Under the pieces are notes generated by a model. It ran no database searches and was not told where the DNA came from. It saw only the letters and a list, made by a program, of their open reading frames with translations. Shown here piece after piece: positions 1 through 43,349 of a DNA stretch of 43,349 nt. Made by a program: the position numbers and the translations under genes. How positions within the stretch are numbered: the stretch's first letter is position 1; each line of letters starts with the position of its first letter. This DNA is from a virus: positions 1-43,349 of the IMG/VR virus record IMGVR_UViG_3300022744_000047. The stretch is one strand, 5' to 3'.

Positions 1-391
1 GGGCTCGCTTGAATGAGGTCTTGACCTCGTTACGAAAGGCCGGGGACACAAACATCTTGCCGATGGCCAAGAAGGGGTGGACCAACATGTGCCAGAGCCC
101 GCGCATGATCAGGCCACCGAGAACTCGAACCGGGGTGCCGAAACCTGCTTCCTTGGTACCTTCTGGGGCCACGCTGTTGATGTCGTCGGCAGAGATGCCC
201 TTGGCGTGTAGCACCTGAGCTACGGATTTTTCGTCAATCCTGGCAGTGCTCGCTAGCTCATCGAGGAAGACATCGGCCCAGTGGTCGGCCAAGGCATCCA
301 AGGCGGCTTCGTCGTCTTGAGCACGGGCAAAGCGGGCCGCTACCCGATCGGTGAGTAGGTAGCGGGCCGTGATGCTTTCAGCCGGGTCCAT
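1..391 (-). CDS. Leftward gene of unknown function, 3' end outside window
   Basis: This is an open frame of about 130 codons that starts with ATG at 391 (minus strand) and runs off the left edge without a stop. It is the only gene on the minus strand and is divergent from the gene at 439. The N-terminus carries the short motif RVAARF near residues 17-22, also found in several rightward virion-region genes. A helical middle part follows, then a hydrophobic stretch near residues 95-120 (GGLIMRGLWHMLVHPFLAIG) that could be a membrane segment or a buried helix. I do not recognise the family. The shared motif suggests it belongs with the virion-type genes rather than with the replication block. 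The open frame and sensible composition make a real gene likely. Confidence 0.6.
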   Translation of the reverse strand, partial: MDPAESITARYLLTDRVAARFARAQDDEAALDALADHWADVFLDELASTARIDEKSVAQVLHAKGISADDINSVAPEGTKEAGFGTPVRVLGGLIMRGLWHMLVHPFLAIGKMFVSPAFRNEVKTSFKRA

Positions 392-438
392 GTAAAGCCC
401 TGCCCATTGAAGGACTATCCAGTGGTGTAGCTACCCCC

Positions 439-1305
439 ATGCTCACGGAACAGCGGGTAGACGAGATCTTCAAGGAAATGGATGGGTACGTGCTGGAACT
501 GGCGAATGAGCCAGGGATGCTCGGCCCTCAGTATTTCCAAGACATCATCGCGACCTGCCGGGGGCACCTGAACAAGGTGAGCCTTGTGGTGTCCGAGTTG
601 AACCGCGAGAAGCTCTCGGTCAGTGGTGAGTTGCGGCGACTGGAAGCGGTTTACGCCCTCGAATACGACAACCTGTTGTCTAACGATTCTAGGGTCAAGG
701 CTCTTGCGAGCATTGAGGATCGCAAGGCTACCGTGGGCTTCATCCTTCGGGACCAGCGGGTTCGTATGAACGAACTCAAGGATCGCATGCACTCGTTGGA
801 GGCAGTGAGCAAGCTCGTTGCTTACCGCAATCGCGAGTTACACGCGACGATGACGGCCATCAAGGATCAGCGGCGGCTCATGCAGACTGAGCTGTCCACC
901 GGGGCCTTCTACGGTGACGAGAGAGCTTTCAAGGGACAGCTCCGCGAGGACAATGGGTTGGCGTTTGACGAAGAACTTAGCGCTGCTGATCTTGAGGATT
1001 TGATCTCTGAACCTGATCCCGCGAGTGTCGAGGAACCTGCGGCCGTGGTGATTGCTTCTGAACCTGATCTCGAAAACCCGCAGGTTGTTCAAGAAAAGGT
1101 TGCTGAGGCAAGTGCGCCCGTTGCGCCCGCAGCATCTCCCATCGCGGCTTCAACGAAACCTGCGGACGACATGCTTCGGTTTCTTGAGGGATCCGTGCCC
1201 AGCTCACCACAAGCAGTGGTAGAGCAACCAAAAAATGAGGTCCTGGCTGCTGCTGAATCGTCATCCGAGTCGGACGATTTTCTCTCGATACTGGACGGCC
1301 TCTGA
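439..1305 (+). CDS. Coiled-coil protein with acidic tail, possible UvsY-like recombination mediator
   Basis: The product is 288 residues. Residues 1-170 are almost all helical and charged, with a long helical hairpin-like stretch. Residues about 190-288 are a low-complexity Ala/Pro/Glu linker ending in the acidic-hydrophobic peptide SDDFLSILDGL. A related peptide, DDMLRFLEG, occurs inside the linker. It is the first rightward gene, directly before a probable ssDNA-binding protein, a resolvase and RecA. The helical layout and the position beside SSB and RecA recall T4 UvsY, the mediator that loads UvsX on gp32-coated DNA, but I see no diagnostic residues, so this is inference. The ATG at 439 has only a weak upstream purine stretch. 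The protein is about twice the length of T4 UvsY because of its tail. Confidence 0.55.
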   Translation: MLTEQRVDEIFKEMDGYVLELANEPGMLGPQYFQDIIATCRGHLNKVSLVVSELNREKLSVSGELRRLEAVYALEYDNLLSNDSRVKALASIEDRKATVGFILRDQRVRMNELKDRMHSLEAVSKLVAYRNRELHATMTAIKDQRRLMQTELSTGAFYGDERAFKGQLREDNGLAFDEELSAADLEDLISEPDPASVEEPAAVVIASEPDLENPQVVQEKVAEASAPVAPAASPIAASTKPADDMLRFLEGSVPSSPQAVVEQPKNEVLAAAESSSESDDFLSILDGL

Positions 1306-1338
1306 ATTTCCTTGTGGGGCGTGGTGTACAGGCCCTTT

Positions 1339-1400
1339 GACAGACCCTGAGTGACTCAGCCAAAAGCCTAGCTTACGGCACCGTCAAATCAGGGTCTGTC
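1339..1400. promoter_or_regulatory. 12-bp inverted repeat upstream of the SSB gene
   Basis: GACAGACCCTGA at 1339-1350 is matched exactly by its reverse complement TCAGGGTCTGTC at 1389-1400, with a 38-base spacer. A second, weaker stem (CCCAACA at 1420-1426, TGTTGGG at 1449-1455) lies between it and the start codon at 1479. This is the largest gap in the window (1306-1478). The pair could form an RNA structure controlling expression of the ssDNA-binding protein or serve as a protein-binding site. It has no T-run, so it is not a standard terminator. I found no convincing -10/-35 pair in the gap. Confidence 0.5.
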
Positions 1401-1478
1401 GTTGGTCTAAACGCCGTTTCCCAACATCCCGCCTAACTGGCTTTTTGTTGTTGGGGTGGCCCATACAAGGATAGAACC

Positions 1479-2351
1479 ATGGCAGACGACTACGATTACG
1501 ATTTCGACAACGACGTATCTCTGGATGTAGATGAGAAGAACGTCGGAGGGTCCAACCAGGACTGGTTGAAGATGACCACGAAGGGGCAGATCCTCCGTGG
1601 TGCATTCGTCTTCTTCCACACGTACGATGCGAACGCTGTCAGTGACGCTCGCAAGGCTGCGAAGCGAGCCAACAAGAAGCTGACCCGTGAGGAAGAGGCT
1701 GAGGTTGCCAAGGCGGCTCTCACCAAGCGCGCTGAGGCGCTGGGCAAGAGCCTTGATGCTTTGACGGCCACGGACAAGCTCGACGTGAGCAAGGCCCACT
1801 TCAAGGCGATGAAGGCCCACTACAAGGAAGGCTTGGGCTTCGCGCTCTCGCGTCTTGGTAAGGATGGTCCCGAAGCCGACGCCGTGTGGAAGACTTTGCC
1901 GGAGGCAAAGCCCTACTTCACGACGTTGTTCCTCGTCTACCCCACGGACACCGAAGGCAACCTGAACAAGGAAGCGTTCGCGGCGCAGGTCAAGCAGAAC
2001 AAGCTCAAGCTTCTGCCGTGGCGCTTCGGCAACAAGACCTACGAGAACATCTGGAAGCAGAACGACTCGCTGCGTGAGAACGGCCTGAGCTTGGCGTCGC
2101 AAGACATCAAGCTGGAGTGCAAGGAGCCGAAGTTCCACAACATCGAGGCGTCTGCTGCGGGTCCCGCGATCTGGCAGAAGAACGACACGATCAGAGCGCT
2201 CGTGTTGGCGGCAGCCGTCAACATGTACGACAAGCTCATGCCCTTCCGTGAGATGACCACGGATCAGCTTCGAGCCAAGCTCGGCCTCACGGGCCCGGCG
2301 AGTTCGGATGTGTCGGCGGACAACTTCCAGGACATGCTCGACTCTGTGTGA
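1479..2351 (+). CDS. Probable single-stranded DNA-binding protein (gp32-like)
   Basis: The product is 290 residues. It has an acidic N-terminus (DDYDYDFDND), a highly charged Lys/Ala/Glu helical region at about residues 60-120, a core with a beta-rich stretch KPYFTTLFLVYP near residue 145, and an acidic C-terminal peptide DNFQDMLDSV. A conserved-looking core plus an acidic tail that could bind partner proteins is typical of phage ssDNA-binding proteins such as T4 gp32. The position between a possible mediator gene and resolvase/RecA fits. I see no clear zinc-binding cysteine set like that of T4 gp32, so the assignment rests on context and general features. AAGGA lies about seven bases before the ATG. 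Strong hairpins lie both upstream (1339-1400) and downstream (2357-2390), so this gene may be expressed separately from its neighbours. Confidence 0.55.
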   Translation: MADDYDYDFDNDVSLDVDEKNVGGSNQDWLKMTTKGQILRGAFVFFHTYDANAVSDARKAAKRANKKLTREEEAEVAKAALTKRAEALGKSLDALTATDKLDVSKAHFKAMKAHYKEGLGFALSRLGKDGPEADAVWKTLPEAKPYFTTLFLVYPTDTEGNLNKEAFAAQVKQNKLKLLPWRFGNKTYENIWKQNDSLRENGLSLASQDIKLECKEPKFHNIEASAAGPAIWQKNDTIRALVLAAAVNMYDKLMPFREMTTDQLRAKLGLTGPASSDVSADNFQDMLDSV

Positions 2352-2356
2352 TCTGA

Positions 2357-2390
2357 AAGGGGCAGGGGGTTTGAACGCCCTCTGCCCCTT
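2357..2390 (+). terminator. 13-bp hairpin after the SSB gene
   Basis: AAGGGGCAGGGGG (2357-2369) pairs with CCCTCTGCCCCTT (2378-2390) over 13 base pairs including one G-U, with an 8-base loop. It starts five bases after the SSB stop codon. No T-run follows, so it could be a partial terminator or an RNA-stabilising 3' end that raises SSB output. A second small hairpin (CTCGC at 2391-2395 with GCGAG at 2400-2404) overlaps the ribosome binding site of the next gene. Confidence 0.55.
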
Positions 2391-2408
2391 CTCGCTAAGG
2401 CGAGGTCT

Positions 2409-3053
2409 ATGATCACTCTAGGTCTTGATCCGTCCATCACCGGCTTCGGTTGGGTGATTCACAACTCGAACGTTACGGGCTCTGCTCGTGTGTTCGCTCG
2501 GGGTAGATGGTCTACGTCACCTAAGACCATCTGGGTCGAGCGCTACGTTGAGTTGCGTGAAGAACTCAAGGTGTTGCTGGACCGCTATTTGCTGATCGAA
2601 GCTGTGGGGGTTGAATCCCCAGCGTTCGGTGAGCAGTGGACGCCCGGGGCTTACGCCTTGTTCACCATGGTCAACGAGGCCATCTGGTCTCGGCGTAAGG
2701 ACGTGGTGTACTTCGATCCTGTCACTGTGAAGATGCTGGCCAAGGAGGATCCCAACCTTCGTAAAGGCAAGATGTTCAAGTCGGACATGATCGAGGTGGC
2801 CAAGGCGGACACAGGGATTGCCCGCTGGAGTTCGGATGAGGCGGATGCGTACCACGTCGCTAGGGCCACAGCTCGGTTCTGGATGTTCCTGCGAGGCGAC
2901 CTTCAAGAGGCGGATCTAACCCCATCTGAGTACAAGGCTTTCGCTAAGGTTCACACCTTCACGCGAGGCAAACGAGAAGGCCAGACCGTGTATCGCGGGG
3001 CGGCGTTCAAAGAAAACCAAAGATTTTTCAGGTTCTCCCTGTTACCGAAATGA
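2409..3053 (+). CDS. ruvC: RuvC-like Holliday junction resolvase
   Basis: The product is 214 residues with an RNase H-like fold pattern. GLDPS with Asp7 forms the first strand, GVESPA with Glu69 the second acidic site, and SSDEADAYHVA with Asp143 and Asp146 the C-terminal catalytic pair. This arrangement matches RuvC, which resolves four-way junctions by metal-dependent cleavage. The remaining ~60 residues after the catalytic core are basic (TFTRGKREGQTVYRG) and probably contact DNA. GGCGAGG precedes the ATG at a good distance. The gene lies six bases before recA, so resolvase and strand-exchange protein are probably made together. Resolving branches before packaging is a likely role, by analogy with phage endonucleases acting on recombination-generated concatemers. 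Confidence 0.85.
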   Translation: MITLGLDPSITGFGWVIHNSNVTGSARVFARGRWSTSPKTIWVERYVELREELKVLLDRYLLIEAVGVESPAFGEQWTPGAYALFTMVNEAIWSRRKDVVYFDPVTVKMLAKEDPNLRKGKMFKSDMIEVAKADTGIARWSSDEADAYHVARATARFWMFLRGDLQEADLTPSEYKAFAKVHTFTRGKREGQTVYRGAAFKENQRFFRFSLLPK

Positions 3054-3059
3054 GGCGTT

Positions 3060-4367
3060 ATGGCGGCTGAAAAGAAGACGGCTAAGAAAGCGGTGAGTGG
3101 CAACGCGGCGATGATGAACATGGTTCGTGCCGCAATCACGAAGCACACAGGGCAGAAGGCCTTGTTGCCGGGTGCCACATCACACCCCTGCGTTTCCACG
3201 GGATCGTTTCCGGTGGACATGCTGATTGGCGGGACTCCGACAGCCGACGGTAAAGGGCTCATTTGCCCCGGGTTTCCGCGTCGCCGAATCACGGAGCTAT
3301 ACGGGGGTGAGTCGAGCGGTAAGACCACGCTGCTCATCTCGTCCATGGTGCAGGCTCAGAAGGCCGGGGGCACCGCGATGTTCATCGACTTTGAACACAG
3401 CCTTGATCACCACTACGCCAAGAAGCTCGGGTTGTCCTATGACCCTGAGAAGTTGACGGTCATTCAGCCCGAGACCATGGAGCAGGGCTTCACCATGATG
3501 CGTCTCGGTATCTTAGGCGGCATCGACATCATCGGGGTGGACTCGGTGGCGGCCATGGTGCCTAAGGACGAGCTGGAGAAGGGCTTTGAGGATGCCGCGA
3601 AGATCGGTGCCGTGGCCCGGCAGTTCTCAGCGTCTCTGCCGAAGTTCGCGATGTGGCTTCAGAAGTACCCGCTGCTTCCTGGGGACAAGACGAAATCGGA
3701 TCCGAGTCGGCTTGGTACTGCGCTCGTCCTGATCAACCAGACTCGTGCGCTGATCTCCACGGGAGGCGGGCATCACGGTGGTGGTGATGACAACACGAGC
3801 GGCGGCAAGGCGATCAAGTTCTACGCCTACCTTCGTTTGCGTACGGCTAGGATCAAGTCTGAGATCATCGAGCGCAAGGATCCGATGACGGGTAAGACCC
3901 GGCGTTTCCCGTACGGCAACGTGACCGATGTGAAGGTCGTCAAGTCCAAGATCGATTCCAAGCAGGGTCACTCGACCAGCATGTTCATTCGGTACGGCAC
4001 GGGCATCGACGACTACTTCTCGATCATCGAGACAGGCGTGGCTCAGAAGGTCATCAAGCGTGAGGGGGCCTTCTACACGGTGGGTTCACAGCGCTTCCAG
4101 GGTAAGGACAAGTTCCGCAAGTTCTTGATCGAGAACCCGCCGGTGTTTGAGGCGCTTCGCATGAAGTTGGCGGCGGCCGTGAATGCTGCTGCGGTGGACG
4201 CTGGGGATGAGCCGACCGAGGAAGATGACTTGCTCGAAGGGCTGGACCTGGACGGTAGTGACGGTACGGATGTCCCTGCTGATGAGGCTGCGGAAGAAGA
4301 ACTCCTGACCGATGTCGAACCGGCCCCCGAGGCGGAAGCGGCTGGCACCGAAGCGGAAGCTAGCTGA
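3060..4367 (+). CDS. recA: RecA/UvsX-type strand-exchange recombinase
   Basis: The product is 435 residues. The Walker A motif GGESSGKTT is at residues 82-90, a Walker B-like strand IDIIGVDSVAAM at about 155-166, and a DNA-binding L2 region runs through TSGGKAIKFYAYLRL at about 246-260, close to bacterial RecA (GGNALKFYASVRL). The C-terminal domain is followed by a long acidic tail rich in Glu, Asp and Ala, including EEDDLLEGLDLDG. It should form ATP-dependent filaments on ssDNA and drive strand invasion for repair and recombination-dependent replication. It sits between ruvC and the Rad50/Mre11-like genes, a complete end-processing and strand-exchange set. The loop around residues 235-248 is unusually Gly/His-rich (GGGHHGGGDDN). 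Confidence 0.92.
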   Translation: MAAEKKTAKKAVSGNAAMMNMVRAAITKHTGQKALLPGATSHPCVSTGSFPVDMLIGGTPTADGKGLICPGFPRRRITELYGGESSGKTTLLISSMVQAQKAGGTAMFIDFEHSLDHHYAKKLGLSYDPEKLTVIQPETMEQGFTMMRLGILGGIDIIGVDSVAAMVPKDELEKGFEDAAKIGAVARQFSASLPKFAMWLQKYPLLPGDKTKSDPSRLGTALVLINQTRALISTGGGHHGGGDDNTSGGKAIKFYAYLRLRTARIKSEIIERKDPMTGKTRRFPYGNVTDVKVVKSKIDSKQGHSTSMFIRYGTGIDDYFSIIETGVAQKVIKREGAFYTVGSQRFQGKDKFRKFLIENPPVFEALRMKLAAAVNAAAVDAGDEPTEEDDLLEGLDLDGSDGTDVPADEAAEEELLTDVEPAPEAEAAGTEAEAS

Positions 4368-4372
4368 ACCCC

Positions 4373-5713
4373 ATGGTGCGGATTGAGATCAAGAACTTTC
4401 AATCCATAGCTCACGAGGTTGTCGAAGTAGACGGCTTTTCGGCTCTGGTTGGACGTAGCAATATCGGTAAGAGTGCCGTCGTGCGTGCTGTTAAGGCCGC
4501 ACTGACGGGCGCTCCTGCCGATAGCTACGTCCGCCACGGGGTGGACTGCCCACGGGGCACCAAGGGTGCGAAGTCCTGCAAGTGCTTCTGTTCCGTGCAG
4601 ATCGTAGCGGACGGCTTCAATCTGCTCTGGGAGAAGGGGGATACTGTCAACCATTACGTCCACAATGAGGTTGAGCACACGGTTGTTGGCCGTGGCACCC
4701 CCGACTTCCTGGCGGACGGCTTCTCGTTAGTGAAGGTCGGAGACGATAAGGAGCTGCTTCAAGTCTCGGATCAGTTCCACCCGATCTTTATCTTGGACAA
4801 GTCGGGCACCGTTGTGGCGGATGTGCTGTCCGATGTGGCCAAGCTCGACGAGATCAACGTGGCCTCTCGGTTGGCTGAGAAGGACCGTAAAGAGGCGGCG
4901 GCTACTCGTAAGGTTCGGCAGAAGGATGTCTTGGAGTTGCAGACTGCTGTGGCTCGCTATGACGGTTTCGATGACGTGTTGATCCGAGTGATCTCTGTCG
5001 AGGAAACCGACATTTTAACGGAGGCCGTTGCACAGCGTCTGGCGAAGTTGGAGAACTTCGTGGAGTCCGCTTATGGCGTGGCCCGGCGAATCAAGGGTTT
5101 GGAGCAGATCGGGTCTGTGCTGGTGCCGGAGATTGATCCGGTAGTGCAGGGGGGCTCTAGACTCGCGACCCTGCGAGCTTTTGATACGAGCTTACAGGGT
5201 AGCTTGGCGTCGGTCGCAGCTCTTTCGCCGGTAGAGAAGATCAGCCCTCCTGAGGTCCAGCCGGTGGTGCAGGGCGGCTCCAAGTTTGTGACGCTTGGGG
5301 CTCTGGCTGCTGGTCTGAGCGACAAAGAGACGGCGGTGGCAGGTCTGGTCGGGGTGGAGAAGATCCTGCCGCCAAGCATCGAAGGCTTCGAGGCACTGGG
5401 CACCGGGTACCTCAACCTGGTGCAGTGGGCCGTCAAGGTTGAGGGGCTTCGGGAGTTCTTCAATAGGGCCAAGGGGGTCCCAGAGGCTGTCCCCGCTCTA
5501 GAGCCTATCGTGGTGGCCCGGGATGCGTACCTGCGGTTTAGAGGGTGGTCAGAGAAGCTGCAAACCGTGTCCCAGGACATGATGCGGACCAAGGCGGCCC
5601 TTGATGAGGTGACTCAAGCCGAAGCGGAGATCTTGAAAGAGTTCCTTGACCTTGGTGTCTGCTCAACCTGCAACCGCGAATTCACGGCTGAGCATCAGCA
5701 CGGTGAGGTCTAA
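4373..5713 (+). CDS. N-terminal half of a split Rad50/SbcC-like ATPase, ending in a zinc hook
   Basis: The product is 446 residues. It begins like SMC/Rad50 proteins (IEIKNFQSI) with Walker A GRSNIGKS at residues 27-34 and a likely Q-loop region VSDQFHPIFIL near 140. An extra cysteine cluster (Cys59, 69, 71, 73) interrupts the ATPase lobe. From about residue 170 the chain is helical, with pseudo-repeats marked by PVVQGGS at 256-262 and 297-303. The chain ends with CSTC at 430-433 and only 13 more residues; CxxC is the Rad50 zinc-hook signature. There is no ABC signature, Walker B or H-loop here. Those lie in the protein encoded at 9145-9831. The two together would rebuild a Rad50 head. The stop overlaps the start of the Mre11-like gene (TAATG), so the nuclease partner is translationally coupled. 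Confidence 0.8.
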   Translation: MVRIEIKNFQSIAHEVVEVDGFSALVGRSNIGKSAVVRAVKAALTGAPADSYVRHGVDCPRGTKGAKSCKCFCSVQIVADGFNLLWEKGDTVNHYVHNEVEHTVVGRGTPDFLADGFSLVKVGDDKELLQVSDQFHPIFILDKSGTVVADVLSDVAKLDEINVASRLAEKDRKEAAATRKVRQKDVLELQTAVARYDGFDDVLIRVISVEETDILTEAVAQRLAKLENFVESAYGVARRIKGLEQIGSVLVPEIDPVVQGGSRLATLRAFDTSLQGSLASVAALSPVEKISPPEVQPVVQGGSKFVTLGALAAGLSDKETAVAGLVGVEKILPPSIEGFEALGTGYLNLVQWAVKVEGLREFFNRAKGVPEAVPALEPIVVARDAYLRFRGWSEKLQTVSQDMMRTKAALDEVTQAEAEILKEFLDLGVCSTCNREFTAEHQHGEV

Positions 5714-6690
5714 TGCCCCGCGTCTCGTTCATCTTTCGTACGGATACCCATGTCGCGGACAAGAGTCCGGTGTCTTGGAAGGGGGACTACCCCGAAGAAA
5801 TCTGGTCCAACTTGGAGCAGATCGGTCGCATGACGGTTGAGCACGGGACAACCGCAGTGCTGGACGGCGGGGACTACTTTCACCTCAAGGCGGCAGGTCG
5901 CAACAGTCACGCTTCGATCTTCCGTACGGCTGAGGTACACAAGGCGTATCGTTGCCCGACCTACTGCGTTGAGGGCAATCATGACCTCGCGTACAACAAT
6001 CTTGAGAGCATCGACCGGCAACCGCTAGGGGTGCTATACGCCTGCGGGGTGTTCCAACACCTGCGTGAGGCGGTCTTTACGGATGGCGGACTTCAGGTGC
6101 GCGTTGTCGGGGTCCCCTACAGCCCCAAGCGGACTCTTGAGGAACTCCGATCGATCCAGAAGAAGCCTGGAGACGACTTCTTGGTGGCTATCGTCCACGC
6201 CCTGGCTTCCGAGTCCCCACCGGCGAAGGTTGAGGACTTCTTTGGGGAGCCTGTGTTCCGGTACGCGGATCTTGTGACGCCCGATGGGCCTGACGCTTGG
6301 TGCTTTGGGCACTGGCACCGCGATCAAGGTATCGTTGAGATCCAGGGTAAGCAGTTCGTGAATCAGGGGGCCGTGTCACGTGGGGCCTTGATTCATGAGA
6401 ACACGACCCGAACTCCGCAGGTGTCGTTGCTGGAGTTCGAGCCTGGGGTGGCTCGCTTTCGGACGTTGCCGCTCATCGTGGCTCCGGCTGAGGACGTGTT
6501 CGATTTTGAGAAGAAGGAACGGGTTGAGAGCGAGAACCGTAGCATCGATGCGTTTGTTGAACGGTTGCAAGAGGACGCTGTGTTTGACCCCACGGAGACC
6601 ATCGAGGGTAATATCAAGACCCTAGAGTTTGCGACTGAGGTCCGTGACCTAGCGCTTCGCTATTTGGAACAAGCCCGGGGCGTAGGTTGA
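5713..6690 (+). CDS. sbcD: Mre11/SbcD-like nuclease (T4 gp47 type)
   Basis: The product is 325 residues and carries the calcineurin-like phosphoesterase motifs in order: DTH (Asp11, His13), GGDYF (Asp54), GNHD (89-91), VHA (His162) and GHWH (199-202). These ligate two metal ions, usually Mn, in Mre11/SbcD nucleases, which process DNA ends with Rad50/SbcC. The C-terminal ~80 residues are charged and helical, the region that in Mre11 docks on Rad50 coiled coils. The gene overlaps its upstream Rad50-N partner by one base and the next gene by one base. The length is close to T4 gp47 (about 340 residues). Confidence 0.9.
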   Translation: MPRVSFIFRTDTHVADKSPVSWKGDYPEEIWSNLEQIGRMTVEHGTTAVLDGGDYFHLKAAGRNSHASIFRTAEVHKAYRCPTYCVEGNHDLAYNNLESIDRQPLGVLYACGVFQHLREAVFTDGGLQVRVVGVPYSPKRTLEELRSIQKKPGDDFLVAIVHALASESPPAKVEDFFGEPVFRYADLVTPDGPDAWCFGHWHRDQGIVEIQGKQFVNQGAVSRGALIHENTTRTPQVSLLEFEPGVARFRTLPLIVAPAEDVFDFEKKERVESENRSIDAFVERLQEDAVFDPTETIEGNIKTLEFATEVRDLALRYLEQARGVG

Positions 6691-7598
6691 TGTACATCTC
6701 ATACTCAGCGGACAAGGTTTTTTCGGATTGCCCTCGTAGCTACTACCACAAGTACGTGGACAAGACGCCGTTGCCGGAACCGGACAACCGCGTGCATATG
6801 CTCTACGGGGATGTGGTGGGTAAGATTTTTGAAGCCTTCTATAGAGATCAGCTCTGGAAGGGCGACCCTTTGGCGAACTTGCTGGCTCTCGTGCAGCCGA
6901 CGCTAAAGCGTGTCGTGGACGACGAGATCAGGAAGGGTGGGGTCCTGAACTGGAAAGAGCCTGGGCTAAAGGAAGGCACTCGTTCGTTGGCCGAGATTGA
7001 GCACGAAGTACGAGAGACGATCCCGTGGGGTCTAAAGAGCATCAAGCACCACCGTTTGTTGGGTAACGGCGCTCAAGCCGAGATGGTGCTCGATACCGAT
7101 ATCGAGGGGCATCGGGTTGGTGGTAGGGCGGACTTCGTGATGCGTCGGATTGAGCCCCACGGGGATCTTGTGATCGTGGACGGTAAGGGGTCCAGGTGGG
7201 GCGGCAAGTACACGAACCATCGACAGCTTCGGTGGTACGCCATGCTGTACTGGCTCAAGTTCGGAGAGGTCCCTGCTCGTCTCGGCTTCTTGTTCTGGCG
7301 GTATAAGCCCGAAGAAAGCATGGCCTGGAGCACGGTCACGGTTCCGGAGCTGGAGGCTCTCAAGAAGGCGGTTTTGACCACCATCAAGGAGATCGAGATC
7401 GCCAAGCAGACGTTGGTGCAGCTTGGCCCGAAGGCCAAGCCTGGGGCTGTGTTCTTGGCGAAACCGGGGGCGGATTGCAGGCTGTGCGGGTATCTGCCTC
7501 TTTGCCCTGAGGGTACGCGGGCTATGGCTGACGGTACCAAAGCTGAAATCGCAGAGGCGAGTCAGCGTGGTGTAGAGGACGGCGGAGTCAGCTTCTAG
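6690..7598 (+). CDS. PD-(D/E)XK nuclease with Fe-S cluster cysteines (Cas4/RecB-like)
   Basis: The product is 302 residues. It opens with YSADKVFSDCPRSYY, the typical start of Cas4/AddB-like nucleases, with Cys14. The nuclease core is GGRADF (Asp148), VDGKG (Asp164, Lys166) and a QLRWYA helix (Gln179, Tyr182). Three more cysteines, CRLCGYLPLC (263, 266, 272), complete a 1+3 set that in this family binds a 4Fe-4S cluster. It probably cuts ssDNA ends or flaps as part of recombination together with Mre11/Rad50. I chose the ATG at 6690, whose A is the last base of the preceding TGA; a TTG three bases earlier is possible. A short charged tail follows the cluster. Confidence 0.85.
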   Translation: MYISYSADKVFSDCPRSYYHKYVDKTPLPEPDNRVHMLYGDVVGKIFEAFYRDQLWKGDPLANLLALVQPTLKRVVDDEIRKGGVLNWKEPGLKEGTRSLAEIEHEVRETIPWGLKSIKHHRLLGNGAQAEMVLDTDIEGHRVGGRADFVMRRIEPHGDLVIVDGKGSRWGGKYTNHRQLRWYAMLYWLKFGEVPARLGFLFWRYKPEESMAWSTVTVPELEALKKAVLTTIKEIEIAKQTLVQLGPKAKPGAVFLAKPGADCRLCGYLPLCPEGTRAMADGTKAEIAEASQRGVEDGGVSF

Positions 7599-7633
7599 GC
7601 CTACTTGGCCTTTGGGCACAGCACGAGGTGGAC

Positions 7634-7903
7634 ATGTCCGACGACATCAAGAGTAGAATTGACGATTTGCAGCGGCGTCACAATGCCGTTGTGCAGAAGA
7701 AGGCTGGGTTAGCGGGTCAGCTCCAAGCCAAGAAGGAAGAGCTTGCTGCCATCGTGCAGGAGATCAAGGAAGCTGGGTACGACCCCAAGAAGATCACCCA
7801 GGAACGGGATCGGGCGAAGCAAGAGCTGGAAGCCATGATCACGAAATTGGAGGGCGAACTAACCGAGGTCGAGAACGCCCTTTCGGCGTTTCAACAAAAG
7901 TGA
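7634..7903 (+). CDS. Small coiled-coil protein
   Basis: The product is about 89 residues, nearly all heptad-like helix: an N-terminal helix to about residue 45, a break at GYDPKK, then a second helix to the end. It reads as an antiparallel helical hairpin. GAGG lies just upstream of the ATG at 7634; a GTG two codons earlier is less likely. It stands between the Cas4-like nuclease and the sliding clamp, inside the interval separating the two halves of the Rad50-like ATPase. The function is unknown. One possibility is that it adds coiled-coil to that complex, because the C-terminal half encoded at 9145 has little coil of its own. That is speculation. Confidence 0.7.
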   Translation: MSDDIKSRIDDLQRRHNAVVQKKAGLAGQLQAKKEELAAIVQEIKEAGYDPKKITQERDRAKQELEAMITKLEGELTEVENALSAFQQK

Positions 7904-7924
7904 CATCCAAGAGGGCTACATCGC

Positions 7925-9181
7925 ATGGAAATCAAATTTAAGGTCGATTCGGCTGAGTTGAACGCAGCGTTGGGGGTCGTCAAGATTGTGTCCCCCCAGG
8001 TGACCCCGACTGGTGGCGGCGGTTACCTGTTCGTGGTGCAGGGTGACAAGTGCTGCATCTACTCGAAGAACAGCGGACATGAGGTTCGGGCTTCGTTCAA
8101 GGTCACCGACGTGGAGGGCGAAGGCCCGTTCATGTACCCGGCGGATCACGTGGATGCCTTCGCGTACGTCAAGGGTGTCATTTCGATGACGGCCACGTCG
8201 GAAGGCGAAGCCTTCAAGGTGAAGTACACGCACGGTGGGTCGGGTGTCTCGGAACACGTGTCCTTCGACCCGCGTCAGATGCACTCTTTCGAGAAGGACG
8301 TGGTGGCGGCTCAGGCGGCGGTCGAGAAGCCCAAGCGGTACAGTATCAAGATCCTCTTGACCGCGTTGGGGATGGCCAAGTCTTTCATGGCTAAGCCTAA
8401 TGATCCGGTGTCCGATGAGGCGAACAAGACCATCCGGATTTTCGGTGAGGCGGATCCGGAGCTGGCCAAGAAGGCGAACAACTACATGTTCGCGTCCAAC
8501 GGGACTGAGGCGTGCTACTTCTACAGCACGGCGTTCTTTGGTCAGGATCTTTCGGCTCCGGCTCAGCATCTACCTCTGATTGAGGCATTCCTCTCGAAGT
8601 CGTTGGGGGCCGTGACGGTTTACCCGACGGCCAAGAACACGTACATCATCAACTCAAATGATGATGTGTTTGGTTGGCCGCACCATGACAGCATGTACAA
8701 GAGCTTCGCGTATCTGGCGAAGTCCGATGAGGTGGTGGCTCACGTGGATGCCAAGGCCATGCTCTACCAGCTCCAGTACATGCGTGCGGAGCTGCCTAAG
8801 AAGAAGACCAAGATTCGTCTGCACTTCGATCCGTCGGACACCACGTTCAAGTTCTCCAGCTTGGGCGACACCAATGCGGTGACGAGCTTGCCCGTAGCGG
8901 GCGAGAAGGGCGAGTTGAAGGTGGACTCTGAGGTGGTGGCCCCGGCTAATGTGGACCACCTGATCCACCTGTTCGAGGGGATCAAGAGCGAGAAGCTGGA
9001 GTTCCGCATCAAGATCATTCCCGCTGACGCTAAGGCGAAGCGCCCGAAGGATCTCTACATGTTCCGCTCCATCGATGAGTTCCTCGTAAACGAGGAAGGC
9101 ACGTTCATGGGCATGGTTGCGGCCATTCCTGAGGGGTTCCACGTATGCAAAGTGACGCGCTTCGCGCCGGGCATCGACTGA
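7925..9181 (+). CDS. dnaN: DNA polymerase sliding clamp (DnaN-like)
   Basis: The product is 418 residues, somewhat longer than bacterial beta clamp (about 370). The alternation of beta strands with short helices and three similar-sized sections fits the three-domain clamp. The start MEIKFKVDSAELNAAL and the C-terminal strand end VTRFAPGID both resemble DnaN. It should form a ring on DNA holding the polymerase, loaded by the DnaX-type protein encoded at 12084. In T4 the clamp also links replication to late transcription, and here a sigma-like gene sits in the same block. The final 37 bases overlap the start of the Rad50 C-terminal half gene. Confidence 0.75.
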   Translation: MEIKFKVDSAELNAALGVVKIVSPQVTPTGGGGYLFVVQGDKCCIYSKNSGHEVRASFKVTDVEGEGPFMYPADHVDAFAYVKGVISMTATSEGEAFKVKYTHGGSGVSEHVSFDPRQMHSFEKDVVAAQAAVEKPKRYSIKILLTALGMAKSFMAKPNDPVSDEANKTIRIFGEADPELAKKANNYMFASNGTEACYFYSTAFFGQDLSAPAQHLPLIEAFLSKSLGAVTVYPTAKNTYIINSNDDVFGWPHHDSMYKSFAYLAKSDEVVAHVDAKAMLYQLQYMRAELPKKKTKIRLHFDPSDTTFKFSSLGDTNAVTSLPVAGEKGELKVDSEVVAPANVDHLIHLFEGIKSEKLEFRIKIIPADAKAKRPKDLYMFRSIDEFLVNEEGTFMGMVAAIPEGFHVCKVTRFAPGID

Positions 9182-9831
9182 GGGTCAAAGCCTTACGGGA
9201 ACAAGCCTCTGGTTGCCAGGCCCTGCGTACGCAAATTCAGCGCGAGTTGGATCTGCGTACGCAGGAAGTGGACGCCTTGTCCGCTAAACTGGACACGCTC
9301 GCCAAAGTTGGTGAGCTGTTTCGGGCACTCATGGATCGCCTCGTGCTGGACCATGTGAAGTCCATTGAGGGGGTTGTCACCGAGGGTTTGAAGACGATCT
9401 TCGTGGATCAGGACTTGTCGTTCGAGGCCGAGGTCTCGCAACGTTACAACAAGATTGCCATTGACTTCTGCCTACGGCAGGACAACCAACGGCTGCCCAT
9501 CAAGGGGCACCCTATGGAAGCGTTCGGCGGGGGTCCAACGAGTATCGCGTCGTTGATCTTGAAGGTGCTGGCTTTGCGTAGGCTCAAGAAGTGGCCGCTG
9601 TTGGCTTTGGACGAAACGCTAGCGGCTGTCTCGGACGAGTACATCGACCAAACCGGGCTCTTTCTGCGGCAACTGGCGATGAAGACAGGGATCTCGATTC
9701 TTCTCGTGACCCACAAGCAATCCTTTCTTGATCACGCCACTGTCGGCTACAAGGGCACTGAAGTCGTTGCAGAGGACGGCACACGTCATTTACGTCTGCA
9801 ACGAGAGGTAACTCATGCCCATGCGGTCTGA
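9145..9831 (+). CDS. C-terminal half of a split Rad50/SbcC-like ATPase
   Basis: The product is 228 residues. Residues 1-60 form a short coiled coil. An ATPase C-lobe follows with an ABC-signature-like segment AFGGGPTSI (127-134-ish), Walker B PLLALDE (151-157, Asp156 and Glu157) and H-loop LLVTH (His190). There is no Walker A. This is what the protein encoded at 4373 lacks, so I infer that the two form one composite Rad50-like head. Alternatively each may pair with another partner. GAGGGG sits upstream of ATG 9145, well inside the clamp gene, so translation is coupled to the clamp. The 3' end overlaps the next gene by 17 bases. Confidence 0.8.
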   Translation: MQSDALRAGHRLRVKALREQASGCQALRTQIQRELDLRTQEVDALSAKLDTLAKVGELFRALMDRLVLDHVKSIEGVVTEGLKTIFVDQDLSFEAEVSQRYNKIAIDFCLRQDNQRLPIKGHPMEAFGGGPTSIASLILKVLALRRLKKWPLLALDETLAAVSDEYIDQTGLFLRQLAMKTGISILLVTHKQSFLDHATVGYKGTEVVAEDGTRHLRLQREVTHAHAV

Positions 9832-10345
9832 AACGGAAATCCAGGATCGTATCCGCTACCTTCTAACGGTGGAACTAGATCGGCGCGTTGAGGCAGCCAA
9901 GACACGCCTCCCACAGCAATGCCTCCACAACCACCGGCAGCCTTTGGATGTCCGCAAGGAAATCGAAGGTGAACCTAACCCGGACTACAACCGGGTTGAC
10001 CGCCCGGTTAAGCTGCCTGTGATCGGTTTGTGCATGCTGGGGGTCGAAGACCCGACGCAATGGAACGGCACGATCTGTGAAGATCCCATCGACGCCCAGC
10101 GCTGCCCTTACTACACGGATCCTACGAGCAACCGAGAGGTAGTGGAGAACAGCTTCCACGCTCAACTGCAAGACCTGCGGTGGGTCGAGAAGAACTTGCC
10201 GGAGGTCTACGGTCTGCTTTGGGCCCTCGGGTCTGAGACGATGCCCCAGCTTCCTTGGTGGAAGGCGTTGTGGTTCCGGTTTCTTCGGATCCGTCCTGAT
10301 GCTCTGATCAAGGTGGTCCCACCCGAGCTACCGCCGGGGGCGTGA
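9815..10345 (+). CDS. Four-cysteine protein of unknown function
   Basis: The product is 176 residues. Cys36 (QQCLHNH), Cys73 (GLCMLG), Cys88 (TICEDP) and Cys97 (RCPYY) are spaced like an Fe-S or zinc site, with nearby His38 and His40 as further ligand candidates. The C-terminal part is rich in aromatic and basic residues (LPWWKALWFRFLRIR), possibly amphipathic. GAGAGG lies six bases before the ATG. It sits between the Rad50 C-half and an unknown gene two positions before the primase, so a role in DNA metabolism is plausible. I do not recognise the family. Confidence 0.7.
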   Translation: MPMRSETEIQDRIRYLLTVELDRRVEAAKTRLPQQCLHNHRQPLDVRKEIEGEPNPDYNRVDRPVKLPVIGLCMLGVEDPTQWNGTICEDPIDAQRCPYYTDPTSNREVVENSFHAQLQDLRWVEKNLPEVYGLLWALGSETMPQLPWWKALWFRFLRIRPDALIKVVPPELPPGA

Positions 10346-10346
10346 C

Positions 10347-10886
10347 GTGCTCTCTTTGCTGTCGCACGTCTTTGTGACCGAACGGCACCGACCTCGGGCA
10401 GGGCAGGTGGGTTTTGCCGTGCCTGCCTTCTCTGAGATCGATGTTGGGGAAGACGACATCGAACCGCTTTTGGCCACCAACATGCGGGGCACGTTCTTAC
10501 GGACCAGGGTGTCGTTGCACAGACAGGCTAGATTCGGCTTCTCGGAGTGCGGTTTGGCTCAAGAGGAGGCTTTGCTGCGCGAATTCCATCGGGTTCTCGT
10601 AGAGACGGCTGCCCATGAGAATTGGACCAACGTTACATCGAGCATTCCTGACGCTCTGGAGCGCATGCAGAGCTTCGGTACGCCCCCCAAGCTGGTCCTG
10701 CTCCCCGCGAGTTCCTCTGACTTTGAGCCGCCTGCTGGGGTGCTCCCGATGCTGATTGGCTTGCCCGAGGGGACTGCCTTGGTCGTGGCTTCTCCGCATC
10801 TTGCTGGGCTGCACACTAGGATTGGAGATCATGTCGGGATTTTAGCCCAACGGGTAAACATGACCTTTGTGGCGGTGGTGCCATGA
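10347..10886 (+). CDS. Unknown protein
   Basis: The product is 179 residues from a GTG start three bases after the previous stop, with a GGGGG run upstream. The N-terminal half is mixed alpha/beta. The C-terminal half has several short beta strands (PKLVLLPAS, ALVVAS, MTFVAVVP) separated by loops rich in Pro and Gly. No catalytic motif, cysteine cluster or membrane segment stands out. It is followed by an ATGA overlap with the primase gene, so the two are translated together. I do not recognise the family and assign no function. Confidence 0.65.
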   Translation: MLSLLSHVFVTERHRPRAGQVGFAVPAFSEIDVGEDDIEPLLATNMRGTFLRTRVSLHRQARFGFSECGLAQEEALLREFHRVLVETAAHENWTNVTSSIPDALERMQSFGTPPKLVLLPASSSDFEPPAGVLPMLIGLPEGTALVVASPHLAGLHTRIGDHVGILAQRVNMTFVAVVP

Positions 10887-11584
10887 ACTGGCCCCAGGCT
10901 TTAGCGGAGTTCGCGGCAACGCAGGTGACCCCTCGTGAACGTGAGGCGTTGTGGGGTCGCGGGGTCTCGGATGAACAGATCAACATGTATCAGGTCGGGT
11001 ACTTGAACCGAACCCTTCCGGAAGGGCTTCCTGAGCATTTCGTGCGCTGGGCCATGAGCGGCGACAAGCTGGAGGATACCTTCCTGCTCCCGCTGACCAC
11101 GACTCTGGGTGAGATCAGGGGTTTTCAGCTCCGCCACGTAGATCGGGAGCGGGGTGGGTACTCGGATTACTTCCTGGACCGCCGGGAGGCATGTCTGTTC
11201 GGGCTCCATCAGGCCATTTCGGCTATGTGGGCGTCCGGTACCGTGTATCTGGTTGAGGGGGCGTTCGACCTTTTCCCGATTCAACGGGCAATTCCTGGGG
11301 TTGTTGCGACTTTGACCGCCCGTACGGCACCGCAGACGATTCGGGTTTTGCGGCGTCTCGTGACCCGCGTTTGGGTGGGGTACGACATGGACGAGCCTGG
11401 GCGTAAAGGTTGCGAAGATTTCGCTCGGGAGCACGGTGGCACTTTTCAGGTGTATACGGTGGTCTACCCAAGGGTGAACGGCAAAGGGGTTAAGGACCCA
11501 GGCGACCTTTGGGAAGCTTGGGGTGACGCTCAACTGGTCCCGTTCATCCGGTCGGTGGTGGCCAAAGACGACATCTTTTCGTAA
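10883..11584 (+). CDS. DnaG-type primase catalytic core (TOPRIM), without zinc ribbon
   Basis: The product is 233 residues. The N-terminal part contains FLLPLTTTLGEIRGFQLRH, like the RNA polymerase domain of DnaG. The TOPRIM domain follows with VEGAFD (Glu125), VGYDMDEPG (Asp168, Asp170) and KDPGD (204-208). These residues bind the metal ions used for primer synthesis. The usual N-terminal zinc ribbon and the C-terminal helicase domain are both absent, so this is a minimal primase core. Template recognition may need another protein. It overlaps the preceding gene by four bases (ATGA). Confidence 0.85.
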   Translation: MNWPQALAEFAATQVTPREREALWGRGVSDEQINMYQVGYLNRTLPEGLPEHFVRWAMSGDKLEDTFLLPLTTTLGEIRGFQLRHVDRERGGYSDYFLDRREACLFGLHQAISAMWASGTVYLVEGAFDLFPIQRAIPGVVATLTARTAPQTIRVLRRLVTRVWVGYDMDEPGRKGCEDFAREHGGTFQVYTVVYPRVNGKGVKDPGDLWEAWGDAQLVPFIRSVVAKDDIFS

Positions 11585-11597
11585 GGAGATCTGCGCG

Positions 11598-12080
11598 ATG
11601 CCCAAACTTTATGGTGCTGCTGACAGTGTTGAGGAAATTGCCAAGCGCTTGCTGCCGACTTACCACTCGGAGTTGGCGACGGCTCGGATTCAATACATCT
11701 ACGTGGACAAGGCGTCCAAGAAGAACGGCCGTCCGGTTTGGGGTAAGGCCCGTCGGATAACGGGTGCGCTTGAGTTTCTGTTGGCAAAGGACTTCTTGGT
11801 TGAGGTCGCTCTGGAGTGCTGGGACCCTGCTACTGATCGGCAGCGCCAAGCCTTGGTGGATCACCTCCTGGAGAGCTGCTACGGCGAAGAAGACGAGGAA
11901 ACCGGCGAGATGAAGTGGTCGATGCGTTCACCGGACGTGAATGAGTTCACCAGCATTTTGAACCGTCACGGCGCGTGGAATGACGAGTTGGTGGGTCTGG
12001 TGGAAGTGGCCCAGCGTCTGAACATCGAGGCTCGGGTGCAAGAGGTTGCCGATTCCGTGGTGCAACAGAACGGTACGTGA
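11598..12080 (+). CDS. Putative phage metallopeptidase-like protein with altered active site
   Basis: The product is 160 residues. AAGGAG nine bases before ATG 11598 fixes the start; the frame is open further upstream, inside the primase gene. The order of elements (IQYIYVDK near residue 31, GKARRITGALEFL near 49, ALVDHLLESC near 86, SPDVNEF at 111-117, ILNRHGAW at 120-127) resembles the phage family annotated as putative metallopeptidases, in which the middle motif is normally HExxH-like (DHELxH). Here the motif reads H-L-L-E-S, so the Glu and second His are not in place and peptidase activity is doubtful. It may be an adaptor or regulator. Recognition is from memory of the family pattern. 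Confidence 0.65.
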   Translation: MPKLYGAADSVEEIAKRLLPTYHSELATARIQYIYVDKASKKNGRPVWGKARRITGALEFLLAKDFLVEVALECWDPATDRQRQALVDHLLESCYGEEDEETGEMKWSMRSPDVNEFTSILNRHGAWNDELVGLVEVAQRLNIEARVQEVADSVVQQNGT

Positions 12081-12083
12081 TCC

Positions 12084-13514
12084 GTGTGGGACGTTAGGTA
12101 CAGGCCACTTCGGTATGCCGATGTCCTGGGTCAAGAAGGTAACGTTCAACTCCTGAAGTCTCGGATCAGGAACGGCACTGCTTTTGACACCAGCTACATC
12201 TTCGCGGGTGGGTTCGGGCGGGGTAAAACCACGCTTAGCCGAATCCACGCGAGGGCCATGCTTTGTCTTGATATGGACAAGAGCGACCCTGAGCCCTGTA
12301 ACAAGTGTACGAACTGCCTTGCGATCCTGAACGAGCAGCCCGGTGCGTTCAGTGAGCGGGATGCGGCTAGCAAATGCTCGATTGACGATGTTAGGGCTAT
12401 CGTCGAAGAGCTGCCTTACGTCTTGATTGACGCCCCTAAGCGCATTTACCTATTTGACGAGGCGCACCGTATGAGTAGCGCGTCGCAGGATGTGCTGCTC
12501 AAACCGATCGAAGACAAGAAAATGATCGGGATGTTCTGCACTACGGAGGCTGAGAAGATCCGGGGTGCTATCCGATCTCGTTGCGAAGAGTACACGATCC
12601 GTAAGATTACGCGCGAAGACATCCTCAAGCGAATGAGGATGGTCCTGGAGACCGAGAAGGTCGAGTACCAGGATGACGCGGTGCTCATCGTCATCGATCA
12701 TGCCCTGGGGCACGTTCGAGACGTTCTGAATGGGCTTGAGATGATCGCCCAGCTTGGGCCTGTGACCGTCGATAGCGTGCGGGAGTACCTGCACCTGTCG
12801 GTTGTCACGTTGTACTACCAGATCTTGTTGAATCTGGACAACCCTATGAAGGCCATCGAGTTGGTGGATCGAGCTTGCGAGGAAGCAGGGCCCGAGGATG
12901 TGGCGGCGGGTATTGCTGAGGCTGCGATGAACAGCTACCGCATGGCCAACGGCATGTTCGCGGATTTCTCGTACATCGACAAGACGCTGGCTGAGCAGGT
13001 TTACGCCAAGTACCGGCAGCATGTGGTGCGATTTGCAGGGTGGTTCCTTGGGTCGCGCTACACAACGAAGTTGAGCCTGACCCGAGACGTGGTGGTGTTC
13101 TCGCAGACTTCCGGGCATTTGCCACCGGAGGGGGCTCAGCCGCCTGTGGTGTTCATGGGGGCGGCCACGGGCAGTGTTGCGATTTCACAGGTTCAACAGG
13201 CCCCGGTCCCGGCTCAGCAGGCCCCGGTCCCGGTTCAGGCCCCGTCGGGCTACCATGACGTGCCGATGCCCGGCTCCGTGACTCCCGAGGTGGCGAAGGC
13301 TGTCTTGGTTCCGAACTCCTATGCGGACCCGACACCCCCAACGGCCATTGAGGCAGCGTTGGTTAACGGTGCCATGCCCCGTCAACGCAACAATCAACAG
13401 AGCGGGGCACCTTCCCGATCCAAGCAGGTGCCCCGCGATATGACTCCAACCGAGTGGCGGGTGACGTTCGATCGGATGCTACGCAAAAAAACACCCACAG
13501 CGTTGCCGAGATAA
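12084..13514 (+). CDS. dnaX: DnaX-type clamp loader ATPase
   Basis: The product is 476 residues from a GTG start; the N-terminal WDVRYRP is the usual beginning of DnaX proteins. Walker A GGFGRGKTT is at 42-50. A zinc set of Cys61, 72, 75 and 78 follows, then Walker B FDEAH at 124-128 and the arginine finger SRC at 165-167. The lid and collar regions extend to about residue 340. The last ~110 residues are Pro/Gln-rich and probably disordered, ending in a basic patch. It should load the clamp encoded at 7925 using ATP. No delta or delta' gene is recognisable here, so it may work as a homo-oligomer or with host or distant subunits. Confidence 0.9.
   Translation: MWDVRYRPLRYADVLGQEGNVQLLKSRIRNGTAFDTSYIFAGGFGRGKTTLSRIHARAMLCLDMDKSDPEPCNKCTNCLAILNEQPGAFSERDAASKCSIDDVRAIVEELPYVLIDAPKRIYLFDEAHRMSSASQDVLLKPIEDKKMIGMFCTTEAEKIRGAIRSRCEEYTIRKITREDILKRMRMVLETEKVEYQDDAVLIVIDHALGHVRDVLNGLEMIAQLGPVTVDSVREYLHLSVVTLYYQILLNLDNPMKAIELVDRACEEAGPEDVAAGIAEAAMNSYRMANGMFADFSYIDKTLAEQVYAKYRQHVVRFAGWFLGSRYTTKLSLTRDVVVFSQTSGHLPPEGAQPPVVFMGAATGSVAISQVQQAPVPAQQAPVPVQAPSGYHDVPMPGSVTPEVAKAVLVPNSYADPTPPTAIEAALVNGAMPRQRNNQQSGAPSRSKQVPRDMTPTEWRVTFDRMLRKKTPTALPR
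13197..13238 (+). repeat. Two 21-bp tandem units in dnaX
   Basis: Two adjacent 21-base units, 13197-13217 and 13218-13238, differ by one base (C to T) and encode a repeated Gln-Ala-Pro-Val-Pro pattern in the disordered tail of the clamp loader. A third partial copy follows. This probably arose by slippage in a linker. Confidence 0.8.
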
Positions 13515-13541
13515 CGGGCGCAGTGTAACCCACTTAGGCGA

Positions 13542-15335
13542 ATGAGTGACAATCTTCAATGGGTGGTCTTGGAGTTGACCTCGAAGGCGGAAGGGGAGGA
13601 CCCTGATGTCGTTCGGGCCTCTATCCGCCATCACATTCGAGATGCTGAGGTCTTTGTCCCAGCGTCGGTGGTGCAGCGCGGCCCCGTCCGGGAGTACCAG
13701 TACCTTGTTGATGGGTACGCCTTCATTCTGCACAAGCACCCGGACACCCACTACGCTCGCTTGAACGAAACGAAGTACGTTCAGAGCGCGTTGTATCAAC
13801 CTACTGGGATTAAGCGCGAAAAGCGGCTTGCTACCGTGTCTTCGGAGCAGATCGCGAAGCTCAAGTCCCAGATCAAAGTTGAGGTGGACCAGGGGATCGA
13901 GGTGGGAGACACCGTGGTGATCTCCAGCGGCCCCTACAAGAACATCTCGGCGGTGGTCCGGGAGGAAATCCCCGAGCACGACTCTGTGGTGGTCCACATT
14001 CAACTACGGTCCACGGATCGCCTGGTGACGCTCCCTCGTGCATTCATGCACTTGGAAACCAAGTCACCGCATGTGGTCTATCGAGATCGCTTTGAGAAGC
14101 TCTCCGCGTGGGCTCTTGCGGCCAAGAGTATAGCGCACTGGCCAGTGCATCGTTTGAGCGGAGTTTTGAGTAATTTCAGTGGTTTCTCTCGGTTGGACTC
14201 CTGGGTTACGCAGAGTCGCCTAACGTATGGTTGGGTGCGAGCTTACCACTCATCTTTAGACTTCGCTCCAGCGCTCAAGAAGCTGAAAGAGGTCCAGGCC
14301 CTCTATACTGGAACGTCGCTTCTGAACCAACTTCTTGCCGCCTATGCCCCTATTCCGGATTGGACTCCGGTATTGGCCAAGCATCGGGAAGCTACGTTCC
14401 TGGAGTCCACCCACTCTCGTATTGCGGCCCTTTACGCGGACGTTCAACGCATGACAAATACCTCGGCTTCTCCAGTGAACTTGGTTGTGGACGGTACGCA
14501 GCTCTACATCCGGTGCATGGAGGCCCCAGGGCTAGGTGCTCTCACGGATTCAGAGGGTAGACCGACGGGGGCTGTCGTGGGCTTCCTGCGGAGCTTGGGG
14601 GCGTACCGGAAGCGTTTCCCGTCAGCGAACGTCTACGTGTGCTGGGACGGGACCTCTCAGAGGCGCAAGGCACTGTACCCCGACTACAAGGGGAACCGGG
14701 TGTCGAGATCAGGTGCGCCCTCATTTGGGTGGTCTTGGTTTCGTGAAACCCTACCTTTGTTGGGGGTCCAGCAGGCGTTCAACCCGGAGGAAGAAGCGGA
14801 CGATGTGATGGCGACGTTGGTTCGGGGTCCGTTGTCGGACCAACCCAATGTCATGATCACGACCGATCGGGATTTGCTGCAAGTCGTCTCGGAATTCACG
14901 CATCAACTGTGTCCTGCTGTGGGGTCAGGTAAGGAAAAGTTGTATGACCCAGAGCTTGTTGAAGCCGAGTACGGCGTACCTCCTACGTCTATGGTGCAGA
15001 TCAGGGCACTGAGTGGGGATACCTCCGACCATATTCCGGGCGTTTCCAACTTTGGCTTGAAAACTGCGGCCAAAGTAATCAAGCTCTACGGCACCGTTAC
15101 AGCCCTACTGGGGTCGAATCTCGCTGGGCTGGGGAAGGCGCAAGTCGCCAACCTTAGGGAGAGCGAGAAGCAAGTCCGCTTGAATGTGGACTTGATGACC
15201 TTGCGGGATGTTGAGTTCCGCCAGATCGAATCGAATCCAAATCAGAAGGAAGTAGAGGCTAGGTTGGTGGCCCTCGGGATCAAACCCGAGCCCATTCTAG
15301 CGGCATTCTTCCCCCGGCAACTCACGATTTCGTGA
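13542..15335 (+). CDS. NusG-like (NGN + KOW) domain fused to a 5'-3' exonuclease / flap endonuclease
   Basis: The product is 597 residues in three parts. Residues 6-100 follow the NusG N-terminal domain: WVVLEL at 7-12, VFVPASVV at 37-44 and YLVDGYAFI at 54-62 in place of the usual LFPGYVFV. Residues 118-172 are a KOW-type domain with GIEVGDTVVISSGPYKN. Residues 175-310 are an uncharacterised helical linker. Residues 312-597 are a PIN/FEN nuclease: VVDGT (Asp317), CWDG (Asp369), PEEEADD (416-421), TTDRD (Asp442, 444), GDTSDHIPG (Asp493, 496) and a helix-three-turn-helix GVSNFGLKTAAKVIKLYG. FEN enzymes remove RNA primers and flaps. NusG binds RNA polymerase. The frame is continuous, so one polypeptide is predicted. 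The ribosome binding site is weak, and the sigma-like gene follows directly. Confidence 0.85.
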   Translation: MSDNLQWVVLELTSKAEGEDPDVVRASIRHHIRDAEVFVPASVVQRGPVREYQYLVDGYAFILHKHPDTHYARLNETKYVQSALYQPTGIKREKRLATVSSEQIAKLKSQIKVEVDQGIEVGDTVVISSGPYKNISAVVREEIPEHDSVVVHIQLRSTDRLVTLPRAFMHLETKSPHVVYRDRFEKLSAWALAAKSIAHWPVHRLSGVLSNFSGFSRLDSWVTQSRLTYGWVRAYHSSLDFAPALKKLKEVQALYTGTSLLNQLLAAYAPIPDWTPVLAKHREATFLESTHSRIAALYADVQRMTNTSASPVNLVVDGTQLYIRCMEAPGLGALTDSEGRPTGAVVGFLRSLGAYRKRFPSANVYVCWDGTSQRRKALYPDYKGNRVSRSGAPSFGWSWFRETLPLLGVQQAFNPEEEADDVMATLVRGPLSDQPNVMITTDRDLLQVVSEFTHQLCPAVGSGKEKLYDPELVEAEYGVPPTSMVQIRALSGDTSDHIPGVSNFGLKTAAKVIKLYGTVTALLGSNLAGLGKAQVANLRESEKQVRLNVDLMTLRDVEFRQIESNPNQKEVEARLVALGIKPEPILAAFFPRQLTIS

Positions 15336-15387
15336 GCCCAGAAATCTGTGCGGTTGCCCTTGTTGGGGACCGTTAGGAGTCGAATCG

Positions 15388-16014
15388 ATGTCATCATCTG
15401 GCTACGTAATTCCGGTGGATCCTGCGGAGTTGGCGAATCGGTTTGCAGCTCCTGATGAGTACGAGGAAGTACCCGAGGATCCCGATGCCGAGATGGCAGC
15501 GTTGTTCTCTAGTGGGGATTACGAGTCTAGGATCATGCCCCTGCTGGATCGGATACCCGATCGCGAGGCGGACTTGATTTACCTCTACTACGTCCGTAAG
15601 AAGCGCCAGGCGGACATTGCCGAGATCTTTGACGTGACCCAGGCGGCGATTAGCTATCGCCTGGATCGTGGGATTCAGCGCATCAAGTTCCTGCTGTCGA
15701 TCCCGACCGTGACCGAAGAAGACCTGCGGGACGACCTCAAGGCCATCTTTGACCCTATTGACATCGATATCTTGGTGGGGATGTGGCAGACAACGTGCCA
15801 GTCTGAGGTGGCCACCAAGCTGCGCTTGACACAAGGTCGAGTCCGCCATCGGTTCTTCAAGGCGGTCGAGGTGTTGAAGGCGGCAGCGGAGCAGGACGAC
15901 CGTTTCATGCCCTACCACAGGATCTTCTCGTCCATCTCGGACAAGAATTTCAACATCCTGCGGGCCGTCTCTCTGCCGCAATGGCAGAACCGGGGTCTCG
16001 ATCGCTGCATCTAG
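15388..16014 (+). CDS. Sigma-region-4-like transcription factor with two HTH units
   Basis: The product is 208 residues. An acidic N-terminus leads to a first sigma-70 region-4-like unit at about 50-103 (LLDRIPDREADLIYLYYV, then ADIAEIFDVTQAAISYRLDR). A second unit with the same layout follows at about 122-165 (IDIDILVGMWQTTCQSEVA, then LRLTQGRVRHRF). Region 4 of sigma contacts -35 promoter DNA and the RNA polymerase flap. No region 2 is visible. AGGAG lies eight bases before the ATG. It is the last gene of the replication block, directly before the virion genes, which suits a regulator of late transcription in the manner of T4 gp55/gp33. That role is inference. Confidence 0.7.
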   Translation: MSSSGYVIPVDPAELANRFAAPDEYEEVPEDPDAEMAALFSSGDYESRIMPLLDRIPDREADLIYLYYVRKKRQADIAEIFDVTQAAISYRLDRGIQRIKFLLSIPTVTEEDLRDDLKAIFDPIDIDILVGMWQTTCQSEVATKLRLTQGRVRHRFFKAVEVLKAAAEQDDRFMPYHRIFSSISDKNFNILRAVSLPQWQNRGLDRCI

Positions 16015-16041
16015 GGCCCGGCCCGAACCCCCGATCCGCGA

Positions 16042-16067
16042 CTAGGCCCCTGCGGGTCGGGGCCTAG
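16042..16067 (+). terminator. GC-rich hairpin closing the replication block
   Basis: CTAGGCCCC (16042-16050) and GGGGCCTAG (16059-16067) form a perfect 9-bp stem with an 8-base loop, 28 bases after the sigma-like gene. A T-rich run occurs only about 17 bases downstream (16086-16095). It probably acts as a terminator or processing site between the replication and virion modules. Confidence 0.65.
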
Positions 16068-16099
16068 ATCGTCGGAATTCCGCAGTTTTCTTTTATCAG

Positions 16100-17017
16100 A
16101 TGGGATCAGACGAGGGCCTTTCCTTGTCCACATCTCGTCTACAGTTCCAGGACTACCAGTTTCGGGTCACTCTCTTGAGTGGGCCTTGGAAGTGGACGAC
16201 TCGCGTGGATGTCTCGCAGGCGTTGCCTACGACACAGATCCGAGACGTGATCACGCCGTACGGGATCCTTCGCGACACCATTCCGATTCCGGGTGAGGTC
16301 GTGCAAGCGATGGCGGACTCCATCACGGAAGTCCAGCAGTCGTACACACCGAGCATCTTGCTGAACCCAATGTCCCTGACCTTCGTGTTGGACGAGGGGC
16401 GTGGTGTGTCTGCGGCTCAGTCGGTTCAGATCACGAACAACGGTTTGTTCGGATCCTTGCTCGGTGCTTCGATCACATCGTCGGCTCCCTACGTCTTTTC
16501 GGTTCCCGCGAGTGTGAGCGGGCTCGCTGCTAATGAGTCGGGTAGTTTTGATGTGTCGGCGGACAGCCTGAACTTGTTGTCTTTGGGCAGCCCCTACTCG
16601 GCGTTACTGACCGTGCAAGGTCCTCAGGCCACGAACAGCCCACAGGTGATTCCGGTTACCGTTGTGGTTCGGCCTAAGGCTGTAATCACTACCTCGGTGG
16701 CTAGCCTAAACTTCAACGTTACGGCACCGTTAAGTGGGGCGTTCCCGCCTATCCCGTCGCAGCAATTCATGCTTACGAACTCGGGAGATCCAACTTCCGT
16801 TCTGGATTACCAAATCCGTAAACTTGTTGGCGTGCCTTGGGTCGTGAGTGTGGCCCCGGTCTACGGTTCACTAAACGGCGGTGGCGGGCAACCCGTTACC
16901 GTAGTTGTGGTGCCTACGCCGGGTATGGGTCCTGGTACGTATACCGAGACGCTTCGGATCACGGGCTACAGCTCGAACATGACTCTAGACGTTTTGGTCA
17001 CTCTCAACATCTCGTGA
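16100..17017 (+). CDS. Virion-type protein with two BACON/Ig-like beta-sandwich domains
   Basis: The product is 305 residues. Residues 1-80 form a distinct module (VRVDVSQ-like strand, PYGILRDTIPIPGEVVQAM). Two beta-sandwich repeats follow at about 85-195 and 195-305. Each opens with a pattern such as NPMSLTF or SVASLNF, then VQITNNG or FMLTNSG, and closes with IPVTVVV or LDVLVTLNIS, resembling BACON/Ig-like domains of phage tail and decoration proteins. Such domains often bind carbohydrates or decorate the virion. No signal peptide is seen. No ribosome binding site is obvious before ATG 16100, so the start is uncertain. It is the first gene after the hairpin that closes the replication block. 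Confidence 0.65.
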   Translation: MGSDEGLSLSTSRLQFQDYQFRVTLLSGPWKWTTRVDVSQALPTTQIRDVITPYGILRDTIPIPGEVVQAMADSITEVQQSYTPSILLNPMSLTFVLDEGRGVSAAQSVQITNNGLFGSLLGASITSSAPYVFSVPASVSGLAANESGSFDVSADSLNLLSLGSPYSALLTVQGPQATNSPQVIPVTVVVRPKAVITTSVASLNFNVTAPLSGAFPPIPSQQFMLTNSGDPTSVLDYQIRKLVGVPWVVSVAPVYGSLNGGGGQPVTVVVVPTPGMGPGTYTETLRITGYSSNMTLDVLVTLNIS

Positions 17018-17027
17018 GGTAGCAGCG

Positions 17028-17294
17028 ATGGCTTTCGATCTCAGTCAGTTGGAAATGTCGGGCGCTTCGGGTTTGGATGCTCTGTTCCAACGTGAGGCTC
17101 ACATCCTCAACCCGCACCCCACGGGACGCACCAAGGTGGCGTCCATCCGGGATTTGAGTGGTTTTGTGAGGCTGTCTTCGGACACGTTGATTCACCGTAG
17201 TGATCGAGACCTGTGGGCACTCAAGAAGGAAGCGGACGGTAACTACTTCATTGAGCGTTTGTTTGATGACAACGGCGCACCAATCAAAGGCTGA
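17028..17294 (+). CDS. Small virion-region protein of unknown function
   Basis: The product is 88 residues, with GAGG upstream of the ATG. The second half (FVRLSSDTLIHRSDRDLWALKKE) and the end (FIERLFDDNGAPIKG) look conserved and well folded, with a mixed alpha/beta pattern. No motif points to a function. It lies between the BACON-like protein and a long disordered protein, with close spacing, so it is probably cotranscribed with virion genes. Confidence 0.7.
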   Translation: MAFDLSQLEMSGASGLDALFQREAHILNPHPTGRTKVASIRDLSGFVRLSSDTLIHRSDRDLWALKKEADGNYFIERLFDDNGAPIKG

Positions 17295-17299
17295 ACACG

Positions 17300-18829
17300 G
17301 TGGAAGCACGCAAGAAAGCACGAGCCGCCATGGCACGCCACGTTCAGGCGTCTGAGCGTTCTCAACTTGAGGCCCAAATGAAAACTGCGGGTCTTGCTGG
17401 GGATGTGCGTGTTGCAGGTGAGGTGCCCAAGCCGTCGAAAGGCGGGGCCATCGACAACGAGATGAGCGGCCATCTCAAGCGTGCGATCCCATCGGACTAC
17501 GATTACGACCCGAGGGCGATCAAGCCTCTGGCCAAGATGCTGTGGGCTCTGAGCGTCAGTTTGGGACACGTGATGACGGCGCACCGTCAATTCGTGAAGC
17601 TCAAGTCGGCCACCATCTCTCCGGACGGGCTTGTGGGCGGACGCGGTTACGTGATGTCCGTGAAGGATGTTCGGACTGCTCTGCATGATGCCGCTGAGGC
17701 GATCTCAGCGGTCTCTGACACGATCCACGACGAGCTTCATGCCCCTCACTGGCGTCCGAAGTTGGGCGAACTAGAGAAGGCGGACGTTGAAGGCATCGAG
17801 CGCTTGGTTGGGGACGCAGAGCGCATCATGGAAGACCCTGAAGGGGAAACTTCCGATGATGAGCCGGAAGACATTGTGGAGGCTGAGAAGTCGGGCCCGC
17901 AGGCTGACCTTGAAGGCGACGATGCTTCCGGATCGGAGTTGCCCGACGGTGGGGATTACCCGGATTCTACTGCACAGCCCGTCCAGGACATGCAGACCAA
18001 GCAGGCGTCCTATCGGCGTACTCTGGGATCGCTGAGTATTGCTGATCGCGTGCTGAGTCGGTTTGCCTCGTCCCTGCCTGTGGAAACGCTTCCTGGCCCT
18101 CGCGTTCAACATCGGGATCGTGGGGACGTGGATCAGACAGGCCCGTTTGGTTCGTACAACTCCCAAGAACCCCAGTCGATGCACGACAACTGGAGTAAGA
18201 ACGACGGTGGTCGGGGCGGGGAGTACGACTACGTGTCGGAGTGGGACAACGATCTGTCCGAGAAGTCCGCTACCTCGATGGTCCCTGATTCCAACACCGA
18301 GCCGACGCCCACACAGGGCTATGACTTTGGCATCGGGTATGGCAAGGGCAATGATGCCCACGGGCAAGGTGCTGGCGGCTACGGGAACGTCGATTCCGAT
18401 GGCAAGGGCGTGTACGGGCCGCATACGGAGTTGCCCTACGATCCGGGTGGCGTCAGGCACGACGATGAGAGCGACACCACCCCGAGCATTGAGATCTCGG
18501 TGAGTCGCAGCTCAATGCCCAAGACGGCTGCCGCTTGGAAAGCCACCGCAGAGCTTCCAAACGATGGGGAGCCGCCGGTGGCTCGTTCTGACTACTACCA
18601 GGGCGACAAGGGCTCGAATCTTGTGAACTCGGTCCGGGGGGACTCAGAACTCCCCGGGGAACCGACCAACAACTACGAGTTCTCGAAAGATGTGCAACCG
18701 GGCCTTGGCTATCGCTACGAGCAAGGCGCGCAACCCTACATCAAATGGGACTCAGAGACTCATAATATGCGCCCCGATTACGTTTACCAACGTGAAGTCC
18801 AAGGGCCTTACGTCAAGCAGGAAGGCTGA
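17300..18829 (+). CDS. Long, partly disordered virion-region protein
   Basis: The product is 509 residues from GTG 17300; an ATG at 17330 is an alternative start. Residues 60-165 form the best-ordered part (RAIKPLAKMLWALSVSLGHV, GGRGYVMSVKDVRTAL, DTIHDELHAPHW). The middle is acidic. Around residue 240 is the motif ADRVLSRFAS, one of the RVAARF-type motifs seen in several genes here. The remainder is Gly/Asp/Tyr-rich and probably disordered. I do not recognise the family. Position and composition suggest a virion or assembly protein. Confidence 0.65.
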   Translation: MEARKKARAAMARHVQASERSQLEAQMKTAGLAGDVRVAGEVPKPSKGGAIDNEMSGHLKRAIPSDYDYDPRAIKPLAKMLWALSVSLGHVMTAHRQFVKLKSATISPDGLVGGRGYVMSVKDVRTALHDAAEAISAVSDTIHDELHAPHWRPKLGELEKADVEGIERLVGDAERIMEDPEGETSDDEPEDIVEAEKSGPQADLEGDDASGSELPDGGDYPDSTAQPVQDMQTKQASYRRTLGSLSIADRVLSRFASSLPVETLPGPRVQHRDRGDVDQTGPFGSYNSQEPQSMHDNWSKNDGGRGGEYDYVSEWDNDLSEKSATSMVPDSNTEPTPTQGYDFGIGYGKGNDAHGQGAGGYGNVDSDGKGVYGPHTELPYDPGGVRHDDESDTTPSIEISVSRSSMPKTAAAWKATAELPNDGEPPVARSDYYQGDKGSNLVNSVRGDSELPGEPTNNYEFSKDVQPGLGYRYEQGAQPYIKWDSETHNMRPDYVYQREVQGPYVKQEG

Positions 18830-18832
18830 GCC

Positions 18833-20830
18833 ATGGCTGATTTGGACCTAAGTGGGTTTCTGAAAGATTCGTCTGTGGCCGACCTCGATTGGCTCGATGT
18901 GGACGAGGAACAGTACCGGGCGATGGACACGCTTCCGAAGCAGAATCTGGACATCCGTCCGGACCTGGAAGCGTTGTGGGCCCGCGAAGGGGAGTCCCCG
19001 ACCACATACCTGATCCCGAATCAAGTTCCGGTTCCGACCCCTGGTATCGATGACCCGAAGACCATGGGCGACATGTCCCAGGTGCATGGGCGGTTGCGCG
19101 CTCAGGCTGAGGAAATCGCCAAGGTGGCGCGACTGGCTTTGATGCAGTCCGACGATATTGGCCGGTTGCGGGGTGAGCTGGTCAAGCGCTTTGGGCTAGA
19201 GCCGCTCCGTGAGAATCGGGCTGTGTTGGCGTCCGTGCTTCAAGAGCGCGGCCTTCTGGGGCGTCTCTACGTTGCGGCCCAAGACTTCCCGACCTGTGAT
19301 CGGGGTGGGTCTTCCGTGGCGTTTGTCCGTAAGTACGCTTCTGGAGCCAAGTACGTGGTGGCCAAGGAGGCCTGCGAGGGTTGCTGTCACTCGAAGCCTA
19401 CGGTGGCGGGTGGCTCAACCTGTGGGCAGTTTCAGAAGGAAATCAAGGTCCAGGTTCCGTACACGGATCATCTGGCTGAGTCCGTTGAGACAGCTCAAGC
19501 GGCGCGTGGTCGGGCCATTCAAGCAGCAGTCTCGGACCCCAAAGAGCGAATCCGTCAGGCCTTCCTTGCTCCCCGCTCTACGGCGGTCCGTGGGGTCTAC
19601 GAAGGTCAGGGTGAGGGTAAGATCCCGAAGCTCGCGGCGGTGGCACCTGGAGTTGCTCAGGGGCAGTTGCTTGAGGCTTCGTCGTTGGTCCGCAAGAAGC
19701 AGGCGGCAGACCAAACGGAATTGGAAGCCCGTCCGGTGGTGGCTTTCCTGCACCGCGAGATGGTCAAGGGTTTGGCCCACGGGGAGCTGGCTCAGAGTCT
19801 CAAGTTGGCCTTTGATGAGAGCCTGTTGAAGCGTACGCACCCTCATTGGGGCAAGTTGCTCAATGAGTCGGGGCTCTACGGGGTGGTCTATACGAAGCAA
19901 GCTAGCTTCGACGACTGCCGCGTAGGGGCGGACTTCCTGGCCAAGCACAACCCGAGTGTTCGGGCGATTGTTGCTGGTGAGAAGTGCGGCTCGTGTATCT
20001 ACAACAAGGCAGCTCGCTGCATGATGTACGGGAAGGCGCTCGTCAAGAGTGCTTCCGAGGTTGTGACCTCCGCGACCGTCGAAGCGGTACTGCTGGAGCA
20101 CAGCACAGCGGGTCGTCTGCAACCGTGGGATGTCAAGACGGCTTCGACCTGGGGTGACAACCCTGCCAAGGCGCTCAAGGCGATCCATGCGGCAACCCGA
20201 TCTTCGTACCTCCCGCAAGTAGCGCCCGTTCGGATGGGCTTCATGCAGGGCTTCCACGGGCAGACGGTGGAGCACACCACGAGCGGTTTGGATCGCCGTG
20301 CCATCGTGAAGCAGGCCTCTAGGTACCTGAATGAAGGGCTGTACGGGCAAGACTTGTTGACTGCCCTCAAGAGTCGTTTTGCGACGGCTGATCTCGTGGC
20401 GGCCAAGGATGAGCTTCGGCCAGTGTTGGCGGAGCAGGGCCTTCAAGGCATCTACTACGTAGATCCGAGCGTCTACGATGACTACGGCAAGGGCTGCAAG
20501 GAAGCTTCCAGGTTGCACGGGTCTCGCGTTGTCGGGTACCTCAAGGAAGGTTCCAAGTGCGGGAGCTGCGTGCATCAAATCCGTACGGGTTTTTGTTCGC
20601 AGATCAACAAGCAGTTGGTGGTGGAGCCCCCGTACGTGGACAAGCTGGCGCAGCAGCGCGAGATCCTCGCTTCGGGTAGTTCGACCGAGACTGAACCCCA
20701 CACGATCATGCACTCAGCCAATACGTTGGCGGAGTTCGAGATGCAGCATGAGATGGCGGTGGAGGTCAAAGAAGCTTCCGCTCCTGAGTCCGTGGCCATC
20801 CAGTTCGGCACGGGAAAGGTTCGTCTTTGA
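18833..20830 (+). CDS. Protein with three Cys4 modules, probably metal-binding
   Basis: The product is 665 residues. Three modules each combine a helical section, a GLxGxxY strand and four cysteines: Cys155/181/184/197, Cys362/385/388/396 and Cys555/576/579/588. Modules two and three share the pattern KCGSC followed eight or nine residues later by another Cys. The spacing C-x(20-25)-CxxC-x(7-12)-C suggests zinc or an Fe-S cluster. The helical parts preceding modules one and three share RLRGELVKRFG/ALKSRFA-like stretches, so the repeat unit is roughly 190 residues. It lies upstream of the terminase genes among virion-type genes. I know of no assigned activity. Confidence 0.7.
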   Translation: MADLDLSGFLKDSSVADLDWLDVDEEQYRAMDTLPKQNLDIRPDLEALWAREGESPTTYLIPNQVPVPTPGIDDPKTMGDMSQVHGRLRAQAEEIAKVARLALMQSDDIGRLRGELVKRFGLEPLRENRAVLASVLQERGLLGRLYVAAQDFPTCDRGGSSVAFVRKYASGAKYVVAKEACEGCCHSKPTVAGGSTCGQFQKEIKVQVPYTDHLAESVETAQAARGRAIQAAVSDPKERIRQAFLAPRSTAVRGVYEGQGEGKIPKLAAVAPGVAQGQLLEASSLVRKKQAADQTELEARPVVAFLHREMVKGLAHGELAQSLKLAFDESLLKRTHPHWGKLLNESGLYGVVYTKQASFDDCRVGADFLAKHNPSVRAIVAGEKCGSCIYNKAARCMMYGKALVKSASEVVTSATVEAVLLEHSTAGRLQPWDVKTASTWGDNPAKALKAIHAATRSSYLPQVAPVRMGFMQGFHGQTVEHTTSGLDRRAIVKQASRYLNEGLYGQDLLTALKSRFATADLVAAKDELRPVLAEQGLQGIYYVDPSVYDDYGKGCKEASRLHGSRVVGYLKEGSKCGSCVHQIRTGFCSQINKQLVVEPPYVDKLAQQREILASGSSTETEPHTIMHSANTLAEFEMQHEMAVEVKEASAPESVAIQFGTGKVRL

Positions 20831-21243
20831 CCTACGCACGAACAGCGATGGTGCTGCGGGTGGCCGCTCGTTTTCAACGGGCAGGCCAACCGGCTGGGGC
20901 ACGCAAAGAGGTGCGTGACCTTGTGAAGCCCATCAATAAACCGAAGGGCATCTCTAAGGAGACGCTCAAGGACTACGTGACGACTGAACAGCCTGAGGGC
21001 CAGGCCCCTAACCGTAGGGATCTTCGGCCCGAGGATGTGTTCCAACCGAAGCCGAAGAACATGAACGTGCTTGACTACGCCCTCAAAGGTTGGCCGGGGT
21101 CGAGTGACGACTACGAGGGTATGGAGAAGGCGATCAACCAGCAGATCCCTAAGGACAAGGGCTACGCCACTGTCAGCGGGCTCAGCCAGTACCTCGTAGA
21201 GACAGACGGTGGGGGCGGCACCAAAGCTGTCGGGAAGAAGTAA
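20827..21243 (+). CDS. Small basic protein with RVAARF motif
   Basis: The product is 138 residues from a TTG start that overlaps the preceding TGA by two bases; GGGAAAGG lies upstream. An ATG at 20848 is the alternative. The N-terminus (YARTAMVLRVAARFQRAG) contains the recurring RVAARF motif. The rest has a basic stretch, then ALKGWPGSSDDYEGMEKAINQQIPKDKGYATVSGLSQYLV, which looks folded. The function is unknown. The gene ends two bases before the probable small terminase gene. Confidence 0.6.
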   Translation: MTYARTAMVLRVAARFQRAGQPAGARKEVRDLVKPINKPKGISKETLKDYVTTEQPEGQAPNRRDLRPEDVFQPKPKNMNVLDYALKGWPGSSDDYEGMEKAINQQIPKDKGYATVSGLSQYLVETDGGGGTKAVGKK

Positions 21244-21245
21244 CC

Positions 21246-21887
21246 ATGGCAAACAAAGCACTTGATAGGGATGATCTGTTGGGCGACCTACTGGGGGATT
21301 CTCCAGAGGTCGTTCCGGCTGTCCCTCAACCACAGCCGACGCATCAGGTGCATTTTCTTCCTACCAAGACTGTGGCACCCGCAGGTGGCCGGGCAGCCGG
21401 TGGTCGTACTCGTCAGGCTGGCAGCCGTTTCCATAAGGCGACGGCTGAGGATTTGGAGCGTTATGAAGCCACGGCAGAAGAACGCGAACTCTTCATCGCC
21501 AACGACCCTGTGGTTCGCAGTGCAGCGGGCCGAGATCCTGTGGCGCTACTCGGTACCTTGAAGGCGGAGGTTGCCCGTGAGGCGGCAGCTCTGGTTTACC
21601 AGCGTATCGAGAACGAGAAGATGGGCAAGGACATCTCTCAGGTCAGTGGGCGTCGTATCGATGCTCTCAAGAAGATCGCTGACATCGAGATGGAGATGCG
21701 GAAGATCGGTTTCGACCAGATCGATGTTCACAGTGAGAAGTTTCAGCGGGTCTTCAAGCTGTGGATCGAGACCATCCGTAGCGTGGCCGAGCACACCCTC
21801 AACCCCGAGCAGCTCGACCTGTTCTTCAACCGGCTTTCCACTGAAATGGACGGCTGGGAGGACAAGGCTGCGGACTTGGTTCGGTGA
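21246..21887 (+). CDS. Probable terminase small subunit
   Basis: The product is 213 residues, immediately upstream of TerL. The N-terminal ~60 residues are flexible (DDLLGDLLGD, then Pro/Gln and Gly/Arg-rich). A helical domain of roughly 140 residues follows, rich in charged heptads (ALKKIADIEMEMRKIG, FFNRLSTEMDGWED). Small terminase subunits are usually helical oligomers that recognise the packaging site. Position and size fit, but there is no clear HTH signature, so the assignment rests mainly on context. Its stop codon lies three bases before the GTG of terL. Confidence 0.55.
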   Translation: MANKALDRDDLLGDLLGDSPEVVPAVPQPQPTHQVHFLPTKTVAPAGGRAAGGRTRQAGSRFHKATAEDLERYEATAEERELFIANDPVVRSAAGRDPVALLGTLKAEVAREAAALVYQRIENEKMGKDISQVSGRRIDALKKIADIEMEMRKIGFDQIDVHSEKFQRVFKLWIETIRSVAEHTLNPEQLDLFFNRLSTEMDGWEDKAADLVR

Positions 21888-21890
21888 TGT

Positions 21891-23960
21891 GTGCCCCCTA
21901 AGAAAAGACCGCCTGGGGAAGGAATCGCGAGTCTCATTCGGGACGCGGGCGCTCGGGCTAAGCTCGCTGCGGAGCAGAAGCAACAAGCCTTAGAGCATGA
22001 GGCAGCAATAGAGCTTGACCCGAGTGCTGAGCTTATCGTGGACGAGGTTCGTCCCTTTAGGCCCCGCATCTTCAACATTTTGGAGTACATCGAGCAGTCC
22101 TGGGGACTGGGGATGAAGCTGTTCCCGGCACAGCGCTTCATCGTCAAGCTGTACTACCACCTCCCGCTCGAAGAGAAGGAGAAGACGATTGAGGTCCGCG
22201 ACATGCTCGGGACCAAGATCGTGCATTACTTCACCGAGAAGGAGTACCTCAAATACCTCTACGAGGACGGCCGCTGCAACATTGGAGAGCAGGACCACGA
22301 ACGTCGTGAGCTTGTGCTGGCCATCGGTCGCCGTGCGGGCAAGACAACTCTCAGCGGCATCTTCGCGAGCTACGAGGTCTACCGTCTCCTGAACTTAGGC
22401 AATCCGCAGGAATACTACGGTCTACCTAATGGTAACCGTATCCAGATCATCTCGGTCGCTACGGACAAGGATCAGGCGGGTATCCTGTTCAACGAGGTCA
22501 CGACGCACTTGGCGAAGTGTGAATACTTCAGGCCTTACGTCGCGAACAACACGCTCAGTCACATCCAGTTCCGAACCCCCTACGACATTCAGAAGTTCGG
22601 TCCCTCAGCTCGTCACCAGAACGGTAAGTTCGTCTCGTTTAACGGTAAGGCTACGTTGCGTGTCACGTTCAAGTCGTGCATCGCAAAGGGCCTTCGTGGT
22701 TCCGGTAACGTCGTCGTCATCATGGACGAGATGGCGCACTACCAGGACAAGGGGCAGTCGAGCGCCAAGGACATCTACGACGCCGTTACGCCGTCTACCG
22801 CTGCCTTCTCGCCCAAAGCTTTGGACGAGAAGGGGCAGCTCATGCCCATCCGGAAGCCGGATGGTACGACGTATCCGGTTGAGTCGCGGATCATTACGAT
22901 CTCGTCCCCGCTGAACAAGCACGGACAGTTCTACGACCTTTACTACAAGGCGATGAGCCGTGCCCCAGGGTCGGAGAACATTCTCGCGATTCAAGCCCCG
23001 ACCTGGGAAGTGAACCCCACACTGCCCTCGTCCTACTACGTCCAGAAGTACCATTCGGATCCGGCGGTGTTCCTCACGGAGCACGGCGCACAGTTCAGTG
23101 ATCGTGTCAGGGGTTGGATTGAGCGCGAGTCCGATCTGGCGGAGTGCCTCGAACCTGATCTGCGCCCACAAATCATGGGCATCCCCCGGTACCCGTACCA
23201 GATGGGGATCGATATCGGTCTAGTGGGTGACGGCACCGCGATTGCGATCACTTGCGACATCAACGGCAAGGTGGTGTTGGCGTACCACGAGTATTGGCAA
23301 GCGGGCGTGGATTGGCGCGAGTCTAACCCCCACTTGGGTAGCAACTACTCGACCGACTACTGTAAAGGCCTGGCCACGGTAGATCGCCTAGATTTCGAGG
23401 AAATCGGCAACTGGATTCACAAGCTCAGCAAGCGCTTCTTCATCACTGAGGGCATCTTTGACCGTTGGAACGGTATTCCCTTGGAGCAAGCGTTGCTCAA
23501 GAAGGGTCTGACTCAGTTCAAGAGCGAATACTTCCAGCGGGACTTGGCCTCACGCATCTACCAGAACACTAAGATGATGATGTTCGACAAGGGACTTCGG
23601 TTGTACGACTTCCCGAGGGGCACAGGGGCGAAGCACTCGTTGCTTATCGAGGAGCTGCTCCAGCTTCAAGCCCAACAGATGTCCAAGAACATCGTGGTGG
23701 TACAGGCCCCCCAGACAGCGGGGCATCACGACGACTTGAGTGACGCCCTGGTTCGCGCAATTTGGCTCACCGCTGAGCGTATGCGTAACGAAAAGCACGT
23801 GTACGGGAACTCGACCGGGATGCCCGTTCATGCAGGTTCGGCGATGAGTGCAGGACGGTACCAGATGATGCGTGCTCGAAGCCACGGCGGTTTCTCGGAC
23901 CGTACCGTGAGCAAGAACATCGGTCTTCGGCAGCGGTCTGCGCTGCGGGCCCCTAGGTAA
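21891..23960 (+). CDS. terL: Terminase large subunit
   Basis: The product is 689 residues from a GTG start. The ATPase domain has Walker A GRRAGKTT (146-153) and Walker B VVVIMDEMAHY with Asp279 and Glu280. The C-terminal nuclease domain has MGIDIGLVGDGTA with an Asp near 440 and HHDDLSDALVRAIW near 613, matching the acidic triad of RNase H-like terminase nucleases. The protein drives DNA into the prohead through the portal and cuts the concatemer. It is near the upper length for TerL. The N-terminal ~60 residues are charged and probably bind the small subunit encoded just upstream. Confidence 0.95.
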   Translation: MPPKKRPPGEGIASLIRDAGARAKLAAEQKQQALEHEAAIELDPSAELIVDEVRPFRPRIFNILEYIEQSWGLGMKLFPAQRFIVKLYYHLPLEEKEKTIEVRDMLGTKIVHYFTEKEYLKYLYEDGRCNIGEQDHERRELVLAIGRRAGKTTLSGIFASYEVYRLLNLGNPQEYYGLPNGNRIQIISVATDKDQAGILFNEVTTHLAKCEYFRPYVANNTLSHIQFRTPYDIQKFGPSARHQNGKFVSFNGKATLRVTFKSCIAKGLRGSGNVVVIMDEMAHYQDKGQSSAKDIYDAVTPSTAAFSPKALDEKGQLMPIRKPDGTTYPVESRIITISSPLNKHGQFYDLYYKAMSRAPGSENILAIQAPTWEVNPTLPSSYYVQKYHSDPAVFLTEHGAQFSDRVRGWIERESDLAECLEPDLRPQIMGIPRYPYQMGIDIGLVGDGTAIAITCDINGKVVLAYHEYWQAGVDWRESNPHLGSNYSTDYCKGLATVDRLDFEEIGNWIHKLSKRFFITEGIFDRWNGIPLEQALLKKGLTQFKSEYFQRDLASRIYQNTKMMMFDKGLRLYDFPRGTGAKHSLLIEELLQLQAQQMSKNIVVVQAPQTAGHHDDLSDALVRAIWLTAERMRNEKHVYGNSTGMPVHAGSAMSAGRYQMMRARSHGGFSDRTVSKNIGLRQRSALRAPR

Positions 23961-23987
23961 TCCTCTTGGAAGTTGGCTCTAGCGTAG

Positions 23988-24239
23988 ATGGAAGAAACAA
24001 CCCCACCGTTGGTCTTTGCGAACAAGGTCATCCGCCAGATGATTCAGCACATGGTGTCTGAGGACATGGTGATTGATCGTAAGGACTACTTGGCTATTCG
24101 TGTGGTGTTTCGGAAGTGTGGTGGTTCCTGGGCGAAGTTCGTTGATGGGGATCTCCCACAGTTCAAGCTTCTCAAGGATGTGATCACGTCTTGGGGTCAG
24201 ATGCCCGGACGCCAGAAATCTTCGGACCAATTGATCTGA
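23988..24239 (+). CDS. Small protein of unknown function
   Basis: The product is 83 residues, beginning 27 bases after terL and ending one base before the next ATG. It is largely helical (NKVIRQMIQHMV, then IRVVFRKCGGSWAKFVDG). The ribosome binding site is weak. No motif or family is recognised. The tight fit between its neighbours and its normal composition support a real gene. Confidence 0.6.
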   Translation: MEETTPPLVFANKVIRQMIQHMVSEDMVIDRKDYLAIRVVFRKCGGSWAKFVDGDLPQFKLLKDVITSWGQMPGRQKSSDQLI

Positions 24240-24240
24240 C

Positions 24241-24765
24241 ATGGCAGCAGAACTCTTTCGCTCACGCGACCTGATCGTCTTTTCTAAGGGCGCAACGTTT
24301 ACCGTTGACGTTCCAGAGACGGTTGCGGTCCAGGGGTGGCAAGGTGGCCAGGGTTTTCAGTGGGCACCGCCTGTGGGTGACCAGATGCTGGCCACGGTTT
24401 CCGATGGCCTGTACGGTGGCTTTGCGCTCTGGGGCTCAGACGAATCCGCTGATCAGTTCGTTAGCTCGACTCGGAACCAACCGACGTACCGCTACGTGGT
24501 CTTGGGGGCGGGCGGGTGGCTCATCGCGACTTCGGGCTACGAGAAGTACACATATGCGTCGCGGGTTGGTCCTGGACCCTTGGTACCGCTAGTGTACACA
24601 GCTAGTGATCGGCTCGTGTTTTCGTTGCGTGGGTTATTCACCCGCGAAGACGAGTGGACGTTATCTGGAGATCCCCGGGCCCCTAACAGTTACTTCATTG
24701 GATTCGTGGCAATGCGGCCAACCGTAGAACGGAACAACTTTCTGACCATTCAGGTGAGTATCTAA
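24241..24765 (+). CDS. Virion-type beta protein, paralogue 1 of 3
   Basis: The product is 174 residues, beta-rich. It shares with the products of 25195-25710 and 25714-26277 the segments YGGFxLWGSxESADQ (here near residue 59), a central YEKYTYxSR and FSLRGLxTxxDExxxSGxPxAP near the end. The three are clearly paralogous over their whole length. Location between TerL and portal suggests a head, neck or tail structural component, but I cannot name it. An HNH endonuclease gene separates this copy from the second. Confidence 0.7.
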   Translation: MAAELFRSRDLIVFSKGATFTVDVPETVAVQGWQGGQGFQWAPPVGDQMLATVSDGLYGGFALWGSDESADQFVSSTRNQPTYRYVVLGAGGWLIATSGYEKYTYASRVGPGPLVPLVYTASDRLVFSLRGLFTREDEWTLSGDPRAPNSYFIGFVAMRPTVERNNFLTIQVSI

Positions 24766-24766
24766 A

Positions 24767-25195
24767 ATGGTGAAAGTTTGCTCCAGGTGCGGTTCGTCTA
24801 AGGCGCACAGTGAATTCGTACGAAGTACCGTGACTTCTAACGGTGTGGGTGCTCATTGCTTACTGTGCGAACGTGAGCGTGTTAGGGCACGTCGGGCTAA
24901 CCCTGAGGTTAGGCACAAAGAGCATGGCGCTGTCCCCCACCCTCATAGGCAAAGGTACTACGCGAAGATTGATGCCCTAAAGGGTGGTGCGTGTTGTGAC
25001 TGCGGGGGACGTTTCCCGCCTGACGCTATGGACTTTGATCATGTTCGTGGGACCAAAGTTGCTTCCATTGCTCAAATGCGTTCCAGGGCTTGGGAACACG
25101 TCCTAATTGAGTTAGCTAAATGCGAATTGGTCTGTGCTAACTGTCACCGCATCCGTACCTGGCAGCGTAAGCAGGCCACCAAGAGAGCTGCTTAA
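24767..25195 (+). CDS. HNH homing endonuclease
   Basis: The product is 142 residues. An N-terminal zinc-knuckle-like pair CSRC (5-8) and CLLC (31-34) is followed by a basic region and an HNH nuclease: CCDCGG (76-80), MDFDH with Asp91 and His92, and CELVCANCH with Asn125, Cys126 and His127. It lies precisely between paralogue 1 and paralogue 2, one base after the first stop and overlapping the second start by one base (TAATG). The codons are more AT-rich than those of its neighbours. This is a free-standing intergenic homing endonuclease that probably spread by cutting related genomes lacking it. Confidence 0.88.
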   Translation: MVKVCSRCGSSKAHSEFVRSTVTSNGVGAHCLLCERERVRARRANPEVRHKEHGAVPHPHRQRYYAKIDALKGGACCDCGGRFPPDAMDFDHVRGTKVASIAQMRSRAWEHVLIELAKCELVCANCHRIRTWQRKQATKRAA

Positions 25196-25710
25196 TGGAA
25201 ATCGCACGGAACAGAGACGTGATTGTGCTCGTGAAGGACCTGTCCTTCCCGGTCATGGTTGATGCTGCGATGGCTCAGGCGGGGTGGCCTGGGGGTCAGG
25301 CTGTCACGTGGTCCCCCACACCCGACGACAACTTCATGGTTACGTTCTCGGATGGGACGTACGGCGGTTTTCTGCTCTGGGGCTCCAATGAGTCCGCTGA
25401 TCAATACGTGTCCTACACAGGTAACCAACCCAAGTACCAGTTTGGGGTGGTGTGTACTGGAACGTGGCTCATCTCGACTATCGCCTACGAGAAGTACACG
25501 TTGCAGTCTCGTTTGGTGCCCCCTCTCGTGCCCAATGTCTACACGGTCGGCACCCGGCTTCGGTTCTCGCTCAGAGGGTTGTTTACCCCTCAGGATGAAT
25601 GGTCCATCTCGGGCGACCCGAGAGCCCCTAACGGCTTTCTCGTGGGGGCCATCATTCAAGCTCCCGATGCCTCGAACAACCAGTACCTCATGGTCCAGAC
25701 CGCGATTTGA
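25195..25710 (+). CDS. Virion-type beta protein, paralogue 2 of 3
   Basis: The product is 171 residues. It aligns along its length with the products encoded at 24241 and 25714, with conserved blocks WPGGQAVTW, YGGFLLWGSNESADQ, YEKYTLQSR and FSLRGLFTPQDEW. The start overlaps the stop of the HNH gene, so its upstream context has changed from the ancestral tandem. It differs from copies 1 and 3 most in the first 20 residues and near residue 80-90. The function is unknown; structural by context. Confidence 0.7.
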   Translation: MEIARNRDVIVLVKDLSFPVMVDAAMAQAGWPGGQAVTWSPTPDDNFMVTFSDGTYGGFLLWGSNESADQYVSYTGNQPKYQFGVVCTGTWLISTIAYEKYTLQSRLVPPLVPNVYTVGTRLRFSLRGLFTPQDEWSISGDPRAPNGFLVGAIIQAPDASNNQYLMVQTAI

Positions 25711-25713
25711 ACT

Positions 25714-26277
25714 ATGCCGTTCCCACCCCCACCAGGCTCCTTTGAGATAGACTTCCGTGGTCTCGACATCGTTCGAGGTCGGGATTGCGTGTTGTTCTCC
25801 AAGGGCGACACGCACGTGGTGACGGTAGACGCCGCCATGGTTCAAGGGGGTTGGCCTGGGGGTCAGGGTGTGCAGTGGGTTGACTCGACCCTGGCGGATC
25901 CGGTGGTGTCGTACTCCCAGGGCCTCTACGGTGGTTTTCTGCTTTGGGGATCGGATGAGTCGGCGGATCAGTTCGTCAGTTCGACCCGTTCACAACTCGT
26001 GTATCCGCAATCTGTGGTCATGATGGCGGGCAACGCGGTGATCTCCACGTCATCGTATGAGCGGTACACCTACGCTTCGCGGCTTGGGGGGCCTCTCGTT
26101 CCCTTGGTGTATGCGCCTAAAGACCCTCTGTTTTTCTCGCTCAGGGGTCTTTGGACCAAGGAAGACGAATTGACCCTTTCAGGCAACCCGAATGCTCCGG
26201 CCTTCTTCACAGGGTTCACGATTCAGGTTCCGTCGCCCGTTAACCAGTTCTACCTGGGGATTCAGGCCAGTTTGTGA
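25714..26277 (+). CDS. Virion-type beta protein, paralogue 3 of 3
   Basis: The product is 187 residues with a short Pro-rich leader (PFPPPPGSF) absent from the other two copies, followed by the shared domain (WPGGQGVQW, YGGFLLWGSDESADQ, YERYTYASR, FSLRGLWTKEDEL). It begins three bases after the stop of copy 2 and its stop TGA overlaps the next ATG. The extra leader suggests a modified role or position in the same structure. Confidence 0.7.
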   Translation: MPFPPPPGSFEIDFRGLDIVRGRDCVLFSKGDTHVVTVDAAMVQGGWPGGQGVQWVDSTLADPVVSYSQGLYGGFLLWGSDESADQFVSSTRSQLVYPQSVVMMAGNAVISTSSYERYTYASRLGGPLVPLVYAPKDPLFFSLRGLWTKEDELTLSGNPNAPAFFTGFTIQVPSPVNQFYLGIQASL

Positions 26278-26708
26278 TGAATCGCGCCCCCATGCAGATG
26301 ACCCCCGATGAGATCGTCGCGGAGATCGGGACGATCCATCAAGACTTGCAGGCCAAGTTGGCACGGGTCCAGGGGTTGGCCCAGGGGTTGTACCACCGTG
26401 TTCGACGCGAGCCCCCGGATGACAACACGACCGTCTACATCACCTATGCAAATGCTTGGATGCGCTTTGCGGGGATGGCCAACCAGGGTGTCACCCGCAC
26501 GGTGTCGGCATCCAAAGTGCTTCGGCGTTTGACGCCGGTTGCTGAGGTTGCTGCCACCCCCGAGCGCAAAAAGGCCCCAAAGCCCAAGGAAGACGCAGCG
26601 CCGATAGACGATTTGATTTCCATGTATGGGGCAGAACCCTCGGATCCTGCTGAGGCCGAGGACCCAACAAGCGAACCGTCTACGGACAGTTCCCCGAGTG
26701 AAGACTGA
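26277..26708 (+). CDS. Small protein preceding the portal
   Basis: The product is 143 residues from ATG 26277, whose A is the last base of the previous stop. The N-terminal half is a helical hairpin-like domain (IVAEIGTIHQDLQAKLARVQGL, then VYITYANAWMRFAGMANQGV). The C-terminal half is acidic, Pro-rich and disordered. The stop overlaps the start of the portal gene by one base. The family is not recognised. Helical small proteins before the portal can be neck or assembly factors, but this is unproven here. Confidence 0.65.
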   Translation: MNRAPMQMTPDEIVAEIGTIHQDLQAKLARVQGLAQGLYHRVRREPPDDNTTVYITYANAWMRFAGMANQGVTRTVSASKVLRRLTPVAEVAATPERKKAPKPKEDAAPIDDLISMYGAEPSDPAEAEDPTSEPSTDSSPSED

Positions 26709-28480
26709 TGGCCAAGACCTTTACGAACGTCAGAACGCGAGCTGCCACGATATCCGTTCCGGATTCGCGGGGTACTCGTCCCTATGTCTCCAAGGGGCCC
26801 ATCAGTTCGCTCACGGCTAAGGAAAAGGAAGCCCGCCGCATTCAGAAGACGGCTGACGGCAGCTTCAACACTTCGTTGGCTACGCAGGGCGCTTTCTTCT
26901 CACCGCAGCTCTCCACGGACTTCTTGGAGCTGCCCCAGTCGCTTCGTGAGAAGCGCGAGATTTACCGCCACTTCTACAATACGGATCCGATTGTCGGTCA
27001 ATCCATCGACCTGCACACGGAGCTGCCGCTCTCAAAGGTAAGGCTAGGAACTCCGAAGCCCGCGACGTTCCCGGAGGGCTTCAAGGATCAGCACGACTAC
27101 GCGAGTTACATCCTGTGGTTCTTCACCCAGATGTGCGATCGAATCAAGCTATTTCAACGGCTTGTTACGATGGTCCACCACTACTGGTTGGATGGTGGCG
27201 TGTTCGTGTTCGCTGAGGACTCCACGGTCGATGTTCCCGGGGAACTCGGTTACGATACTCAGACTCTTGGGGTCAAGTCTGTTCTTACAGAAGACGGCGA
27301 AACCAAGGAAGAACCTGAGGTTGGCCTGGTGGAGCGTCCTGATCGAGATCAGGAAGAACTGGCCTACTACCAGAAGCATTACGCTGGGTGGGATCGCCTC
27401 ATCATTTTGCCGATCGATCAGGTCAAGGTTACGACCTATTCGTTCACCGACAAGATGCGAATTGAGCTGATTCCGGCTGACCGGGATCGCGCTCTGATTG
27501 AGCAGGCCAAGGCCGGTGACCCGTTTTCCGAGGAGATGGTAAAGGAGATCCCGGAGGAAGTTCGGAACCACATTGAGCAGGGCAAGCTGATCCCTCTTGG
27601 TCTGGATCCCGATGAGGGTTCGTTCTGCTATTACATGGCGGGCCGTCGCGGGGCCGGTGAAGACCTGGGGCAGTCCATCCTGGACCGTGTGCTTCGGACG
27701 TTGATGTACCGGGAGAAGCTCCGCCAAGCGCAGACGCAGATTGCGTCTCGTGCCATGACCCCCAAGCGTATTGTTTGGGGTGACCGGATCTCTGAGATTG
27801 ACGTGATGGATCTGCGCGAGCAGGTCGATTTGGCGTTGGTTGATCCCGACTACTCTATCGTCACCAACTACGAAATTCACTGGGAGGAAATGGGCTCTCG
27901 GGACCGCTTGTTGGACTTGTCCAGTGAGTACGAAACTACGGACAAGTTGCTTTATGCGGGTCTTGGCGTAACAGAGAGCTTGCTTTCAGGCGAGGCACTG
28001 TACTCAGGGGATCGCCTTAAGCTTGAGGTCATCAACACCCGGTACCTGTTCCTTCGGGAGATGGTGCAGGAGTACGTCGAGCAGAACCTTTTCAAGCCGG
28101 TGGCACGTCGCAAGGGCTTTGTGGAGAAGAACGCTTGGGGTGGTGAGGTTGTGCTGTACCCCCGGCTGTCCTTCACCCGCCTTCCGTTGCGGGACTCGCA
28201 GGACACCTACGACGCTCTGTTTAACCTCTACAACAAGGGCTCGATCGATATTTCGATCATCCTGGAGATGTTCAACATTGACCCGGACGACACCCGGATC
28301 AAGCTGGAGCGCGACCTCTTCACGGTCAATGACGCCCTGTTCAACGAGGTTTTGCGAGGGATCTACAACTCGGTTGCCCAGAAGATCGTGGATGAGACCG
28401 ATGTAGCGAGTCGCATCACGAAGTCCCTCAAGCTGGAAGCAGTCGAACCCCCGGCTGAGCCCGAGGAAGGCCGCTTCTAG
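26708..28480 (+). CDS. Portal protein
   Basis: The product is 590 residues. The stretch REKREIYRHFYNTDPIVGQSIDLHTELPLSKVRL near 75-115 is typical of phage portal proteins, where a paired-helix core is linked to the clip and wing. The central part carries an acidic insertion (about 195-225), and the C-terminal region has FNIDPDDTRIKLERDLFTVN near 530. The portal is a dodecameric ring at one vertex through which TerL threads DNA. The length is in the usual range for large-headed phages. It is one base overlapped by the gene upstream and shortly followed by the 1014-residue gene. Confidence 0.82.
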   Translation: MAKTFTNVRTRAATISVPDSRGTRPYVSKGPISSLTAKEKEARRIQKTADGSFNTSLATQGAFFSPQLSTDFLELPQSLREKREIYRHFYNTDPIVGQSIDLHTELPLSKVRLGTPKPATFPEGFKDQHDYASYILWFFTQMCDRIKLFQRLVTMVHHYWLDGGVFVFAEDSTVDVPGELGYDTQTLGVKSVLTEDGETKEEPEVGLVERPDRDQEELAYYQKHYAGWDRLIILPIDQVKVTTYSFTDKMRIELIPADRDRALIEQAKAGDPFSEEMVKEIPEEVRNHIEQGKLIPLGLDPDEGSFCYYMAGRRGAGEDLGQSILDRVLRTLMYREKLRQAQTQIASRAMTPKRIVWGDRISEIDVMDLREQVDLALVDPDYSIVTNYEIHWEEMGSRDRLLDLSSEYETTDKLLYAGLGVTESLLSGEALYSGDRLKLEVINTRYLFLREMVQEYVEQNLFKPVARRKGFVEKNAWGGEVVLYPRLSFTRLPLRDSQDTYDALFNLYNKGSIDISIILEMFNIDPDDTRIKLERDLFTVNDALFNEVLRGIYNSVAQKIVDETDVASRITKSLKLEAVEPPAEPEEGRF

Positions 28481-28487
28481 TCTTTCG

Positions 28488-31400
28488 ATGTATCCGTTCC
28501 TACGGATGGATCGCGTTGGCACCAAAGATCACGTGGAGCGGGAAACCGACGAGGCGGAGCGCCTTGTTCGTCCCGCCCCGAAGGTCAAGCCCCCACGTCA
28601 CGACAAGCGTCGTGAGCGTATGGACGTGGAGGACGACCCTGATCTGGATATGACTGACAAGGATCTCTCAAAGAACTACAAGACCATCGGTGGCTCTGTG
28701 GCCCATCGGGTACTTGAGCGTTGGGCCAAAGCTAAGAGTCCGGCGGCTAAGAAGGTCAGGGTTCGTAAGAAGGAAACCGGCTGGGTAGGCTGGATCGGTC
28801 AAGATGCCCTGAAAAAGAGTCCGGGGGACTACGAGGTCGTTGAGGCTGAGGAAGACGAGGGGAAGGGGTCTGCTCCAGCAGAGGAAGCTAAGGGCGAGGG
28901 CGAAAAGCCAGCCGCCTCGAAGGGGGAGAAGCCCTCAGCGGAAACTGATGCGAAAGCGCAGGCGTCTTTGCGTGAGATGGCCAAGTCGGACGCTGAGTTC
29001 GCGGCCATCCTCAAGGACTTCACGAACCCGAAGTCTGACATGTTTGGGTGGGTCAAGGGTGATCCGGAGAAACCTGTTGCCCAGTTTCTGCGTGGGCGGA
29101 CACCTCCTAAGGGGATCAAGACGCTAGGGGACTTGCAACGGGTACTCCTGTTGAAGGCCCCCAAGACCAAAGCCCCTAAGAAGGCTCCGGAAGTAGCCCC
29201 TGAGGCTCCCAAGGCTGAGGCTCCCAAGGCTGAGGCTCCCAAGGCTGAGGCTCCCAAGGCTGAGGCCCCCAAGGCTGAGGCCCCCAAGGCTGAGGCTCCC
29301 AAGGCTGAGGCTCCCAAGGCTGAGGCTCCCAAGGCTAAGAAGACTCCCAAAGCTCCCAAAGTGGGGCCTGTTGACCCGGCCCTTGCAGTGGGTGCCTACG
29401 GGGACGCGGACGAAGAGAGTGTTGACGAAGAGGGTGTTGACGAGGACGAGGGGGACGCTGATAAACCAGTTTCCCTCGCAGGGGGTGCTGGGGTCCCGAC
29501 TCGCCCAGTTTCTAGGAGTGAGGTTCAGGCGGCACATCGTTTGATCGTCAACACTTTTCCGAGTGATGTGGCGGCAACCCTACTCCTAAATAAACCAGCC
29601 TTACATCCGGATGAGATCAATGCGTTAGTGTCTGATTACCATGTAGCGAGTGCTGTGCCCCTACCTTTGAGTAAGCTAGAGGGGTTCCGTGCTAACGCCG
29701 CTAAGTTCTACACTTTAGACCCAAATTCAGGGCCGGACCCTAAGGTGGTGCAGGACAAAGAGGGTGCGACGGTTTCGTTAGCGTCTTTGTCTCCGGAAGA
29801 TCGTGCCGTTGCGGTTCGTAAGCACCGCGTTCGGACGGTTGCTATGAGTCTTGCAGCGAAGGCCGCTCTTTCTCAAGGGCTTGTGCGCGAGGGGGCACCT
29901 AAGGAGTTGGCGGATAGCTTGTCCGGGTTTTTGTTGTCCGGTTCTGACGAATCGATGATGGACCGCCAAAAGCGAGCCTCTAAGGAAGCTGAGGCGTTGT
30001 TCTATCGTAGTCTTGAGCAGGAGCAGGTTAAGCCTCTGGCTGCTGGTGCTGTGGCAAGGCTTTTGACTGCCGTAGACGATCCGGCGGCGAAACGTGTGGC
30101 GGTCGGGTACTTCCAAGCTCGGGATTATCAAGAGGCCCGACAGCGGTTCTTGGACCACAAGTCGAAAGAGCACATTTCTGAGCACCAGGCCCCGGATGTC
30201 ATTGCGGCACGTCTGAGTAAGGCTTCTGATTTTCTACGTAAGCGTGCCGAGAGGTACCCCGAGGGGGTCAGTACGCAGGACACAGCGCTGACCTTTCAGA
30301 CCCGGGTGCTCAAGCACATCGCGGCATTGGTTCCGGATAAACTACCCCTCATTCAGGAGCTTCTGGATGAGGGGGACAACGCTTACTACGACAAGGCCGT
30401 AGCGAAGCACAAAAAAGCGGTCCGAGCCTACCAGATGCGTCGCGTTTTGGCTGAGAAAGAGGCTAAAAACGCTTACGACAAGTATTCGGAGGCGCTCAAG
30501 GCTGGCGGGGACCCGAACGTCGAGCCGCCGCTGGGTGCTGCCGAGCGTTTGGCTGCTGAGGGGGCGCTGGAGCCCGTTGAACCGAGGCGACCCCCTCGGT
30601 ATGACATCCAGCGTAAGAAGCCCGCCGACCTGAAAGAGTCGGCAACGCACCTTTGGGACGACTTCATGAGCCGGACGGCCAGCCAGCGGATAGCGGCTCG
30701 GTACCTGGCCACCCCTTTTTCTACTTATCCCGTTGCATGTGCGATGGGCCAGAACCGGCAAGCCGTCTATTGGGGTGTTGAACCTTACCCGAAAGGGCAA
30801 GGGCCGTCGTCCTACGTGGGTTGGGAACAACCGCAGGCGCGTGACCTTGGCGACAAGGACTTCACGCGAATCCTCAAAGCGGCACGTGTGTGGTTGAAGA
30901 CCCCGGTGCTTGCTACGAACATTGAGGGCATCGTTAGAGACACGCAGCTTCGGGCTGCGTTGGATCTCGCGATTGACACTGAGGGGTATGCCTCGGTGCT
31001 GCACCCGACTCTGTACAACAACTTGTTGGCTCGCCTTGCGGGTGAGCCCCAGGACGAGACGTTGCTGACGGTTACAGCGTTTGCCGAAGATGAAATTGAT
31101 CGGTCTACAACTGCGAGGATGACGATGCCAAAGGATACTGTTGAATTGAAGCAAGCTCAGGCGGACCACTTTCTGGCTCGCCTGGATCGTATGGCCTCCA
31201 CCGTGCAAGAGAAGCACGAACAGTGGGGCATGCCTCTCGCGACAGCCAAGGAGTTCGTGAACGGACTCGACAAGCTCGCGGACGAGTTCGAGAAGGCCGC
31301 CTACGGCGAGCAGTCGCTGACGATCCGTCAGGCGTCGATCGTCCTGGGCACGGAGAAGACCGCTGAAGTGATTCAGCGTGACTCGGACGAGAAGTACATG

Positions 31401-31532
31401 GACACGTTCTCGAATCCGCAGAAGCCGATTCAGACCGAAGCGGATGAGCCCTACATGGCTGCCTACAAGAGCGACGACTCTTCGGGTGTCCAGAACGGCT
31501 CGGCCGGGAATGGTCGCAAGCTCGCTCCTTGA
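28488..31532 (+). CDS. Large virion-region protein with Ala-Pro-Lys repeat
   Basis: The product is 1014 residues. Residues 1-110 are charged. Residues 130-230 mix Ala/Glu/Lys with a small ordered part. Residues about 239-283 are nine EAPKA units. An acidic linker follows, then a long helical region of about 340-720. RTASQRIAARYLA near 727-741 carries the recurring motif and precedes a distinct folded domain, VYWGVEPYPKGQGPSSYVGW. A helical C-terminal part ends in a disordered tail. Codons in the middle (about 29500-30400) use more TTA/CTA and look AT-richer than the flanks. ATG 28488 has no good ribosome binding site, so the start may lie downstream. The function is unknown; head-associated by position. 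Confidence 0.6.
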   Translation: MYPFLRMDRVGTKDHVERETDEAERLVRPAPKVKPPRHDKRRERMDVEDDPDLDMTDKDLSKNYKTIGGSVAHRVLERWAKAKSPAAKKVRVRKKETGWVGWIGQDALKKSPGDYEVVEAEEDEGKGSAPAEEAKGEGEKPAASKGEKPSAETDAKAQASLREMAKSDAEFAAILKDFTNPKSDMFGWVKGDPEKPVAQFLRGRTPPKGIKTLGDLQRVLLLKAPKTKAPKKAPEVAPEAPKAEAPKAEAPKAEAPKAEAPKAEAPKAEAPKAEAPKAEAPKAKKTPKAPKVGPVDPALAVGAYGDADEESVDEEGVDEDEGDADKPVSLAGGAGVPTRPVSRSEVQAAHRLIVNTFPSDVAATLLLNKPALHPDEINALVSDYHVASAVPLPLSKLEGFRANAAKFYTLDPNSGPDPKVVQDKEGATVSLASLSPEDRAVAVRKHRVRTVAMSLAAKAALSQGLVREGAPKELADSLSGFLLSGSDESMMDRQKRASKEAEALFYRSLEQEQVKPLAAGAVARLLTAVDDPAAKRVAVGYFQARDYQEARQRFLDHKSKEHISEHQAPDVIAARLSKASDFLRKRAERYPEGVSTQDTALTFQTRVLKHIAALVPDKLPLIQELLDEGDNAYYDKAVAKHKKAVRAYQMRRVLAEKEAKNAYDKYSEALKAGGDPNVEPPLGAAERLAAEGALEPVEPRRPPRYDIQRKKPADLKESATHLWDDFMSRTASQRIAARYLATPFSTYPVACAMGQNRQAVYWGVEPYPKGQGPSSYVGWEQPQARDLGDKDFTRILKAARVWLKTPVLATNIEGIVRDTQLRAALDLAIDTEGYASVLHPTLYNNLLARLAGEPQDETLLTVTAFAEDEIDRSTTARMTMPKDTVELKQAQADHFLARLDRMASTVQEKHEQWGMPLATAKEFVNGLDKLADEFEKAAYGEQSLTIRQASIVLGTEKTAEVIQRDSDEKYMDTFSNPQKPIQTEADEPYMAAYKSDDSSGVQNGSAGNGRKLAP
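29202..29336 (+). repeat. Nine tandem 15-bp units
   Basis: Nine contiguous copies of a 15-base unit (GAGGCTCCCAAGGCT with some GAGGCC variants) encode nine EAPKA pentapeptides inside the 1014-residue protein. The near-identity at the DNA level implies recent expansion by slippage or unequal recombination, and copy number is likely to vary between relatives. Confidence 0.95.
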
Positions 31533-31560
31533 ACTGCGACCGACCTGAGAGGGCTCATCT

Positions 31561-32292
31561 GTGATCGACTTTTGGAAACTCGTCAAAGACTTCAGTCAGG
31601 GTGACACCGTTCAGCGGTTCGCCCCTGGTTCTGGGGGCTTTTCGCTCTCGCCTTTCGTAGGTCGCGTAACAGCGGTCCACAAAGGGTTGGGGCAAGTCGA
31701 TGTCCAATGGCCGTACGGTAATGAGCGCATGAGTCCCGACGAAATCGTTCGGGTGAACCCTCAGGTTGCTGCGTGGCTCCCTCCAGAGTTCGATCAATCT
31801 TACGATAGCTACGACATTCAAAAGGCTCGTTCACGTCAGGCATCCGTGAACGGGCCTCTCTGGAAGGGACCTGAACTCCCCGCTGGCTTCTATAATGAAG
31901 TGGCCAAGGCGTGGAGCCGGGGTGCGAGTGAGGTTGGTGCTTACGATGCGGTGTGGCATCGGTTCGCTGCCCAAGGGGTTGCGGATGACAGCTTGCGGGG
32001 TGAAGTGGCCAAGTTCTATCAGGTCGCTTCACGGTTGGCGGATCTCCGGATCCAGCAACACGCGGTCAAGAGTGCTGCCTACTGGGTTGCCCAGAATCGG
32101 CAGTACCGTGTGACGCAAGCTGAGGTTCAGGGTCAGAAGCCGTGTTGTCCGAAGTGCGGCACCACGATGCGTCGGACCACCTACAAGATGGACAAGGGCG
32201 CAAGGGTGCGTCTGTTCGCTTGTCCTAAGGATCTGTTCCTGATCAAGACAGATGCGATTCTAGGTCCTCAAGGCGAGCCGGTGGGTTGGTAA
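31561..32292 (+). CDS. Protein with SH3-like N-terminus and C-terminal zinc ribbon
   Basis: The product is 243 residues from a GTG start, with GAGAGG upstream. The N-terminus (GDTVQRF, FVGRVTAVHKGLGQVDVQWPYG, then DEIVRVNP) looks like a small beta-barrel. The middle is helical. The C-terminus carries CCPKCG and, 22 residues later, a CPKD, suggesting a zinc ribbon that may be incomplete. It lies between the 1014-residue protein and the prohead protease and ends directly before the protease ATG. Role unknown; head assembly is likely from context. Confidence 0.65.
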   Translation: MIDFWKLVKDFSQGDTVQRFAPGSGGFSLSPFVGRVTAVHKGLGQVDVQWPYGNERMSPDEIVRVNPQVAAWLPPEFDQSYDSYDIQKARSRQASVNGPLWKGPELPAGFYNEVAKAWSRGASEVGAYDAVWHRFAAQGVADDSLRGEVAKFYQVASRLADLRIQQHAVKSAAYWVAQNRQYRVTQAEVQGQKPCCPKCGTTMRRTTYKMDKGARVRLFACPKDLFLIKTDAILGPQGEPVGW

Positions 32293-33777
32293 ATGGCCTT
32301 CTTGAAGTACGCCAAAGCGACTATCCAAAAGCCGGGGATCAAGTTTGCGGAGTGGGACGCCCTGCGTCGTACAGCACTGTCCCCCGCTCCTGATTTTCAG
32401 AAGCGTACGGCTAAGGTCATTCTCGAAGAGTACGACCCTGCCAAGTACATGCTGAGCCACGCGACTATCGTGGCTTCTGTTAACGTGGACAACGCTTCGG
32501 CCCCTTTGGGTCGGCACTACGTGGACGGCTTTGAGGTCGATCGGCAGTACCCGGACTACTATGTTACGGCGGACACGAGCCGGTACATCAACAACAACAA
32601 CGATGCGTTTGAGCGCAAGTTGCTGTTGGCCTCGTTCAAGACGTTCATTGGGGCGTACTCCTACGTGGAGCACGTCCAGCTTCCCGAGTTGTCCAAGGGT
32701 CGCATCATCGATGCCGCAGCGCGGGATGTTGGCGACTCCGTGTACATCGACATTCTGATTGCGAATGACATCAAGCATGCCGACTTGATCCGTGCGATCA
32801 AGAGCGGTCAGCTCGGTACGCTGAGCATGGGGTGCTCAACCTCCAGCACGACCTGCACGAAATGCGGCAACGTTGCTAAGGATGAGACGCAGCTCTGCGC
32901 CTGTATTCGCTTCTTCAAGGGTAGTGAGTTTTTCGACGAGTTCGGGACCAAGCGCAAGGTTGCAGAGCTTTGCGGTCATTACACCGACCCGAACTCGGTC
33001 AAGTTCATCGAGGCTAGTTGGGTCGCTAACCCCGCTTTCAAGGGCGCAGTGATCCGTAACATTCTTACGGCGGAAGACCTCAAGGGCGTTGAGAGCAAGA
33101 TGCACCTCGCTTTCACCGTCCCGACGCCTGTCGTGGATCCTAACGCTATGAGCAAGGCCGCTCGTATGCTCTTTTCCCAGCAGGCCCCAGCTCCGACTCA
33201 AGCCCCTGTTGAAGATCCTGCGACCAGCTCGGAACCGCCGGGTGAGCAAGCTGATCCGATGCAGAAGACCGTGGATGACCTGGCGAAAGCCCTGCGTGAC
33301 CAAGCTGTTGAGAAGGTCCGCAAGGAGATGAGCCAGGGCGAGGCGGGCAAAGTCAAAGAGGTCGTTGACGCGAACAAGCAGAACGAATCGCTGATTCGGT
33401 CGGCCATGAAATCACCTGAATGGCGTCGGGTGGCGAAATTCGTGATTTCTTTTGTTGGAAAGTCTCAGGCTAGGAAGGTGCTTCTCGGCCTCATCCATCA
33501 CAAGAGTGGCGGTTGGAAGCAAGTACGTAGCGCTGGTTTCACGGGGACTGACATGTTGGCCGTATCCCGCGTTCTTGACGTGATGACTCAAAAAACTTCC
33601 ATGGCCGGTGAAACAAGAGTTTATAGGACTGTCCTTAGTGTGGGCGGGACAGCCCCATATGAAGATGAGGAGACCTACCTGGCGGCTTGTCGTCAGGTGC
33701 TAGGCCGGATGGTAACCGGCAGCGAGTCAGCCAGACTACTTGAAAAGGGTCGTCTGTATGCCTTGGGCCGGTCGTAG
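32293..33777 (+). CDS. Prohead maturation protease with zinc-finger insertion
   Basis: The product is 494 residues. His127 (YVEHVQ) and Ser178 (TLSMG) are spaced like the catalytic His and Ser of gp21/HK97-type prohead proteases. The downstream FIEASWVANPAFKGAVI near 239-255, with Glu240, matches the usual EVSLVxxPA segment. A cysteine-rich insertion (Cys181, 188, 191, 202, 204, 227) separates the serine from that segment. The last ~110 residues (from about 385) are a separate helical domain after a disordered linker and differ in codon choice. The protease cleaves scaffold and capsid proteins during maturation. Position before scaffold and capsid genes agrees. Confidence 0.72.
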   Translation: MAFLKYAKATIQKPGIKFAEWDALRRTALSPAPDFQKRTAKVILEEYDPAKYMLSHATIVASVNVDNASAPLGRHYVDGFEVDRQYPDYYVTADTSRYINNNNDAFERKLLLASFKTFIGAYSYVEHVQLPELSKGRIIDAAARDVGDSVYIDILIANDIKHADLIRAIKSGQLGTLSMGCSTSSTTCTKCGNVAKDETQLCACIRFFKGSEFFDEFGTKRKVAELCGHYTDPNSVKFIEASWVANPAFKGAVIRNILTAEDLKGVESKMHLAFTVPTPVVDPNAMSKAARMLFSQQAPAPTQAPVEDPATSSEPPGEQADPMQKTVDDLAKALRDQAVEKVRKEMSQGEAGKVKEVVDANKQNESLIRSAMKSPEWRRVAKFVISFVGKSQARKVLLGLIHHKSGGWKQVRSAGFTGTDMLAVSRVLDVMTQKTSMAGETRVYRTVLSVGGTAPYEDEETYLAACRQVLGRMVTGSESARLLEKGRLYALGRS

Positions 33778-33785
33778 AATCTTTC

Positions 33786-33792
33786 TATAAAA
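33786..33792 (+). promoter_or_regulatory. TATAAAA box before the scaffold-like gene, possible late promoter
   Basis: TATAAAA stands 28 bases before the ATG at 33821 in a 43-base gap, between the protease and scaffold-like genes. It resembles the -10-like element of T4-type late promoters (TATAAATA). It is the only such box I noticed before a gene in this window, so its role is uncertain. AAAGGA (33808-33813) is the ribosome binding site. Confidence 0.3.
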
Positions 33793-33820
33793 CCACAGCC
33801 TACGAGTAAAGGATCCTGCC

Positions 33821-35056
33821 ATGCGAGAGCGTACAACCTGGAACCGTGAAGAAATCGTGAAGAAGGCTGCCCTCCTGAAGACGGCGGACCCTTACACCAT
33901 GAATCAAGACCACCCTCAACCGGCGGCCGACAAGTACGTGACGGGCGATCCCAGCACGTTCGCTGAGGACGTACACACGCCGAATACCTGGGAGTCCGAG
34001 TACAGCGGTGATGAGGTCAAGCGCAATGAGATCGGAATGCCCGAGATGCGCTCTGACACCTTCAACCACTCGGAGAAGACTGCGAAGGAAGTCCTTCTCA
34101 AGAAGGCGGACCTCTGCGTAGCGGTTGCCCGGCTCATGCTGGCAGGCACCAAGACGGCCAGCGAGAAGTCGATTGAGAACCAGGCGTTCTCTCTCATGTT
34201 CCTGCCTGACCAGGCGTTGATCGAGACCCACAAGCGTCTTGCTGGCGAGCAGCAGGATGAGGGTGACGAGGACGAGGACGAGGGTCAGGAGAAGCAGGCC
34301 CAGGACCAGGATTCTCAGGAGGACAAGGCTGAGGACAAGGCGCAAGCGAAGCAAGCGCAGGGTCAGCAGGACCAAGGCTCCAAGGAAGACAAGGCTGAGG
34401 ATCAGGCGCAGGCCAAGCAGGCGGCCAAGTCTGAGGACCAGAACGACAAGGCCAACAAGAATTGGCCGGTCGAGAAGACCGCAGCTCTTGTTAAGCAGGT
34501 TGTTGCGAGCATCCAGTCCGGCAACTTCAAGGTGGCTCAGGAGCAGATGCAGCAGTTGGTGCAACAGCAGGCTCAAGGCCAGCAGGTGAGCCAACAGCAG
34601 ATGCAGGCTCAGATTCAGCAGATGATCCAAGAAGCTATGGGTCAGATGCCGCAGCAGCAAGCTCCTGCTCAGCAGGCTCAACAGCAAATGCCGATGCAGC
34701 AGCAGAGTGATGAGCAGACGCTCGATCAGATGCTGGCTCAGGATGGCTGTGGTCCGATGGCTGAGTCGGACATCCAGATGGAGACGGCTCCGATGGATGT
34801 CGGTATGGACGACCTCGGTCCCGAGGATGAGGCTCTCCGCACGTTGTTCGCACAGGACGACGAGCAAGAGGTTCAGCAGACCCAGCAGAAGCAAGCCAAC
34901 GTTCGCACGGCTTCCACCCGCACGGTGGGGACTCGTCCGACGGCTGGTGTTGCGAAGCTCGGTGGCGGTTCGCAAGGTGGCGGCGCTAGCGTTGCTGACT
35001 TGTCGAGCATGTGGCAGTCGGCTCCCGACGTTCGGGATGCTTTCGGCCTCAAGTGA
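33821..35056 (+). CDS. Probable scaffold / prohead core protein
   Basis: The product is 411 residues. Residues 1-140 include a charged N-terminus and a helical part (LCVAVARLMLAGT). Residues about 145-215 are extremely acidic and Gln-rich (DEGDEDEDEGQEKQ). Residues about 235-300 are Gln/Met-rich helices. The C-terminus has the ordered peptide LSSMWQSAPDVRDAFGLK, the sort of end that in scaffolds binds capsid. Its position between protease and capsid genes and its helical, charged, low-aromatic composition are typical of scaffolds removed by proteolysis. There is no sequence motif proving this. Confidence 0.6.
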   Translation: MRERTTWNREEIVKKAALLKTADPYTMNQDHPQPAADKYVTGDPSTFAEDVHTPNTWESEYSGDEVKRNEIGMPEMRSDTFNHSEKTAKEVLLKKADLCVAVARLMLAGTKTASEKSIENQAFSLMFLPDQALIETHKRLAGEQQDEGDEDEDEGQEKQAQDQDSQEDKAEDKAQAKQAQGQQDQGSKEDKAEDQAQAKQAAKSEDQNDKANKNWPVEKTAALVKQVVASIQSGNFKVAQEQMQQLVQQQAQGQQVSQQQMQAQIQQMIQEAMGQMPQQQAPAQQAQQQMPMQQQSDEQTLDQMLAQDGCGPMAESDIQMETAPMDVGMDDLGPEDEALRTLFAQDDEQEVQQTQQKQANVRTASTRTVGTRPTAGVAKLGGGSQGGGASVADLSSMWQSAPDVRDAFGLK

Positions 35057-35065
35057 AGGTTTCTC

Positions 35066-35090
35066 ATCGGTGCCCCTACGGGGGCCTGAT
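35066..35090 (+). terminator. Hairpin with UACG loop after the scaffold-like gene
   Basis: GCCCC (35072-35076) and GGGGC (35081-35085) close a UACG loop, a very stable C(UACG)G tetraloop. Outer pairs ATC (35066-35068) with GAT (35088-35090) extend the stem with a small bulge. No T-run follows. It may be a partial terminator or an RNA end that separates scaffold from capsid-level expression. Confidence 0.5.
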
Positions 35091-35152
35091 GCCTAGATCG
35101 GATCGAATGTGAAGCACCCAGTAACAACCCCCGTTTAGGAGCAAGTCACAAA

Positions 35153-35791
35153 ATGACTTCTTACGCAATCGGCGGTCAAAGCTCGGGTGATTTCAGGGAG
35201 ACCAGCGGCAGAGTGCAACTCTTCCACGTCGTGACCCGCAATTCTGTGGGTCTACTGACGCCGGATGCGTTCACGCAAGCCAACCCTCCTGTAGTCACCG
35301 GGCCGACGACCAAATCCACAACGCTCGCGAGCATCACCAGGGTCGGTATCCTGGGCAGCTCGATCGCGTTTACCCGCCCTGACGTTGGAAACAACTACAT
35401 CGGCGGTCCGGTCAAGCCCGGCGGCGCATATGCCGTTGGTTACTTGCCCCTCGGCATCTTCATCAATGATGCCTTGGGTAACGCTTTCGAGAACACCCCG
35501 GGCGTTGCGTCCGGTCGTGGGCCGTACGTGTGCGGCAGCGGAAGCACGGTTGGGGCGACGCTCTACGAGACCAAGATTCAGCTTGGCGGTTCAGCGGGTA
35601 ACCCGATCTCCTACGCAGTCGGCGACAAGCTGTATGCCTCGTGCAACGGCCTGCTCACCAACGTTCTCGCGGACGCCTACGAGTACAACGTCCCAGCTCA
35701 GAACGACATCAAGTTCGTGACGCTGGTCGGTGTGGTCAAGGTTGCTCCAGACGCCAACTCTTCGCTCCTCGTTTTGGACCTTAGGGTCTGA
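35153..35791 (+). CDS. Probable capsid decoration protein
   Basis: The product is 212 residues, beta-rich, Gly/Ala-rich and poor in charge, with segments such as GRVQLFHVVTRNSVGLLTPDAF and VTLVGVVKVAPDANSSLLVLDLRV. TAGGAGC precedes the ATG. It lies 21 bases before the major capsid gene. In many phages the gene just before the capsid encodes a cement or decoration protein, and the composition fits, but I do not recognise the family. It could also be a second capsid-associated structural protein. Confidence 0.6.
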   Translation: MTSYAIGGQSSGDFRETSGRVQLFHVVTRNSVGLLTPDAFTQANPPVVTGPTTKSTTLASITRVGILGSSIAFTRPDVGNNYIGGPVKPGGAYAVGYLPLGIFINDALGNAFENTPGVASGRGPYVCGSGSTVGATLYETKIQLGGSAGNPISYAVGDKLYASCNGLLTNVLADAYEYNVPAQNDIKFVTLVGVVKVAPDANSSLLVLDLRV

Positions 35792-35812
35792 GGAAAGAAA
35801 GGAGCCAAGAAA

Positions 35813-36691
35813 ATGGGCCAAGTATCTAACGAGACCAAGCAACAGGTTATCAGCGAGTACATCAAGACCGCTGCTGGCCGCGCGAAGCTAGCTGCTTCGA
35901 TGATCCAACCTCTGCGTCTCCGCCGTGACTACTCGTCGGTTGGTCGTAAGACCTTCCTCGTCGAGCAGCTCCCGGATGGTGCGTTGCCGATCTACGACAA
36001 GGATCCGGACGTGACCGCGTTCGTCGTGGGCGAGGAAGGCGAGAACATTCTCGCAATCCAGAAGCCACGCCGCGTGATCTTCCCCTTGTTCGAGATCGCC
36101 TCGAACCCGGAGATCCCGCTCACCCAGATCAAGGAGCGTCGCTTCGATCTGATCGAGCGTGCTCAGGACCTGGCGAAGGCGCAGATCCAGGCGGCAGAGG
36201 ACGAGCGTGTGTTCGCGATCCTTGACAGCATCGCTGTCTCGGGCTTCGACACGCTGCCCGGCCAGACCAACCCGGACGTTCCGGTGGTCGCCCCCATCAG
36301 CCCGGCGGTTCTCGCCGATGCGTTCGCAGAGGTGGAGCGTCACGATCTTCGTGTTGCCCGCATCTACATGAACGCGGTGGACTACGCGGACATCCGCAAG
36401 TTCGGTCGCGACATCTTGGACATTGAGAGTCAGGCCACCCTGCTCAAGACCGGCCTCCAGGCCGTTCTTTGGGGTGCTCAGATCATCACGTCCAGGCTCG
36501 TTCCGGCTGGCTTCGCGTACGTGTGCTGCGAGCCCGAGCAGTTCGGTCGTATCCCGGTTCGCACCGAGATCACCGTCCTGTCGGCGGACGACCCGAAGGC
36601 TCGTACGATTGGTTTCTCCTGCTTTGAAAATTTGGGCATTGGCGCGTTCAACCCTCGCGGGTTGGCTCGTGTCGTCATTACCCGCGTTTGA
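35813..36691 (+). CDS. Major capsid protein (HK97 fold)
   Basis: The product is 292 residues. A helical N-terminus is followed by GRKTFLVEQLPDGALPIYDKD and a long helix around IKERRFDLIERAQDLAKAQIQAAEDERVFAIL, like the E-loop and spine helix of HK97-type capsids. A later domain contains DLRVARIYMNAVDYADIRKF and the closing beta stretch. No long delta domain is seen, so maturation may trim only the N-terminus. GGAGCC precedes the ATG with strong spacing, and two hairpins follow, as expected for a highly expressed gene. Confidence 0.85.
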   Translation: MGQVSNETKQQVISEYIKTAAGRAKLAASMIQPLRLRRDYSSVGRKTFLVEQLPDGALPIYDKDPDVTAFVVGEEGENILAIQKPRRVIFPLFEIASNPEIPLTQIKERRFDLIERAQDLAKAQIQAAEDERVFAILDSIAVSGFDTLPGQTNPDVPVVAPISPAVLADAFAEVERHDLRVARIYMNAVDYADIRKFGRDILDIESQATLLKTGLQAVLWGAQIITSRLVPAGFAYVCCEPEQFGRIPVRTEITVLSADDPKARTIGFSCFENLGIGAFNPRGLARVVITRV

Positions 36692-36697
36692 AGCTAA

Positions 36698-36713
36698 CTA
36701 GGCGTAAGCCTAG
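36698..36713 (+). other. Small hairpin with GUAA loop after the capsid gene
   Basis: CTAGGC (36698-36703) and GCCTAG (36708-36713) form a 6-bp stem closed by a GUAA (GNRA-type) loop, six bases after the capsid stop. It lies just before the main terminator and may protect the 3' end of the message. Confidence 0.5.
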
Positions 36714-36727
36714 AGAGAACCAAGGCC

Positions 36728-36765
36728 AAAGGCCAATCCGGAAACGGGTTGGCCTTTGTGCTTTT
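36728..36765 (+). terminator. Intrinsic terminator after the capsid gene
   Basis: Thirteen base pairs (36728-36740 with 36745-36757, one G-U) enclose a GAAA tetraloop, and GTGCTTTT follows. This is the clearest rho-independent terminator in the window. It ends the capsid transcription unit. Confidence 0.88.
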
Positions 36766-36821
36766 AAGCCCGTACGGTTGGGCGTCCGGCCCGCATAACG
36801 TTCTCATCTTGAGCCGCAGGT

Positions 36822-37028
36822 ATGTCCGAGCAGTTGAACGTCTTCGCCGATCTGATCAAGCAACACGCCCAATTCAGGCTTGTGCAGGCTCAGCGATTAG
36901 CAGAGGACGCTCGGTTCATCACGTCTGCGTGGGAACGGGGTGACGTGGACACCTTGGTTGCGCTAGGGGCGCTCAATGCAGATCAGGCTGAGAGGCTACG
37001 GCGGCTTCTTAGCGCACCCACACTGTAG
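36822..37028 (+). CDS. Small helical protein
   Basis: The product is 68 residues, all helical and charged (LIKQHAQFRLVQAQRLAEDARF, then ADQAERLRRLLS). It starts 57 bases after the terminator, so it probably has its own promoter, though I saw no clear one. It ends 69 bases before the start of the next gene. Function unknown. Confidence 0.55.
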   Translation: MSEQLNVFADLIKQHAQFRLVQAQRLAEDARFITSAWERGDVDTLVALGALNADQAERLRRLLSAPTL

Positions 37029-37097
37029 GTCCCTGATCCATAGTCTATTTGTGTCTTTTCATAAGGGGGTAGTGTTGCCCTCTAGATGGAGATCATA

Positions 37098-38204
37098 ATG
37101 GACCAAATCAGATTCAAGTCGGGGGAGTTCCAGAATTTCATCGCGACACGCACCTTCGAGCTAGGCACGTTTGGTGTCAAAGTGGTGAAGGGTAGCGAGG
37201 TAGCGTTTGATGGTTCGACCGTGAACTACGGTGGATCCTCGTACATGTTTCCTCAGTTCCGTGGCGCTTCCAACGCAGGTTGGGTTGTGCCCGCTAATGA
37301 GTACGAGGAAGGTAATGCATCTTACGGTGCCCCGGCTTCCGCCAACATCAAGATGCGTCCTCCGACCGACGCTCAAGGGCAAGCCAAGACCGCCGTGGCT
37401 ACCATTGAGGCGGATGAGCGCACCGTGATGAGTTCGGCAACCCATGCGGCAACCACGCGAGACACCAACCGTGGTAAGCCTAACGTGCGGACGGCCGGTC
37501 AGGGTGCTGCCGAATCACAAGAAGGCGTTACTGTTGGGCGCACCTTCAAGACTTCTGCAAAGTCTCGTAGCTCGTTGTCGGCGGAATCGGCTGGTGAGGC
37601 CCTTCGTCAGGCCAACAACGTGCAGATCGATCCTGGGCAGGGCATCACGGAAGAACAGATGTTGGCCCGTATGGCCCCTGAGGACCGTGATGTCTATCTA
37701 GCGAAGAAGGACTCGTTGAAGTCCCGCTACGTGGACACGGACATCAGCAGTCAGGGTACACAGGTTGCGACGATCAAGACTGCCTCGGTCAAAGAAGCTG
37801 AGGGCATGAAGTTGACCCAGAAGGTCGGCGGCGGGGTCGAGATTGCGGACATGGGTGGCGGCACGGGGGGCAAGGCAGAGGCTTCGACCCGGACCGAAGA
37901 CGGCATCACCTTCAAGAACACGAACGGGCCCAAGGACAAGCCTCAGGTCCACCCGAGGACGGCTGCCGAGACCCCGGTGATGCACTTGGACGGGACCGCT
38001 GACATTCGGCGCAAGATCGCTCACACGATGTGCCCTGACTTCCCGGAGTCCTACGATTTTGCGGCATCCCCCAAGAAGAAGCTGGCCCGCTTGCAGGCCG
38101 ATTTTGAGGACCGTCCGGATGTCTTGCGGGCGGTTTTCGCCATCGAGTCGGACGACTTCAAGAAGCAGCTCGTGGCCGAGTTTCCGCAAGCCTTCCAAGG
38201 CTAA
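37098..38204 (+). CDS. Virion-region protein of unknown function
   Basis: The product is 368 residues from ATG 37098; GGAG six bases upstream supports this over the ATG at 37086. The N-terminal domain (VKVVKGSEVAFDGSTVNYGG, YMFPQFRGASNAGWVVP) is beta-rich and looks conserved. The middle is disordered and Gly/Thr-rich. The C-terminal ~60 residues (KIAHTMCPDFPESYDFAAS, then LARLQADFEDRPDVLRAVFAIE) are folded and helical. Position after the capsid suggests a head or neck component. I do not recognise the family. Confidence 0.65.
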   Translation: MDQIRFKSGEFQNFIATRTFELGTFGVKVVKGSEVAFDGSTVNYGGSSYMFPQFRGASNAGWVVPANEYEEGNASYGAPASANIKMRPPTDAQGQAKTAVATIEADERTVMSSATHAATTRDTNRGKPNVRTAGQGAAESQEGVTVGRTFKTSAKSRSSLSAESAGEALRQANNVQIDPGQGITEEQMLARMAPEDRDVYLAKKDSLKSRYVDTDISSQGTQVATIKTASVKEAEGMKLTQKVGGGVEIADMGGGTGGKAEASTRTEDGITFKNTNGPKDKPQVHPRTAAETPVMHLDGTADIRRKIAHTMCPDFPESYDFAASPKKKLARLQADFEDRPDVLRAVFAIESDDFKKQLVAEFPQAFQG

Positions 38205-38224
38205 GCAGTTTTTGGGTTTTCTCT

Positions 38225-38273
38225 TGTGAGATCGCTGTCGTGACTAACCTGGTCACCCCGGAGCGATCTCACA
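38225..38273 (+). promoter_or_regulatory. Inverted repeat covering the ribosome binding site of the 783-residue protein gene
   Basis: TGTGAGATCGCT (38225-38236) is the exact reverse complement of AGCGATCTCACA (38262-38273). Inside it, GTGAC (38240-38244) pairs with GTCAC (38252-38256). The only purine-rich ribosome binding candidate, CGGAG (38260-38263 region), lies in the right arm, and the GTG start at 38274 follows immediately. In RNA the structure would hide the ribosome binding site. As DNA it is a long palindrome that could bind a repressor. Confidence 0.75.
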
Positions 38274-40625
38274 GTGGAAGACCCTTGTCTGCAACGCAAA
38301 CCTAACCAGAAGGTCGCCGCTTCCGGGATCTCGATCTTCCTACTGGAGGAACTTGGGGATGCCCGGTTGCGTTGTGCCCAACTCAAGAAGTACGTCGATG
38401 AAGCGGTCAAGCTCATCGAGAAGTCCGGGGAGCGGGACCACTTCTTTGAGGTTGCGGCGCACTTGATTCATGGGATCCCTGACACGCTGCTTCGTATGGA
38501 CAAGGCGCTAAGCGCTGCGGCCATGGCGGCTGCCAAGATGGACTACGAAGAGCATAAGGACGACCTTCGGCCTGAAAAGGTTGAGGAGTTGGAGAGGGCT
38601 CTGGAGGACGTTCGGATTCGTAGGGTTCAGCGTCGCTCCAAAGAAGCCCGTAGTGTGACCGGGCTTTTGATGGGGAAGGCTCTGGAGGCTTTCCGTACGG
38701 TGGTGTTGCCGCAGTTGCAGCACGAGACCAAGGAAGCCCTCGAACAGGCCGTCACGGATGCCATGATCGAGTTTGCACGGATGCGTGCAGGCAACCCGAC
38801 TCGGTTTTCGGGGAAGTTGGATCGATTCAAGCCCGTGCCGGACATGGACGAGGCTGAGTGGGTAGATCAGGTGGAAGAAGCCATGGAGATGTGGTTCTCA
38901 TCCATCAAAAAGACGCTTAGTGTCAAACAAGCAGCGGAGAGTGCCGTCATGAAGATTCCTGAGGCTGTAGCGCGTTTAGAGCACCTGGCTGCTTCGATTG
39001 AAGCCACAGGCACCGTCAATGCTTCCGAGCTGTCTAGCCTCATCGTGAGTCTTGAGGGGCAGAGCGTGAAGAAGGCTTCGGCAACCACTGAGATTGCGGG
39101 CGTGCTCCGTGAACTCTCGGCCAGCCTGTTGGACACGAGTGATCCTGAGAACCGTCCCAGCCGAGTGCTGTTGGCCGCAACGCTTCGGCGCATCTTGGGG
39201 GACACTGTGGACCTCAAGACGGCGGGTTTTGGACCGCTCAAGATCCGTAACCGTGAGCATGGGTCCGGGGTTGCGGTGGACGACTTCATGGCAGCGCTGA
39301 ATCAAGCGGCCGAGAATCTATACGCTTGTCGGGGTACCAACGATGCGGCACAAACCGCCGTTGATGATGCCTTGACCGGCAGAATTGCTCGTATTGGGCC
39401 CCTCACGGGTATGCCCAACAATGTCATCGCGGTGGCGGAGAAGGTGAAAAAGAGCGCCTACGAGCTTCGGTTCGCTATGGGTGATGTTGCAAATGACTGG
39501 GAGCACTTGGCTCGCTTGATGAAGAAGGCGATCCCCGAAGCTGAGCGCTACGACGTTAAGTACGCGGCGGAGCCTGTGGCTGACGACACCAAGGAATCCC
39601 GCTTCGAGGAAGGCAAGCCTGCGGATCCGACCAAGCAGATGGATCCAGACGATGCCAAGAAGTGGAAGCAGAACACTGAGGAACACAAGGATGACTTTAA
39701 GGCAGCTTCCGCCAGAGAAGAAGACATCCTGTATGAGACAGCGAATCTGTACCTCTTTCAAACCCCTAGAGGTCTAGAGATTCGGCTTAACGGTCCGACG
39801 CATGCCGTTGTCGTTGGGAAGCCAAACGACGTTGTGAGTGCAAAGCGGTCGATGGATCGGATGGAGCGCTACCCCGACAAGCTGCGTGCTATGTACAAGC
39901 TGTCTTCGGACAAGGAAGCGGCCTCGGGGGACCCGCGTTGGATTCATGCCAAGTTCCCTGGCAAGGACACTGACGGCAAGCCCTTCAAGCGTGGTGACCT
40001 TGTGTTGTACTTCCCGAATGACAGGTCGTTCATGCAGGGGGAGAAAGCAAAGGACGCCTACAGGCGTTTTGAGACCGAGGTCGCGGATGAGGATGTGTAC
40101 AACAACACGTTCTCGATGTACGCGAGCGAGGAAGTGCTCTCGCGTTTCGAGGAAGGCAAGCCTGCCGATCCTACTAAGCAGATGAGCCCTGAGGATGCCA
40201 AGAAGTGGAAGCAGCAGACTGAGGAACACAAGGACGAGTTCAAGGCTGCGGCTGGGGATCCGTGGAAGGTAGAGGCCTCTGCTGGTCCGAGCCCCAGCGG
40301 TTCCAACTGGAAAGAGATCAAGGGGTTTTCCAGTCACGCGGAGATGTTCAAAGGTCGCCCTGTCCAGGCTTGGACGTGGGAGAGCCCCACGGTCACTTTC
40401 TTGGTTCAAGAGTTCGAGGGTCCAGGGATCCCGCTCTACTCGCTAGGGATGGTGGCGGACATTGGGGGTAAGGAGTACAAGCTTCAAACTCGCCGTCCGC
40501 CGCAGTTCAAGAAGCCGCAGGATGCTTTCAAGTTCGCGGCGGATTGGCACAAGCAGATCGACGCCTTCGAGAACGGGGGCGGGGTTGGCCTCGACTTCAC
40601 CCGTGATTGGAAGCCGAAGGTCTGA
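38274..40625 (+). CDS. Large multidomain virion-region protein
   Basis: The product is 783 residues from a GTG start. Residues 15-430 are mostly helical (LLEELGDARLRCAQLKKYV, then long charged helices). Two copies of a 37-residue element, SRFEEGKPADPTKQM..., occupy about 442-478 and 623-659. Between them are two small domains (YLFQTPRGLEIRLNGPTHAVVV; WIHAKFPGKDTDGKPFKRGD). A last domain of about 110 residues follows the second copy (VQAWTWESPTVTFLVQEFEG). The element looks like a module linker. I do not recognise an enzyme. The gene is preceded by a long inverted repeat that may control translation. Confidence 0.65.
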   Translation: MEDPCLQRKPNQKVAASGISIFLLEELGDARLRCAQLKKYVDEAVKLIEKSGERDHFFEVAAHLIHGIPDTLLRMDKALSAAAMAAAKMDYEEHKDDLRPEKVEELERALEDVRIRRVQRRSKEARSVTGLLMGKALEAFRTVVLPQLQHETKEALEQAVTDAMIEFARMRAGNPTRFSGKLDRFKPVPDMDEAEWVDQVEEAMEMWFSSIKKTLSVKQAAESAVMKIPEAVARLEHLAASIEATGTVNASELSSLIVSLEGQSVKKASATTEIAGVLRELSASLLDTSDPENRPSRVLLAATLRRILGDTVDLKTAGFGPLKIRNREHGSGVAVDDFMAALNQAAENLYACRGTNDAAQTAVDDALTGRIARIGPLTGMPNNVIAVAEKVKKSAYELRFAMGDVANDWEHLARLMKKAIPEAERYDVKYAAEPVADDTKESRFEEGKPADPTKQMDPDDAKKWKQNTEEHKDDFKAASAREEDILYETANLYLFQTPRGLEIRLNGPTHAVVVGKPNDVVSAKRSMDRMERYPDKLRAMYKLSSDKEAASGDPRWIHAKFPGKDTDGKPFKRGDLVLYFPNDRSFMQGEKAKDAYRRFETEVADEDVYNNTFSMYASEEVLSRFEEGKPADPTKQMSPEDAKKWKQQTEEHKDEFKAAAGDPWKVEASAGPSPSGSNWKEIKGFSSHAEMFKGRPVQAWTWESPTVTFLVQEFEGPGIPLYSLGMVADIGGKEYKLQTRRPPQFKKPQDAFKFAADWHKQIDAFENGGGVGLDFTRDWKPKV
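39597..39707 (+). repeat. 37-codon element, copy 1
   Basis: This 111-base segment encodes SRFEEGKPADPTKQM and the following charged helix through EEHKDDFKAA. It matches copy 2 at 40140-40250 at all but a few residues (D to S, D to E, N to Q, D to E). The two lie in the same reading frame 432 bases apart in one gene. Confidence 0.9.
40140..40250 (+). repeat. 37-codon element, copy 2
   Basis: This is the second copy of the 111-base in-frame element in the 783-residue protein, encoding SRFEEGKPADPTKQM through EEHKDEFKAA. Differences from copy 1 include many synonymous changes, so the duplication is not very recent. Confidence 0.9.
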
Positions 40626-40628
40626 AAC

Positions 40629-41489
40629 GTGCGTGGACCAGCACTACAGCAGCCTCTCGTATCTAGGCCCGCTTACGGTGAAGGTCGTGGCACAGTTGCG
40701 GAGTCAGGTCTGCCTGGCGGGGGCCCCTCGAACAAGGGGCTGCCGGTAGACCCAGGGATCCCTGGGTCCGCTACCTTCAACAAGCCATCTGGGGAGGGGG
40801 CTCGGGATTCCGACAAGGGTGAGGACGAGTCCATCTACCGGACGGACAACCCCGATGACCTTCTGACCGACCGGGAACGTGTAGACACCCGTGAGGACAA
40901 CGCCAAGAAGGAAAACGGCGTCAGCTACATGCCCACCAGTGAGTGGGACAGCTCGACCAAGACCAAGTACCCGTACCGTGACGGGATCCCGAACACTCAC
41001 AGTGCTTCCGCTGAGTTCGTGGCAGGCCTCTGGGAGGCTGAGCATGCTCCGACGTTACGCATTGCGGGCGAGACAAGGATCAAGACGGCGCTTCGCCTGG
41101 AGGCCATCGTAGAGGGCCTCAACCCTAAGTTCAAAGAGCGTGCTGATCGGTGCTCAGTGACGCTCAAGCGGGCGGACATCAAGAACCTGCGGTGGATCCT
41201 TTCGGTGGATTGCGGTAACGGTCCGAAGGTTGTGAAGGTCAAGGGCTTCCGCGACAAGACCGTCACGAAGCTCTCGAAGATGGACCTCGATTTGTCGTGT
41301 TCCTGTCCAGCGTGGCGTTGGCTTGGGCCTGAGCACCACTCGAAGACCGAGGATTACCTGGACGGGAAACCCCGGGGTACTGCTTCGGTTCCAGTGATCC
41401 GTGACCCAACAGGTGTAAACCGCGTGTGCAAGCACGTGGCGGCTGTCCTGTCCCACATCAAGAAGTGGGACGTGGGTAAGAAAAAATAG
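40629..41489 (+). CDS. SWIM-type zinc-finger protein
   Basis: The product is 286 residues from a GTG start three bases after the previous stop. Residues 1-120 are disordered and polar. Residues 125-285 form a folded domain: SAEFVAGLWEAEHA, a beta region, then Cys224 and Cys226 (SCSC) and, after a long loop with GPEHHSKTEDY, Cys267 and His269 (VCKHVAAVL). CxC...CxH is the SWIM zinc-finger signature. SWIM domains bind DNA or protein. Whether this one is packaged in the virion or acts in the cell is unknown. Confidence 0.7.
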   Translation: MRGPALQQPLVSRPAYGEGRGTVAESGLPGGGPSNKGLPVDPGIPGSATFNKPSGEGARDSDKGEDESIYRTDNPDDLLTDRERVDTREDNAKKENGVSYMPTSEWDSSTKTKYPYRDGIPNTHSASAEFVAGLWEAEHAPTLRIAGETRIKTALRLEAIVEGLNPKFKERADRCSVTLKRADIKNLRWILSVDCGNGPKVVKVKGFRDKTVTKLSKMDLDLSCSCPAWRWLGPEHHSKTEDYLDGKPRGTASVPVIRDPTGVNRVCKHVAAVLSHIKKWDVGKKK

Positions 41490-41504
41490 ATCGGATCAGA
41501 TACC

Positions 41505-41960
41505 ATGCCAATGTACAGAACACAGTGCGCCAAGTGTCAGAAGGTCGAAGAACGCCGCCTGACTTTTCAGCAGTATGATGCTGTGAAAGCGGGGACAACT
41601 CTGACGTGCTCCGGGGAGTGCGGGGGCCAGGTGGGCCTTGTGTTCGACCCCACAGACGTAAGCTTCGTCCTCAAGGACGGAGAGTCTGGGGGTTGGGTTA
41701 GCAAGGCCACCAAGGAAAACTCGTACCGGGCCAAGCGGCGCACAGTGATGGCTCAACGTGAGCGGGATCACGTTCGTCCGAACAAGCTACAGCCCAATTT
41801 TCAAGGCAAACCCGCTGCATCTTGGGCTGAAGCCAAGGATGCGGCTTACCAGTCTACCTATGACAAGGTGAAGGGTGAGCACGGGGCCAAGGACGCCGCA
41901 GTTGCGGCGTCTGAGAGTGCCAAAACCTACGATCGCTACGTCAAGCAAGAGGTAACATGA
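41505..41960 (+). CDS. FmdB-like zinc-ribbon protein
   Basis: The product is 151 residues. MYRTQCAKCQKV with Cys8 and Cys11, then LTCSGECGG with Cys35 and Cys39, form a short zinc ribbon like that of FmdB regulatory proteins. The segment GESGGWVSKATKENSYRAKRR and the basic stretch after it follow. The C-terminal part is Lys/Ala-rich and helical. It lies among virion-type genes and ends four bases into the next gene (ATGA). Function is uncertain. Confidence 0.7.
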   Translation: MPMYRTQCAKCQKVEERRLTFQQYDAVKAGTTLTCSGECGGQVGLVFDPTDVSFVLKDGESGGWVSKATKENSYRAKRRTVMAQRERDHVRPNKLQPNFQGKPAASWAEAKDAAYQSTYDKVKGEHGAKDAAVAASESAKTYDRYVKQEVT

Positions 41961-42574
41961 ACCGCCTATTCTCAGTTCGGCGTAGACGCCCCAACATCGT
42001 AGACATCGATACGCCTAAAGTTTACGGCGTGGACGGTTACCGTCTCAAGTGGGCAGCCAACTTCGATGGTGTGTTCGCGACCATCTTGACCTCAACAAAC
42101 ATCGGCTTCTTGGATGATGCGGTAAACCGTAATGTCATCGAGACTCAGCCGGTAACGGACAAGGTGCGGATGGTCTTCAACCCGGCGACCTACGCTATCC
42201 CGGATACCGCTGCCTTTTGGCTAAAGTTCGTGCCGGTCATCGGGGGTGTGGAGCAGACACCCGGTGCCGCAACGCTCGTACTGCCGAGTTCGGCAAATCA
42301 CGGTGTGGGGGATGTGGTGATCGCAGGTACGGCACCTGCTGCGGGTCCTCTGCAACTCGACCTGCCGCTCATGCAGGACATCCGATTCGTCAACAAAGAC
42401 ACCACCAACAGGCTTCTTGTGGCTTCGGAGAGCGGCGGCCCGCAGATGGCCATCTTGCCGTTGGTCGGAGAGCAATCGGTGGGTTTGTTTGGAACACAAG
42501 GCACGATCTACGTGCAAGGGAGCGGCGGGGACGTTGCTTTCTCCGCGACACTCACGTTGGCCTTCCCTCGCTAA
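41957..42574 (+). CDS. Beta-rich virion-type protein
   Basis: The product is 205 residues starting four bases before the previous stop (ATGA), with AGAGGTAAC upstream. A short basic leader (RLFSVRRRRPN) precedes a beta-rich body: YRLKWAANFDGVFATILTSTN, FWLKFVPVIGGVEQTPGAATLVLP, then VQGSGGDVAFSATLTLAFPR. Gly, Val and Thr are frequent and charge is low, as in tail, baseplate or decoration proteins. I do not recognise the family. Confidence 0.6.
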   Translation: MNRLFSVRRRRPNIVDIDTPKVYGVDGYRLKWAANFDGVFATILTSTNIGFLDDAVNRNVIETQPVTDKVRMVFNPATYAIPDTAAFWLKFVPVIGGVEQTPGAATLVLPSSANHGVGDVVIAGTAPAAGPLQLDLPLMQDIRFVNKDTTNRLLVASESGGPQMAILPLVGEQSVGLFGTQGTIYVQGSGGDVAFSATLTLAFPR

Positions 42575-42590
42575 CTAAAAGGTTGTCCGT

Positions 42591-42917
42591 GTGTATCTCA
42601 TCAATCAACTATCCCTTCAGGTTGCGCAGCAGCTATTCATAGCTGCGAACCGCTATCGTGTTGGGCAGAACTTGGTGGGCCTCAAGAACGGGAGCAATGT
42701 CACTTACCACACCCCAGGACTAGAGAAGTTTGCACATAACCTGCCGTTCCTAGACATCTCGGTCTACTTTAACGGCAGTCGTCTTGCGTTGCTGGACGAC
42801 TATATGGTTATGGAATCAGGGGGCTTTGGGACGGGTTTCGACACGATCGTTTTGGCGGTCCCGGCTCCTTTGCCGAACGATCACTTGCTCGCCGATTACA
42901 TCTTGCAGGTGCCGTAA
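42591..42917 (+). CDS. Small virion-type protein
   Basis: The product is 108 residues from GTG 42591, with AAAAGG upstream. The sequence has an N-terminal helix (NQLSLQVAQQLFIAANRYR) and beta segments (LDISVYFNGSRLALLDDYMVME). The NGSRL-type hairpin resembles one in the gene that follows (NGRRL). It shares one base with the next start (TAATG). Function unknown. Confidence 0.6.
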   Translation: MYLINQLSLQVAQQLFIAANRYRVGQNLVGLKNGSNVTYHTPGLEKFAHNLPFLDISVYFNGSRLALLDDYMVMESGGFGTGFDTIVLAVPAPLPNDHLLADYILQVP

Positions 42918-43349
42918 TGGCGATCACCCTCAAGCGCTACAACTCCATCCGTAGGACGGATGACGTTGACGATCAGCAGGGATCACCCGCCATCCTGGGC
43001 GCACTTGTGGCCTCTACGACTCAGGAGGAGCTGCAAGTCTTCTTCCTCAGCCGCATGCGGCAGATCATCTTTGGGGAGACCAGTGTCGAGCACTGGTACG
43101 ATGACTTCCTTGGGGACGGTATTCTATCGCTCAAGGACCTCTCTGCGGGGTCTGGGATTCAGCTTGTTCGCGTCGGTGTTCCTTTGGTGGGACCACTTGA
43201 TGGTACGAACCGTGTTTTTCGCACCACCCCCGACCACTTCGTTCATGACTTGGGCGGTAGCGGTAAGACGATTGAGGTCTGGCACAACGGTAGGCGTTTA
43301 GTCCAGACCGCCACACGTAATCCAGGTGAAGGGGATTATTGGGTGGAGG
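42917..43349 (+). CDS. Virion-type protein, 3' end outside window
   Basis: ATG 42917 overlaps the preceding TAA. The frame stays open for 144 codons to the right edge. The product begins MAITLKRYNSIRRTDDVDD, has a helical part (TQEELQVFFLSRMRQIIFG), a beta part (GSGIQLVRVGVPLVG, NRVFRTTPDHFVHD) and a short segment IEVWHNGRRLV near residue 122, like a tail or baseplate beta-hairpin. I do not recognise the family. It is coupled to the small gene upstream. Confidence 0.6.
   Translation, partial: MAITLKRYNSIRRTDDVDDQQGSPAILGALVASTTQEELQVFFLSRMRQIIFGETSVEHWYDDFLGDGILSLKDLSAGSGIQLVRVGVPLVGPLDGTNRVFRTTPDHFVHDLGGSGKTIEVWHNGRRLVQTATRNPGEGDYWVE

Follow-up and report, generated by a model that had tools for sequence, protein, structure and literature searches.

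A NusG–flap endonuclease fusion gene of giant bacterial viruses, a possible physical bridge between transcription and DNA replication

To our knowledge, no transcription factor other than NusG is universally conserved; flap endonucleases (FENs) are core nucleases of DNA replication and repair. FENs of the 5′-3′ exonuclease superfamily can degrade RNA in hybrids. According to a NusG review (PMC7819879), the NGN domain of all NusG proteins contacts the β′ clamp helices. In archaea, the KOW domain of Spt5 bridges RNA polymerase (RNAP) to the ribonuclease FttA (PMC11616081). In phage T4, gp55 contacts the β′ coiled-coil and gp33 the β flap of host RNAP, and both are connected with the sliding clamp by their C-terminal peptides (PMC2988020). 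The present analysis concerns a gene of giant bacterial viruses in which NusG and FEN are joined in one chain and in which an internal start suggests a free nuclease as well. This gives the gene the appearance of a built-in physical link from transcription to DNA replication.

The gene lies in a 43,349-nucleotide stretch of viral DNA (IMG/VR record IMGVR_UViG_3300022744_000047; hereafter the window). Judging by a large terminase gene (21891-23960) and a weak capsid match (35813-36691), the window is part of the genome of a tailed phage. Among the genes that lie between these two, several large ones (e.g., 26708-31532) match no Pfam family, and scans of the whole stretch for Rfam families and tRNAs found none. 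The fusion gene itself (13542-15335, plus strand, as are all its parts given below) is a single ORF of 597 amino acids with an ATG start. The continuous 597-codon frame reported in a preliminary description of this DNA is thus intact, with no internal stop. The NusG and FEN parts of the domain layout given there also stand, but that layout overlooked a third, fast-evolving helical segment (residues 175-303) and an internal start codon at 14451. Judged from its sequence, the gene appears to be a phage-specific NusG paralogue, i.e., a specialised kind of NusG, to whose C-terminus first a linker and then a flap endonuclease are attached.

The NusG part comprises an NGN domain (about residues 1-113; 13542-13880) and a KOW domain (residues 121-174; 13902-14063). 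Thermotoga maritima NusG was matched by single-sequence phmmer (E=3e-6), and NusG in the PDB by a profile search (E=1.2e-8). The Pfam NusG family (PF02357) was found at the expected place in 5 of 10 records (13560-13862 in the window), sub-threshold, with E-values of 1e-4 to 1e-3 and with 15-20 bits against a curated cut-off of 22.2, which is a library threshold and not a biological feature; the Pfam KOW match is likewise sub-threshold (E=0.02). An AlphaFold model of NGN and KOW, built from 22 window and locus sequences, reached a pLDDT of 85, and Foldseek searches with this model returned NusG, RfaH and Spt5 (E down to 1.7e-8) as well as phage NusG/RfaH-like proteins. The KOW domain superposes on that of Mycobacterium tuberculosis NusG with an rmsd of 1.2 Å over 54 columns. 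Both domains first proposed as NGN-like and KOW-like are therefore borne out, by sequence searches and by predicted structure alike. Whole-chain TM-scores of the NusG part are modest (about 0.4) and single domains superpose better, which we attribute to a differing orientation of NGN and KOW. The NusG part would be classed as a divergent member of the NusG/Spt5 family.

One reading of this divergence is that the NusG-like part does not bind RNAP and serves only as a targeting module for the FEN, by binding nucleic acid, the clamp loader or the sigma-like protein. The divergent sequence and the Pfam NusG score below the cut-off would agree with this, as would the KOW domain: by our own mapping, an invariant Arg occupies the position that we take to correspond to F165 of E. 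coli NusG, which replaces the KOW aromatic and suggests that the Rho/S10 contacts of housekeeping NusG have probably been lost. We nevertheless consider such a module very improbable, as NGN-KOW is the best conserved part of the protein in the window clade (70-79% against 61-68% overall) and as G58-Y59-A60-F61 and other core positions are invariant even in the standalone NusG proteins of the outgroups described below. Pairwise dN/dS of NGN-KOW is 0.03-0.08 (unsaturated pairs). With the NGN fold and the G-Y motif conserved, it is plausible that the FEN is tethered through the NusG part to a transcribing RNAP. The likely target is the host enzyme, because no phage RNAP β or β′ subunit is recognisable by Pfam: a phage-encoded multisubunit RNAP was considered, and the large records yielded no match to PF00562 or PF04997, a search that divergent phiKZ-like subunits could escape.

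The C-terminal half of the protein (residues 304-597; 14451-15332) is a FEN/5′-3′ exonuclease domain. Both Pfam domains exceed their curated cut-offs (5_3_exonuc_N, E=3.8e-25, 89 bits; the 5_3_exonuc SAM fold, E=3.2e-15, 56.8 bits), and the nearest solved structures in the PDB are those of Pol I, Taq and mycobacterial FEN. The full set of FEN acidic residues claimed at the outset is indeed present: D317, D369, E418, D420, D421, D442, D444, D493 and D496 are invariant in 23 aligned relatives, as are K383 and R386. From the alignment and from knowledge of the family, we take these nine acids to be the metal ligands of a two-metal site. Pairwise dN/dS of the FEN part is 0.05-0.11 (unsaturated pairs). 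Close to the C-terminus, an LxxFF motif (residues 586-590; 15297-15311), found as [ILV]xxFF in 30 of 34 fusions, resembles a PIP-type sliding-clamp ligand and could bind the clamp.

The two halves are separated by the variable linker (residues 175-303; 14064-14450), for which AlphaFold predicts helices with low confidence; since the full-length model is poor (pLDDT 64), the structure of the linker and the arrangement of the domains are left uninterpreted. The linker varies in length and sequence, yet it is open and in frame in all fusions, with W190 invariant and W200 nearly so, and it is missing from the standalone NusG of the outgroups. Its pairwise dN/dS of 0.08-0.19 (pairs of unsaturated relatives) indicates purifying selection on the encoded protein, from which it follows that the linker is translated and that the read-through product is made.

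The arrangement is widespread among large viral contigs. Scans of IMG/VR, confirmed by tblastn, yielded 34 distinct full-length fusions, the window included, on contigs of up to 529 kb; the same NGN, KOW and FEN order thus recurs in other phages, in proteins about 36-68% identical to that of the window. It had been foreseen that a frameshift or an assembly error near 14050-14450 might have joined two separate genes. The 34 distinct fusions and the selection on the linker rule out both a frameshift and a chimeric joint, and together with the structure match they also refute chance resemblance. In favour of an artefact stands the low Pfam score that the NusG part obtains by itself, but we consider the probability of an artefact negligible. 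Beyond IMG/VR, a tblastn search of 50,697 phage records found no full-length fusion: no match covered at least 80% of the query, and the listed matches were to the FEN part alone. The NusG part alone had a single match in the phage records, the metagenomic 485-kb phage LR745208.1. In GTDB genome contigs, a profile scan found FEN parts only, none of which reached the NusG half, and a single-sequence scan was empty. The impression given at the outset, that this pairing of domains is undescribed, holds for the literature searched, where no description of a NusG-FEN fusion was found; the passages searched in a jumbo-phage survey (PMC7824862) and in the NusG review (PMC7819879) contain no mention of one. 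Each domain is known; what the literature searched does not describe is the joining of the two, its retention by a large group of huge phages, and the start codon inside the gene.

The internal start lies at the junction between linker and FEN. In the window it is an in-frame ATG (Met304; 14451-14453), which is a candidate start for a free FEN and is invariant in 9/9 members of the window clade, though the neighbouring linker is variable. Of the other fusions, 22 carry a start codon exactly three codons before the first FEN strand residue (15 ATG, 5 GTG and 2 TTG) and one has a GTG one codon earlier than this common position. A junction start is thereby present in 32 of the 34 fusions, the exceptions being L119 (ACG) and L141 (CCC), and its codon swaps solely among ATG, GTG and TTG: where the residue is Val the codon is always GTG, and where it is Leu always TTG. 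The background frequency of start codons within the linker is 7%. Signals for ribosome binding differ between groups. In the divergent group, Shine-Dalgarno (SD)-like pairing upstream of the junction start exceeds that at other linker sites, with a Fisher P over ranks of about 1e-6, a value that is not a true probability, as the sequences are related and not independent; in the window clade, there is no SD enrichment at the internal ATG (Fisher P=0.18). Window genes in general carry an SD signal, and the fusion's own start (13542), with a dG of 0.5, is among the three weakest of 43 window genes. Because that start is also weak in SD pairing, initiation rates are not readable from the sequence. 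In the short non-coding gap before the fusion start, 7 of 9 members of the window clade carry a [CG]AGTGTA element (13520-13527), a possible promoter or regulatory element; the other two, L009 and L011, keep GTGTA alone.

A natural separation of the two halves occurs in L138, a 407-kb contig, in which the stop codon of NusG-linker and the start codon of FEN overlap as ATGA at the homologous junction. L138 is nested among the fusions in the tree, as sister to the fused L030 (support 100/100). A sequencing indel is conceivable in principle, but it would then have had to hit the junction by chance. Given the junction start codons and the L138 split, the gene probably has two products, the fusion and a free FEN. 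The same observations, with the SD-like sites, could be taken to mean that the fusion is an incidental product of tightly coupled operon neighbours, whose halves would act independently and whose main nuclease product would be the free FEN; the high variability of the linker and the unfused NusG of the outgroups point the same way. This null explanation is unlikely in our judgement: of the 35 sequences that have a FEN, 34 keep it fused over deep divergence, L138 being the exception, and the linker is not only under the purifying selection described above but is kept on the NusG side even in L138.

The gene lies among replication and sigma genes; the three window genes given with coordinates below are also on the plus strand. 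Directly upstream lies a clamp loader gene of the DnaX/RFC type (12084-13514; PHROG 5846, E=3e-48; Pfam DNA_pol3_delta2, E=2e-20). It is the last of a series that includes a UvsX-like recombinase, SbcC/D-like proteins, an exonuclease, a probable sliding clamp, a Toprim primase and a metallopeptidase. The clamp gene (7925-9181) matches PHROG 947, a polymerase processivity factor, weakly in the window (E=0.006), and the gene in the same operon of L045 matches it with E=5e-10. Directly downstream, a gene for a sigma-region-4-like protein (15388-16014; Sigma70_r4, E=9e-14, in two stretches) is the next gene in relatives too, where it often overlaps the fusion or starts within 60 nt downstream. Simple motif searches of 37 loci found the sigma motif at 30 and that of the clamp loader at 29. 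The misses include contig ends and the effect of strict patterns, and the sigma-like gene was seen directly in several of them (e.g., L030, L031 and L042). ORFs resembling HNH homing endonucleases were noted by eye a short way behind the sigma-4-like gene in L031 (8535-9620), L034 (8675-9547), L040 (8556-8903) and L044 (8588-9691), and the clamp loader of LR745208.1 (L161; 5185-7071) carries an intein-like insertion.

In three outgroups, L045, L047 and the 485-kb LR745208.1, a standalone NusG of 178-207 amino acids occupies the place between a like clamp loader and the sigma gene. These relatives match PHROG 6386, "transcription antiterminator" (E=7e-8), and no FEN match was found in the three records, of which L045 (139 kb) and L047 (65 kb) may be fragments. 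Since NusG stands alone in operons without a detected FEN, the simplest history is that NusG would already have been part of the replication/transcription operon when the linker and FEN joined its C-terminus. In the fused lineage, the fusion contains the single FEN of each record tested, with no second FEN elsewhere; in L138 the single FEN is the split-off neighbour of NusG. The records tested for it hold a family A polymerase with no FEN match of its own, and no DNA polymerase III α subunit was found in them.

These genomic facts bear on a purpose confined to transcription, in which a FEN held at the elongating host RNAP would clear R-loops or nascent-RNA hybrids, or would terminate transcription, with replication uninvolved. 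The capacity of superfamily FENs, as a matter of general knowledge, to degrade RNA in hybrids lends this idea some weight, as do the profile and structural support for the NusG fold and the recruitment of a ribonuclease by archaeal Spt5 (PMC11616081). An operon of replication and sigma genes, a single FEN per genome and a conserved free-FEN start, all of which point to replication for at least part of the product, speak against it, and we regard this main alternative as doubtful. A replication-transcription link like that of T4 is no less likely than R-loop clearance because of the probable free FEN, the clamp-loader and sigma-4-like flanks and the outgroups with NusG and no FEN.

Altogether, the explanation that we prefer is a two-product gene whose fusion product would couple late transcription to replication, an account that as a whole we believe and doubt in equal measure. 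Translation from the first start would yield NusG-linker-FEN, and initiation at the junction start codon (14451) would yield free FEN. The free form would take on the lagging-strand work, Okazaki maturation, of which the phage family A polymerase is incapable, the only FEN detected in each genome being encoded in the fusion gene. The fusion would bind host RNAP through its NGN domain at the β′ clamp helices and hold the nuclease beside the elongation complex, perhaps holding the sliding clamp as well through the C-terminal LxxFF. Late transcription would in this way be physically coupled to replication, and 5′ flaps or RNA:DNA hybrids could be cut where the machines meet. In a bolder and more tentative form, on which we would not rely, one jumbo-phage gene would supply both a free and an RNAP-tethered FEN, the tethered one joining host RNAP to the clamp and replisome as a covalent coupler. 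We know of no covalent transcription-replication coupler of this kind in any cell or virus. The long-kept covalent joining of NusG and FEN, with a probable route to free nuclease, offers a compact and testable model of transcription-replication coordination, each of whose proposed steps can be tested directly, and the fusion offers a natural RNAP-targeted nuclease.

Compared with known systems, the fusion shares with NusG paralogues (RfaH, LoaP and phage PHROG 6386) the fold and order of NGN and KOW and the G-Y core; it differs from them in bearing a linker and a nuclease, in the Arg at the KOW aromatic site for Rho/S10 and in its clamp-loader and sigma-4-like flanks. With the FEN family, i.e., the Pol I N-terminal domain, Taq, T5 D15, mycobacterial FEN and ExoIX, it has in common the catalytic domain, the nine acids and the SAM fold, whereas the window FEN is joined to NusG rather than to a polymerase and has a C-terminal LxxFF tail. 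The archaeal Spt5-FttA system resembles it in that a NusG/Spt5 protein links RNAP to a nuclease (PMC11616081), yet the archaeal link is non-covalent and FttA is a metallo-β-lactamase ribonuclease, not a FEN. The likeness to the gp55/gp33/gp45 module of T4 lies in replication-clamp genes that adjoin RNAP-binding factors (putative ones in the present case), in a sigma-4-like protein and in a C-terminal hydrophobic peptide; NGN domains dock on the same RNAP element as gp55, the β′ coiled-coil or clamp helices (PMC2988020). The adjacent sigma-region-4-like gene product is a candidate for a partner of the gp33 or gp55 kind. Unlike the T4 module, the present one has a NusG-like protein where T4 has a sigma-2-like one, and its chain includes a nuclease; the likeness is one of arrangement.
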